A DNA stretch of 43,320 nucleotides, taken from Alphaproteobacteria bacterium. Its GTDB lineage: Bacteria; Pseudomonadota; Alphaproteobacteria; CACIAM-22H2. The stretch spans positions 1 through 43,320 of the forward strand of contig JAEUKZ010000269.1 of NCBI GenBank assembly GCA_016793045.1, read 5' to 3'. Within the stretch, counting starts at the first letter, position 1. The number at the start of each line of letters is the position of its first letter. The notes under the pieces are model-generated. The model had not been told where the DNA came from. It made no database searches and saw nothing but the letters and a program-made list of their open reading frames with translations. Positions 1 through 43,320 of this stretch are shown here, in pieces. Both the position numbers and the translations under genes were made by a program.

Positions 1-62
1 TGGGTCCGCCCGCGGCCGGACTGCATGGCGGTCTTGGCGGGGCGATAGATGCGTGCGGTCAT
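1..62 (-). CDS. NDUFS4-like complex I accessory protein (N-terminus only)
   Basis: Only the first 20 codons lie inside the window; the gene runs off the left edge. The minus strand reads MTARIYRPAKTAMQSGRGRT from an ATG at 62-60. This is the characteristic start of the alphaproteobacterial ETC complex I subunit conserved-region protein (NDUFS4 / 18 kDa family), an accessory subunit on the NADH-oxidising arm of respiratory complex I. The ATG has a weak AAGAG about ten bases upstream. It lies 44 bp downstream of tRNA-Pro on the same strand and may be co-transcribed with it. The call rests on the motif IYRPAKTAMQSGR, which I know from this family; the rest of the protein cannot be seen. Confidence 0.72.
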   Translation of the reverse strand, partial: MTARIYRPAKTAMQSGRGRT

Positions 63-106
63 GGGGCTGCGCTCTTGGATCGGCCGATGCCTGTTCGGAA
101 CGGGCC

Positions 107-183
107 TGGTCGGAGTGGCGGGATTTGAACTCGCGACATCCAGCTCCCAAAGCTGGCGCTCTACCAGGCTGAGCTACACTCCG
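107..183 (-). tRNA. tRNA-Pro (anticodon TGG)
   Basis: Read on the minus strand from 183, the sequence folds as a cloverleaf. The acceptor CGGAGTG pairs with CACTCCG, the anticodon arm is CCAGC-TTTGGGA-GCTGG with TGG at positions 34-36, and the T-loop is TTCAAAT. The discriminator base is A and the CCA end is encoded (107-109), giving 77 nt in all. TGG reads proline codons CCN. A promoter-like pair lies just upstream at 201-228. Confidence 0.96.
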
Positions 184-200
184 GAACCGGGCCCCCGGGA

Positions 201-228
201 GATACACGAAGCGGACCCGCGTCGGCAA
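201..228 (-). promoter_or_regulatory. Candidate promoter of tRNA-Pro
   Basis: On the minus strand TTGCCG (228-223) and TGTATC (206-201) are separated by 16 bases and lie about 20 bp upstream of the tRNA-Pro 5' end. Both hexamers are only partial sigma-70 matches. Position relative to a stable RNA gene is the main support. Confidence 0.4.
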
Positions 229-253
229 GGACGGCCTCGGCCGGGGCTGGCGG

Positions 254-790
254 CTACGGCGACGCGCGCATCCGTCCGGCGACCTCGCCGGCGAGGGCGC
301 GCAGCGCGTCGCGATAGGCGTCGGCCAGGGTCGGTCCGATGCTGTCGCAGCCGACCAGGCCGCTCGCCTGCGACGTGGCGCGGCCGGTCGCCTGGACCTG
401 CCGTGCGGCACCACCATCGACCGCGACGCTCGCCTCCGCGACCACCGATACCGCCGCGCCCTGGAGCAATCCGCCCGCGAGGTCGCTCTCGGCGCGCAGC
501 CGCTCGCCCCGGATGTCGACGCGCGTGATCGCCGGGCGCAGGTTCGTCGCGGCGGCGGCGCGCATCGCCGCCTCGAAGGCGGCGCGGCCGTCGAGCGGGA
601 AGGTGTACGCGGCGCAGCCGAAGCGCGGCTGCAAGGACGTCGTCATCGCCGAACCGTCGACATGGATCGCCGCCGACGCGGCGGCCGGCGCGGCGGCGAG
701 CCCGAGCGACGACGGCGCCACGACCTGCGGATCGCGCTGACCGCAGGCGGCGAGGGCGAGAAGCAGCGCGAGGGCGGGAATGATACGCAT
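254..790 (-). CDS. Predicted small lipoprotein, function unknown
   Basis: This is a 178-residue protein I do not recognise. It begins MRIIPALALLLALAACGQ: a short charged start, a hydrophobic stretch and a lipobox with the acceptor Cys at residue 16. It should therefore be exported, lipidated and anchored to a membrane. After an Ala-rich linker (residues 24-45) there is a compact domain with two further cysteines (FGCAAYTFP near 60 and VGCDSIGP near 148) that might form a disulfide. A Leu/Ala helix (ADAYRDALRALAGEVAGRM) closes the protein. It diverges from the M81 peptidase gene across a 117 bp gap. The start has no clear ribosome binding site, but the signal peptide fixes it well. Confidence 0.72.
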   Translation of the reverse strand: MRIIPALALLLALAACGQRDPQVVAPSSLGLAAAPAAASAAIHVDGSAMTTSLQPRFGCAAYTFPLDGRAAFEAAMRAAAATNLRPAITRVDIRGERLRAESDLAGGLLQGAAVSVVAEASVAVDGGAARQVQATGRATSQASGLVGCDSIGPTLADAYRDALRALAGEVAGRMRASP

Positions 791-907
791 GGAAAAAGGC
801 TACCACGGGCGTGCGCCGGCGGGCGACGGGGCAGGGTGCCGCAGTATTCCGCGCCATGGAACGGCCCTGTTCTTGACCCGGAACGCGCCAGCCCCGATCG
901 TCGCGCG

Positions 908-2380
908 ATGAGCAAAAAGACGCGCCTGTTCACCGCCACCTTCGGCACCGAAACCAACACCTTCCAGACCTTCCCGACCGGCCTCGGCGATTTCGAGTCC
1001 TTCCTGATGGTGCGCAACGGCATCGAATCGGTGCCCGACACCGTCCACACCGCGCCGGCGCGGCAATGGCTGAAGCATGGCCGCGCGGCGGGCTGGGAGG
1101 TGGTCGAGAGCCTGCACTGCTTTGCCGAGCCCGCCGGCGTCACCACCCGCGCCGCCTACGAGGCGCTGCGCGACGAGATCCTCGCCGATCTCAGGAAGGC
1201 GATGCCGATCGACGCCGCGATCTTCTTCCTCCACGGCGCGATGGTGGCGGAGGGCTACGACGACTGCGAAGGCGACTTCCTCGCCCGCGTGCGCAAGATC
1301 GTCGGGCCCAAGGTCGTGGTCGGCGTCGAGCTCGACCTGCACGTCCATCTGACCGACGCGATGGTCGACAACGCCGACGTCGCGGTGATCTACAAGGCCT
1401 ATCCGCACACCGACTATCGCGAGCGCGCGGACGAGGTGTTCGCGCTGGTGCGCGACACGCTGGCCGGCAAGGTCAAGCCGGTGATGGCGTGGTCGCCGTG
1501 CCCGGTGCTCGGCCTGTTCCCGACCACGCGCAAGGGGCCGATGCCGCAATTCGTCGCCGACATGGTGGCGCAGGAAGGCAAGGACGGCATCCTGTCGGTG
1601 TCGCTCGGCCACGGCTTCCCGTGGGCCGACCTGCCGATCACCGGCGGTGCCGCCCTGGTCGTCGCGGACGGCGACAAGGCCAAGGCGCGGGCGGTGGCGG
1701 ACCGCTTCGCGCGGCGCTTCATGGCGATCAAGGAGGACGCGGCGCTGCCCTTCGTGCCGATGGACGAGGCGCTCGACCGCGCGGCGCGCGCCACGAAGTT
1801 CCCGGTGCTGCTGGCCGACACATCGGACCAGCCCGGCGGCGGTGCGCCCGGCGATTCGACCTATCTGATCGAGGCGATGATCGCGCGCGGCCTGCGCGAC
1901 GCCTGCTTCGCGCCGCTGTGGGACCCGATCGCGACCTTCTACTGCTTCCAGGCCGGCGTCGGCGCCCGGTTCAACCTGCGCATCGGCGGCAAGGCGAGCG
2001 TGTTCTCGGGCCGGCCGCTCGATCTCGACGTGACGGTGAAGTACCTCGAGCGCGACGGCTATCAGGACTGGATCAACGGCGAGCGCATCCATGTCGGCGA
2101 TCTCGCGGTGGTCGATGCCGGCGGCATCGAGATCATGCTGACCAAGGAGCGCGCCAGCGTCTGGCACCCGTCGATGTTCACGCTCCACCAGATGGACTTC
2201 CGGAAGAAGAAGATCGTCTGCGTGAAGAGCCTCTACCGCTACTACGACTTCTTCGCGCCGCTGTGCTCCGAAATGATCCTGGTGGGCACGCCGGGCGCCT
2301 GCAATCCCGAGTGGTCGAAGCTGCCCTACAAGCGCCTCAAGCACCCGATCTGGCCGCTCGACGAGGTGCCCGCCCGCTGA
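908..2380 (+). CDS. M81 family metallopeptidase (microcystinase C / MlrC-like)
   Basis: The protein has 490 residues, typical for the M81 / MlrC family. The start chosen is ATG 908, giving MSKKTRLFTATFGTETNTF. The open frame runs further upstream but has no family similarity there and would overlap the divergent lipoprotein gene. Family features visible are the early GTETNTFQTFPTGL segment, the metal-site segment VELDLHVHLTD near residue 140, YPHTDYRERA near 165, and a C-terminal half with SLYRYYDFFAPLC. M81 enzymes are Zn-dependent hydrolases; MlrC itself cleaves linear microcystin peptides, but most alphaproteobacterial members have no known substrate, so a linearised or modified peptide substrate is only inferred. 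No signal peptide is visible, which suggests the cytoplasm. It stands alone in its orientation. Confidence 0.9.
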   Translation: MSKKTRLFTATFGTETNTFQTFPTGLGDFESFLMVRNGIESVPDTVHTAPARQWLKHGRAAGWEVVESLHCFAEPAGVTTRAAYEALRDEILADLRKAMPIDAAIFFLHGAMVAEGYDDCEGDFLARVRKIVGPKVVVGVELDLHVHLTDAMVDNADVAVIYKAYPHTDYRERADEVFALVRDTLAGKVKPVMAWSPCPVLGLFPTTRKGPMPQFVADMVAQEGKDGILSVSLGHGFPWADLPITGGAALVVADGDKAKARAVADRFARRFMAIKEDAALPFVPMDEALDRAARATKFPVLLADTSDQPGGGAPGDSTYLIEAMIARGLRDACFAPLWDPIATFYCFQAGVGARFNLRIGGKASVFSGRPLDLDVTVKYLERDGYQDWINGERIHVGDLAVVDAGGIEIMLTKERASVWHPSMFTLHQMDFRKKKIVCVKSLYRYYDFFAPLCSEMILVGTPGACNPEWSKLPYKRLKHPIWPLDEVPAR

Positions 2381-2481
2381 CGGCGCGGTAGCCTGCTCGG
2401 CTATCGCGGCCGCCTCGCCTCCTGTATCCTGATAGTTGTGCCAGGGGGCAAGGCCACGAAGCAACGAAGGAGCGGGGGACA

Positions 2482-3054
2482 ATGCCGACGTTCATGCGGG
2501 CAGCATTGGTCATTCTGGGGCTGCTGTCGGTCGGCACCCCGGCCGCGCAGGCCGCGCCGACTCTCTACTGGTCCGTGTCCGGAACCTTCGACGACGGCAC
2601 GAACTTCAGCGGCATTTTCGCCACCAACGTGTACGGCTTCCTCCAGCCGCCGCTCGCCATCACGACCGAGGACGGCATCATCCTTGGCGCCGTCTACCCG
2701 CAGCCTGGCGCCCCGTCGGCGAGCATCGACAACGCCACCAAGAGCATCGTCGTGTTCAACCGCCCGGGCTACAACGGCTTCTTCGAACTGGACTTTCTCT
2801 ACGACCTGACGGTGTACCCGGCGAGCGGCGTGAACCCGATCGTGATCGGTGCGCTGTCCTATGAATGCAACGGCTACCAGTTCGCGATTCCCAACGATCC
2901 GGCATCCTGCACGCGGATCGAACGCTACGTCGTGAGCGGACTCGCGACCGTTGCCGAGCCGGCCGCATTGCCGCTGATCGCCGGGGCGCTGATCGGCCTC
3001 GCGCTCTTCTCGCGGCGGCAGCGGGCGCTGGCCCCCGCCGGCCGGCGCGCGTAG
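2482..3054 (+). CDS. PEP-CTERM-like exported surface protein
   Basis: A 190-residue exported protein. Residues 1-27 form a signal peptide ending near AQAAPT. The middle is a beta-rich domain (FDDGTNFSGIFATNVYGF, GAVYPQPG) with two cysteines near CNGYQFAIPNDPASC. The C-terminus carries EPAALPLIAGALIGLALF followed by SRRQRA: an E-P pair, a transmembrane stretch and an Arg cluster. That is the layout of PEP-CTERM / VPLPA-CTERM sorting signals processed by exosortase. The central domain is unrecognised; such proteins are usually linked to exopolysaccharide or biofilm surfaces. No exosortase gene is in this window, so sorting would depend on one elsewhere. The start ATG 2482 has GGAGCGGGGG 7-16 bases upstream. 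Confidence 0.72.
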   Translation: MPTFMRAALVILGLLSVGTPAAQAAPTLYWSVSGTFDDGTNFSGIFATNVYGFLQPPLAITTEDGIILGAVYPQPGAPSASIDNATKSIVVFNRPGYNGFFELDFLYDLTVYPASGVNPIVIGALSYECNGYQFAIPNDPASCTRIERYVVSGLATVAEPAALPLIAGALIGLALFSRRQRALAPAGRRA

Positions 3055-3203
3055 GGTCCCGCACGGCGCGCGCCCGGGACGGGGCGGCGGATCCCCCTTG
3101 ACGGCGAGGGATGAAATATCCATTTGACGGGTGGGCCCGTGCGCCGATCTTGTGCGCCGTCGGGCGGCTGATGTTCATGCAATCGTCTAAGAAATTATAA
3201 TAG

Positions 3204-3233
3204 TGAATTGAGTTATCATGATAATTCAATTTA
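3204..3233. repeat. Imperfect 30-base palindrome, possible operator
   Basis: The core TTATCATGATAA (3213-3224) is a perfect 12-base palindrome. The symmetry extends outward nine bases on each side with only two G-T mismatches, so it works both as a DNA dyad and as an RNA hairpin with wobble pairs. It lies about 80 bp upstream of the candidate -35 box of the O-methyltransferase gene. The binding protein is unknown. Confidence 0.55.
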
Positions 3234-3309
3234 TGCCGGGCTTTGCTCGCGCCCGCACGCCTGATTTCCCGCCAACTCGATGAATAATGCATAAGATCAC
3301 ATTAAGTTA

Positions 3310-3339
3310 TTGTAATTCAATGAAAATACGTCATATTCT
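3310..3339 (+). promoter_or_regulatory. Candidate promoter of the O-methyltransferase gene
   Basis: TTGTAA (3310-3315) and TATTCT (3334-3339) are separated by 18 bases. They lie in the AT-rich island, about 100 bp upstream of the start codon. The -35 and -10 each match sigma-70 at four of six positions. A start point near 3346 would leave a leader of roughly 95 nt containing the dyad at 3409-3421. Confidence 0.4.
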
Positions 3340-3440
3340 CGCTATTCGCGTGAATAACGTGTTCGAATATCGCACGGCTTGCCCGGGGAGGCCGGCCGGT
3401 CCATCTGGGTTCGGACCGAACTCCGGGAGCGAGGACCACC

Positions 3441-4103
3441 ATGTCGGGACGTGATCTGGCCATCGACGATCGCCTGCGCGACTACATTGCCAGCGTGACG
3501 CCGGCAGAGGCGCCGGCCCTGCGGCGCCTGCGCGCGGAGACGAAACCGCTGCGCGGGGCGGGGATGCAGATCGGCGCCGCCCAGGGCCAGCTGATGCAGC
3601 TCCTGGTCCGGCTGATCGGGGCGAAGCGCTGCCTCGAGGTCGGGACCTTCACCGGCTACAGCGCGCTGGCGGTCGCGCTCGCGCTGCCCGCGGACGGCCG
3701 GATCGTCTGCTGCGACATCAACGCCGAATGGACCGCGATCGGGCGGCGCCACTGGGAGGAGGCCGGCATGGCCGGCAAGATCGACCTGCGGCTCGCCCCG
3801 GCGGTGGAAACGCTCGACGCGCTGATCGCGGCGGGCGAAGCGGGGCGCTTCGATTTCGCCTTCATCGACGCCGACAAGTCCAACTACGACACCTACTACG
3901 AGCGCGCGCTGGTGCTGCTGCGGCCGCGCGGGCTGATCGCGATCGACAACGTGCTGTGGAGCGGGGCGGTCGCCGACCCGGCGGCCAACGACGCGGACAC
4001 GGCCGCGCTCAAGCGCCTCAATGCGAAGATCGCCGCCGATGCCCGCGTCCAGATGACCCTGCTGCCGATCGGCGACGGCGTGACCCTGGCGGTGAAGCTC
4101 TAG
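3441..4103 (+). CDS. Class I SAM-dependent O-methyltransferase (family 3, CCoAOMT-like)
   Basis: 220 residues, the usual size for the O-methyltransferase family 3 fold. The SAM-binding motif I is EVGTFTGYSALAVA near residues 65-78, followed by the acidic strand end VCCDIN near 92. The metal and catalytic signature FAFIDADKSNYDTYYE is near 140-155, and IAIDNVLWSG near 168-177 is the typical post-motif loop. Members transfer a methyl group from SAM to a catechol-type hydroxyl in a divalent-cation-dependent way. The natural substrate cannot be told from sequence. No signal peptide; cytoplasmic. GGGAGCGAGGACCACC precedes the ATG. It has its own AT-rich promoter region and converges with the DUF192 gene, with the two stop codons directly adjacent. 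Confidence 0.92.
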   Translation: MSGRDLAIDDRLRDYIASVTPAEAPALRRLRAETKPLRGAGMQIGAAQGQLMQLLVRLIGAKRCLEVGTFTGYSALAVALALPADGRIVCCDINAEWTAIGRRHWEEAGMAGKIDLRLAPAVETLDALIAAGEAGRFDFAFIDADKSNYDTYYERALVLLRPRGLIAIDNVLWSGAVADPAANDADTAALKRLNAKIAADARVQMTLLPIGDGVTLAVKL

Positions 4104-4583
4104 CTACGGGACGTTGCGGAACATGCGGTGGAGCACGCGGTCGCCGGGCCGGAGGCCGAGCCGCGCCGCCGTGCCGCCGTTGAGTTCGAGCACCGCGCGC
4201 ACCGGGCCGTCGGACGGGATGGTGGCCTCGGAGCGCGGGACGGTGCGCTCGGCGATGTTCACCACCCGGCCGTCGCGCGCGATGAACAGCATGTCGAGCG
4301 GGATGAAGGTGTTGCGCATCCACATCGAGACGGGCTGGTCGCTGCGGAAGTCGAACAGCATGCCGGCATCGGGCGCCATCGAGGTGCGGAACATCAGGCC
4401 GTTCGCGCGGCGCTCGTCGGTATCGGCCATCTCGATGTCGAAGCGGTGACGCGCACCGGCGGCGGTCTCGATCGTCAGTTCGGACCGCTCGTAGACGATG
4501 GGCGGGCGCTGCGCCGCGGCAAGGCGCGGCAGCGCGGCGACGGCGAGGGCGGCGAGGACGAGGCGACGGGATGGCGGTGTCAT
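4104..4583 (-). CDS. Exported DUF192 family protein
   Basis: 159 residues from ATG 4583, chosen because GGAGG sits five bases upstream and the product then opens with a signal peptide (RRLVLAALAVAALPRLAAAQ). The mature part matches DUF192: FDIEMADTDERRANGLMFR, then MLFDFRSDQPVSMWMRNTFIPLDM, then a C-terminal GDRVLHRMF. The core is the conserved MWMRNTFIPLD signature. The family is widespread, periplasmic or membrane-linked, and has no established biochemical role. The gene converges with the methyltransferase gene and lies downstream of the PAS-domain gene on the same strand, 67 bp away. Confidence 0.9.
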   Translation of the reverse strand: MTPPSRRLVLAALAVAALPRLAAAQRPPIVYERSELTIETAAGARHRFDIEMADTDERRANGLMFRTSMAPDAGMLFDFRSDQPVSMWMRNTFIPLDMLFIARDGRVVNIAERTVPRSEATIPSDGPVRAVLELNGGTAARLGLRPGDRVLHRMFRNVP

Positions 4584-4650
4584 GCCGCCTCCATACCGCG
4601 AACCGGCGGCTCGGCGCAATCCGCCGCCGCGCCCTCGGCGTCGCCAGCGC

Positions 4651-5169
4651 TCAGTCGTCGCGCAGGAAGTCTTCGCTCTGCACGACCTCTTTGGTCGACT
4701 CCGGGAAGTGGCTGCCGGTCAGCAGGATCCCGGCGTCGTCGCCGTCCATCGCATAGGGCAGGATGATCCGCCGGTACTTGCGGACGACCGGCCCGTTCGA
4801 CAGGTAGATCTGGTGGTGGGTCGGCTGCTGGCGCGCGTGCGCCTCGGCGAAGTGGCTCTCGATCACCGCCCGGTAGTCGCGCGGCACCAGCGCCTCGGTG
4901 CTGCGCCCGGTCATCTCGTCGGTCCGGTACTTGCCGATCTCGGTCCCGAAGATGCGGAACCAGAAGCGCGGCGCGGCAGCGCGGACCTCGATGACGTTGA
5001 GGCGGCCGAGCATGAACGCCAGCTCCTCTGCGCGGATCATCGACCGGTTCGGCGCCGGCGCGGTGCCGCGTTGCGCCGTCCACAGCGCGAACAGCCGGCC
5101 GAGATCGCCGTCGGACGGCGGCAGGGCGAGCTCCTCGGCCCAGCACTTCCGGATCGTCTGCACGTTCAT
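4651..5169 (-). CDS. PAS domain-containing protein (PAS_5-type)
   Basis: 172 residues from ATG 5169 (MNVQTIRKCWAEELAL). An in-frame ATG at 5190 would add seven residues, and neither start has a strong Shine-Dalgarno. The segment from about residue 40 (NRSMIRAEELAFMLGRLNVIEV) through FWFRIFGTEIGKYRTDEMTGR to the final beta strands (GPVVRKYRRIILPY, GILLTGSHF) matches the alphaproteobacterial PAS_5 family. There is no attached kinase, cyclase or DNA-binding domain, so output would be through a partner. The ligand is unknown. The last ten residues are acidic. The gene diverges from thrC, and a 12-bp hairpin lies 38 bp upstream. Confidence 0.78.
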   Translation of the reverse strand: MNVQTIRKCWAEELALPPSDGDLGRLFALWTAQRGTAPAPNRSMIRAEELAFMLGRLNVIEVRAAAPRFWFRIFGTEIGKYRTDEMTGRSTEALVPRDYRAVIESHFAEAHARQQPTHHQIYLSNGPVVRKYRRIILPYAMDGDDAGILLTGSHFPESTKEVVQSEDFLRDD

Positions 5170-5206
5170 CGCACGCGGTTCCGCATCCACGGCAATACCA
5201 TTGGGC

Positions 5207-5235
5207 GCCGTCCGGGCGGAATTCGCCCGGACGGC
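5207..5235. repeat. Perfect 12-bp inverted repeat between the PAS gene and thrC
   Basis: GCCGTCCGGGCG (5207-5218), a five-base GAATT spacer and CGCCCGGACGGC (5224-5235) make a perfect stem-loop. No run of T follows on either strand, so it is not a standard terminator. It is 38 bp upstream of the PAS gene start and about 150 bp upstream of the thrC start. Operator, RNA leader structure or U-less transcription stop are all possible. Confidence 0.6.
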
Positions 5236-5385
5236 TGGCCCGGATCGTCGGATACGCTACATGATCTGCAATGACAACTCGTTAACGTATCGGCGGCGGG
5301 CTTAAGGGACCGCGCGATGTGCGGCTTGCCTGGCTGCGGGCGCGCCGCTACCCTCCCGCGCCCCTCGGCTAAGGACATCACGCAG

Positions 5386-6786
5386 TTGCAATACGTATCG
5401 ACCCGCGGCAAGGCGCCGGCGCTCGGCTTTGACGACGCGCTGCTCGCCGGACTGGCTCCCGACGGCGGGCTCTATGTCCCTGAACTGTGGCCGCATTTCG
5501 CCGAGGCGACGTGGGCCGAGCTGGCCGGCAGGCCCTACGGCGACGTCGCCAAGGCGGTGCTCGCGCCATTGATTGGGGATGCGATCGAAGACGAAGCGCT
5601 CGATGCCATCGTTGCGGAAAGCTATGCCGGCTTCGGCCATGCCGCGGTCGCCCCGCTCAAGCAACTGGGACCGGGCGAATGGCTGCTCGAACTCTTCCAC
5701 GGGCCGACGCTCGCCTTCAAGGACTACGCGCTGCAGCTCGTGGGACGCCTGTTCGACCATGTGCTGACCAAGCGCGGTCAACACGTCACCATCGTCGGTG
5801 CGACCTCCGGCGACACCGGCTCCGCGGCGATCGAGGCGTGTCGCGACCGCAACGCGATCGACGTCTTCATCCTCTATCCGCATGGCCGCGTGTCGGAGGT
5901 CCAGCGCCGCCAGATGACGACGGTCGCCGCGGCCAACGTCCACACCATCGCGGTCGAAGGGACGTTCGACGACTGCCAGGACCTCGTGAAGGCGATGTTC
6001 GCCGATGCGGTCTTCCGCGAGCGCATGCGCCTGTCGGCGGTCAACTCGATCAACTGGGCGCGCATCGCCGGCCAGATCGTCTACTACGCCTTCGCCGCAT
6101 TGTCGCTCGGCGCGCCCAGCCGCAAGGTCAGCTTCGCGGTGCCGACCGGCAATTTCGGCAACGTCTTCTCCGCCTATGCGGCCCGCCGCATGGGGCTGCC
6201 GATCGAGCGGCTGGTGATCGGGACCAACCGCAACGACATCCTCGCGCGGCTGCTGACCACGGGCGAGATGACGATCGAGGGCGTCGAGCCGACGCTCTCG
6301 CCCAGCATGGACATCCAGGTGTCGAGCAACTTCGAGCGCCTGCTGTTCGAACTGATGGGCCGCGACGGCGCGGCGATCGCCGCTGCGATGGCGCAGTTCC
6401 GGCGCGAGGGGTCGCTGAAGCTCGGCGCCGCGCAGTTCAAGGAACTGACGGGGCTGTTCGCCGGTGCGCGTGTCGACGACGAGACCACGCTGGCGACCAT
6501 CCGGCGCATCCACGAGTCGACCGGAGAGCTGGTCGACCCGCACACTGCGATCGGCATCCGCGCCGCCGAGGCGCGGCGCGGCTGCAGCGCGACGCCGATG
6601 GTGGCGCTGGGCACGGCGCATCCCGCTAAGTTTCCGGATGCGGTGGCGCGCGCGACCGGCATCCGCCCGCCGCTGCCGGCCAGGCTCGGCGACATGATGA
6701 CGGCGCCCGAGCGGCTGACCGTGCTGCCCAACGACCTCAAATCCGTGCAGAATTTCGTGCGCACGAAGACGGGAGCGGCCTCGTGA
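5386..6786 (+). CDS. thrC: Threonine synthase, TTG start
   Basis: Converts O-phosphohomoserine to threonine and phosphate using PLP, the last step of threonine synthesis. I place the start at TTG 5386: the product then begins MQYVSTRGKAPALGFDDALL, the standard N-terminus of the family, with AAGGA ten bases upstream. The ATG at 5317 would add 23 residues of non-family sequence. The protein is then 466 residues, normal for proteobacterial ThrC. The PLP lysine lies in TLAFKDYALQ (Lys112), the phosphate-binding segment is GATSGDTGSAA, and VPTGNFGNVFSAY is also present. It overlaps the M16 peptidase start by four bases (GTGA), so the two are translationally coupled. Homoserine kinase, the preceding step, is at 13.6-14.6 kb. 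Confidence 0.95.
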   Translation: MQYVSTRGKAPALGFDDALLAGLAPDGGLYVPELWPHFAEATWAELAGRPYGDVAKAVLAPLIGDAIEDEALDAIVAESYAGFGHAAVAPLKQLGPGEWLLELFHGPTLAFKDYALQLVGRLFDHVLTKRGQHVTIVGATSGDTGSAAIEACRDRNAIDVFILYPHGRVSEVQRRQMTTVAAANVHTIAVEGTFDDCQDLVKAMFADAVFRERMRLSAVNSINWARIAGQIVYYAFAALSLGAPSRKVSFAVPTGNFGNVFSAYAARRMGLPIERLVIGTNRNDILARLLTTGEMTIEGVEPTLSPSMDIQVSSNFERLLFELMGRDGAAIAAAMAQFRREGSLKLGAAQFKELTGLFAGARVDDETTLATIRRIHESTGELVDPHTAIGIRAAEARRGCSATPMVALGTAHPAKFPDAVARATGIRPPLPARLGDMMTAPERLTVLPNDLKSVQNFVRTKTGAAS

Positions 6787-8054
6787 GCGTCCGCCTGTCG
6801 CGGCTTGCCAACGGTCTGATCGTCGCGTCGGACCCGATGGATTCGGTGGAGAGCGTGTCGGTCGGTGTCTATGTCGGGGTCGGCACCCGCCAGGAGCGCG
6901 CGGCGCACAACGGCGTCGCACATATCCTCGAACACATGGCGTTCAAGGGGACGACCACGCGCACCGCCCGCGATATCGCCGAACAGGTCGAGGCGGTGGG
7001 CGGCATCATGAACGCCCACACCGGGCGCGAGCAGACCGCGTACTACGTCAAGCTGCTGCGCGAAGACCTCAAGCTCGGCGTCGACCTGCTGGCCGACATC
7101 CTGCTCAACTCGGTCTTCGATCCCGACGAGCTGGAGCGCGAGCGCGGCGTCATCCTTCAGGAACTCGGCCAGGTCGAGGACACGCCCGACGACGTGATCT
7201 TCGACCGCTTCCAGAGCGCCGCCTATCCGGGCCAGTCGCTCGGAAGGCCGGTCCTCGGAAGCGCCGAGATCATCAAGAGCCTGCCGCGCCAGGCGGTGAT
7301 CGACTTCCAGCGCCGGCACTACGGCGCGGCGACGATGGTGATTTCGGCGGCCGGCCGCCACGATCACGACAAGCTCGTCGAAATGGTCGAAAAGGCGTTC
7401 GGCGGCCTTCCGGCACATGGGGACGCCCAGCACGAGCCGGCGCGCTATGCCGGCGGTGCGACCCGCGAGGACAGCGAGCTCGAGCAGGTGCACTTCGTCC
7501 TCGGCTATCCCGGCGTCTCCTTCGCCGATCCGGACTATTACGCCGCGTCGACCCTGTCGACGCTGCTCGGTGGCGGGATGTCGTCGCGGCTGTTCCAGGA
7601 GATCCGCGAGAAGCGCGGTCTCTGCTACACGATCTCGTCCTTTGCGGCATCGTATCTCGATGGCGGGCTGTTCGGCGTCTATACCGGCACGGGCGAGAGC
7701 GAGATCGCCGAGCTGATGCCGGTGCTCGCAGAGGAACTCGTCAAGGTCGCCACGCCGCCGCCCGAGGACGAAGTTCGCCGCGCCCGCGCCCAGATGAAGG
7801 CCGGGCTTCTGATGTCGCTCGAAAGCACCAACGCGCGATCGGACACGCTGGCGTCGCAGCTACTTATCTTCGGCCGGCCGATCCCGCCCGAGGAGGTCAC
7901 GCGCAAGATCGACGCGGTGACCGCCGAGGACGTTGCGCGGGTTGCCCGCCGCATCTTCTCCGGCCCGCTGACGCTGGCGGCGATGGGTCCGCTCGGTCAG
8001 CTCGAGACGAACGCGAAGATCGCCGAACGGCTCGGCACCAGCATCGCCGTCTGA
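6783..8054 (+). CDS. M16 family zinc peptidase (processing-peptidase-like)
   Basis: 423 residues from GTG 6783, overlapping the thrC stop. The inverted zinc motif HILEH (His47, Glu50, His51) is intact and followed by MAFKGT, and the third ligand region ERERGVILQEL lies near residue 120-130. Two M16 half-domains fill the protein, the second carrying ALGGGMSSRLFQEIREKRGL-like sequence (here LLGGGMSSRLFQEIREKRGL). It resembles the beta subunit of mitochondrial processing peptidase and its bacterial relatives. The substrate is unknown and there is no clear signal peptide. The thrC-M16 gene pair is common in alphaproteobacteria. Its stop is 12 bp from that of the convergent transporter gene, with no terminator between. 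Confidence 0.93.
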   Translation: MSVRLSRLANGLIVASDPMDSVESVSVGVYVGVGTRQERAAHNGVAHILEHMAFKGTTTRTARDIAEQVEAVGGIMNAHTGREQTAYYVKLLREDLKLGVDLLADILLNSVFDPDELERERGVILQELGQVEDTPDDVIFDRFQSAAYPGQSLGRPVLGSAEIIKSLPRQAVIDFQRRHYGAATMVISAAGRHDHDKLVEMVEKAFGGLPAHGDAQHEPARYAGGATREDSELEQVHFVLGYPGVSFADPDYYAASTLSTLLGGGMSSRLFQEIREKRGLCYTISSFAASYLDGGLFGVYTGTGESEIAELMPVLAEELVKVATPPPEDEVRRARAQMKAGLLMSLESTNARSDTLASQLLIFGRPIPPEEVTRKIDAVTAEDVARVARRIFSGPLTLAAMGPLGQLETNAKIAERLGTSIAV

Positions 8055-8066
8055 GCGGATCATCGG

Positions 8067-8987
8067 TCAGCGCCGCCCGCCCGCGGACGCAATCGTGAAG
8101 AGCCGGCCGTCGATGGCCGCGAGGCCGGCGATGATCAGGACCATGCCGCCGATCTGCGCCGCGACCAGCCGTTCGCCGAGGACGATCGTTCCGAGCAGCA
8201 GCGCGCTCAACGGGATCAGCAGCGTCACCAGCAGCAGGTTGTTGGCGCCGGACTCCGCGAGGATGCGGAAATAGAGCACGTAGCCGAGCGCGGTGCTGAG
8301 CAGCGCCAAGCCGGCGAGCGCGGCGATCGTGTGGGCGCTCGGCATCGGCAGCATCCACGGCTGGTCCGCGATCGCGATCAGCGGCAGCAGGATCAGCGTC
8401 GAGGCCGCAAGCTGCCCCGCCGCCGTCGTCATCGGCGGCGCGTCGCGGAAGCGGCGACCGTAGATGCCGGCGAGGCCATAGGAGCATGCGCCGGCCAGGA
8501 CGGCGAACTGGGCGAGGACCTCGGTGTCGGCGCGCAGCGCGTCGAGTCCGATCATCACGACCACGCCGCAGAAGCCGCAGAGAACGCCGGCGATGCGGCC
8601 GGGCGTGAGCCTTTCGTCGCGCGCGAGGAAGCGGCTGAGGACGAGTCCGAAGAGCGGCGTGGTCGCGTTGAGGATCGCCGCAAGGCCGGTGGATATCCTG
8701 GTCTGCGCCCAGAACATCAGTCCGAACGGGACGACGTTGTTCAGCAGGCCCATCACCGCAAACCGGCGCCAGCTTGCGGCGCTCGTCGGCATCGCGACGG
8801 CGGTGAGCCGCAGGAAAGCGAGCAGGGCGACGGCCGCGGCACTCACGCGCAGCCAGACGACCGTGAGCGGCGGCAGTTCCGCGACCGCGACCTTGGCGAA
8901 GAAAAAGGAGCCGCCCCAGAGAACGGAAAGCGCGACCAGCAACATCCACTGCCGCGTGCCAAGCGGTCGATCGATCGCCCGATCCAT
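8067..8987 (-). CDS. DMT superfamily (EamA) transporter
   Basis: 306 residues with about ten hydrophobic segments in two repeats, the pattern of EamA / drug-metabolite transporters. Segment 1 is MLLVALSVLWGGSFFFAKVAV, with the family-typical WGGSFF. The second repeat begins around FAVLAGACSYGLAGIYGRRF and ends with GTIVLGERLVAAQIGGMVLI, whose GE...G..LI pattern recurs in both halves. Located in the inner membrane; likely exports a small metabolite or amino acid, substrate unknown. The C-terminus is a short basic tail. The ATG at 8987 is the first plausible start, although a ribosome site is weak. It lies 89 bp downstream of yqgE on the same strand. Confidence 0.9.
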   Translation of the reverse strand: MDRAIDRPLGTRQWMLLVALSVLWGGSFFFAKVAVAELPPLTVVWLRVSAAAVALLAFLRLTAVAMPTSAASWRRFAVMGLLNNVVPFGLMFWAQTRISTGLAAILNATTPLFGLVLSRFLARDERLTPGRIAGVLCGFCGVVVMIGLDALRADTEVLAQFAVLAGACSYGLAGIYGRRFRDAPPMTTAAGQLAASTLILLPLIAIADQPWMLPMPSAHTIAALAGLALLSTALGYVLYFRILAESGANNLLLVTLLIPLSALLLGTIVLGERLVAAQIGGMVLIIAGLAAIDGRLFTIASAGGRR

Positions 8988-9076
8988 GTCGAGGTCCGTC
9001 CGTTGTGGAGCGCGGACACTAGAGTCCGGCCGATCTGCCGCCCACCCGAAACATGTGGAAGTGGACGGCCGGACGA

Positions 9077-9658
9077 TCAGGCGTGGCCGGCGTCGCTCGA
9101 CAGGCTGGTCGGGCTCGCGCCGAGCATTGCGAGCGCGCGTTCCCAGATTCGGTCGATATCGAGCGCGAAGACGAGGGCCGGGTCGGCGGGCACGTTGAGC
9201 CAGCTGTTGCGCACGATCTCGCTTTCGAGCTGGCCCGGGCCCCAGCCGGCATAGCCGAGCGCAAGAAGGCTTTGGCGCGGGCCTTCGCCTTCGGCGATCG
9301 CCTTGAGGATGTCGATCGTCGCGGTAAGGGCAATGCCGTCCGTGACGCGCATCGTGCCCTCGCGGACGTAGTCGTCCGAATGGAGGACGAAGCCGTGCGA
9401 TGACTCGACCGGTCCGCCGGCGTGGATGCGGATGCGCCGGGCCTTCGGCGTCGCGTCGATCTTGAGCTGGGCCAGCAGTTCCGGAAACGACATTTTGTCG
9501 AAGGTGCGATTGACGACCAGCCCCATCGCGCCCTGGCCCGAGTGCGCACAGATGTAGATCACGGTCCGCTCAAAGCGCGGGTCGGTCATCCGTGGCATCG
9601 CGACCAGAAGCTGGCCGGCCAGGGAGATCTGCTCCGTGTCCTTACTGGTCATGGTCAT
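9077..9658 (-). CDS. YqgE/AlgH family protein
   Basis: 193 residues from ATG 9658; a second ATG two codons later is equally possible. The family signature is clear: LAGQLLVAMPRMTDPRFERTV at the N-terminus, then HSGQGAMGLVVNRTF, then GGPVESSHGFVLH, then GYAGWGPGQLESEI. YqgE/AlgH proteins are small cytoplasmic proteins of unsettled function; AlgH was first linked to alginate regulation in Pseudomonas. The gene diverges from dsbD across 150 bp that must contain both promoters; TATATT at 9750-9755 is a possible -10 for dsbD, without a convincing -35. Confidence 0.92.
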   Translation of the reverse strand: MTMTSKDTEQISLAGQLLVAMPRMTDPRFERTVIYICAHSGQGAMGLVVNRTFDKMSFPELLAQLKIDATPKARRIRIHAGGPVESSHGFVLHSDDYVREGTMRVTDGIALTATIDILKAIAEGEGPRQSLLALGYAGWGPGQLESEIVRNSWLNVPADPALVFALDIDRIWERALAMLGASPTSLSSDAGHA

Positions 9659-9809
9659 CAACTATGGTGCCGCGTGGGTTAATGCAAGGATAAGGGATTC
9701 TACCGCCTTGCGTTCACCGGTTTGTGTGCTGTCGCGGCGACCGCGGCGCTATATTTAGGCACGCGACCGCCGTTGCGGCGGCCAAGTACTTGAACGATTT
9801 GAAGACTCG

Positions 9810-11900
9810 ATGCGCCTTCGTGCCGTCCTGATCCTGCTCGCCGCGGCGATCTCGTGCGCCGCGCCTGCCTTTGCGCAAGGCGGCGCGGCGTCGCCATGGG
9901 TACGCAACGACCATGCCGGCGTGCGTCTCATCGCCGCGACGGCCACCGCCGGCTCCGGCGATGTCATTCGCGCCGGCCTGCATTTCACGTTGCGACCGGG
10001 CTGGAAGACCTACTGGCGCAATCCTGGCGATGCCGGCTTCGCGCCGCGCGCGGATTGGGCCGCCTCCGACAATGTGGCTGAAGTCACGCTGCGTTGGCCG
10101 GCGCCGGAGCGCTTCGAACTGTTCGGGCTGGAGACGTTCGGCTACGCCGACGAGGTCGTGCTGCCGCTCGACATCCGCGTCGCCCGCGCGGGCGAGCCGG
10201 TCGCGCTCCGCGGCGCCCTCGAATATCTCGTGTGCGAGCGCGTGTGCATCCCGTACACGGCCGAGCTGCGCCTCGACCTGCCTGCCGGTCCGGTCCGGCC
10301 GAGCGCCGAGGCGCATCTGATCAACCGCTTCGAGGCGCGCGTGCCGACCGTCGGTTCGGGCCTCGGCGTCGCCAATGCGTCGCTGCGCCTCGACCCGCCG
10401 GCGCTCGCGGTGCAGGTGACCTCGACCCTGCCGCTCGAGCATCCGGACGCGATCGTCGAAGGGCCGGATGGCTGGGCCTTCACGCGGCCGACGGTTGCGC
10501 TCGCCGCCGACCGGCTGAGCGCGACGCTCCTGCTGCCGGTCCACGGCGACGTCAGCCGCGCGCGCGATCTCGTCGGCCGGACGCTCGCGATCACCGTCAC
10601 CGACGGTCCGCGGGCCGGCGAAGGCCGCGCGAACGTCCTGGCGTTCGACGGCGCCGCACCGTCAGGCACGATGCTCGGCGTCATCGCGCTCGCGGTGGTC
10701 GGCGGGTTGATCCTCAACGTGATGCCCTGCGTGCTGCCGGTGCTGTCGCTGAAGCTGCTTGGCGTCGTTGCGCAGGCGGGCGTGGCGCGCGGTCGCGTAC
10801 GCCTGAGCTTCCTCGCTTCGGCTGCCGGGATCCTCGCAGCCTTTCTCGCATTGGCCGGCGTTCTCATCGCGCTGCGCGCCGGCGGACATGGCATCGGGTG
10901 GGGCATCCAGTTTCAGCAGCCGCTCTTCCTGGCATCGATGGCCGTGCTGGTGACGCTGTTCGCCGCCAATCTGTGGGGATGGTTCGCGATCAACCTGCCC
11001 GGGCGGGTCGCCGACCTTGCGGATCGCGGCGCCGGCGCCGCCGAGCGCCGCGGCAGCCTGATGGGCTCGTTCGCCAGCGGCGCGTTCGCGACCGTGCTCG
11101 CGACGCCGTGCTCGGCGCCGTTCCTGGGGACTGCGGTCGGTTTCGCGCTCGCGCGCGGCCCCGTCGAGATCCTGACGATCTTCTCGGCGCTCGGCGTCGG
11201 GCTTGCGTCGCCATATCTGGTTCTCGCGGTCTTTCCGGATCTCGTGCGCGCATTGCCGCGGCCCGGAGCCTGGATGATCGTGCTGCGCCGGGTGCTCGGC
11301 TTCGCGCTGGCGCTGACCGCGGTTTGGTTGATCTTCGTCCTTCGCACGCAGATCGGCGACGTGCCGGCGAGCGTGATCGCGGCGGTCCTGGCGGCGTTGT
11401 TGGCCGTGCTGTTCGTTCTGCGCCACGCGGGCGCGCCGGTGCGGGGCGCAGTCTGCGCCGGCGCCGCATGCGTCGCGCTTCTCCTGGCGGCGATGCCGGG
11501 TGCCTTGCCCAGCGGCTATGGCGCTGACGGCGGCAGCCGATGGCAGGCCTTTGATCGCGATCGCATCGCGACGCTGGTGCGGGCAGGGCAGGTCGTGTTC
11601 GTCGACGTGACCGCATCGTGGTGCGTGACCTGCCAGGTGAACAAGGCGGCGGTCGTCAACCGCGGCCCGGTTGCGGATCGCTTGGCGGGCACGGGGATCG
11701 TCGCGATGCGCGCCGACTGGACGCGCCCGGATGCGCGGATCTCTGACTACCTGGCGAGCTTCGGGCGCTACGGGATTCCATTCAATGCCGTCTATGGCCC
11801 CAATGCGCCTGAGGGTATTGCGCTGCCGGAGATCCTGACCGACCAGGCCGTGCTTTCCGCGTTCGATCGGGCCGCCGGCGGGCGGACTGCCGCACGATGA
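9810..11900 (+). CDS. DsbD/ScsB-family membrane thiol:disulfide reductase
   Basis: 696 residues. Residues 1-23 are a signal peptide ending AFAQ. The periplasmic N-terminal domain (about 25-280) is the DsbC-type corrector domain, with the CERVC pair near 150. Eight or so membrane segments follow from about 285 to 565 and carry the two redox cysteines of the DsbD channel: Cys307 in NVMPCVLPVLSLK and Cys434 in ATPCSAPFLG. The C-terminal thioredoxin-like domain has the active site WCVTC (Cys605, Cys608). The protein should pass electrons from cytoplasmic thioredoxin to periplasmic partners. The size and domain order match DsbD and ScsB; ScsB is the usual form in alphaproteobacteria, so I give no symbol. 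An 8-bp hairpin overlaps its stop codon, and peroxiredoxin follows 87 bp downstream. Confidence 0.92.
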   Translation: MRLRAVLILLAAAISCAAPAFAQGGAASPWVRNDHAGVRLIAATATAGSGDVIRAGLHFTLRPGWKTYWRNPGDAGFAPRADWAASDNVAEVTLRWPAPERFELFGLETFGYADEVVLPLDIRVARAGEPVALRGALEYLVCERVCIPYTAELRLDLPAGPVRPSAEAHLINRFEARVPTVGSGLGVANASLRLDPPALAVQVTSTLPLEHPDAIVEGPDGWAFTRPTVALAADRLSATLLLPVHGDVSRARDLVGRTLAITVTDGPRAGEGRANVLAFDGAAPSGTMLGVIALAVVGGLILNVMPCVLPVLSLKLLGVVAQAGVARGRVRLSFLASAAGILAAFLALAGVLIALRAGGHGIGWGIQFQQPLFLASMAVLVTLFAANLWGWFAINLPGRVADLADRGAGAAERRGSLMGSFASGAFATVLATPCSAPFLGTAVGFALARGPVEILTIFSALGVGLASPYLVLAVFPDLVRALPRPGAWMIVLRRVLGFALALTAVWLIFVLRTQIGDVPASVIAAVLAALLAVLFVLRHAGAPVRGAVCAGAACVALLLAAMPGALPSGYGADGGSRWQAFDRDRIATLVRAGQVVFVDVTASWCVTCQVNKAAVVNRGPVADRLAGTGIVAMRADWTRPDARISDYLASFGRYGIPFNAVYGPNAPEGIALPEILTDQAVLSAFDRAAGGRTAAR

Positions 11901-11914
11901 TGCGCTGCATCATC
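11896..11914 (+). repeat. Hairpin overlapping the dsbD stop codon
   Basis: GATGATGC (11896-11903), loop GCT, GCATCATC (11907-11914): a perfect 8-bp stem that includes the TGA stop at 11898-11900. Only two T follow, so it is a weak terminator at best. Confidence 0.45.
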
Positions 11915-11987
11915 TTCGAGGCGTGAAAATAGTTCTTAGACGCGCTATATGAAGGGCGCAATTCCACCGGGACGAAAGGATGGAGCA

Positions 11988-12467
11988 ATGACGATCAATG
12001 TTGGCGACCGGATCCCTTCGGTGAAGCTCAAGCACATGACGAAGGACGGCATCAAGGACATCACGACGGATGAGCTGTTCAAAGGCAAGGTCGCGGCGTT
12101 CGGACTTCCCGGCGCGTTCACGCCGACCTGCTCCGCCAAGCATCTGCCGGGCTTCGTGCAGCATGCCGACCAGCTGAAGCAGAAGGGCGTCGACAAGATC
12201 GTCTGCCTGTCGGTCAACGATGCGTTCGTCATGGATGCGTGGGGCAAGCAGCAGGGCGTCGGCGAAAAGGTCATGATGGTCGCTGACGGCAACGGCGATC
12301 TCGCCACGGCGCTCGGCCTCGAACTCGACCTCGTGCCCAACGGCATGGGCAAGCGCATGAAGCGCTTCTCTATGGTCGTCCAGGACGGCGTCGTGAAGTC
12401 CGTCAACGTCGAGAAGCCCGGCGCGTTCGAAGTCTCGAACGCCGAGACGATGATCAAGCAGGTGTGA
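11988..12467 (+). CDS. Peroxiredoxin (Prx5/AhpE-like, TSA family)
   Basis: 159 residues from ATG 11988, chosen for the strong upstream AAAGGATGGAG and the family start MTINVGDRIPSVKL. The peroxidatic Cys48 is in PGAFTPTCSAKHLPGF, a hallmark of the Prx5 / PMP20 subfamily, with Thr45 and Pro46 completing the active-site loop. VNDAFVMDAWGK follows near residue 77. There is no second conserved cysteine at the usual C-terminal place, so the resolving thiol is probably glutathione or another protein. It reduces hydroperoxides in the cytoplasm. It stands between dsbD and marC and is followed by a clear terminator (12493-12523), so it is probably its own unit or the end of a dsbD transcript. Confidence 0.95.
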   Translation: MTINVGDRIPSVKLKHMTKDGIKDITTDELFKGKVAAFGLPGAFTPTCSAKHLPGFVQHADQLKQKGVDKIVCLSVNDAFVMDAWGKQQGVGEKVMMVADGNGDLATALGLELDLVPNGMGKRMKRFSMVVQDGVVKSVNVEKPGAFEVSNAETMIKQV

Positions 12468-12492
12468 TCGCGGGCACGATCGCCGCGAACCG

Positions 12493-12523
12493 AAGGGCGG
12501 GGCGTTCCCCGCCCTTTGCGTTT
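12493..12523 (+). terminator. Rho-independent terminator after peroxiredoxin
   Basis: AAGGGCGGGG (12493-12502), loop CGTT, CCCCGCCCTT (12507-12516) make a 10-bp GC-rich stem followed by TGCGTTT. The T-run is interrupted, so termination may be partial and marC may receive read-through. Confidence 0.75.
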
Positions 12524-12546
12524 ACGGCGCGCGCGCGGGAGGACCG

Positions 12547-13179
12547 ATGCTGACCTGGGCCGAGTACACGCGCTTCGCGGTGGCGCTGTTCGCGATTCTG
12601 ACGCCCTTCGCGGCGATCCCGATCTTCCTTGCGCTCACCGATCGGATGACGACCGGCGAGCGCGCACGCACGGCGCGGATCGCCGCGCTGACGGTATTCA
12701 GCGTCCTGCTGGTGGCGAGCCTGACCGGCGACGTCGTCCTGCGCGTGCTCGGTACCAGCCTCGATTCGTTCCGCGTCGGCGGCGGGATCGTACTGCTGCT
12801 GATGGCGCTGTCGATGATGAGCGCGCAGGTCAGCGCGGTTCAGCAGACCCCCGCGGAAGCCGCGGAGGCCGAGCACCGCGCCAATGTCGGCGTCGTGCCG
12901 CTCGGCCTGCCGCTGCTGGTCGGACCGGGCTCGATCAGCTCGGTGATCATCGAGATGCAGCGTGCCGACGGCGTCGCCCACGCGGCGGCGATCATCGCCA
13001 TCATCGCCTTCGTCGCTGCCGTCGTGTGGGGCTTCCTAATGCTCGCGGTGCCGATCGGCAGGCGGCTCGGCATCACCGGCCTCAACACGCTCAACCGTCT
13101 GTTCGGATTGCTGCTGGCGGCGATCGCGATCGAGATCATGGCGACCGGGCTGCGGGCGCTGTTCCCCGGCCTGCGCTGA
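12547..13179 (+). CDS. MarC family inner-membrane protein (UPF0056)
   Basis: 210 residues with six hydrophobic segments in two sets of three, the MarC pattern. The opening YTRFAVALFAILTPFAAIPI contains the family-typical TPFA.IP, and the second half begins VVPLGLPLLVGPGSISSVII, with the conserved P-L..P...GPG. Once linked to multiple antibiotic resistance, the family has no agreed function; some members affect amino-acid or small-molecule export. GGGAGGACCG precedes the ATG. A hydrophilic loop around residues 98-115 (QQTPAEAAEAEHRANVG) joins the halves. It lies between the peroxiredoxin terminator and convergent rnhA, with 17 bp before the rnhA stop. Confidence 0.92.
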   Translation: MLTWAEYTRFAVALFAILTPFAAIPIFLALTDRMTTGERARTARIAALTVFSVLLVASLTGDVVLRVLGTSLDSFRVGGGIVLLLMALSMMSAQVSAVQQTPAEAAEAEHRANVGVVPLGLPLLVGPGSISSVIIEMQRADGVAHAAAIIAIIAFVAAVVWGFLMLAVPIGRRLGITGLNTLNRLFGLLLAAIAIEIMATGLRALFPGLR

Positions 13180-13196
13180 TCGGTCGTCCGGCGGGG

Positions 13197-13658
13197 CTAC
13201 TGCGTCGACTGCAGCGTCGCGATGGCGCCGCGGGCAAGCGCATCGGCACGCTCGTTCTCGGCGTGCCCGGCATGGCCGCGCACCCAAAGCCACTTGACGT
13301 CATGGCGCGACGCAGCCTTCTCGAGTTCCTGCCAGAGATCGACGTTGGCGACGGGCTTCTTGTCCGCGGTCTTCCAGCCGCGCGCCTTCCAGCCCTTGAT
13401 CCACTTGGTAATTCCGTCGCGCACGTAGAGCGAATCGGTGTGCAGGCGGACCTTGTGCGGGCGCTTGATCGCCTCGAGGCCGCGAATTGCGGCCATCAGC
13501 TCCATCCGATTGTTCGTCGTGGTCGCTTCGCCGCCGGAGAGTTCCTTCTCGTGGCCGCGCCAGCGCAAAAGGGCGCCCCAGCCGCCAGGACCTGGATTGC
13601 CGCTGCAGGCACCGTCGGTGAACAGGTCGACGATGTCGTCGGTATCGTCAGAGTCCAT
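13197..13658 (-). CDS. rnhA: Ribonuclease HI
   Basis: Degrades the RNA strand of RNA-DNA hybrids in the cytoplasm. 153 residues, the normal length. Catalytic acids are visible: Asp15 in [15 protein letters not shown], Glu53 in NNRMELMA and Asp75 in LHTDS, and the final His/Asp pair is in [18 protein letters not shown]. The basic handle region [16 protein letters not shown] is also present. The start ATG 13658 overlaps the last 11 bases of thrB, so the two are probably co-translated; the order ispH-thrB-rnhA is typical of alphaproteobacteria. An acidic leader (DSDDTDD) precedes the first strand. Confidence 0.97.
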
Positions 13659-14607
13659 AGGCGGTCGCGCTGCGCACGCTGCCGTGGAAGCGCAGCTTGG
13701 CCTCGTATTCGAGCGGATCGTGCGGCCGCACGAGCGCGCCCGCCGGCTGGTTGAGCCAGTCGTAGAGGCGCGTCAGCAGGAAGCGCAGCGCCGAACCGCG
13801 CGCGAGCAGCGGCAGCATTGCGATCTCGCGTTCGCTCAGCGGGCGCACTCGCGAATAGGCCCCGACAAGCTGCTTTGCCTTGGTCGCATTGAAGCTGAGA
13901 TCGCGCTCGAAGCACCAGGCGTTGAGGCAGATTGCCAGATCGTAGGCATAGAAGTCGTTGCAGGCGAAGTAGAAGTCGATCATGCCCGAGAGCTGGTCGG
14001 CGACGAACAGCACGTTGTCGGGAAACAGATCGGCGTGAATCACGCCGCGCGGCAGATCGGCAGGCCAGCGCGCCGTGATGTCGGCGAGATCCCGCTCGAT
14101 CGATTCGGCAAGTCCGGCACGCACCTCGTCGGCGCGATCGCGCGTGGCGGTGAAGAGCGGCCGCCAGCCCTCGAGCGACAGCGCGTTCTTCCGCGTGAGC
14201 TTGAACGACGCGCCGGCGAGGTGAAGCCTCGCCAGGGCGTCGCCGACCTGCCGGCAGTGGTCGGGCAGTACGCGCTTGGTCGAGAGGCCCTGCAGGAACG
14301 AGATGATCGCGGCCGGGCGTCCGCACAGTTCGCGAATGACGTTGCCGTCGCGGCCGCGGATCGGCAGCGGGCAGCGCAGGCCGGCGGCCGACAGATGCTC
14401 CATCAGGCCGAGGAAGAACGGCAGGTCTTCACGCTTCACGCGCTTTTCATAGAGCGTGAGGATGAAGTTGCCGCGTTCGGTCTGGAGCAGATAGTTGGAG
14501 TTCTCGACGCCTTCCGCGATGCCCTTGCACGATGTCGGTGGACCGAGATCGTATTCGGACAGGAAGGATTCGAGCGCGTCGTCGTCGACTTCGGTATAGA
14601 CCGCCAT
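13648..14607 (-). CDS. thrB: Homoserine kinase (type II, APH fold)
   Basis: Phosphorylates homoserine to O-phosphohomoserine, the substrate of ThrC. 319 residues from ATG 14607 ([20 protein letters not shown]), the standard start of the alphaproteobacterial ThrB with the aminoglycoside-phosphotransferase fold. Family features are [15 protein letters not shown] near residue 30, the catalytic [11 protein letters not shown] near 195, and [21 protein letters not shown] with the metal-binding Asp. A longer open frame upstream is only antisense or other-frame to ispH. It follows ispH by 20 bp and overlaps rnhA by 11 bases. It is about 7 kb from thrC and in the opposite orientation, so the pathway genes are not one operon. 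Confidence 0.96.
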
Positions 14608-14627
14608 GGCCCTCGGGCGCGATCGGA

Positions 14628-15587
14628 TCAGGCGCTCAGGGCGCGGGGAAGATTGAAATGGACGTCCTCGTTGGTGACGTGGACTTCCTCGATGGCGACG
14701 TCGTAGCGCTGCCGGCATGCCGCGATGACTTCCTGAACCAGCACTTCCGGCGCCGATGCGCCGGCGGTGATTCCGAGGCGGCGGATGCCGGTGAGCCACG
14801 ACCAGTCGATCTCCGCGGCGCGCTGGACCAGCCGCGCGCGGGTGCAGCCCGCTGCCGCCGCCACTTCGACGAGCCGCATCGAGTTCGACGAGTTCGGCGC
14901 GCCGACGACGATGATCGCCTCGGCGCGCTTGGCGATCGCCTTGACCGCCGCCTGGCGGTTGGTCGTCGCGTAGCAGATGTCCTCCTTGCGCGGTCCGACG
15001 ACGTCCGGGAACCTCCGCGTCAAGGCATCGACGATGTCTGCGGTGTCGTCGACCGACAGCGTCGTCTGGGTGATGAACGCCATGTTCTTCGGGTCGGGAA
15101 GGTCGATCGTCTCGGCCTCCGCTGCGTTCTGCACCAGCGTCACCGCGCCGGGCGGAAGCTGTCCGATCGTCCCGACGACCTCGGGATGGCCGGCGTGGCC
15201 GATCAGCAGAATGTGCCGCCCGGCCGCGAAATGATGCTCCGCCTCGGCGTGGACCTTGCTGACGAGCGGGCAGGTCGCGTCGAAGTAGACGAGCTTGCGC
15301 TTCGCAGCCTCCGCGGGAACGTCCTTCGGCACGCCGTGCGCGGAGAAGATCACCGGGAAGCCGTCCGGAACCTGATCGAGCTCGTCGACGAAGATCGCAC
15401 CCTTGCGCTCCAGCGTTTCGACGACGAACCGGTTGTGGACGATCTCGTGGCGGACGTAGACCGGGGCGCCGAATTTGGCGATCGCGCGCTCGACGATGAG
15501 GATCGCGCGATCGACGCCGGCGCAGAAACCGCGCGGGGCGGCGAGAAGGATTGCGAGCGGTGTGCGTTTCGCTGAGCCGTCGGCCAT
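14628..15587 (-). CDS. ispH: 4-hydroxy-3-methylbut-2-enyl diphosphate reductase
   Basis: Last enzyme of the MEP isoprenoid pathway; an Fe-S enzyme that makes IPP and DMAPP. 319 residues from ATG 15587, preceded by AAAGGA; the frame stays open upstream but without family sequence. The three cluster cysteines are visible: Cys22 in [11 protein letters not shown], the one in [11 protein letters not shown] near residue 105, and the one in ICYATTNRQ near 205. Substrate-binding motifs [16 protein letters not shown], and [15 protein letters not shown] also stand out. It leads the ispH-thrB-rnhA cluster and diverges from the CDGSH gene across 159 bp. Confidence 0.97.
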
Positions 15588-15746
15588 GACGTGTCCTTTG
15601 CAGCGGCGTACCGGCGCTTGAGAAAACCACGACCGTTCTCTACAGTCCCGGCCGTCGCGCTGCCGCGGCACCTTAACCCGTCGCAGGCGGCGACGGAAGC
15701 ACGTCGCGCCGCGTCCGGCGGCCGTCTTGAGTCAACGAGGGTTTCC

Positions 15747-15989
15747 ATGGCTGAACCGATCCCCGCCCAGAAGTCGCCTTACGGCATCGACGTCGTGGCG
15801 GGCCAGGAGTACTGGTGGTGCGCGTGCGGCCGCAGCAAGTCCCAGCCGTTCTGCGACGGCTCGCACAGGGGTACTGGCCTTGCGCCCCAGGGATGGACCG
15901 CAGCCAAGACCGAGAAGGTTTGGTTCTGTGGCTGCAAGTCGTCGGCCAGCAAGCCGCTCTGCGATGGTTCCCACAATCGCCTGCGTTGA
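15747..15989 (+). CDS. CDGSH iron-sulfur domain protein (two motifs)
   Basis: 80 residues from ATG 15747 (ACGAGG ten bases upstream). Two complete CDGSH-type sites are seen: WWCACGRSKSQPFCDGSH and WFCGCKSSASKPLCDGSH, each with the C-X-C plus C-D-G-S-H ligand set (three Cys and one His) for a 2Fe-2S cluster. This tandem arrangement fits the small bacterial mitoNEET-related proteins that hold two clusters in one chain. Likely a cytoplasmic electron-transfer or cluster-transfer protein; partners unknown. There is no membrane anchor. The next gene begins only about 20 bp later on the same strand. Confidence 0.93.
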   Translation: MAEPIPAQKSPYGIDVVAGQEYWWCACGRSKSQPFCDGSHRGTGLAPQGWTAAKTEKVWFCGCKSSASKPLCDGSHNRLR

Positions 15990-16009
15990 TCGTGAGCATC
16001 GGCTGCCGC

Positions 16010-16534
16010 GTGCGTAAGCTCCTCATTCTTTCGGCCCTTGCCCTGCTTCCAGGGCTTGCTGCCTGCAACCAGCCGGCCGAAGACTTGGCGATCGTGCAGG
16101 GCTGCCCGCCCGCCGGCATCGTCGGCGAGGCCTCCAGCATCACGATCTTCAGGCCCGGACGCGGGCGCGATCTGACCGACGTCGCCGCCCAAGGCAACCT
16201 CGCCAATCTGCGAACCGAATGCGCGTTCGCGCGTCGCGAAGTGAACATCAAGCTTACGATCGAACTGCAGATCGCGGCGGGCCCGGCGAACCGCGATCGC
16301 AGCGCTTCGATGCGCTACTTCGTCGCGATCGTCGATTCGGACAACAACGTGGTGGCGCGCGAGGAATACACCGTCGATACGCGGTTCCCGCCGAACCAGG
16401 GCCGGGTCGTCATCGCCGAGGAGGTCGAGCCGCGCATTCCGTTCCGCGAGCGCGTACAGGTGCAGCGCTATCGCATCCTGGTCGGCTTCATTCTCACGCC
16501 CGAGCAACTGCAGAGCAATCGCCGGCGGCGCTGA
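16010..16534 (+). CDS. Predicted lipoprotein, function unknown
   Basis: 174 residues from GTG 16010, giving VRKLLILSALALLPGLAACNQ: charged start, hydrophobic core and lipobox LAAC with the lipidated Cys at about residue 19. A GTG at 15992 would add six residues, and neither start has a strong ribosome site. The mature domain is beta-rich with VDSDNNVVAREEYTVDTRF and VQVQRYRILVGFILTPEQL, and holds CAFARREV near 75. I do not recognise a named family, but similar lipoproteins of this size occur in Rhodospirillales. It lies between the CDGSH gene and the TRAP binding protein and may share a transcript with either. Confidence 0.75.
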   Translation: MRKLLILSALALLPGLAACNQPAEDLAIVQGCPPAGIVGEASSITIFRPGRGRDLTDVAAQGNLANLRTECAFARREVNIKLTIELQIAAGPANRDRSASMRYFVAIVDSDNNVVAREEYTVDTRFPPNQGRVVIAEEVEPRIPFRERVQVQRYRILVGFILTPEQLQSNRRRR

Positions 16535-16588
16535 GCGCGAGGGTGCGCCCATCGACGGCCGCGCGGCGAAATCGAGGGGAGGTCTGGG

Positions 16589-17554
16589 ATGTCGCGATTT
16601 CTTGCCATGTTGGCCGCGGTTGCGGCGTTGACCTGCGTCGGCAACGCTCAGGCGCAGACGCGTGTCACGCTCAAGTCGGCCTCCGCCGGCTCGTCCTACT
16701 ACATGATGACCGTGCAGCTCGGCGAGATGCTGCGCAGCGCCACCAACGGCGCCATCACCGCGACGGTCGAGGAATCGCAAGGGTCGGTCCAGAATGTGCG
16801 CGAGGCGCCGCGCCGGCCGGGCAATTTCGTCTTCACCTCGCCGCCCGGGCTGGTGCGCGACGCTCAAGCCGGCCGTGAGCCGTTCCGGACCGAGGCGGGC
16901 TACGGCGACATCCGGACCCTGTTCGTCATGCCGCCGATCACAATGCACTTCGTGGTCCGCGGCGATTCCGGAATCAACAACCTCTCCGAACTTGCGGGAC
17001 GCAGCTTCGTTGCGGGCGGCCGCGGCACCTTCACCGAGCGCCAGACGATGTCGTTGTTCCGCCTGTTGGGCATCGACAGCCAAGTTCGCATCGCCGACGT
17101 CGAACTCAACGCTGCGGTCAACGCGATGCGCAATCGCCAGATCGACGGCTTCGCGACCGGCAGCACGCACCCGACCAGCCATGTCCAGGAGCTGGCTGCG
17201 ACGACGTCGATCCGCCTCCTGTCGCTGACACCCGAGCAGATCCAGCGCGTCATCGCCGCCGATCCGACCGTCTCGACCGTGACGATCGCACCCGGCACCT
17301 ATCCCAACCAGACGGCCGAGGTCGTGACGTTCGGGCTGCCGGTCGGTGCGTATACGACGACCCGGATGGACGAGCAGGCAGCGTACGAGGTCACGCGGAT
17401 CTTCTGGTCGCGCGCGCCCGAGATGGCGCGGCAGAACCCGTGGTGGGGGGCCGTTGCGCCGCGCGACGCGATCGCGCTCGGCGTCAGGCTCCATCCCGGC
17501 GCCGTCCGCTACTACACCGAGGCTGGGATCGCGGTGCCGGCCGAACTGCGCTAG
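16589..17554 (+). CDS. TAXI family TRAP transporter solute-binding protein
   Basis: 321 residues with a signal peptide (residues 1-22, ending NAQAQ). The mature protein fits the TAXI class: VTLKSASAGSSYYMMTVQLGEML at the ligand-binding start, IRTLFVMPPITMHFVVR in the middle, LAGRSFVAGGRGTFTER near 145, and AMRNRQIDGFATGSTHPTSHVQEL near 190. The glycine-rich motif of better-studied TAXI proteins is degenerate here (SAGSSYY). It should bind a small organic acid or amino acid in the periplasm and hand it to the fused permease encoded 26 bp downstream. GGGGAGG lies ten bases before the ATG. The ligand cannot be inferred. Confidence 0.9.
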   Translation: MSRFLAMLAAVAALTCVGNAQAQTRVTLKSASAGSSYYMMTVQLGEMLRSATNGAITATVEESQGSVQNVREAPRRPGNFVFTSPPGLVRDAQAGREPFRTEAGYGDIRTLFVMPPITMHFVVRGDSGINNLSELAGRSFVAGGRGTFTERQTMSLFRLLGIDSQVRIADVELNAAVNAMRNRQIDGFATGSTHPTSHVQELAATTSIRLLSLTPEQIQRVIAADPTVSTVTIAPGTYPNQTAEVVTFGLPVGAYTTTRMDEQAAYEVTRIFWSRAPEMARQNPWWGAVAPRDAIALGVRLHPGAVRYYTEAGIAVPAELR

Positions 17555-17580
17555 CAGGGGGCGGCGGGGCGGCCCGGGGC

Positions 17581-19344
17581 ATGTTCGAAGCGACGCGCCT
17601 CGCGACCGCCGCGGCCTCGGTCGGCTTTCACGTCTACATCATCTTCAGCGGCCTACTGCCGGCACTGATCCTGCGGCCGATCCACCTCGCCTGCGCGATG
17701 CCCTTCGTCTTCGTGTTCGGCGCGAAGGGATCGGCACCGGCGCGCGCCTTCGGGGGCGTGCTGTGCGGCATCGGGCTAGCGGGGTGCGCCTACATCGTCT
17801 TCTGGCGACGCGACCTGCTCGACCAATACGGCAGCCTGGAGGGCTGGTGGCAGCACGCCGTGTCGGTGGCGCTGCTTCTGGTCGTTCTCGACATGGCGCG
17901 GCGCGCAATCAAGCCGGTGATGCCGTCCATCGCGCTGATCGTGCTGCTGTACGGCCTGTTCGGCGAGTACATCCCCGGCGAATGGGGCCATGCCGGGCTG
18001 CCTCTCGAATCGTTCCTCGGCACGCTGGTGATCGCCGAAGGCGGGCTGTGGGGAACGCTGACGGGCACGTCGGCGGAGCTCGTTGCCCCGTTCATGATCC
18101 TCGGTGCCTTCGTCGCTGCGGGCGAGGCGGGTACGGGCTTTCTCACCTTTGCGCAGAAGCTCGCCGGGCGGTATCGCGCCGGCGCAGCGAAGGTCCAGGT
18201 CATCGCCTCGGCGCTCTATGGCATGATTTCCGGATCGGCCTCGGCAAACGTGGCGTCGACCGGGACGATCACCATCCCGACGATGATCCGCCAGGGCTAT
18301 CCGCCGATGTTCGCTGCCGCGACCGAGGCGGTGGCGTCGACCGGCGGCCAGATCATGCCGCCGGTGATGGGCGCGGGCGTGTTCCTGATGGCCAGCTTGA
18401 TCCAGATCCCCTACAGCGATCTCATGGTCATTGCGGCTCCGCCGGCGCTGCTCTACTTCCTCACCGCCTGGTTCGGCGTGCACCAGAGCGCGGTGCAGAT
18501 GCGGATCGAGGCGACGTCGCCCGACGCGATTCCGACCTGGGCCGCCGTCGCGCGAACGCTGCCGTTCTTCCTCGCCCCGCTCGGCGTTCTCACGGTCATG
18601 CTCGCGGCGACCGAGTACACCGCGGGCTATGCCGGGGCGGTGGCGACGCTGGTCGCCGCGGCACTGCTGCCGTTCGATGCCAACCTGCGGGTATCGTGGC
18701 GGCGGGTGGCCGACCGCACCAAGGAAGCGCTGGTCGCGGCGGCCGAGCAGATCGCAATGGTCGCTTCGGTGATCGTCTGCGCCGGCATCATCACCGGCGT
18801 GTTCCATATGACCGGCCTTGGCGTGAAGATCACCTCGCTGATCGTCGGCCTTGCCGGGGGCCAGCTCTGGGCCGTGCTGCTGATGACCGCGATCGCGTGC
18901 ATAGCCCTCGGCATGGAGCTGCCGACGACCGCGGCCTACGTCATCTGCATTTCGGTGGCAGGTCCCGCGCTGACGGCGCTCGGCCTTCCGCCCATCCAGG
19001 CGCATCTCTTCGTGTTCTGGTATGCCCTGCTGTGCACGCTGACACCGCCGGTCTGCGGCAACGTGTTCATTGCCGCAAGCATCGCGGAGACACCCTGGCT
19101 GCCTGTTGCGTGGCGTGCGATGCGGCTCGGCGCGGGGTTGTTCATCGTCCCCCTGGCATTCGTGGCCAATCCCGCCTTGCTGACCTTCGCCAGCTCGCCG
19201 CTGCTGACGACGCTGGCGACGATCAAGGTCGGGCTCGGCTTGTGGTGCTTCACCTATGCGGCGGTGGGCGGCCGCGGCGGTGCTGCGTTGCGCGTGGTCT
19301 CCTTGGCGGCATCGGCCGCCATAATTTTCCTTTTCGGCATCTGA
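17581..19344 (+). CDS. TRAP transporter fused permease (DctQM-type)
   Basis: 587 residues with many membrane spans. Residues 1-130 hold four helices in place of the small DctQ subunit, and the DctM part follows. Signature sequences are LIVLLYGLFGEYIPGEWGH, then AAGEAGTGFLTFAQKLAGRY, then GTITIPTMIRQGYPPMF, then AVASTGGQIMPPVMGAGVFL, then IALGMELPTTAAYVICI and VFWYALLCTLTPPVC. These are diagnostic of permeases that pair with TAXI binding proteins. Sodium- or proton-coupled uptake is expected. The start ATG 17581 is chosen as the first with a family-like helix; the frame extends upstream over the binding-protein gene without meaning. It is somewhat shorter than many fused TRAP permeases. The gcv promoter and riboswitch begin just after its stop. 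Confidence 0.92.
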   Translation: MFEATRLATAAASVGFHVYIIFSGLLPALILRPIHLACAMPFVFVFGAKGSAPARAFGGVLCGIGLAGCAYIVFWRRDLLDQYGSLEGWWQHAVSVALLLVVLDMARRAIKPVMPSIALIVLLYGLFGEYIPGEWGHAGLPLESFLGTLVIAEGGLWGTLTGTSAELVAPFMILGAFVAAGEAGTGFLTFAQKLAGRYRAGAAKVQVIASALYGMISGSASANVASTGTITIPTMIRQGYPPMFAAATEAVASTGGQIMPPVMGAGVFLMASLIQIPYSDLMVIAAPPALLYFLTAWFGVHQSAVQMRIEATSPDAIPTWAAVARTLPFFLAPLGVLTVMLAATEYTAGYAGAVATLVAAALLPFDANLRVSWRRVADRTKEALVAAAEQIAMVASVIVCAGIITGVFHMTGLGVKITSLIVGLAGGQLWAVLLMTAIACIALGMELPTTAAYVICISVAGPALTALGLPPIQAHLFVFWYALLCTLTPPVCGNVFIAASIAETPWLPVAWRAMRLGAGLFIVPLAFVANPALLTFASSPLLTTLATIKVGLGLWCFTYAAVGGRGGAALRVVSLAASAAIIFLFGI

Positions 19345-19350
19345 GCGTCG

Positions 19351-19378
19351 TTGACTCGTATCGGCGCGGGCGTATTCT
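19351..19378 (+). promoter_or_regulatory. Promoter of the gcv operon
   Basis: TTGACT (19351-19356) and TATTCT (19373-19378), 16 bases apart, lie directly before the glycine riboswitch. The implied start near 19385 places the whole aptamer in the leader. The -35 matches sigma-70 at five of six positions, the -10 at four. Confidence 0.6.
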
Positions 19379-19407
19379 CGATCGTGCATCGCATGTCGGA
19401 TGCCCCC

Positions 19408-19608
19408 GTTGCCGGGAGAGATCGGGTCGCCGAGGCGATCCGGCGCCGAAGGAGCAACCGCCCCGGAAACTCTCAGGCAAAAGGACCGCGGCGGGGAACG
19501 CACTCTGGAAAGCAGGGACCGACCACTGGTCGGCCCCTCACCGACGAGGTAAGCCGGCGACGCCAAGGGCGCACGGCGAATCTTTCAGGTTCCAAGGACA
19601 GAGGGGGC
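19408..19608 (+). promoter_or_regulatory. Tandem glycine riboswitch
   Basis: Two aptamers in series precede gcvT. Aptamer 1 (about 19411-19510) has GGGAGAG, then GCCGAAGGAGCAACC, then GGAAACTCTCAGGCAAAAGG, then CTCTGG. Aptamer 2 (about 19520-19608) has the variant GACGCCAAGGGCGCACGGCG and GAATCTTTCAGGTTCCAAGG, closing with ACAGAGGGGG. These conserved blocks are those of the gcvT element. Glycine binding normally turns expression on. No terminator hairpin with a T-run is seen between the second aptamer and the start codon, so control of translation or Rho access is more likely than attenuation. The final AGAGGGGG is both the aptamer 3' strand and a good ribosome site for ATG 19613. Confidence 0.93.
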
Positions 19609-19612
19609 ACGG

Positions 19613-20773
19613 ATGGCGGCCTTTGCCGCGATCGTGCAACCCATGTCCGGAGGGCCTGTGACCGACAATCCGCTGAAACGTACGCCGCTCCATGCGCTCC
19701 ATGTCGAACTCGGCGCCAAGATGGTGCCGTTCGCCGGCTACGACATGCCGGTGCAGTATCCGACAGGCATCCTCAAGGAACATGTCCATACCCGCATGGC
19801 GGCCGGGCTGTTCGACGTCTCGCACATGGGACAGGGCTGGCTGATCGGGACGGGTGCCGACGCGGCGCTCGAGCGCCTCGTGCCGGGGGAACTCAGGGAA
19901 CTCACGCCCGGCCGGATCCGCTACACGCTGCTGCTGAATGACGCCGGCGGCATTCTCGACGACTTGATGGTGACGCGGCCGGTCGACCGCGCAGACCGTC
20001 TGTTCCTGGTCGTCAACGCGGCCTGCAAGGACCAGGACTTCGCGCATATCGCCGCCGCGGTCGGGCATGGCCTGCGGGTTGAGCGCCTCGAGGATCGTGC
20101 GCTGTTGGCACTCCAGGGGCCGGGCGCCGCCTTGGCCATGGCGCGCGTCGCACCCGAAGCGGCCGCGATGGGCTTCATGACCGCACGCCCGCTGTCGGTT
20201 GCGGGGTTTGCCTGCCTGGTGAGCCGGTCCGGCTATACCGGCGAAGACGGCTACGAGATCTCGGTCCCCGCCGGCGACGCCGATGCGCTTGCCCGCGCAC
20301 TCCTCGCCGATCCCACGGTGAAACCGATCGGGCTGGGCGCGCGCGATTCGCTGCGCCTCGAAGCCGGCTTGTGCCTTTACGGCCACGACATCGACACCAC
20401 GACCACGCCGATCGAGGCCGGGCTCGCCTGGACCATCGGCAAGCGGCGCCGCGCCGAGGGCGGCTTTCCCGGCGCCGAGCGAATTCTGGCCGAGCTGAAG
20501 GCAGGCCCAAAGCGCAGGCGTGTCGGAATTCTGCCTGAAGGGCGCGCGCCGGCGCGCGAGCACACCCAGATCACTGATGCGAATGGCTCCCCGATCGGCG
20601 AGGTCACGAGCGGCGGCTTCGGCCCGACGGCGAACGGCCCGATCGCCATGGGTTACGTCGCGGCGAGCGCGGCGGCTGTCGGGACCAAGGTCAATCTGGT
20701 CGTTCGCGATCAGCCGCGCCCGGCGCGGATCGTGGCAATGCCATTCGTTCCCCACCGTTATCACAAAGCCTGA
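19613..20773 (+). CDS. gcvT: Glycine cleavage system T protein (aminomethyltransferase)
   Basis: Takes the aminomethyl group from lipoylated H protein to tetrahydrofolate and releases ammonia. 386 residues from ATG 19613, which has AGAGGGGG seven bases upstream. A GTG at 19658 with GGAGGG just upstream would give a start closer to homologues (VTDNPLKRTPLHALH) and is a real alternative. Family motifs are VELGAKMVPFAGYDMPVQY, GLFDVSHMGQ, the folate-site region VSRSGYTGEDGYEI, LGARDSLRLEAGLCLYGHD and a GCV_T C-terminal domain ending MPFVPHRYHK. It is first in the riboswitch-controlled gcvT-H-PA-PB operon; gcvH follows after 11 bp. Confidence 0.96.
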   Translation: MAAFAAIVQPMSGGPVTDNPLKRTPLHALHVELGAKMVPFAGYDMPVQYPTGILKEHVHTRMAAGLFDVSHMGQGWLIGTGADAALERLVPGELRELTPGRIRYTLLLNDAGGILDDLMVTRPVDRADRLFLVVNAACKDQDFAHIAAAVGHGLRVERLEDRALLALQGPGAALAMARVAPEAAAMGFMTARPLSVAGFACLVSRSGYTGEDGYEISVPAGDADALARALLADPTVKPIGLGARDSLRLEAGLCLYGHDIDTTTTPIEAGLAWTIGKRRRAEGGFPGAERILAELKAGPKRRRVGILPEGRAPAREHTQITDANGSPIGEVTSGGFGPTANGPIAMGYVAASAAAVGTKVNLVVRDQPRPARIVAMPFVPHRYHKA

Positions 20774-20784
20774 GAGGCGTGCCG

Positions 20785-21165
20785 ATGAGCGAAATGCGTT
20801 ACTCCAAGGAACACGAATGGGTTCGCCGGGAAGCGAACGGCGTCTGCACGGTCGGCATTTCCGATTACGCCCAGTCGCAACTCGGCGACGTCGTCTATGT
20901 CGAGCTGCCGGCGATCGGCAAGGTCGTCAAGAAGGGTGGCGAGGCCGCCACGGTCGAATCGGTGAAGGCCGCGAGCGAGGTCTACGCACCGATATCCGGC
21001 GAGATCGTCGAAGCCAATGCCGCGCTCGCCGACAATCCCGCGCAGATCAACCAGTCGCCGACCGGCGATGGCTGGTTCTTCAAGCTCAAGCCGAGCGATC
21101 CGGGCGAACTTGCCGCGCTGATGGATGAAGCGGCCTACGCCACCTACGTCGCCTCGCTGTCCTAG
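20785..21165 (+). CDS. gcvH: Glycine cleavage system H protein
   Basis: 126 residues, the normal size of the lipoyl carrier of the glycine cleavage system. The lipoylated Lys61 lies in [16 protein letters not shown], and the N-terminus [11 protein letters not shown] and middle segment [19 protein letters not shown] are classic. It carries the aminomethyl intermediate between P and T proteins and needs reoxidation by dihydrolipoamide dehydrogenase, which is not in this window. ATG 20785 is chosen because GAGAGG, overlapping the gcvT stop, sits seven bases upstream; a GTG two codons earlier is less likely. gcvPA begins eight bases after its stop. Confidence 0.98.
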
Positions 21166-21173
21166 GGACGATC

Positions 21174-22517
21174 ATGCGTTATCTGCCGCACACCGAAGCC
21201 GATCGCCGGGCGATGCTCGCGGCGATCGGCGCTCCGTCGATCGATGCCCTGTTCCGCGACGTGCCCGAACGGGCGCGGCTGAACCGTCCCGTCGACCTGC
21301 CGCCGCACAAGACCGAACTCGAGGTCGAACGCGCGATCGGCGCACTGGCCGCGCAGAACAAGCATGCAGGTTCGATGGCATGCTTCCTCGGCGGCGGCGC
21401 CTATCGCCACCATGTGCCGGCAGCGGTCGATCACCTGATCCAGCGCGGCGAGTTCCTCACGTCCTACACGCCGTACCAGCCGGAGGTGTCGCAGGGCACG
21501 CTGCAGTACCTGTTCGAGTTTCAAACCCAGGTCGGCATGATCACCGGCATGGAGGTCGCGAACGCGTCGCTCTACGATGGGGCCACTGCGACCGCCGAGG
21601 CCGTGATGATGGCCAACCGCGTCACGCGGCGCTCCAAGGCGGTCTTGTCGGGCGGACTCCATCCGCATTACCGTGACGTCGTCGCGACCTATGCGCGCTG
21701 GGGCGGCTTCGAGGCGGTCTCCGCGCGCCCCGATGCAATGGGCAGCGAGGACCTGGCGTCGATGGTCGACGCCGAAACGTCTTGCGTGGTGGTGCAGAAC
21801 CCTTCCGCCTTCGGCCGTCTGCGCGACCTCGCGCCGCTGGCCAAGGCGGTGCAGGCGAAGGGCGCGCTGCTCGTGGTCGTGGTGACCGAGGTCGTTTCGC
21901 TCGGGCTCGTGCGTCCGCCCGGCGCCATGGGTGCCGACATCGTCGCCGCCGAGGGCCAGTCGATCGGCAACGCGCTCAACTTCGGCGGCCCCTATGTCGG
22001 GCTGTTTGCGACTCGCGAAAAGTATCTGCGCCAGATGCCGGGCCGACTCGTCGGCGAGACGCTCGATGCGGACGGTCGGCGCGGCTGGGTGCTGACCCTG
22101 TCGACGCGCGAGCAGCACATCAGGCGCGAGAAGGCGACATCCAACATCTGCACGAACTCCGGCCTGTGCGCGCTGGCGTTCACGATCCACATGACGATGC
22201 TCGGCGAGCAGGGACTGACCCATATGGCTCGGCTGAACCATGCCAATGCGTCGCTGCTCGCGGAGAAACTTGCGGGCGTTCGCGGCGTGACCGTGCTCGC
22301 CGACGCCTTTTTCAACGAGTTCACCGTGAAGCTGTCGAAGCCGGCGTCGCCGATCGTCGACGCCCTCGCCGATCGCGGAATCCTGGCCGGCGTCCCAGCA
22401 GCGCGGCTGTGGAGCGACCGGCCGGAGCTCGCCGATCATCTGATCGTCGCCGCGACCGAAACCAACACGACGGACGAAATGGACCGCTTCGCGCGGTTGC
22501 TCGGCGAGGTGCTGTGA
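21174..22517 (+). CDS. gcvPA: Glycine dehydrogenase (decarboxylating) subunit 1
   Basis: 447 residues, the N-terminal half of the P protein when split into two chains. It begins [19 protein letters not shown]. Typical segments are [51 protein letters not shown] and [20 protein letters not shown]. With subunit 2 it decarboxylates glycine with PLP and passes the aminomethyl group to GcvH. Split GcvP is common in alphaproteobacteria and Gram-positives. The stop overlaps the gcvPB start by one base (TGATG), suggesting coupled synthesis of the two subunits. Confidence 0.97.
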
Positions 22518-24076
22518 TGGACAAGTCCCAGGGACGGACGAGCCGCGAGGGCGTTTCCGATGGTGCAGATCAGGTGACGACGGCGTCGGGGCATCGCGGC
22601 CTCCTGATGGAAGAGCCGCTGATCTTCGAGCAGGGCAGCGATGGCCGCATTGGCGTCGACCTTCCGGAGGTGCCGGAGCACAAGATGCGCCTCGGGGCCC
22701 TCGAGCGCAGCGGCCCGATTGGGCTCCCCAGCCTCTCGGAGCCGCAGACGATCCGGCATTTCACGCGCTTGTCGCAGAAGAACTACGCGATCGACGCCGG
22801 GCTCTATCCGCTGGGTTCGTGCACGATGAAGCACAACCCGCGGATCAACGAGAAATTGGCGCGGCTTCCCGGGTTCGCCGATCTGCATCCGCTGCAGCCG
22901 CGTTCGACGGTGCAGGGCGCCCTGGCGCTGATGGACCTCCTGGCTCATTGGCTCAAGAGCCTGACCGGCATGCCGGCTGTCGCGCTGTCGCCCGCGGCGG
23001 GCGCGCATGGCGAGTATTGCGGAATGGTCGCCATCCGCGCGGCCATCGAGGCGCGTGGCGAGGGACGGCGACGCGTCCTGGTCCCGGAATCGGCGCATGG
23101 CACCAACCCGGCGACGGCTGCGTCGATCGGGTTCACGGTCGACCCGATCCCGGCCGGCCCTGACGGCCGCGTCGACATCGCGGCGATGAAGGCGAAGCTC
23201 GGCCCGGACATTGCCGGCCTGATGCTGACCAACCCGAATACCTGCGGCCTGTTCGAGCGCGATATCATCGAGATCGCCAGGCTGATCCACGAATCCGGCG
23301 GATACTTCTACTGCGACGGCGCCAACTTCAATGCCATCGTCGGCCGCGTCCGCCCTGCGGATCTCGGCATCGACGCGATGCACATCAACCTGCACAAGAC
23401 GTTTTCCACGCCGCATGGCGGCGGCGGCCCCGGCTCCGGTCCGGTCGTTTTCTCGCAGGCGCTCGCACCTTACGTCCCAGTGCCCTACGTCGTGCACGGC
23501 CCCGACGGGTTCAGGCTTGTCGAGACCGCGGGGGAGGGCAGCACGTCGTTCGGCCGGCTCAAAGGCTATCACGGGCAGATGGGCATGTTCGTTCGTGCGC
23601 TCGCGTACATGATGAGCCACGGTGCCGACGGGCTGCGACAAGCTGCCGGGGATGCCGTCCTCAACGCGAACTATGTGATGGCGCAGCTCAAGGACGTCAT
23701 GACGGTCGCCTTTGACGGCCCGTGCATGCACGAAGCGCTCTTCGATGATCGCTTCCTCAAAGACACGGGCGTAACCACCCTCGACTTCGCCAAGGCGCTG
23801 ATCGACGAGGGCTATCATCCAATGACGATGTATTTCCCGCTCGTCGTGCACGGCGCGTTGCTGATCGAGCCGACCGAATCGGAAAGCAAGGACACCATCG
23901 ACCAGTTCATCGGCAGTCTGCGTTCGCTGGCGGGACGGGCGAAAGCGGGCGATGCGGCTTCGTTCCACGCTGCGCCACGGCTCACACCGCGGCGGCGCCT
24001 CGACGAAACACGGGCGGCACGCCAGCCGATCTTGCGCTGGCGATCCGCAGGCGGCACGTCGCAAGCGGCAGACTGA
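22517..24076 (+). CDS. gcvPB: Glycine dehydrogenase (decarboxylating) subunit 2
   Basis: 519 residues from ATG 22517, overlapping the gcvPA stop. The PLP lysine is Lys294 in HINLHKTFSTPHGGGGPG, the standard site. Other family segments are LYPLGSCTMKHNPRINE, SPAAGAHGEYCG, PESAHGTNPATAAS, GLMLTNPNTCGLFE and AFDGPCMHEALFDDRF. The first 30 residues (to LLMEEPLIFEQ) are not part of the usual fold; a later start at Met31 is possible but would lose the overlap. The C-terminus adds a short Ala/Ser tail after the usual RLDETRAARQPILRW. It is the last gene of the operon and converges with the ribbon-helix-helix gene; no hairpin terminator is seen in the 33 bp between. Confidence 0.97.
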   Translation: MDKSQGRTSREGVSDGADQVTTASGHRGLLMEEPLIFEQGSDGRIGVDLPEVPEHKMRLGALERSGPIGLPSLSEPQTIRHFTRLSQKNYAIDAGLYPLGSCTMKHNPRINEKLARLPGFADLHPLQPRSTVQGALALMDLLAHWLKSLTGMPAVALSPAAGAHGEYCGMVAIRAAIEARGEGRRRVLVPESAHGTNPATAASIGFTVDPIPAGPDGRVDIAAMKAKLGPDIAGLMLTNPNTCGLFERDIIEIARLIHESGGYFYCDGANFNAIVGRVRPADLGIDAMHINLHKTFSTPHGGGGPGSGPVVFSQALAPYVPVPYVVHGPDGFRLVETAGEGSTSFGRLKGYHGQMGMFVRALAYMMSHGADGLRQAAGDAVLNANYVMAQLKDVMTVAFDGPCMHEALFDDRFLKDTGVTTLDFAKALIDEGYHPMTMYFPLVVHGALLIEPTESESKDTIDQFIGSLRSLAGRAKAGDAASFHAAPRLTPRRRLDETRAARQPILRWRSAGGTSQAAD

Positions 24077-24109
24077 CGGAAGGTCTCTGCCGCGAGGCCG
24101 GGCGATCGG

Positions 24110-24478
24110 CTACGGCTTGGTGGAGCCGGTCGGCGGAGACGCTGGCCGCGGAGTGTCCTCGGGGGCCGGGGGACGAGGCTTGCCTGCACCGCGCGCGCGG
24201 CGCTGCGGGGCGGGCGCAGCCGACTGCTTGGCCAGGGTCGCCTGCGCGAACGCGTCGAGTTGGGCCAGACGCTCGCGAAAGTAGAGCATGACCTCGATCC
24301 GGACGGCGGACGACAGACCGCCGCCGCGCCGCTTCTCCGCAATCATCGTGCAAACCGAATCGATATCAGCCCCTTCGCGCCGGGCGATCTCCGCAAGCGC
24401 CTCCCAGTAGGGCTGTTCGAGACGCATGCTCGTTCGGCGGCCCGCTATTCGCACGTTGCGGGGCAAGTTCCTCGCCAT
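24110..24478 (-). CDS. Ribbon-helix-helix domain protein
   Basis: 122 residues from ATG 24478 (MARNLPRNVRIAGRRTSMRL); an ATG at 24535 would add 19 residues. The N-terminal domain reads RRTSMRLEQPYWEALAEIARRE, then IDSVCTMIAEKRRGGGLSSAVRIEVMLYFRERL. This is the alphaproteobacterial RHH_4-type ribbon-helix-helix family: one beta strand and two helices, which dimerise to bind DNA. The C-terminal third (from about residue 80) is Ala/Pro/Arg rich and probably disordered. The target is unknown. A 24-base palindrome with a promoter-like -10 lies 73-96 bp upstream and may be an operator, perhaps its own. It lies downstream of bolA on the same strand. Confidence 0.85.
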   Translation of the reverse strand: MARNLPRNVRIAGRRTSMRLEQPYWEALAEIARREGADIDSVCTMIAEKRRGGGLSSAVRIEVMLYFRERLAQLDAFAQATLAKQSAAPAPQRRARGAGKPRPPAPEDTPRPASPPTGSTKP

Positions 24479-24550
24479 CACACCATTCGCGCTGATCACG
24501 CGCCTATGTTCCGACGACCGGCACCCGGTTGCCATCGTCGCGATAAAGTT

Positions 24551-24574
24551 TCGTCAAATTATTACATTTGACGA
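24551..24574. promoter_or_regulatory. 24-base palindrome, candidate operator upstream of the RHH gene
   Basis: TCGTCAAAT (24551-24559), centre TATTAC, ATTTGACGA (24566-24574): nine perfect base pairs of symmetry in an AT-rich stretch. On the minus strand TTGCAA (24583-24578) and TAATAATT lie at near-promoter spacing, with the AT part inside the palindrome. A repressor bound here would block the RHH promoter. Confidence 0.55.
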
Positions 24575-24656
24575 TTCGTTGCAACCATCGCTCTAAATGC
24601 GGACCGCGTATACACCTAATCGGATGACGCGCAGCACAATCGAAAATTGGTGGCGT

Positions 24657-24935
24657 CTACGCGCGCGGCGCTTCGCCCGGTGCGAGCGTCGTCAGCTGCA
24701 ATGCATGCAGTCCCGTGCGGAACTCGTCCGCGAGCAGATCGTAGACCAGGCGTTGGCGGTTGACGCGTGACATGCCGGCGAAGGCCGCCGCGACGATCGT
24801 TACCGCGTAGTGCGTTTCGCCGTCGGGACGGGCGCCCGCATGCCCTGCGTGGCGACCGGAATCGTCGACGACCTCCAAGCGCTCCGGGGCCAGTCCGGCC
24901 TCGATCACGCGCCTGATCCGGTCGGCGCGGCTCAT
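24657..24935 (-). CDS. BolA family protein
   Basis: 92 residues, the size and fold order of BolA: helix MSRADRIRRVIEAGL, then strand ERLEVVDDSGRHAGH, the loop carrying GRHAGHAGARPDGETHY, then VTIVAAAFAGMSRVNRQRLVYDLLADEF with the conserved R-X-X-R-Q-R..Y core, and HALQLTTLAPGE. BolA proteins work with monothiol glutaredoxins in iron-sulfur trafficking and regulation. The start overlaps the stop of the lipoprotein gene by four bases (ATGA), tying it to the Mla-type operon; a BolA relative next to mla genes is also known in E. coli (ibaG). I cannot separate BolA from IbaG by sequence here, so no symbol is given. Confidence 0.92.
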   Translation of the reverse strand: MSRADRIRRVIEAGLAPERLEVVDDSGRHAGHAGARPDGETHYAVTIVAAAFAGMSRVNRQRLVYDLLADEFRTGLHALQLTTLAPGEAPRA

Positions 24936-25573
24936 GGCCGCGCCGGACGCTGGGTGTGGCCGGCGGCGCGCAGCGTCCATTCGACGATCTGCCGGCAGGC
25001 CTGGCCCACGGCTTCGTCGAAGGCCAGAGCGACGCGGTCGATCGCCGTGCCGTCGGCGCGGATAGCCTGCGTGAAGACCTGGCCGCCGACGATGGCGCGA
25101 TCGGGCAGCCTGATCAGGCGTGCAACGATTCGTACCGTTGCCTGCGGTGGGCCGTTTCCGTTGTCGTAGTCGGCTTGCAGGTCGCGCAACTCCGTCGCCA
25201 GGATGTAGTCGGAGCGGAAGCGGGTCGAATCGCGCCCCACGCCGGCAATACGGGCCGAATTCTCGAAGGTCTGGACGAGCGCAGTCTGAACCATCTCGGG
25301 TGCGGCGTCGGTCCAGGTCACGTTGGCGTAGTATTCGAGCGTGACGGGCGAACGGCGCAACGCGATGCGTTGCGTGTTCAGTCCTTGCGGCGCGGTCGGA
25401 ACCGGAATCTCCAGGTTCCAATCGACCCGAGGCAGGTCGTTGGAGAAGCCGGACCGGGGGTTGACCGTAAAGAGGCGCGGCGGATCACCGCCTCCGGTGA
25501 TCGCGGCGCTGCAGCCGCCGAGGACGAGGGGGGGAAGTAGCAGCGCGAGCAAACCGCGGCGCGCGATTGTCAT
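24932..25573 (-). CDS. ABC-type transport auxiliary lipoprotein
   Basis: 213 residues. The signal peptide MTIARRGLLALLLPPLVLGGCS ends in a lipobox with Cys21. The mature part fits the ABC_trans_aux family (PqiC/YmbA-related): RLFTVNPRSGF near the start, LEIPVPTAPQGLNTQRIALRR, YYANVTWTDAAPEMVQTALVQ, ATELRDLQADYDNGNGPPQ, and a C-terminal FDEAVGQACRQIVEWTL. Lipoproteins of this kind act with MCE proteins at the outer membrane. It overlaps mlaD upstream by four bases and bolA downstream by four bases, so the genes are tightly coupled. Its presence instead of a periplasmic MlaC makes the operon look part Mla, part Pqi. Confidence 0.9.
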   Translation of the reverse strand: MTIARRGLLALLLPPLVLGGCSAAITGGGDPPRLFTVNPRSGFSNDLPRVDWNLEIPVPTAPQGLNTQRIALRRSPVTLEYYANVTWTDAAPEMVQTALVQTFENSARIAGVGRDSTRFRSDYILATELRDLQADYDNGNGPPQATVRIVARLIRLPDRAIVGGQVFTQAIRADGTAIDRVALAFDEAVGQACRQIVEWTLRAAGHTQRPARP

Positions 25574-26544
25574 CGTGGTCTGAAGCCTCGTTGCTGGTCG
25601 CCGAAGAAGAAGCGTGCCGGATCGCGCTCGACCTGCAGAAGCAGCCGCGACAGCGAGGACACCAGGGTCCGCGCTTCGACGACGAGCTGGGAGATGTCCT
25701 GCAGGTTGTACTGCGCGAAGTCACGGACCGGTCGCCGCAACTCGGCGAGGATGACGTCGACCTGCGTGCCCAGGCGTTCGAAGCTCTGCATCGTGGCGCG
25801 GATGTCTTCGAGGCTGCGCTCGGCGCCGGCGAGCAGGCCGTTGCGGGCGCCGACCCGCTGCAGGACGGAGCGCAGGTCGCGCGCGAGCGCGGTGGCCTCA
25901 GTCGCCGTTCCGCGCAGCGACGACAACGTGCCATTCGCCTCTTCGACCGTCGTCGTGATCTGCGCGGATGCGTCTGCAAGGCCGCTGGTCATCCGATCGA
26001 GATTCGCCGCGATGGCGGAGAGGTGGGCGATGTTCTCGTCGCTGAGAAGCTGATTGAGGCGGACCGCGATCTGGCCGATCTGCGCGAACAGCTCGGGGGC
26101 ATCGTCGAACAGACGATCGAGCGGCGACGGTCGCCAGGGGATGACGGCCCGTCGCCGGCCGGGACGTGGCAGGAGCGGCTCCGCCGCCTGCGTGCCGCCG
26201 AACAGCTGGATGTAGCTGACGCCGGTGACGAAGCTGCCGATCGCGAGCTGGGCGTAGGTGTCGGTCTTGATCGGGGTGCCGGTGCGGATCGAAACGGTCA
26301 CCTGGATCAGTTCGATGTTCTGGTCGTCGAGCGAGATGTCGGTCACGGTTCCGACCGGCACGCCGCGCAGCCGCACCGGCGCGCCGACGAGCAGCCCGGT
26401 CACCGAACCGCGGAAGTAGATGTAGTAGAACGTGCCGACGTCGCGCTCGCGATAATTGGACAGCCACATCACCGAGATGAACGCGCCCGTGATGATCACG
26501 AGCACGAACAGGCCGACGAGAAAGTAACTCGCGCGCGTTTCCAT
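25570..26544 (-). CDS. mlaD: MlaD family MCE protein
   Basis: 324 residues. One N-terminal transmembrane helix (YFLVGLFVLVIITGAFISVMWL, residues 7-28) is followed by a single MCE domain: FYYIYFRGSVTGLLVGAPVR, then LRGVPVGTVTDISLD, then VSIRTGTPIKTDTYAQLA and IGSFVTGVSYIQLFGG. From about residue 140 to 310 a long, mostly alpha-helical and probably coiled region (LSAIAANLDRMTSGLADASAQ, TATEATALARDLRSVLQRVG) could span part of the periplasm. It should form a ring on the MlaFE complex and bind lipid. Six bases separate it from mlaF. The helical extension is longer than in E. coli MlaD. Confidence 0.92.
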   Translation of the reverse strand: METRASYFLVGLFVLVIITGAFISVMWLSNYRERDVGTFYYIYFRGSVTGLLVGAPVRLRGVPVGTVTDISLDDQNIELIQVTVSIRTGTPIKTDTYAQLAIGSFVTGVSYIQLFGGTQAAEPLLPRPGRRRAVIPWRPSPLDRLFDDAPELFAQIGQIAVRLNQLLSDENIAHLSAIAANLDRMTSGLADASAQITTTVEEANGTLSSLRGTATEATALARDLRSVLQRVGARNGLLAGAERSLEDIRATMQSFERLGTQVDVILAELRRPVRDFAQYNLQDISQLVVEARTLVSSLSRLLLQVERDPARFFFGDQQRGFRPR

Positions 26545-26550
26545 GGGCCT

Positions 26551-27321
26551 TCAGCGTCCCTGCACGAATGCAGCGCGGCCGCGCGGCCCATGGAAGTACG
26601 ACTTGATCCAGGGGTGATCGAGCTGCATCAGTTCCTGCAAGGTGCCGACGATGATGTGTTTGTCGACCAAGACGGCGATCCTGTGGGTGATGGCGGCGAG
26701 CGTATCCAGATCGTGCGTGACAATGACAACCGTGAGATTCAGGCTCTTCTGCAGGTCGTCGATCAGCTGATCGAACGCCGCTGCCGAGATCGGGTCGAGT
26801 CCCGCGGTTGGCTCATCGAGAAACACGATCTCCGGGTCGAGCGCAAGCGCCCGTGCAAGCGCCGCGCGCTTGATCATGCCCCCCGAAAGTTCCGAGGCGT
26901 ACTTTGCACCAGCCTCCGGCGGCAACCCGACCATGCGGATCTTGAGCCGGATCAGGTCGCCGACCAGCTTTGACGACAGCCGCGTGTGCTCGCTGAACGG
27001 TACGCGGACGTTCTGCGCAACCGTGAGGGCGCTGAACAGCGCGCCGTTCTGGAACAGCACGCCCCAGCGCTCCTGCACGGCGCGGCGTTCGTCCTCGTCG
27101 AGCTTTGCCATGTCTCGGCCGAAGATCTCGATCGATCCGCCTTCCTGCTTCTTGAGGCCGATCAGCGTGCGCAGAAGCACCGACTTGCCCGATCCGGAGC
27201 CGCCGACCAACGCCATGATCTCGCCCCGCTTGATGTCGAGGTCGAGACCGTCGTGAATTGTATTGGCGCCGAACCGCGTCACCAGGCCGCGGACGCGGAT
27301 GATGGGCTCATCGCTCGCCAT
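26551..27321 (-). CDS. mlaF: MlaF family lipid ABC transporter ATPase
   Basis: 256 residues from ATG 27321 (MASDEPIIRVRGLVTRFG). Walker A is GGSGSGKS (residues 40-47), the Q-loop is near FQNGALFSAL, the ABC signature is SELSGGMIKRAALARA, Walker B with the catalytic Glu is EIVFLDEPTAGLDP, and the switch His is in VIVTHDLDTL. The LSGGMIKR variant is typical of MlaF/Ttg2A proteins. It powers the inner-membrane MlaE permease. Two bases separate it from mlaE upstream. The 18-residue C-terminal tail (HPWIKSYFHGPRGRAAF) is also a known MlaF feature used in complex assembly. Confidence 0.95.
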   Translation of the reverse strand: MASDEPIIRVRGLVTRFGANTIHDGLDLDIKRGEIMALVGGSGSGKSVLLRTLIGLKKQEGGSIEIFGRDMAKLDEDERRAVQERWGVLFQNGALFSALTVAQNVRVPFSEHTRLSSKLVGDLIRLKIRMVGLPPEAGAKYASELSGGMIKRAALARALALDPEIVFLDEPTAGLDPISAAAFDQLIDDLQKSLNLTVVIVTHDLDTLAAITHRIAVLVDKHIIVGTLQELMQLDHPWIKSYFHGPRGRAAFVQGR

Positions 27322-27323
27322 GG

Positions 27324-28466
27324 TCAGATCTTGAGCCACGAGAAGAGGATCGAGAAAAGCGCATCGGCCACGATGACCAGAAAGATCGATACGACCACCG
27401 ACTGCGTGGTGTGGAGGCCGACGCTTTCCGCGCTGCCGCCCACTTTGAGCCCTTCGTAGCATCCGACCATCGCGATCAGGAACGCGAAGAACGGCGCCTT
27501 GACGAGTCCGACCGTGAGCTGGGTCAGAGTCACCGCTTCGCGCAGCTGGGCGAGGAACTGCGGGGGCGTTACCCCCAGTTCGAGCACGCACATCATGCCG
27601 CCGCCCATGATCGCCATGACATTGGCATAGAAGGCGAGCAGCGGCAGGGCGACCATCATCGCAAACAGGCGGGGCAGGACCAGGACTTCCATCGGGTCGA
27701 TGCCGAGGGTTTGCATCGCGTCGACCTCATCGTTCACCTTCATCGTCCCGATTTCCGCGGTGAAGGCGCTGCCCGAGCGGCCCGCGACCATGATCGCGGT
27801 CATCAAGACGCCGATCTCGCGCAGGACCGTGACGCCGAGCAGATTGACGGTGAGCACCTCCGCGCCGAAGGCGCGGAGCTGATCGGCACCCTGATAGGCG
27901 AGCACGACACCGATGAGGAAGGACAGCAGGCCGACGATCGGCATCGCGTCGAGGCCGACACGCTCGACATGGCTGAGGAACGAGATGAGCCTGACACGGC
28001 GCGGACTCGTCACGGCGCGCAGGATGGTTACCGCGGTCAGTCCGAAGAAGCTGAGGAGGCGGCGCGCCTCGTTGAGCGCCTCGACCGTCCCGTGGCCGAG
28101 CCGCTCGATGAGGGCGCGGACAGGGGAAATCATCACCCGCTGTAGGGTCCGCCGTTCCGCCCCGGGATCCATGCGAGCCATCAGCGCGGTCTGGGCCTCG
28201 CTAGCATGGGCGAGTTCCACCGCGACGCCGGACTGCCTCAAGGGCCGCATGAAGCGGTAGAGCACCCACGCGCCCGCGGAGTCGAGCGCTTCGACCGCCC
28301 TGAAATCGACCGCAACCGAGGCCGCACCGCGGGTGTCGACGGCGCCGAGATCGCGCGCCAGCGCCTCGACGCGCGCCAGCACGACGCGGCCCCTGAGCGC
28401 AAGGGTGACCTGTGAGCCGTCGCGGCTGATCTCGAGCGTCTTGGGGCTGTCGGTAGCGATGGCCAT
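27324..28466 (-). CDS. mlaE: MlaE family lipid ABC permease with N-terminal STAS domain
   Basis: 380 residues from ATG 28466 (MAIATDSPKTLEISRDG). Residues 10-105 form a STAS-like domain: VTLALRGRVVLARVEALARDL, VDFRAVEALDSAGAWVLYRF. This part corresponds to MlaB, a separate protein in E. coli. Residues 130-380 are the MlaE permease with GVVLAYQGADQLRAFGAE, ELGVTVLREIGVL-like sequence (here NLLGVTVLREIGVLM), MVAGRSGSAFTAEIGTMKVN and DEVDAMQTLGIDPMEVLVLP. Hence this operon needs no separate mlaB. It likely moves phospholipid across the inner membrane with MlaF and MlaD. It starts 20 bp downstream of the agmatinase-family stop, so read-through from that gene is possible. The ribosome site is weak. 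Confidence 0.94.
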   Translation of the reverse strand: MAIATDSPKTLEISRDGSQVTLALRGRVVLARVEALARDLGAVDTRGAASVAVDFRAVEALDSAGAWVLYRFMRPLRQSGVAVELAHASEAQTALMARMDPGAERRTLQRVMISPVRALIERLGHGTVEALNEARRLLSFFGLTAVTILRAVTSPRRVRLISFLSHVERVGLDAMPIVGLLSFLIGVVLAYQGADQLRAFGAEVLTVNLLGVTVLREIGVLMTAIMVAGRSGSAFTAEIGTMKVNDEVDAMQTLGIDPMEVLVLPRLFAMMVALPLLAFYANVMAIMGGGMMCVLELGVTPPQFLAQLREAVTLTQLTVGLVKAPFFAFLIAMVGCYEGLKVGGSAESVGLHTTQSVVVSIFLVIVADALFSILFSWLKI

Positions 28467-28486
28467 GGATTTTCGGGCGGAGATGG

Positions 28487-29461
28487 TCAGGACGTTCGGG
28501 AGGGACGGCGCGCGGCGATCGAATCGGCGAGCACGCACAATATCTCGAACATCATGGTCGCGCCGACCAGCGCCGTGTTGCCGGTCGGATCGAGCGGCGG
28601 CGCGACCTCCACGACGTCGCCGCCGACGAGGTTCAGCCCGCGCAGGCCGCGCAACATACGCTGCGCCTCATAGGTGGTGTATCCGCCGACCTCGGGCGTT
28701 CCGGTGCCAGGCGCATAGACCGGGTCGAGGCCGTCGACGTCAAAACTGACATAGGTGGGTCCGTCGCCGACGATCCGTCGCGCCTCCTCAATCACCCGTT
28801 CCGGCCCGAGACGGAAGTACTCCTCGATCTTGACGATCCGGATTCCGCTCGCCTCGGCGAAGGCCATGTCGTCGTCCCGGTACAGCGACCCCCGGATGCC
28901 GATCTGGATCGTGCGCCGCGGGTCGAGGAGGCCTTCTTCGACCGCGCGGCGAAACGGCGTGCCGTGGGTATAGCGACAGTCGCCGAAATACCGGTCGCCG
29001 GTGTCCGAGTGGGCATCGAAGTGGACCATCCCGACCGGGCGGTCTTTGGCGATCGCACGCATGATCGGCAACGTGGAAAGGTGGTCGCCGCCGGCCGACA
29101 GCGGAATGGCTCCCGCAGCATGGACGGCGGCGTAGTGACGCTCGATCCGGCCCAGCGTGTCCGCGACGTCGCACGGGTTGATCGCGACGTCGCCGAGATC
29201 GGCCGCTCGGGCGAGCGCGAAGGGCGCGATGCCCGACTCCGGGTGGATGCGGCGGATGAGTGTCGACTGATTGCGGATTTCGCGGGGGCCATGGCGAGCG
29301 CCCGGACGGTTGGTGGTTCCTCCGTCCCAAGGAACGCCGACGAGGGCGATATCGAGGCCAACAGGGTCGGTGACATGGGGCAGGCGCATGAACGTCGCAA
29401 TTCCCGCAAAGCGCGGCAGGACGGTGCCCAGCGCCGGCTGCGGAGTTGCCTGATCCTCCAT
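28487..29461 (-). CDS. speB: Agmatinase/ureohydrolase family enzyme
   Basis: Members cleave a guanidino group to urea and an amine using two Mn ions. 324 residues from ATG 29461 (MEDQATPQPALGTVLPRFAG), which has AGGAG nine bases upstream; an ATG at 29488 would add nine residues. Metal-binding motifs are GGDHLSTLPI, VHFDAHSDTGDRYFG and YVSFDVDGLDPVYAPGTGTPE, all complete. Also MVHFDAHSD near residue 145. Agmatine is the default substrate, but guanidinobutyrate or guanidinopropionate hydrolases share this pattern, so the symbol is tentative. It has its own promoter-like pair (29506-29534) and runs towards mlaE, 20 bp away. Confidence 0.87.
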   Translation of the reverse strand: MEDQATPQPALGTVLPRFAGIATFMRLPHVTDPVGLDIALVGVPWDGGTTNRPGARHGPREIRNQSTLIRRIHPESGIAPFALARAADLGDVAINPCDVADTLGRIERHYAAVHAAGAIPLSAGGDHLSTLPIMRAIAKDRPVGMVHFDAHSDTGDRYFGDCRYTHGTPFRRAVEEGLLDPRRTIQIGIRGSLYRDDDMAFAEASGIRIVKIEEYFRLGPERVIEEARRIVGDGPTYVSFDVDGLDPVYAPGTGTPEVGGYTTYEAQRMLRGLRGLNLVGGDVVEVAPPLDPTGNTALVGATMMFEILCVLADSIAARRPSRTS

Positions 29462-29505
29462 CCTCGACGTCTCCTGCCGTGTCTTCATTCTCTTTCTAAA
29501 TCAAT

Positions 29506-29534
29506 ATCTTAATGTGTTTCGGGACGAGCGGCAA
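29506..29534 (-). promoter_or_regulatory. Candidate promoter of the agmatinase-family gene
   Basis: On the minus strand TTGCCG (29534-29529) and TAAGAT (29511-29506) are 17 bases apart. The implied start near 29499 leaves a leader of about 38 nt to ATG 29461 containing its AGGAG. Between this promoter and the divergent small-RNA promoter lies TTGTGTTGCACACGTACAA, a loose dyad that could be an operator. Confidence 0.5.
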
Positions 29535-29562
29535 TAATTTGTGTTGCACACGTACAATCCCC

Positions 29563-29590
29563 TTGATTTTTGCGCCGCAATAATTAGATT
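29563..29590 (+). promoter_or_regulatory. Candidate promoter of the small RNA
   Basis: TTGATT (29563-29568) and TAGATT (29585-29590), 16 bases apart, on the plus strand. The implied start near 29597 falls at the base of the first RNA hairpin. Each hexamer matches sigma-70 at four of six positions. Confidence 0.5.
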
Positions 29591-29596
29591 GTGCAG

Positions 29597-29698
29597 TGCG
29601 ACATCGCTGATGTCGCGTCGGCAATGGCCTCCGGGTCGTTGCCGGGGCGTTTCCTCCCTAAACTCGGGCCGTGCCTCGCGCACGGCCCCTTTTTTTTT
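29597..29698 (+). ncRNA. Candidate small RNA with exposed CCUCC (anti-Shine-Dalgarno) motif
   Basis: No coding gene lies on the plus strand here, yet the strand has a promoter-like pair, RNA structure and a terminator. Hairpin 1 is GCGACATC-GCT-GATGTCGC (29598-29616). Hairpin 2 pairs 29619-29629 with 29634-29644 (11 bp, two G-U) around a TCCG tetraloop. A 21-base unpaired linker follows and contains TTTCCTCCCT (29650-29659), complementary to Shine-Dalgarno sequences. The terminator stem and nine T complete it. The length is about 100 nt. Alphaproteobacterial trans-acting RNAs often expose CCUCC motifs to block ribosome sites; this layout resembles them, but I cannot assign it to a named family. 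Confidence 0.62.
29666..29698 (+). terminator. Strong Rho-independent terminator on the plus strand
   Basis: GGGCCGTGC (29666-29674), loop CTCGC, GCACGGCCC (29680-29688), one C and nine T (29690-29698). Perfect 9-bp stem. The T-run is on the plus strand although the neighbouring protein genes are on the minus strand; its last bases enter the acetyltransferase stop codon. Confidence 0.92.
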
Positions 29699-30236
29699 AG
29701 CCAGCGGGCAGGGTGGTATCGCCGGAACCGAGCGCGCGTTCCATGAGCACGCTATCAACCCAGCGGCCGAATTTGAAGCCGACTGAACGCAGGCAGCCGA
29801 CCTGGGCGAAACCTAGGGCGGCATGAAGGCCGATCGAGGCATGGTTTGCGGAATCCCCGATTACCGCCACCATCTGCCGATAGCCTGCCGCCGAGCTGCG
29901 GTGGAGCAATTCTGCGAGCAGCCGGCGGCCGACCCCAAGCCGCTGCGCCCCCGGGCTGACGTAGATTGAATCTTCGAGCGTATAGCGATAGGCCGAGCGG
30001 GGCCGGAACGGTCCGACATAGGCGTAGCCGATGATGACGCCGTCGCGCGTGGCCACCAAGTGAGGCAGTGCACGCTTTACGATCTCGGCACGCCGGTGCG
30101 CCATTTCGGCGACATCTGGCGGCGTCTCCTCAAATGACGCCAATCCATGAAGGACGTGATGGCTGTAGATCGCGTGGATCGCCGGCACGTCGCCTTCTGT
30201 GCTGTCGCGGACGAGGATTGACGAAAGTGTGCTCAT
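29697..30236 (-). CDS. GNAT family N-acetyltransferase (phosphinothricin-type)
   Basis: 179 residues with the GNAT acetyl-CoA fold: start ILVRDSTEGDVPAIHAIYSHHV, substrate-side GLASFEETPPDVAEMAHR, core YTLEDSIYVSPGAQRLGVGRRLLAELL with the pyrophosphate loop Q-R-L-G-V-G-R, and NHASIGLHAALGFAQVGCLRSVGFKFGRWVDSVLM. The last segment is typical of the phosphinothricin acetyltransferase / methionine sulfone subgroup. The natural substrate may be an amino-acid analogue. Its start overlaps the N-formylglutamate amidohydrolase stop by four bases, so the two are coupled. The stop TAA lies in the T-run of the convergent small-RNA terminator. Confidence 0.93.
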   Translation of the reverse strand: MSTLSSILVRDSTEGDVPAIHAIYSHHVLHGLASFEETPPDVAEMAHRRAEIVKRALPHLVATRDGVIIGYAYVGPFRPRSAYRYTLEDSIYVSPGAQRLGVGRRLLAELLHRSSAAGYRQMVAVIGDSANHASIGLHAALGFAQVGCLRSVGFKFGRWVDSVLMERALGSGDTTLPAG

Positions 30237-31120
30237 CGGTCGGGAAGGTTCTCAGCAAGGCTGATGATGGATGCTTGAAGCCGTGCCAATGCTGCCGCCA
30301 GGGATGCGAAGCCGGAGGACTTCTCGATCCGCAATTCATCCATGTAGAGCGCCCGGTTGATCTCGATCTGAAAGGCGTGGCGGCCGCGACCGGGGGCTCC
30401 GTAGTGCCGCGTCGTGTACCCCCCTGCATAGGGATCGTTGCGTGAAACCGAAAAGCCTTCGCGCTGCAGGGCGCTGGCGACCGTGTCGATGACCATCGGC
30501 GCAGCGGAACTGCCGTGGCAGTCGCCGAGCACGAAGTCGACCCGTCGCCGGCCGGGGTCGCGATCGGTCGGGCCACCGATCGACGGCATGGAATGACAGT
30601 CGATCAGCAGCGACCGACCAAAACGCGCATGTGTCGCGTCGATCAGTGCAGCCAACCGTTCATGGTAGGGCATGTAGAACCGCTCGATACGGCTACGGGC
30701 CTCGGCGAACGGCAGCCGGCCGCGGTAGATCTCCGCACCATTGGCGACGACCCGGGCGATCGTGCCAAGTCCGACCCGGACGCGCAGTGATGCCGTGTTC
30801 ACATAGTCCGGGAGCGCGTCCTCGAACATGGCCGGATCAAGCTCCCACGCTTCCCGGTTCGGGTCGACATAGGCGCGCGGAAAATGGGCGCGCAGGAGCG
30901 GCGCGCCAAGCGCTGGCGCGGCCGCGAACAGCTGGTCGATGAACGCGTCCTCCGACCTGCGCAGCGTGAGCGGATCAAGTCGCGATGCGCGGACGAACTG
31001 GTCCGGATAACGGCTGCCGCTATGCGGTGATGCGAATACCACTGCCGCAGTCTGATCGCCGGGAAGATCCACGGAGAACGGTGGGCTTTCGAAGGCGGCG
31101 TGGACTGCACTTTGTGGCAT
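30233..31120 (-). CDS. N-formylglutamate amidohydrolase
   Basis: 295 residues of the FGase family (HutG-type). Recognised by FASPHSGSRYPDQFV near residue 30, RAHFPRAYVDPNREAWELDP near 78, IERFYMPYHERLAALID near 145, LLIDCHSMPSIGG near 172, then DFVLGDCHGSSAAP and YTTRHYGAPGRGRHAFQIEINR near 240, which carries the conserved N-P-Y..GGY-T neighbourhood. It hydrolyses N-formylglutamate or related N-formyl amino acids to formate and the amino acid in the cytoplasm; the last step of one histidine degradation route, but no other hut gene is here. It is upstream of the acetyltransferase gene and divergent from cpdR across a 222 bp gap. Confidence 0.92.
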   Translation of the reverse strand: MPQSAVHAAFESPPFSVDLPGDQTAAVVFASPHSGSRYPDQFVRASRLDPLTLRRSEDAFIDQLFAAAPALGAPLLRAHFPRAYVDPNREAWELDPAMFEDALPDYVNTASLRVRVGLGTIARVVANGAEIYRGRLPFAEARSRIERFYMPYHERLAALIDATHARFGRSLLIDCHSMPSIGGPTDRDPGRRRVDFVLGDCHGSSAAPMVIDTVASALQREGFSVSRNDPYAGGYTTRHYGAPGRGRHAFQIEINRALYMDELRIEKSSGFASLAAALARLQASIISLAENLPDR

Positions 31121-31342
31121 GCCGTAGGCGCGTATCGCTGAAATCTCAGGTTTCGAATGCCGATGTCTGTGTTAGTAATCGAAAGCGTCGCACGTGTCAC
31201 CTGCGGCCGCGGACGGCGGTGACGCACTGTTGAATTCGCGTCTTTCTCCGGGTTAACACTTCGGCAAGGGCGCGGACTTACGGTGTGACCATCCGCGCCC
31301 GGCGGCGCTGCGCGGGGGCGCTACAGGGCTGGACGATCTGCG

Positions 31343-31699
31343 ATGGCAAACATTCTCTTGGCCGAAGACGACGATGCGATGCGCCAGTTCCTCAGCGCGG
31401 CGCTGACCCGTGCCGGCCACAAGGTGATGAGCCATTCCGACGGCGTTTCGGCACTGAGCGCCCTCGATGCCAAGTTCGATCTCTTGATCACCGACATCGT
31501 CATGCCGCGGCTCGACGGCATCGAACTGGCGCGGCGGGCGCGGGTGGGGCATCCCGATCTTCGCATCATGTTCATCACGGGGTTCGCGGCAGTCGTGCTC
31601 GATGGCGGCAATGCGCCGCTGCCGGGGGCGGCCCTGCTGTCGAAGCCCTTCCATCTGCGCGAACTGGTCGATCGGGTCGATGCTTTGCTTGCGGCGTGA
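31343..31699 (+). CDS. cpdR: Cell-cycle response regulator CpdR
   Basis: 118 residues: a stand-alone receiver domain. Acidic pocket E8-D9-D10, phospho-acceptor Asp51 in LLITDIVMPRLDG, Thr79 in FITGFAAV and Lys101 in LLSKPFHLRELVD. The close match of TDIVMPRLDGIELARRA, IMFITGFAAV and SKPFHLR to Caulobacter CpdR supports the name. Unphosphorylated CpdR primes the ClpXP protease for cell-cycle substrates at the pole. The neighbour order (N-formylglutamate amidohydrolase divergent, tRNA-Val downstream) is seen in other alphaproteobacteria. A weak 6-bp hairpin (31713-31727) follows the stop and overlaps the tRNA-Val promoter. Confidence 0.92.
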   Translation: MANILLAEDDDAMRQFLSAALTRAGHKVMSHSDGVSALSALDAKFDLLITDIVMPRLDGIELARRARVGHPDLRIMFITGFAAVVLDGGNAPLPGAALLSKPFHLRELVDRVDALLAA

Positions 31700-31716
31700 A
31701 CGCGCCGCAGTACCGC

Positions 31717-31744
31717 TTGCCAAGCGGCGACTTTGTTGTATAGT
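31717..31744 (+). promoter_or_regulatory. Promoter of tRNA-Val (GAC)
   Basis: TTGCCA (31717-31722) and TATAGT (31739-31744) are 16 bases apart, ending 18 bases before the tRNA 5' end. The -35 matches five of six sigma-70 positions and the -10 five of six. Confidence 0.65.
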
Positions 31745-31762
31745 CCCGGCCCCGTTAAGGAT

Positions 31763-31837
31763 GGGCACTTAGCTCAGCGGGAGAGCACTACCTTGACATG
31801 GTAGGGGTCACAGGTTCAATCCCTGTAGTGCCCACCA
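31763..31837 (+). tRNA. tRNA-Val (anticodon GAC)
   Basis: Full cloverleaf: acceptor GGGCACT pairs with AGTGCCC, the D-arm GCTC-AGCGGGA-GAGC, anticodon arm CTACC-TTGACAT-GGTAG with GAC at 34-36, T-arm CACAGG-TTCAAT. CCA is encoded at 31835-31837. Reads valine codons GUC and GUU. A second tRNA-Val lies 97 bp downstream on the other strand. Confidence 0.97.
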
Positions 31838-31934
31838 TCCTTTCAGATTGCAGGCAGAATCCACCGGCTCGGCGCCAGATGCGCCGCCTGCTGCGCGTGC
31901 TGATGGTCAATTGCCGGATTTCGCGGGGTCGCGA

Positions 31935-32009
31935 TGGTGGGCACTACTGGGATTGAACCAGTGACCCCCGCCGTGTGAAAGCGGTGCTCTGCCGCTGAGC
32001 TAAGTGCCC
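31935..32009 (-). tRNA. tRNA-Val (anticodon CAC)
   Basis: On the minus strand: acceptor GGGCACT with AGTGCCC, the same D-arm as the GAC gene, anticodon arm CCGCT-TTCACAC-GGCGG with CAC at 34-36 (one U-G pair at the loop end), T-loop TTCAATC and encoded CCA. Reads GUG. It is convergent with and very similar to the GAC gene, so the pair forms an inverted repeat. Confidence 0.95.
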
Positions 32010-32029
32010 GACCCGCTGCGGAAGACGGG

Positions 32030-32059
32030 GTTGTAGCGGCCGACGGCGGCCGAAGTCAA
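32030..32059 (-). promoter_or_regulatory. Candidate promoter of tRNA-Val (CAC)
   Basis: On the minus strand TTGACT (32059-32054) and TACAAC (32035-32030) with an 18-base spacer, about 20 bp upstream of the tRNA. Confidence 0.55.
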
Positions 32060-32138
32060 GAAATCGGGGGATGGCTTTCGCGCCGGCGCCGACCATATAG
32101 TTTCCAACTTCGCGGCCGGCCGAAGAGGTGATCCGACG

Positions 32139-32951
32139 ATGATGCTCCGCGCGATGCTGCAGCCGTTACGGATCCTGGCGGCGGTCGCCGTCGTATTGGC
32201 CGCGACGGATGCGCGTGCGCAGGGTGTCGAGCGCCTGCGGCTGGGATACGATGTCCTGTTTTCCGGGGTCACGATCGCGGTGATGGACGTCGACACCACC
32301 GTGACGACGACCGCCTTCGAGGTGAACAGCTACGTCACGACGACCGGCTTCTTCAACACGCTGATGCCATTGACCGTCCAAGCCCGCAGCGAGGGCCGGA
32401 TGGCGGCCGGGGTGCCCGTTCCGGTCCGCCACACCAGCGAGTCACGCGGACGAAGTTCGGTTCGCACGATCCGCGCCGAGTATCAGGGCGGTCGCTTGGC
32501 GCGTTTCGAACGCCGCGTCAATCCGCCCGATCCGACCGTGGCCTCGCAGATCTCAGACGAGGAACGGCTTGGCACCACCGATCCGGGGACGGCCCTTCTC
32601 GGGTTGGTCCTCGCCATCGCCTACGGGCGCGGCTGTACGGCTGAGGTGACATCGTTCGACGGCCGGCGCCTGCACCAGATCCGTTTCGTCGACGGGGGGC
32701 GTCAGCGCGCTCCGCCATCCGTCCCGGTGGCGCTCGCCGGCCAGACGGTGCTGTGCACGTTCTCCTACCAGAGCCGCGACGGGGTGGAACCCAATTCACC
32801 GACCCGTATGGGGCGGGCGTGGATCGGCCGGGTCCGGTCCGATGGCACGATGGCGCCGATCCGGGTCGAACTCGAGACGCGTTGGGGCACCGCGGTCGTC
32901 CAACTTCGTGCCTTGGCCGACACGGCTGCGCTGAATTCCCCGATCCCTTAA
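32139..32951 (+). CDS. Exported DUF3108 family protein
   Basis: 270 residues. Signal peptide over residues 1-28 ending ARAQG. The mature domain is beta-rich with RLRLGYDVLFSGVTIAVMDVD at its start, then SYVTTTGFFNTLMPLTVQARSEG, then LARFERRVNPPDPTV, and a closing RMGRAWIGRVRSDGTMAPIRVELE. This matches DUF3108, a family of periplasmic proteins of unknown function whose fold suggests outer-membrane or lipoprotein trafficking. AGAGGTGA lies seven bases before the ATG. TATAGT at 32096-32101 could be its -10. The GlmU-like gene begins 34 bp after its stop, so they may share a transcript. Confidence 0.85.
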   Translation: MMLRAMLQPLRILAAVAVVLAATDARAQGVERLRLGYDVLFSGVTIAVMDVDTTVTTTAFEVNSYVTTTGFFNTLMPLTVQARSEGRMAAGVPVPVRHTSESRGRSSVRTIRAEYQGGRLARFERRVNPPDPTVASQISDEERLGTTDPGTALLGLVLAIAYGRGCTAEVTSFDGRRLHQIRFVDGGRQRAPPSVPVALAGQTVLCTFSYQSRDGVEPNSPTRMGRAWIGRVRSDGTMAPIRVELETRWGTAVVQLRALADTAALNSPIP

Positions 32952-32985
32952 GCTGTTGCGATCCAAGCAACCGAATCCGATCCGT

Positions 32986-33960
32986 ATGACGCCCCCAGAT
33001 TTCGCAGCGGTCATTCTTGCCGCGGGCTTCGGCACGCGGATGAAGTCAGATCGTCCGAAGGTGATGCATGAGATCGCGCACCGCGCGATGATCGGACACG
33101 TCGTGGCGAGCGTGGCACCGCTCTCGCCCCGACGCACGGCAGTCGTCGTCGGCCCTGACATGGGTGCGGTCCTGGCGGCGGCGCAGCGGGCCGCGCCGCA
33201 GCTGTCGATCAGCGCCGTCGAACAGCGCGAGCGCAAGGGTACGGGCCACGCCGTTGCGCAGACCCGTACGGCGCTTTCGGGCATAGATGGTGACGTCGTG
33301 ATCCTCTATGGCGACGTGCCGCTGTTGCGGACCGAGACGATCTCGCGCGCCCTGGCGATGCGGCGTGACGGCGGACATGCCGTGACGGTGATCGGCATGC
33401 GACCCGACGACCCGGGAGCGTACGGTCGGTTGGTGGTCGGTCCCGACGGTCTGCTCGACCGCATCGTCGAAGCGTCGGATGCGGACGCGGCGACTCGCGC
33501 GATCGGGCTGTGCAACTCCGGCCTCATGGTCGTCGACGGTCGCGCGCTCTTTTCGCTCATCGATCGACTGTCGCCGGACAATGCGCAACGCGAGTTTTAC
33601 CTGACGGACATCATCGGCCACGCGCGCGCTGCCGGCCGCAGCTGTTCCGTTGTCGAGGCGCCGGCCGAGGAGCTGACCGGCGTCAATTCCCGTGCGGAAC
33701 TCGCAGCCGCGGAACTCGCGCTGCAGACGCGGCTGCGCGCGGCGGCGATGGCTGGCGGTGCGACGCTCACGGATCCGAATTCGGTCTGGCTGAGTTTCGA
33801 TACCGCCATCGGTCGGGATGTCCAGATTGGCCCGGCGGTGTCGTTTGGTCCCGGCGTTACGGTTGGCGACGGCGCACGCATCGGCCCGTTCTGCCATATC
33901 GAGAACGTCCGCATCGCGGCCGGCGCAGTCGTGCCGCCCGGCACCCATTCCGGACCTTGA
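32986..33960 (+). CDS. GlmU-like N-acetylglucosamine-1-phosphate uridylyltransferase lacking most of the acetyltransferase domain
   Basis: 324 residues from ATG 32986. Residues 5-230 are a complete nucleotidyltransferase domain: LAAGFGTRMKSDRPKVMHE (11-29), QRERKGTGHAVAQTR near 85, ILYGDVPLLRTETI near 105, YGRLVVGPDGLLDRIVE, and NAQREFYLTDIIGHARAAG, then LTGVNSRAELAAAE. These are GlmU hallmarks. After the linker helix only two or three hexapeptide turns of the left-handed beta helix are present (IGRDVQIGPAVSFGPGVTV, then IGPFCHIENV) and the protein ends at THSGP. Full GlmU has about 450 residues. The uridylyltransferase activity is plausible; the acetyl-CoA site is missing. No frame continues the missing part downstream. 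Confidence 0.85.
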   Translation: MTPPDFAAVILAAGFGTRMKSDRPKVMHEIAHRAMIGHVVASVAPLSPRRTAVVVGPDMGAVLAAAQRAAPQLSISAVEQRERKGTGHAVAQTRTALSGIDGDVVILYGDVPLLRTETISRALAMRRDGGHAVTVIGMRPDDPGAYGRLVVGPDGLLDRIVEASDADAATRAIGLCNSGLMVVDGRALFSLIDRLSPDNAQREFYLTDIIGHARAAGRSCSVVEAPAEELTGVNSRAELAAAELALQTRLRAAAMAGGATLTDPNSVWLSFDTAIGRDVQIGPAVSFGPGVTVGDGARIGPFCHIENVRIAAGAVVPPGTHSGP

Positions 33961-33978
33961 GCGGCCGACCAGCGCGGG

Positions 33979-34215
33979 TCAACGCTGCCAGGGCGCCTTC
34001 CTCGCCTCGATGGCGGCGGCTCTGCGATCGATGCCGATGTCCTGCAGCAGCCGCTCGTCGAGCGCGGCGAGAGCGCGGCGTTCGCGCGAGCGGGCGATAA
34101 GGGTCAACGCGGCTGTCGAAATTCGGGTCGACAGTGCGGTGAGCGGGAGCCAAAGCCGCCCCGCAAGACCGCTCTGCGTATCGCCGCGGCCGTCGGCACG
34201 CCTGGTGTGTAGCAT
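33979..34215 (-). CDS. DUF1127 small protein
   Basis: 78 residues. The C-terminal half RRALAALDERLLQDIGIDRRAAAIEARKAPWQR is the DUF1127 signature (an L-D-R-L-L-D-I-G-like core and a final W). The first 25 residues are variable and basic. Small DUF1127 proteins are common in alphaproteobacteria and some influence RNA turnover or phosphate and carbon metabolism; the job of this one is unknown. GGAGA lies six bases before the ATG. It is convergent with the GlmU-like gene (18 bp between stops) and divergent from the ArsR-type gene. Confidence 0.85.
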   Translation of the reverse strand: MLHTRRADGRGDTQSGLAGRLWLPLTALSTRISTAALTLIARSRERRALAALDERLLQDIGIDRRAAAIEARKAPWQR

Positions 34216-34347
34216 GTGAGTCTCCGTCGCATCCCTCGGACGGCGCGGAGATTGTCAGCGGGTGCGCAGTGCGCGGCGTTCAATCGCTTTGGCCGATGAC
34301 GAAGCGTCGGCAATTGCCGGCCGGCCGTCGGCTCCGTACGATGCGCC

Positions 34348-35073
34348 ATGTCAAACGCGACGAGCATGGCCGCGGTCGCGGCCCTGGTGGGGGACACGGC
34401 TCGGGCGATAATGCTCGATGCGCTCATCGGCGGCCGTGCCCTGACGGCGGGTGAGCTTGCATTCGTGGCGGGTGTCTCCGCCCCGACTGCGAGCGCCCAT
34501 CTCGCAAAGCTTTCCGACGGCGGCATGGTGACGGTGGTCAAGCAGGGGCGGCACCGCTATTTCCGGCTTGCGTCGCCGCTGGTTGCACGCATGCTCGAGG
34601 GTATCATGGTGGTCGCGTCGGTTGACGCACCGCCCCGATTTCGCCCGCGTCTGCCGCGCGATGAAGCGCTGCGCTTGGCCCGCACATGTTACGACCACTT
34701 CGCCGGTCGCCTGGGCGTTGCGCTCGCGGATCAGCTCGTCGCACGCTCGCTGATCGTGATGGGCGACGATGCCGGCGAACTGACCGAAGAAGGTTCGGCT
34801 TTTCTGCGCGAATTCGGCGTCGAGATCGCGCCCGATGCTCGCCGGCATGCGCGGGCCTTCTGCCGGCCCTGCCTCGACTGGACCGAGCGCCGCCTGCACC
34901 TCGCCGGCGCCGTCGGCGCATCGATTGCCCGGCGCTGCTTCGCGCTCGGCTGGGTTGCACGCGTCCGCGACGGACGGGCCCTGTCGATCTCAAGGCCGGG
35001 TGCGGATGGATTTCGGCGGGTCTTCGGCATCGACATCGCCGAGCTTGCGGCGGCTGTGAAGCTTGCCGCGTAG
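34348..35073 (+). CDS. ArsR-type helix-turn-helix regulator with C-terminal extension
   Basis: 241 residues. Residues 5-80 form a winged helix: VAALVGDTARAIMLDALIGG, then LTAGELAFVAGVSAPTASAHL as the recognition region, then LSDGGMVTVVKQGRHRYFRL as the wing. This is the ArsR/SmtB pattern, although the metal-binding cysteine box is absent. The C-terminal 150 residues (DEALRLARTCYDHFAGRLGVAL, then ARAFCRPCLDWTERRLHLAG, with a C-R-P-C pair) are found in a group of alphaproteobacterial ArsR-like proteins; the two cysteines could bind a metal or sense redox state. The target is unknown; gabD is 90 bp downstream on the same strand and is a candidate. Confidence 0.88.
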   Translation: MSNATSMAAVAALVGDTARAIMLDALIGGRALTAGELAFVAGVSAPTASAHLAKLSDGGMVTVVKQGRHRYFRLASPLVARMLEGIMVVASVDAPPRFRPRLPRDEALRLARTCYDHFAGRLGVALADQLVARSLIVMGDDAGELTEEGSAFLREFGVEIAPDARRHARAFCRPCLDWTERRLHLAGAVGASIARRCFALGWVARVRDGRALSISRPGADGFRRVFGIDIAELAAAVKLAA

Positions 35074-35163
35074 GCGTTCGATCCGGCGAGGGCCGGGTCT
35101 GGCCGTGGACGCCGCAGCGGCCGTATACTCAGGCTTTCCCCGAGGCCGCACGAGGACAACGCC

Positions 35164-36654
35164 ATGCGTCAGCCCGCAATCGATCCGCGCCCGCACACCG
35201 GCGTCGCGCTGAAGGACCCGAAGCTTTTCAGGGAGGCTTGCTATATCGACGGCACCTGGTCGGCGGCCGAGGGCAAGGGAGTCATTGCGGTCAACAATCC
35301 GGCGACCGGCGAAACGATCGGGACGGTTCCGCGAATGGGGACTGCAGAAACCCGGCGCGCGATCGAGGCCGCCAATGCGGCATGGCCCGCCTGGCGCAAG
35401 AAGACGGCGAAGGAACGTGCCGCGATCGTCCGCAAGCTGAACGATCTCATGATCGCGAACGCCGACGACTTGGCCCTTCTGATGACGACGGAGCAGGGCA
35501 AGCCGCTCGCCGAAGCCAAGGGCGAGGTTCTCTATGCCGCCTCGTTCCTCGAGTGGTTTGCGGAAGAAGCGAAGCGCGCCTACGGTGACACGATCCCGTC
35601 GCCGTGGGCGGACAAGCGCCTGGTCGTGGTCAAGGAACCGGTCGGCGTGGTCGCCTGCATTACGCCGTGGAACTTTCCCGCCGCAATGATCACGCGGAAG
35701 GCTGGACCTGCTCTGGCGGCCGGCTGCACCGTCGTCATCAAGCCGGCGTCGCAGACCCCGTATTCGGCGCTCGCGCTCGCGGAACTGGCGGAGCGTGCGG
35801 GCGTTCCGAGGGGGGTGTTCAACGTCATCACCGGCAGCGCGGGTGAAATCGGCGGCGAGCTCACGGCCAACCCGATCGTGCGCAAGCTGTCGTTCACGGG
35901 TTCGACCGAGATCGGCAAGGTCCTGATGGCGCAGTGCGCCGCCACCGTGAAGAAGGTCTCGCTCGAACTCGGCGGCAACGCGCCATTCATCGTGTTCGAC
36001 GATGCCGATCTCGATGCTGCGGTGGAGGGCGCGATCATTTCCAAGTATCGCAACACGGGGCAGACCTGCGTCTGCGCGAACCGGTTCCTCGTCCAGGACA
36101 GAGTCTACGACGCCTTCGCTGAAAAGCTCGCCGTCGCGGTCGCGCGGCTCAAGGTCGGCGCCGGCGTGGAGGCGGGCGTGCAGCAGGGGCCGCTGATCGA
36201 CATGAAGGCGGTCGAAAAGGTCGAGGATCACGTCAAGGATGCCGTGTCGAAGGGCGCGGTCGTGAAGTTCGGCGGCAAACGCCATTCGCGCGGCGGGACG
36301 TTCTACGAACCGACGGTGCTGACGGGCGTGACGACCGCGATGGCCGTCGCCAAGGAAGAAACCTTCGGACCGGTGGCCCCGCTGTTCCGTTTCACGACCG
36401 ACGACGAGGCGATCCGGATGGCGAACGACACCGAGTTCGGGCTCGCCTGCTATTTTTACAGCCGCGACGTCGGGCGGATCTGGCGCGTCGCCGAGAGCCT
36501 GGAGTACGGCTTGGTGGGGATCAATGCCGGCCTGATCTCGACCGAGGTCGCGCCGTTCGGCGGCTTCAAGGAATCGGGCCTGGGACGCGAAGGGTCGAAG
36601 TACGGACTCGATGAGTTCATGGAGATCAAATATCTCTGCATGGGCGGCATCTGA
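35164..36654 (+). CDS. gabD: Succinate-semialdehyde dehydrogenase (NAD(P)+)
   Basis: 496 residues, the usual aldehyde dehydrogenase size. Catalytic Cys302 is in GQTCVCANRF, with a second Cys304 two residues on as in E. coli GabD. The general base Glu is in SLELGGNAPFIV, the substrate-side Asn in TPWNFPAAMI, and the cofactor site in FTGSTEIGKVL. DADLDAAVEGAIISKYRN and KEETFGPVAPLFRF are typical of GabD. It oxidises succinate semialdehyde from GABA to succinate in the cytoplasm; glutarate semialdehyde is a possible alternative. GAGGA lies eight bases before ATG 35164. A strong hairpin without T-run (36662-36694) follows its stop. Confidence 0.94.
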   Translation: MRQPAIDPRPHTGVALKDPKLFREACYIDGTWSAAEGKGVIAVNNPATGETIGTVPRMGTAETRRAIEAANAAWPAWRKKTAKERAAIVRKLNDLMIANADDLALLMTTEQGKPLAEAKGEVLYAASFLEWFAEEAKRAYGDTIPSPWADKRLVVVKEPVGVVACITPWNFPAAMITRKAGPALAAGCTVVIKPASQTPYSALALAELAERAGVPRGVFNVITGSAGEIGGELTANPIVRKLSFTGSTEIGKVLMAQCAATVKKVSLELGGNAPFIVFDDADLDAAVEGAIISKYRNTGQTCVCANRFLVQDRVYDAFAEKLAVAVARLKVGAGVEAGVQQGPLIDMKAVEKVEDHVKDAVSKGAVVKFGGKRHSRGGTFYEPTVLTGVTTAMAVAKEETFGPVAPLFRFTTDDEAIRMANDTEFGLACYFYSRDVGRIWRVAESLEYGLVGINAGLISTEVAPFGGFKESGLGREGSKYGLDEFMEIKYLCMGGI

Positions 36655-36661
36655 CGGACGG

Positions 36662-36694
36662 GCGCCAGCGGCGGGCCGAGCCGGCCGCTGGCGC
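36662..36694 (+). repeat. Strong hairpin after gabD, no T-run
   Basis: GCGCCAGCGGC (36662-36672) pairs perfectly with GCCGCTGGCGC (36684-36694); the loop forms a further short GGC-CGA-GCC stem. GGGACGCG follows, so it is not a classical terminator. It may protect the gabD mRNA 3' end or partly stop transcription before the DUF599 gene. Confidence 0.55.
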
Positions 36695-36707
36695 GGGACG
36701 CGCTCCG

Positions 36708-37376
36708 GTGTCGCCGCTGAACTTCGCCGCTTTCGCCGGTTTTCTCGCCGCGTGGATCGGCTACACGTTTTATGCCGATTCCGCGGCCCGCACCCGCAGC
36801 CTCATGGGCGCTGCCAGCCGGCATCGGGCGCTGTGGATGGAGGCAATGCTCGCCCGCGACAACCGCATCGTCGATTCGACCGTCGTTGCAACACTGGCGC
36901 GCAGCGTCCTCTTCTTTGCGCAGACGTCGATCTTCATCATCGCCGGCCTTCTCGCGACCTTCGGGGCCGTCGATCGCATCGGCGCGCTGCTCGCTGAGGT
37001 GCCAATCGCGTCGCCGGGGACATCGCGCGAGCTTCACATCAAGCTCGCGCTGCTGATCGGCGTCTTCATCTATTCGTTCTTCAAGTTCACATGGTCGATG
37101 CGCCTGTTCAACTACCTGTCGGTGCTCGTCGGCGCGGCGCCCGCGCACGACGCGCCGCGCAACGGCGGCCGCGATGCGGCGATTGATCGTGCGGCTCGGC
37201 TCGGAGACCTTGCCGTCGACCATTTCAATCGCGGTATTCGGGGCTACTATTTCGGCCTCGCCGTCCTATCTTGGTTTCTCGATCCGTGGCTGTTCATGGC
37301 GGCGACGCTTTGGGTCGTCGCCGTCCTGTGGCGACGCGAGTTCCGATCCGACACGCTGTCGGCGATGAGTCAATGA
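36708..37376 (+). CDS. DUF599 family membrane protein
   Basis: 222 residues from GTG 36708. Four to five hydrophobic segments: residues 5-24 (FAAFAGFLAAWIGYTFYAD), 65-90 (SVLFFAQTSIFIIAGLLATF), 112-130 (ALLIGVFIYSFFKFTWSMRL), and two at the end (GYYFGLAVLSWFLDPWLFM, AATLWVVAVLW). MRLFNYLSVLVGAAP and VDHFNRGIRGYYFGLA are DUF599 signatures. The family is of unknown function and lies in the inner membrane. gor begins seven bases after its stop, so they are likely co-transcribed. Confidence 0.88.
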   Translation: MSPLNFAAFAGFLAAWIGYTFYADSAARTRSLMGAASRHRALWMEAMLARDNRIVDSTVVATLARSVLFFAQTSIFIIAGLLATFGAVDRIGALLAEVPIASPGTSRELHIKLALLIGVFIYSFFKFTWSMRLFNYLSVLVGAAPAHDAPRNGGRDAAIDRAARLGDLAVDHFNRGIRGYYFGLAVLSWFLDPWLFMAATLWVVAVLWRREFRSDTLSAMSQ

Positions 37377-37383
37377 GGCGGCG

Positions 37384-38757
37384 ATGAGCGATTTCGACCT
37401 GGACTACCTGGTTATCGGCGCGGGATCGGGCGGCGTCGCTTCGGCGCGGCGTGCGGCGTCCTACGGCGCGAAGGTCGCGATCGTCGAGTCGGTCCGAGTT
37501 GGCGGAACCTGCGTGCTTCGCGGCTGCGTACCGAAGAAGTTGCTGGTTTACGGCACGCACTTCGCCGAGGAGTTCGCCGACGCAGTCGGCTATGGCTGGA
37601 CGGTCGGCACGCCGACGCTCGACTGGGCGAAGCTGATCGCTGCCAAGAATCGCGAACTCGATCGGCTCAACGGCATCTATATCAAGATGCTGAATGACTC
37701 GAAGGTGGCGATCGTCGAGGGCCGTGCGCGCTTCGTCGACCGCAGCCGTGTCGATGTGGGCGGGCGTGTCATGTCGGCACGGCACATTCTCGTGGCGACC
37801 GGCGGCCGGCCGGAATTGCCGGACATCCCCGGCATCGAACATGCGATCACGTCAGACGAGGCGCTCGATCTGCCGCGGTTGCCGCGCCGGGCGGTCGTCG
37901 TCGGCGGCGGGTATATCGCAGTCGAGTTTGCGGGAATCTTCGCGGCGGCCGGCGTCGCCGTGACCGAAATCATCCGTGGCCCCCAGATCCTGCGCGGCTT
38001 CGATCGCGAAGTCGCGATGCATCTGGCGGGCGAGATGAAGAAGCACGGCATCGCCATTCGCCCGTCGACGAAAGTGGTGGCGATCGAGCGCGCCGGCGAG
38101 AGCTTCATCGTCGTAACCGATGACGGCACCCGGATCGAGGCGGACGTCGTGATGTACGCCACGGGGCGGACGCCGAACACGGCAGGGCTCGATCTGGACC
38201 GCATCGGCGTGCACCTCAACAAGCGCGGTGCGATTGTGGTGGACGAGCGGCAGCAGACGACCGCTTCGGGCGTATACGCGATCGGCGACGTCACGGACCG
38301 CATAAATCTGACCCCCGTCGCGATCGCGGAAGGACGGGCGCTGGCCGAAACGCTGTTCAATGACAACCCGCTGACCGTCGATCATCGCGACGTCCCGACG
38401 GCTGTGTTCAGCCAGCCGCCGGTCGGAACGGTGGGGCTGACCGAAGAGGCGGCGCGCGCGATCGGCGAGGTCGACGTCTACAAGGCCGCGTTCCGGCCGA
38501 TGAAGCACACCTTGTCCGGCCGCGACGAACGCACACTGATGAAGCTCGTCGTCGATCGCGCGTCCGGCCGGGTCCGCGGCTGCCACATGGTCGGCGCCGA
38601 TGCGCCGGAGATCATTCAAGGGCTTGCCATCGCGGTGAAGGCTGGCCTCACCAAGGCCGATTTCGATCGCACGATCGCGATCCATCCGACGGCGGCGGAG
38701 GAGTTCGTGCTGATGCGAGAGCCGGTGAAGCCGCCGATCGCCCAGGCGGCGCAGTAG
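37384..38757 (+). CDS. gor: Glutathione-disulfide reductase
   Basis: Reduces GSSG to GSH with NADPH and FAD in the cytoplasm. 457 residues. FAD-binding GAGSGGVASARRAASYG at residues 12-28, redox pair GGTCVLRGCVPKK (Cys41 and Cys46), NAD(P)-binding VVVGGGYIAVEFAGIFAAAG near 175, second FAD contact YAIGDVTDRINLTPVA near 300, and the active-site His-Glu in TIAIHPTAAEEFVLM at the C-terminus. All catalytic residues are present. The start ATG 37384 is seven bases after the DUF599 stop with GAGGCGGCG upstream. It is convergent with the YdcF gene and their stop codons are five bases apart. Confidence 0.96.
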   Translation: MSDFDLDYLVIGAGSGGVASARRAASYGAKVAIVESVRVGGTCVLRGCVPKKLLVYGTHFAEEFADAVGYGWTVGTPTLDWAKLIAAKNRELDRLNGIYIKMLNDSKVAIVEGRARFVDRSRVDVGGRVMSARHILVATGGRPELPDIPGIEHAITSDEALDLPRLPRRAVVVGGGYIAVEFAGIFAAAGVAVTEIIRGPQILRGFDREVAMHLAGEMKKHGIAIRPSTKVVAIERAGESFIVVTDDGTRIEADVVMYATGRTPNTAGLDLDRIGVHLNKRGAIVVDERQQTTASGVYAIGDVTDRINLTPVAIAEGRALAETLFNDNPLTVDHRDVPTAVFSQPPVGTVGLTEEAARAIGEVDVYKAAFRPMKHTLSGRDERTLMKLVVDRASGRVRGCHMVGADAPEIIQGLAIAVKAGLTKADFDRTIAIHPTAAEEFVLMREPVKPPIAQAAQ

Positions 38758-38762
38758 CGCCG

Positions 38763-39563
38763 TCAGCCCGGGCGCGGTCCCGGAATGATCTGGTCGGTCA
38801 GGCCAAAGGTTGAGTAGAGGAAGAGCGCGGCGAATTCCCTCGTGGCCTGTGCGAGCAGCCGCAATCCGCTGTCGAAGCTGAACGCGCCGCGCCAGTTCGC
38901 CCGCGCACCCGTCCAATAGTCGACAGGGTAGGGGATGACCTGCCACCCAGCGCGCCGGAACGAGCCCATCGCACGCGGCATGTGGAAGGCCGACGTGACG
39001 AGCAGCCAGGTCTGGCCGGTCTCGGGCGCCGCGACGCGCAGCGAAAACATCGCGTTCTCGTAAGTGTTGCGGGAGCGATCTTCGAGGGTGACGCGGCTGC
39101 GATCGATACCGAACAGCGTCAGGACGTCGGCAGCGCTGTGCGCCTCGGTCGCCGACGGATGCGCGTCGTCGGGTGCACCACCGGAGTAGACGATCCGCGC
39201 TTCCGGAAAACGCCGCGCGAGCTCCGCCATCGCCATGATGCGCGGCAGATTCGTGTCGCCGAAGGAATGTCGCTGCCGGGTCGTCGCGAGCACGGCATCG
39301 AAATCGCCGCCCAGGACGACGATCCCGTCAACACGTTCCGGGAGCTGTTCGGGCGGCGGAAAGCGGTTCTCGAGCGAAGCAAGAAGCCAGGAGCCGATCG
39401 GCACGACCGATAGCAGCAGGGCGACCGCGACGGTCGCGGTGATCAGGCCGCGCCCGATCCAGTCGCGCCGCGTCCACAGCACGAGCGTGCCTATGACAAG
39501 CGCTGCGAACGCGACGGTGCGCGGGTCGACCAGGACGTCGATCAGCTTGAACAGCTCGGGCAT
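38763..39563 (-). CDS. YdcF/ElyC family membrane protein (DUF218)
   Basis: 266 residues from ATG 39563 (MPELFKLIDVLVDPRTVAF); the frame stays open upstream without family sequence. Two N-terminal transmembrane helices (residues 18-36 and 42-62) precede a DUF218 domain: DGIVVLGGDFDAVLATTRQR near 90, ARRFPEARIVYSGG near 120, EDRSRNTYENAMF near 165, and WLLVTSAFHMPRAMGSFRRAGW near 190. The domain is found in E. coli ElyC and SanA and is tied to envelope polysaccharide or lipid-II linked steps, without a proven reaction. It is convergent with gor and divergent from the DAHP synthase gene. Confidence 0.92.
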   Translation of the reverse strand: MPELFKLIDVLVDPRTVAFAALVIGTLVLWTRRDWIGRGLITATVAVALLLSVVPIGSWLLASLENRFPPPEQLPERVDGIVVLGGDFDAVLATTRQRHSFGDTNLPRIMAMAELARRFPEARIVYSGGAPDDAHPSATEAHSAADVLTLFGIDRSRVTLEDRSRNTYENAMFSLRVAAPETGQTWLLVTSAFHMPRAMGSFRRAGWQVIPYPVDYWTGARANWRGAFSFDSGLRLLAQATREFAALFLYSTFGLTDQIIPGPRPG

Positions 39564-39694
39564 GGGGCGGTTGAATAGCCCAGGGCCAACGTGATGGCAA
39601 ACGGACTTCGTTCCGCCGATCGCCTGGACATGGCACATGTTGCGTCCATGCAGCCAAGGCTGGTACCTATAGCGCCCCTGAAAGGATGACGGTC

Positions 39695-41077
39695 ATGGCC
39701 TTGAAATGGACCCCGGAATCATGGCGTTCACGCCCGTTGCGCCAGGTCCCGCAATATCCCGACCCGGCCGCCCTTGCGTCCGTCGAGGAGAAACTGCGGA
39801 GCTTTCCGCCGCTGGTGTTTGCCGGCGAGGCGCGCGCCCTGAAGGCTTCGCTGGCGCGGGTTGCCGAGGGCAAGGCCGTTCTGCTGCAGGGTGGGGACTG
39901 TGCGGAGAGCTTTGCCGAGTTCTCGGCCAACAACATCCGCGACACCTTCAAGGTCCTACTGCAGATGACCGTCGTGCTGATGTACGCGGGCGGTCTGCCG
40001 GTCGTGAAGGTCGGCCGCATGGCGGGCCAGTTCGCGAAGCCGCGTTCCGCGGACACCGAGACGATCGACGGCGTCACGCTGGATTCCTATCGCGGCGACA
40101 TCATCAATGGCATCGAGTTCACACCCGAGGCGCGTCGGCCCGATCCGCAGCGGATGATGCAGGTCTACTCGCAGGCGGCGGCGACGCTGAACCTGCTGCG
40201 CGCGTTCGCTCATGGCGGATACGCGGACCTTCATCGGGTCCACGGCTGGACACTCGGCTTCGTCGAGCGCAGTCCGGCCGGCGAGCGCTTCCGCGAACTG
40301 GCGGACCGGATCGCGGAGGCGCTGACCTTCATGGAAGCGTGCGGGCTCGACTCCTCGGCGGTGCCGCAGATGCGCGAGGCGGAATTCTACACGTCGCACG
40401 AGGCCCTGCTGCTTCCCTACGATCAGGCGCTGACGCGCATCGATTCGACGACCGGCGACTGGTATTGCTGCTCGGCCCACATGGTGTGGATCGGCGATCG
40501 CACCCGCCAGCTTGACGGCGCGCATGTCGAATTCTGCCGCGGCATCAAGAATCCGATCGGCATGAAATGCGGACCGACGAGCGATCCGGACGAGTTGATC
40601 CGGCTGATCGACGTGCTCAATCCGCAGAACGAGCCTGGGCGCCTGACCCTCATCGCGCGCATGGGGGTCGACAAGGTCGAGGCGAAGCTTCCGGCCCTGG
40701 TGCGCCGCGTTGCGCGCGAAGGCCGGCACGTCGTGTGGTCGTGCGACCCGATGCACGGCAACACCGTAAAGTCGGGCACCGGCTACAAGACCCGCCCATT
40801 CGACCGGATCCTCTCGGAAGTGCGCAGCTTCATGGCCGTGCATCGCGCCGAAGGTACGCACGGCGGCGGCGTCCATTTCGAGATGACCGGCCAGAACGTG
40901 ACCGAGTGCATCGGGGGCGCGCAGGAGATCGGCGAGCATTCGCTAGGCGACCGATATCACACGCATTGCGATCCGCGCCTCAACGGCAGCCAGTCGCTGG
41001 AACTGGCCTTCCTGATCGCCGAAGAACTCAAGGCGGCTCGCGGGGCTGAGCCGCGTCGCGCCGTCGCCGCATCGTGA
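39695..41077 (+). CDS. Class II 3-deoxy-7-phosphoheptulonate (DAHP) synthase
   Basis: First enzyme of the shikimate pathway, joining phosphoenolpyruvate and erythrose 4-phosphate. 460 residues from ATG 39695, which has AAAGG nine bases upstream; an ATG at 39686 touches that site directly. Class II features are the start [19 protein letters not shown], then [91 protein letters not shown] and [18 protein letters not shown]. These hold the Mn and PEP ligands. Class II enzymes are usual in plants, actinobacteria and many alphaproteobacteria. The phosphoribosyltransferase gene overlaps its stop by four bases. Confidence 0.96.
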
Positions 41078-42255
41078 CGACGCGGCGGCGGTCGGCGCCG
41101 CGACATTCCGCGGTCAAAGCCTCCAAGGCGGCGCCGCGGCCGATTGCAGATGAGGTTGGCCGGCTCACCGACTGCTACTTCAACAAGACCAAGGCGACCG
41201 TCGGCAAGTTCGGAGATACGACCGTCACCTATGCGGTGTTCATGCGACGGCCTGTCGTCGCGACGCCGCGGCTCGCCGTCGATTGGCTCAACGCGATCGC
41301 CGCCGCGCGCGGCACGAAGTTTCACGTCGACCTGCGCCATCGCGAAGGTGAATGGGTGGGGGCGGGCGAGCCGATGATGTACATCACGGGTTCGTTCTTC
41401 CATCTCGTCGATCTCGAGACGATCTACCTGCAGAAGCTCGGACCGGCCTGCGTCGCGGCGTACAACGCCTATCAGATGTGTGTCGACCTGCCGAAGGTCG
41501 CCTTCATCGCCATGGATGCACGCCACTGCGCCGGCAGCGAGATGGCGGAGATGATGGCCTATGCCGCATCGGTCGGTTCCGCGGCGGCGCGGCGGGAGGT
41601 CGGGGCGACCGGCTTCATTGCCAACGCGACCGACGCGACGGCGCACTATTTCGGCCAGGCTGCCGGACGCGGGACGATGCCGCATGCACTGATCGGCTAT
41701 GCCGGCTCGACCGTGCGGGCCGCCGAGATGCTGCACGAGACGTTCCCCTCGCAAGACCTCACCGTTCTGGTCGACTATTTCGGCCGCGAGGTAACGGACG
41801 CGATCGCCGTTTGCAGACGCTTCCCCGACCTCGCGCGGCGCGGCAAGCTCGGGGTCCGCCTCGACACCCATGGTGGGCGGTACGTCGAGGATCTCGACCT
41901 CGCAAAGTGCTACGAAGTGCTCGAACGCAATGCTCCACAGGCAATCCGGGGCTATCGCTCGGAGACCGAGTTGCGCCACCTCGTCGGCACGGGCGTTAGT
42001 GCGGCCGCCATCTGGCACATGCGCGAACGGCTCGACGCGGCCGGCTTCCCCAAGGTCCGCATCGTTGCCTCCTCGGGCTTCACGCCCGCGAAGTGCAAGA
42101 CGATGGCCGTCGCCCAGGCGCCGATTGATGCGATTGGCACGGGTTCGTACCTGCCCGAGACCTGGACGGAAACCTACGCGACGTCCGACATCGTCGAGTA
42201 CGACGGCGTTCCGTCGGTCAAGGTCGGGCGCGAGTTCCTCCTGCGCAAGAAATGA
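41074..42255 (+). CDS. Nicotinate phosphoribosyltransferase family protein
   Basis: 393 residues from GTG 41074, overlapping the DAHP synthase stop (GTGA). The N-terminal 25 residues are basic; family sequence starts at [18 protein letters not shown]. Segments of the NAPRTase type are [61 protein letters not shown] with the expected histidine, [33 protein letters not shown] and [12 protein letters not shown]. It should make nicotinate mononucleotide from nicotinate and PRPP to salvage NAD. It is more distant from E. coli PncB, so the substrate could be a related base. Coupling to an aromatic synthesis gene is likely organisational, not functional. Confidence 0.85.
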
Positions 42256-42298
42256 CCGCACCGGGTCGGTGGGTGGGCGACGGTCAGGAGAACATGCA

Positions 42299-42838
42299 AT
42301 GAAGGACGCGGAGAAAGTCGTCGAGCGGTTGATCTTTGCCAGCCGCTGGCTGCAGGTCCCGCTTTATCTCGGACTGATCGGTACGCTCGTCATCCTGCTC
42401 GTCCGTTTTGCGTTCGAGTTCGTTGAACTGGCCCACAAGGCGATCGGCGTCGACGAATCGCACGTGATCCTTGGCGTACTGACCCTGGTCGACCTCGTGA
42501 TGGTCGCGAACCTGATCGTGATGGTCGTGATCTCGGGCTACGAGAATTTCGTCAGCAAGATCGATTTGTCCGAGGTTGCCGACAAGCTTTCCTGGTTCGG
42601 CAAGCTCGACTCCGGTTCGCTCAAGATCAAGCTTGCCGTGTCGATCATCGCGATTTCGGCGATTCACCTGCTGAAGTCCTTCCTCAATCATGCCGAGCTG
42701 CCGAACGACAAGCTGCTCGTCCTCGTGGTCGTCCACCTCACGTTCATCGCATCCGCTCTCGCCCTTGCCTGGCTCGATCGGATCACGGGCTATCAACCGG
42801 TCCTTGCCGCGAGCAAGGCCGAACAGGCGAAGAAGTGA
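42299..42838 (+). CDS. UPF0114 (YqhA-like) membrane protein
   Basis: 179 residues from ATG 42299, with CAGGAG eight bases upstream. Three to four hydrophobic segments: 18-40 (LQVPLYLGLIGTLVILLVRF), 58-82 (ILGVLTLVDLVMVANLIVMVV), 110-130 (IKLAVSIIAISAIHLLKSFL) and 140-160 (LVLVVVHLTFIASALALAWL). ISGYENFVSKIDLSE between segments 2 and 3 is the family signature. Members of UPF0114 / YqhA lie in the inner membrane; function unknown. The last dozen residues are charged. It follows the phosphoribosyltransferase gene by 43 bp. Confidence 0.93.
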   Translation: MKDAEKVVERLIFASRWLQVPLYLGLIGTLVILLVRFAFEFVELAHKAIGVDESHVILGVLTLVDLVMVANLIVMVVISGYENFVSKIDLSEVADKLSWFGKLDSGSLKIKLAVSIIAISAIHLLKSFLNHAELPNDKLLVLVVVHLTFIASALALAWLDRITGYQPVLAASKAEQAKK

Positions 42839-43167
42839 TCGCGCCGGTCGCGGCATAGCTGGGCATGACCTGCGCCTGACCGGTTCGGGAGGCTGCCGCA
42901 ATTGGGCGGCGCATCGTTGCGGATCGTCGGTGCCGAATGGTCTGCGGGACCACGCCGGCCCGGCGCAGCGCCGACGAGCCGGAATGTTCCGAAACGTGCG
43001 CGGTACGACAATCGGGTCGACGCGTGGTCGTTTTATGGCCGACTGTGCGCCGTTCGACCGGCCGATGATGGGGCGTGCTGGTCGCGTTCGACGCATGACC
43101 GTCCGATCGTGACCCGGCGGTTGAAGCGAGGGTGGTTCGGTTCCGGATCGAGGAGGGACGACGGGTG
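42839..43167. other. Intergenic gap without a recognised gene
   Basis: In these 329 bp no reading frame resembles a gene and codon structure is poor. I see no clear terminator after the UPF0114 gene and no convincing promoter for nhaA. AGGAGGG at 43151-43157 is the nhaA ribosome site. Confidence 0.6.
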
Positions 43168-43320
43168 ATGGTGACAGCGCTGCGCGACTTTCTGCGTCTG
43201 GAAGCGGCCGGCGGCATCGTGCTGTGCACTGCCGCCGTCGCCGCGCTCGTTCTCGCCAATTCGCCGCTCGCGTGGCTGTACCAGGCCTTCCTCGACATGC
43301 CAGGCGCGGTCGCCGTCGGG
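43168..43320 (+). CDS. nhaA: Na+/H+ antiporter NhaA (N-terminus only)
   Basis: The first 51 codons are present; the gene runs off the right edge. The product begins MVTALRDFLRLEAAGGIVLC and continues into a hydrophobic helix with ALVLANSPLAWLYQAFLD. The F-L-R-L-E-A-A-G-G-I start and the A-N-S-P-L element are characteristic of NhaA, which exchanges sodium for protons across the inner membrane and controls pH and salt tolerance. AGGAGGG lies ten bases before the ATG; a GTG directly before it is also in frame. Confidence 0.88.
   Translation, partial: MVTALRDFLRLEAAGGIVLCTAAVAALVLANSPLAWLYQAFLDMPGAVAVG

Follow-up and report, generated by a model that had tools for sequence, protein, structure and literature searches.

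In the window (the whole 43,320-nucleotide stretch of DNA analyzed here), the small ribbon-helix-helix (RHH) protein encoded after bolA most likely binds a symmetric operator in the gap between the two genes and represses itself; judging from sequence, we assign a probability of roughly 60% to this reading, in which the perfect palindrome at 24551-24574 is not the operator. The gene family, the gene order, a motif common to the bolA-RHH gaps of the class, the rarity of this motif in control regions and its two matches in the window gap were all computed. The common motif, and not the palindrome, is the operator candidate to put first. An unconserved palindrome is thereby replaced by an operator candidate that lends itself to testing in cultured members of the class. 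The features are as follows:

24110..24478, minus strand: gene for the RHH_4 (PF13467) regulator, likely start at 24478, alternative upstream ATG at 24535
24479..24656, minus strand: bolA-RHH gap, containing the palindrome and both motif matches, presumably the RHH promoter
24551..24574, no strand given: palindrome TCGTCAAAT-N6-ATTTGACGA, exact, with perfect 9-bp arms; not found before orthologues; putative function only
24580..24596, plus-strand letters TGCAACCATCGCTCTAA: second match to the class-wide motif in the gap and third in the window, 6.3 bits read on the minus strand and 6.9 on the plus strand
24635..24651, plus-strand letters CACAATCGAAAATTGGT: best window position for the class-wide motif, candidate operator, 9.7 bits when the window's family is left out of motif training
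24657..24935, minus strand: bolA (PF01722)

The gene downstream of bolA had been described as encoding a ribbon-helix-helix protein, and a profile search bore this out, as the product matched RHH_4 (PF13467) at 68.2 bits (cut-off 25). The likely start at 24478 lies approximately 14 residues before an invariant RTS, as in several relatives. All 41 aligned proteins, that of the window included, matched the RHH_4 profile, which assigns them to a domain family only. Residues R15, T16, S17, L20, E21, W25, and R60 are invariant in the 41 sequences and the RTS-x-R-LE residues of the RHH strand show little or no variation; this conservation of strand and helix residues across the orthologues is as expected for a member of the RHH DNA-binding superfamily. 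A single-sequence structural model of low confidence (mean pLDDT 59.2) predicts a strand at residues 19–21 and helices at 22–35, 39–49, and 57–86, the strand-helix-helix order expected for RHH proteins. When relatives in named genomes were sought by peptide patterns, none was confirmed.

Three solved structures were retrieved at E ≤ 5 with the family profile, of which only the uncharacterized protein BP1543 (PDB 3kk4, E = 4e-13) is a convincing relative; it has TS-x-RLE in common with the family, and its record names no function or DNA site. MetJ, CopG, Arc, and the RHH antitoxins are autoregulated RHH repressors. The system of the window resembles them in that symmetric sites, here predicted from sequence, precede the gene of a small RHH protein, but differs in that the RHH gene is without a downstream operon partner, the neighboring long open reading frame (ORF) being convergent (by eye, we take it to be gcvPB). 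The neighbors do not fit an antitoxin of a type II toxin-antitoxin system, as bolA lies upstream and the long ORF that follows the RHH gene is encoded on the other strand. Autoregulation by RHH proteins is a known kind of system, of which the bolA-linked RHH_4 would be a new member. Among the matches listed, titles and abstract openings contain no description of a bolA-linked RHH protein or its operator; in the same parts of the records, nothing relevant was listed for PF13467 or RHH_4 and nothing was found for the motif together with ribbon-helix-helix.

The gene bolA is found widely and belongs to iron-sulfur and stress biology. In the window it is encoded on the same strand (minus) as the RHH gene, with the palindrome after bolA and before the RHH gene, and the order of the two genes recurs. 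A search with the RHH protein found bolA directly upstream in 23 of 30 loci (own locus included), and in all 64 bolA-RHH loci the RHH gene is on the bolA strand. Conversely, 228 of 289 genomes of the class, which we take from its gene content to be the Alphaproteobacteria, have a bolA match, and bolA is followed by RHH_4 in 54 of the 140 bolA-bearing genomes examined. For the first 130 bolA loci, taken mostly with the best bolA matches first, an RHH_4 gene (> 30 bits) lies downstream in 44, with two loci that are ended by contig ends (L149 and L200) counted as negative; the other 10 genomes came via the RHH search and are all positive. The fraction 54/140 is therefore not a class-wide frequency, and two genomes with contig ends (G262 and G149) and 86 further bolA genomes stand outside this count. 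Within the family of the window, RHH_4 follows bolA in 12 of 21 bolA loci, one of which ends at the bolA stop codon. These data link bolA to a recurrent small regulator. On the other side of bolA, the window carries a lipoprotein-like and an MlaD-like ORF (24932-26544; named by eye), and a relative of the lipoprotein-like ORF likewise adjoins bolA in 8 of the 29 other loci examined.

The gaps between bolA and the RHH gene share a symmetric motif. In 59 non-redundant gaps, TRCAACC and its reverse complement are enriched, with ACAACC present in 14 gaps (2.4 expected) and TACAACC in 7 (0.4 expected). The dyads ACA-N9-TGT and CAA-N7-TTG are enriched as well and assemble into RCAACC-N3-GGTTGY, which at a match of at least 10/12 occurs in 12 of 63 gaps, compared to 1.2 in shuffles (the gap of locus L014, shorter than 60 bases, was dropped from the 63-gap counts). 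An everted order of the half-sites, RGTTGY-N6-RCAACY, was also observed 4 times in the gaps of the 64 loci, where 0.05 were expected. We performed motif discovery with our own expectation-maximization (EM) script, and both the unconstrained and the symmetric fits yielded TACAA-YY...GTTGTA motifs. The log-likelihood was 182 for the unconstrained fit (74–89 in shuffles) and 133 for the symmetric fit (40–44 in shuffles), with more starts for the real data than for the shuffles (250 versus 120, and 60 versus 40). A symmetric fit on control regions likewise reached 107, versus 43 in shuffles, with an unrelated GC-rich motif; beating shuffles alone therefore proves little, and the case is carried by the held-out and control counts.

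In-sample, 42 of 63 gaps match the motif, a figure that is biased by training and gives way to the held-out figures. In a random four-fold test, 26 of 59 held-out gaps matched at p < 0.05, of which 15 also passed p < 0.01, and one of the four folds settled on an AT-rich motif. When whole families were left out in six folds, with each family weighted once, all six folds converged on TACAACCTAAGGTTGTA; the held-out gaps then matched in 39 of 63 cases at p < 0.05 and in 24 at p < 0.01, and with one gap drawn per family 23 of 36 families matched (p < 0.05). Of the 12 gaps in the family of the window, 6 reached p < 0.05 and 4 gave no sign of the motif. As controls for a motif trained on the complete set of gaps, only 4 of 67 regions downstream of bolA in RHH-negative loci matched at p < 0.05 (a control set without the RHH-negative loci among L051-L098), as did 3 of 42 other gaps of 80–400 bp. 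The latter come from a heterogeneous pool, in which some loci belong to other phyla and some were obtained through the motif search; their GC content is 36% versus 49% in the targets, and two of their three positives (L217 and L218) had been fetched by motif search. We conclude that the class-wide motif is conserved before orthologous RHH genes.

The bolA-RHH gap of the window (178 bp, 51.7% GC) contains the positions ranked first and third in the entire window by a motif whose training set left out the window's family. Of the shuffled versions of the gap, 1.2% attained the best score and 0.23% the second-best, and 1 of 3000 attained both. Taken alone, the best site has a p-value of 0.012 to 0.04 depending on the training set (0.04 in the random four-fold and 0.023 in the leave-family-out test). 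Both matches are diverged from the consensus, and the one at 24635-24651 lies 188 bases from the RHH domain, farther than most sites. The match at 24580-24596, 5 bases from the palindrome, is a candidate operator or half-operator; its TGCAACC half-site overlaps GTTGCAAC at 24578-24585. The RHH domain of PutA binds GTTGCA, a core that can be contained in the conserved half-site GGTTGYA/TRCAACC, and in the window GTTGCAAC occupies 24578-24585; PutA differs in being a large enzyme of proline catabolism. In the own genome, 13 places match ACAAYYNNNRRTTGT at ≤ 1 mismatch, one of them in the bolA-RHH gap; with 34 places for the backwards control, this pattern is not enriched. The arms and spacing of the palindrome do not agree with the class motif: when the family is left out of training, no 17-bp window with a start at 24546-24562 scores above -0.6, and among the positions listed its region reaches 1.8 bits at most when the motif is trained on all gaps.

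In the mechanism that we propose, RHH_4 would be a small repressor, encoded directly after bolA, of which a dimer would bind a 15–17 bp symmetric operator (approximately TACAAYYWWRRGTTGTA) in the bolA-RHH gap and in doing so repress its own promoter. In the window the operator would consist of the two diverged matches, 24635-24651 and 24580-24596, with the palindrome as a lineage-specific feature beside it that may have no role. We infer from sequence both the binding of the motif by the RHH protein and repression as its effect. Co-occurrence alone cannot name the binding protein, and the motif could belong to a regulator other than the RHH protein; we consider this improbable, as the motif accompanies the RHH gene and not a bolA that lacks this neighbor (the 4 of 67 regions above) and the RTS-x-R-LE strand is near-invariant in 41 proteins, as expected for a conserved site.

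The palindrome itself is a real feature. Its perfect 9-bp arms between bolA and the RHH gene are present exactly as the preliminary description gave them, at 24551-24574, which is 73–96 bases before the likely ATG of the RHH gene. Its rarity is modest; it is unusual for this gap but not for the window. Among 3000 dinucleotide shuffles of the gap, 35 (approximately 1%) contained an inverted repeat with 9-bp arms and a spacer of ≤ 12, and 21 one with a spacer of ≤ 8; the whole window holds 14 inverted repeats (arms ≥ 9, spacers ≤ 12) compared to 2–10 in eight shuffled windows. By eye, it is the only AT-rich one of these 14, and it sits in a regulatory gap. The proposed overlap with promoter-like sequence found no counterpart in a consensus scan for one promoter type, as no sigma-70-like site was detected in 24000-25500.

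We searched for the palindrome in 143 genomes, comprising the own genome, 22 of the same family and 120 of the class, a set without a second genome of the genus. The own genome holds a single copy at ≤ 2 mismatches, and two further places at 3 mismatches each fall within at least one stop-free frame of at least 100 codons, although in a GC-rich genome such frames point only weakly to coding. The shorter core GTCAAAT-N6-ATTTGAC has 3 extra places in the own genome at 2 mismatches (0 for the backwards control), one of which overlaps a palindrome-like place already found. Copies at ≤ 2 mismatches occur in 9 of the 143 genomes, including that of the window. Each of the remaining 8 (of 142) has one copy, at 2 mismatches, which is covered by at least one frame free of stops over 100+ codons. 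None of these 8 copies has an RHH gene within approximately 1.5 kb on each side. A species-genome collection yielded 8 exact copies, with no RHH gene in the flanking stretches (for two of the sites the stretch ends after 86 and 546 bases), and viral contigs yielded none.

Upstream of the RHH orthologues the result was the same, and here the preliminary description had itself named absence as grounds for abandoning its proposal: the closest match to the palindrome in any of the 63 other bolA-RHH gaps has 7/18 mismatches. We therefore rejected the palindrome as a conserved operator, for relatives that include no genus-mate. Long palindromes as a feature common to the orthologous gaps were rejected as well, as 4 of 64 gaps have unusually long ones (p < 0.05) and 3.2 were expected; that of the window is the second-most unusual of the 64 (p = 0.007). 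Two other gaps, those of L074 and L119, carry long palindromes of other sequence (GCCGTATTT-N10-AAATACGGC and GTGTATTT-N6-AAATACAC; p = 0.003 and 0.01), which are probably due to chance. Of the proposed autoregulation through the palindrome, the first part holds as the best reading, on the strength of another motif, and the second does not, as the palindrome is not the conserved signal. The earlier reader thus picked out a genuine feature and may be right about the type of regulation, but the conserved signal is another sequence.

The palindrome is a lineage-specific extra, perhaps a product of chance, an added operator or an mRNA hairpin. Our figures for these readings are separate from those for the motif. 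The leading view, to which we give even odds, is that the inverted repeat arose by chance in an AT-rich gap and has no function; the 14 such repeats in the window, the 4 of 64 orthologous gaps where 3.2 were expected and the missing conservation all fit, but the palindrome is the sole AT-rich one of the 14, lies in a regulatory gap and has a frequency of approximately 1% within it. The same 1%, together with the perfect arms and the second rank among 64 gaps, would fit an operator that this lineage acquired by itself or in addition to the conserved sites, with an RHH dimer on each arm or a different local regulator as the binding protein. A single genome copy at ≤ 2 mismatches is as expected for a purely autoregulatory site, and a conserved-type half-site is only 5 bases away. 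We nevertheless regard this as unlikely, given the distance of the nearest match in the other gaps, arms and spacing that do not fit the class motif and the lack of enrichment of long palindromes in bolA-RHH gaps. It is more doubtful still that RHH_4, beside bolA across many families and autoregulated via a conserved TACAAYYWWRRGTTGTA, has here seen its sites decay, with a new 24-bp palindrome taking over as operator.

Least probable for the palindrome is a role at the RNA level, where it would form a hairpin in the RHH leader or serve as a weak terminator or processing site of bolA. RNA transcribed from the minus strand over 24530-24600 has a folding energy of -22.9 kcal/mol (z = -3.57), with none of 200 shuffles as stable, but a DNA palindrome folds well by construction. 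The single terminator-like site in 24000-25500 is at 25140 on the plus strand, away from the palindrome, no Rfam match reached the gathering score in 24000-25000, and the palindrome is not conserved.

With regard to the class-wide motif outside the window, a regulon search in 10 motif-bearing genomes gave 65 matches at ≤ 1 mismatch on both strands; as the backwards control gave 88, we claim no regulon. A strong site, TACAATTATAGGTTGTT, was found in genome G160 (locus L157), where contig C6 carries zero-mismatch copies at 38475-38489 and 38507-38521, their starts 32 bp apart, before the bolA-linked RHH gene. This pairing suggests tandem operators. In genome G227 (contig C3, L203), the zero-mismatch motif palindrome ACAACTTAAAGTTGT at 54236-54250 lies approximately 4 kb from the bolA-RHH site, in the stretch before a minus-strand ORF of 335 amino acids, and is a possible second target.
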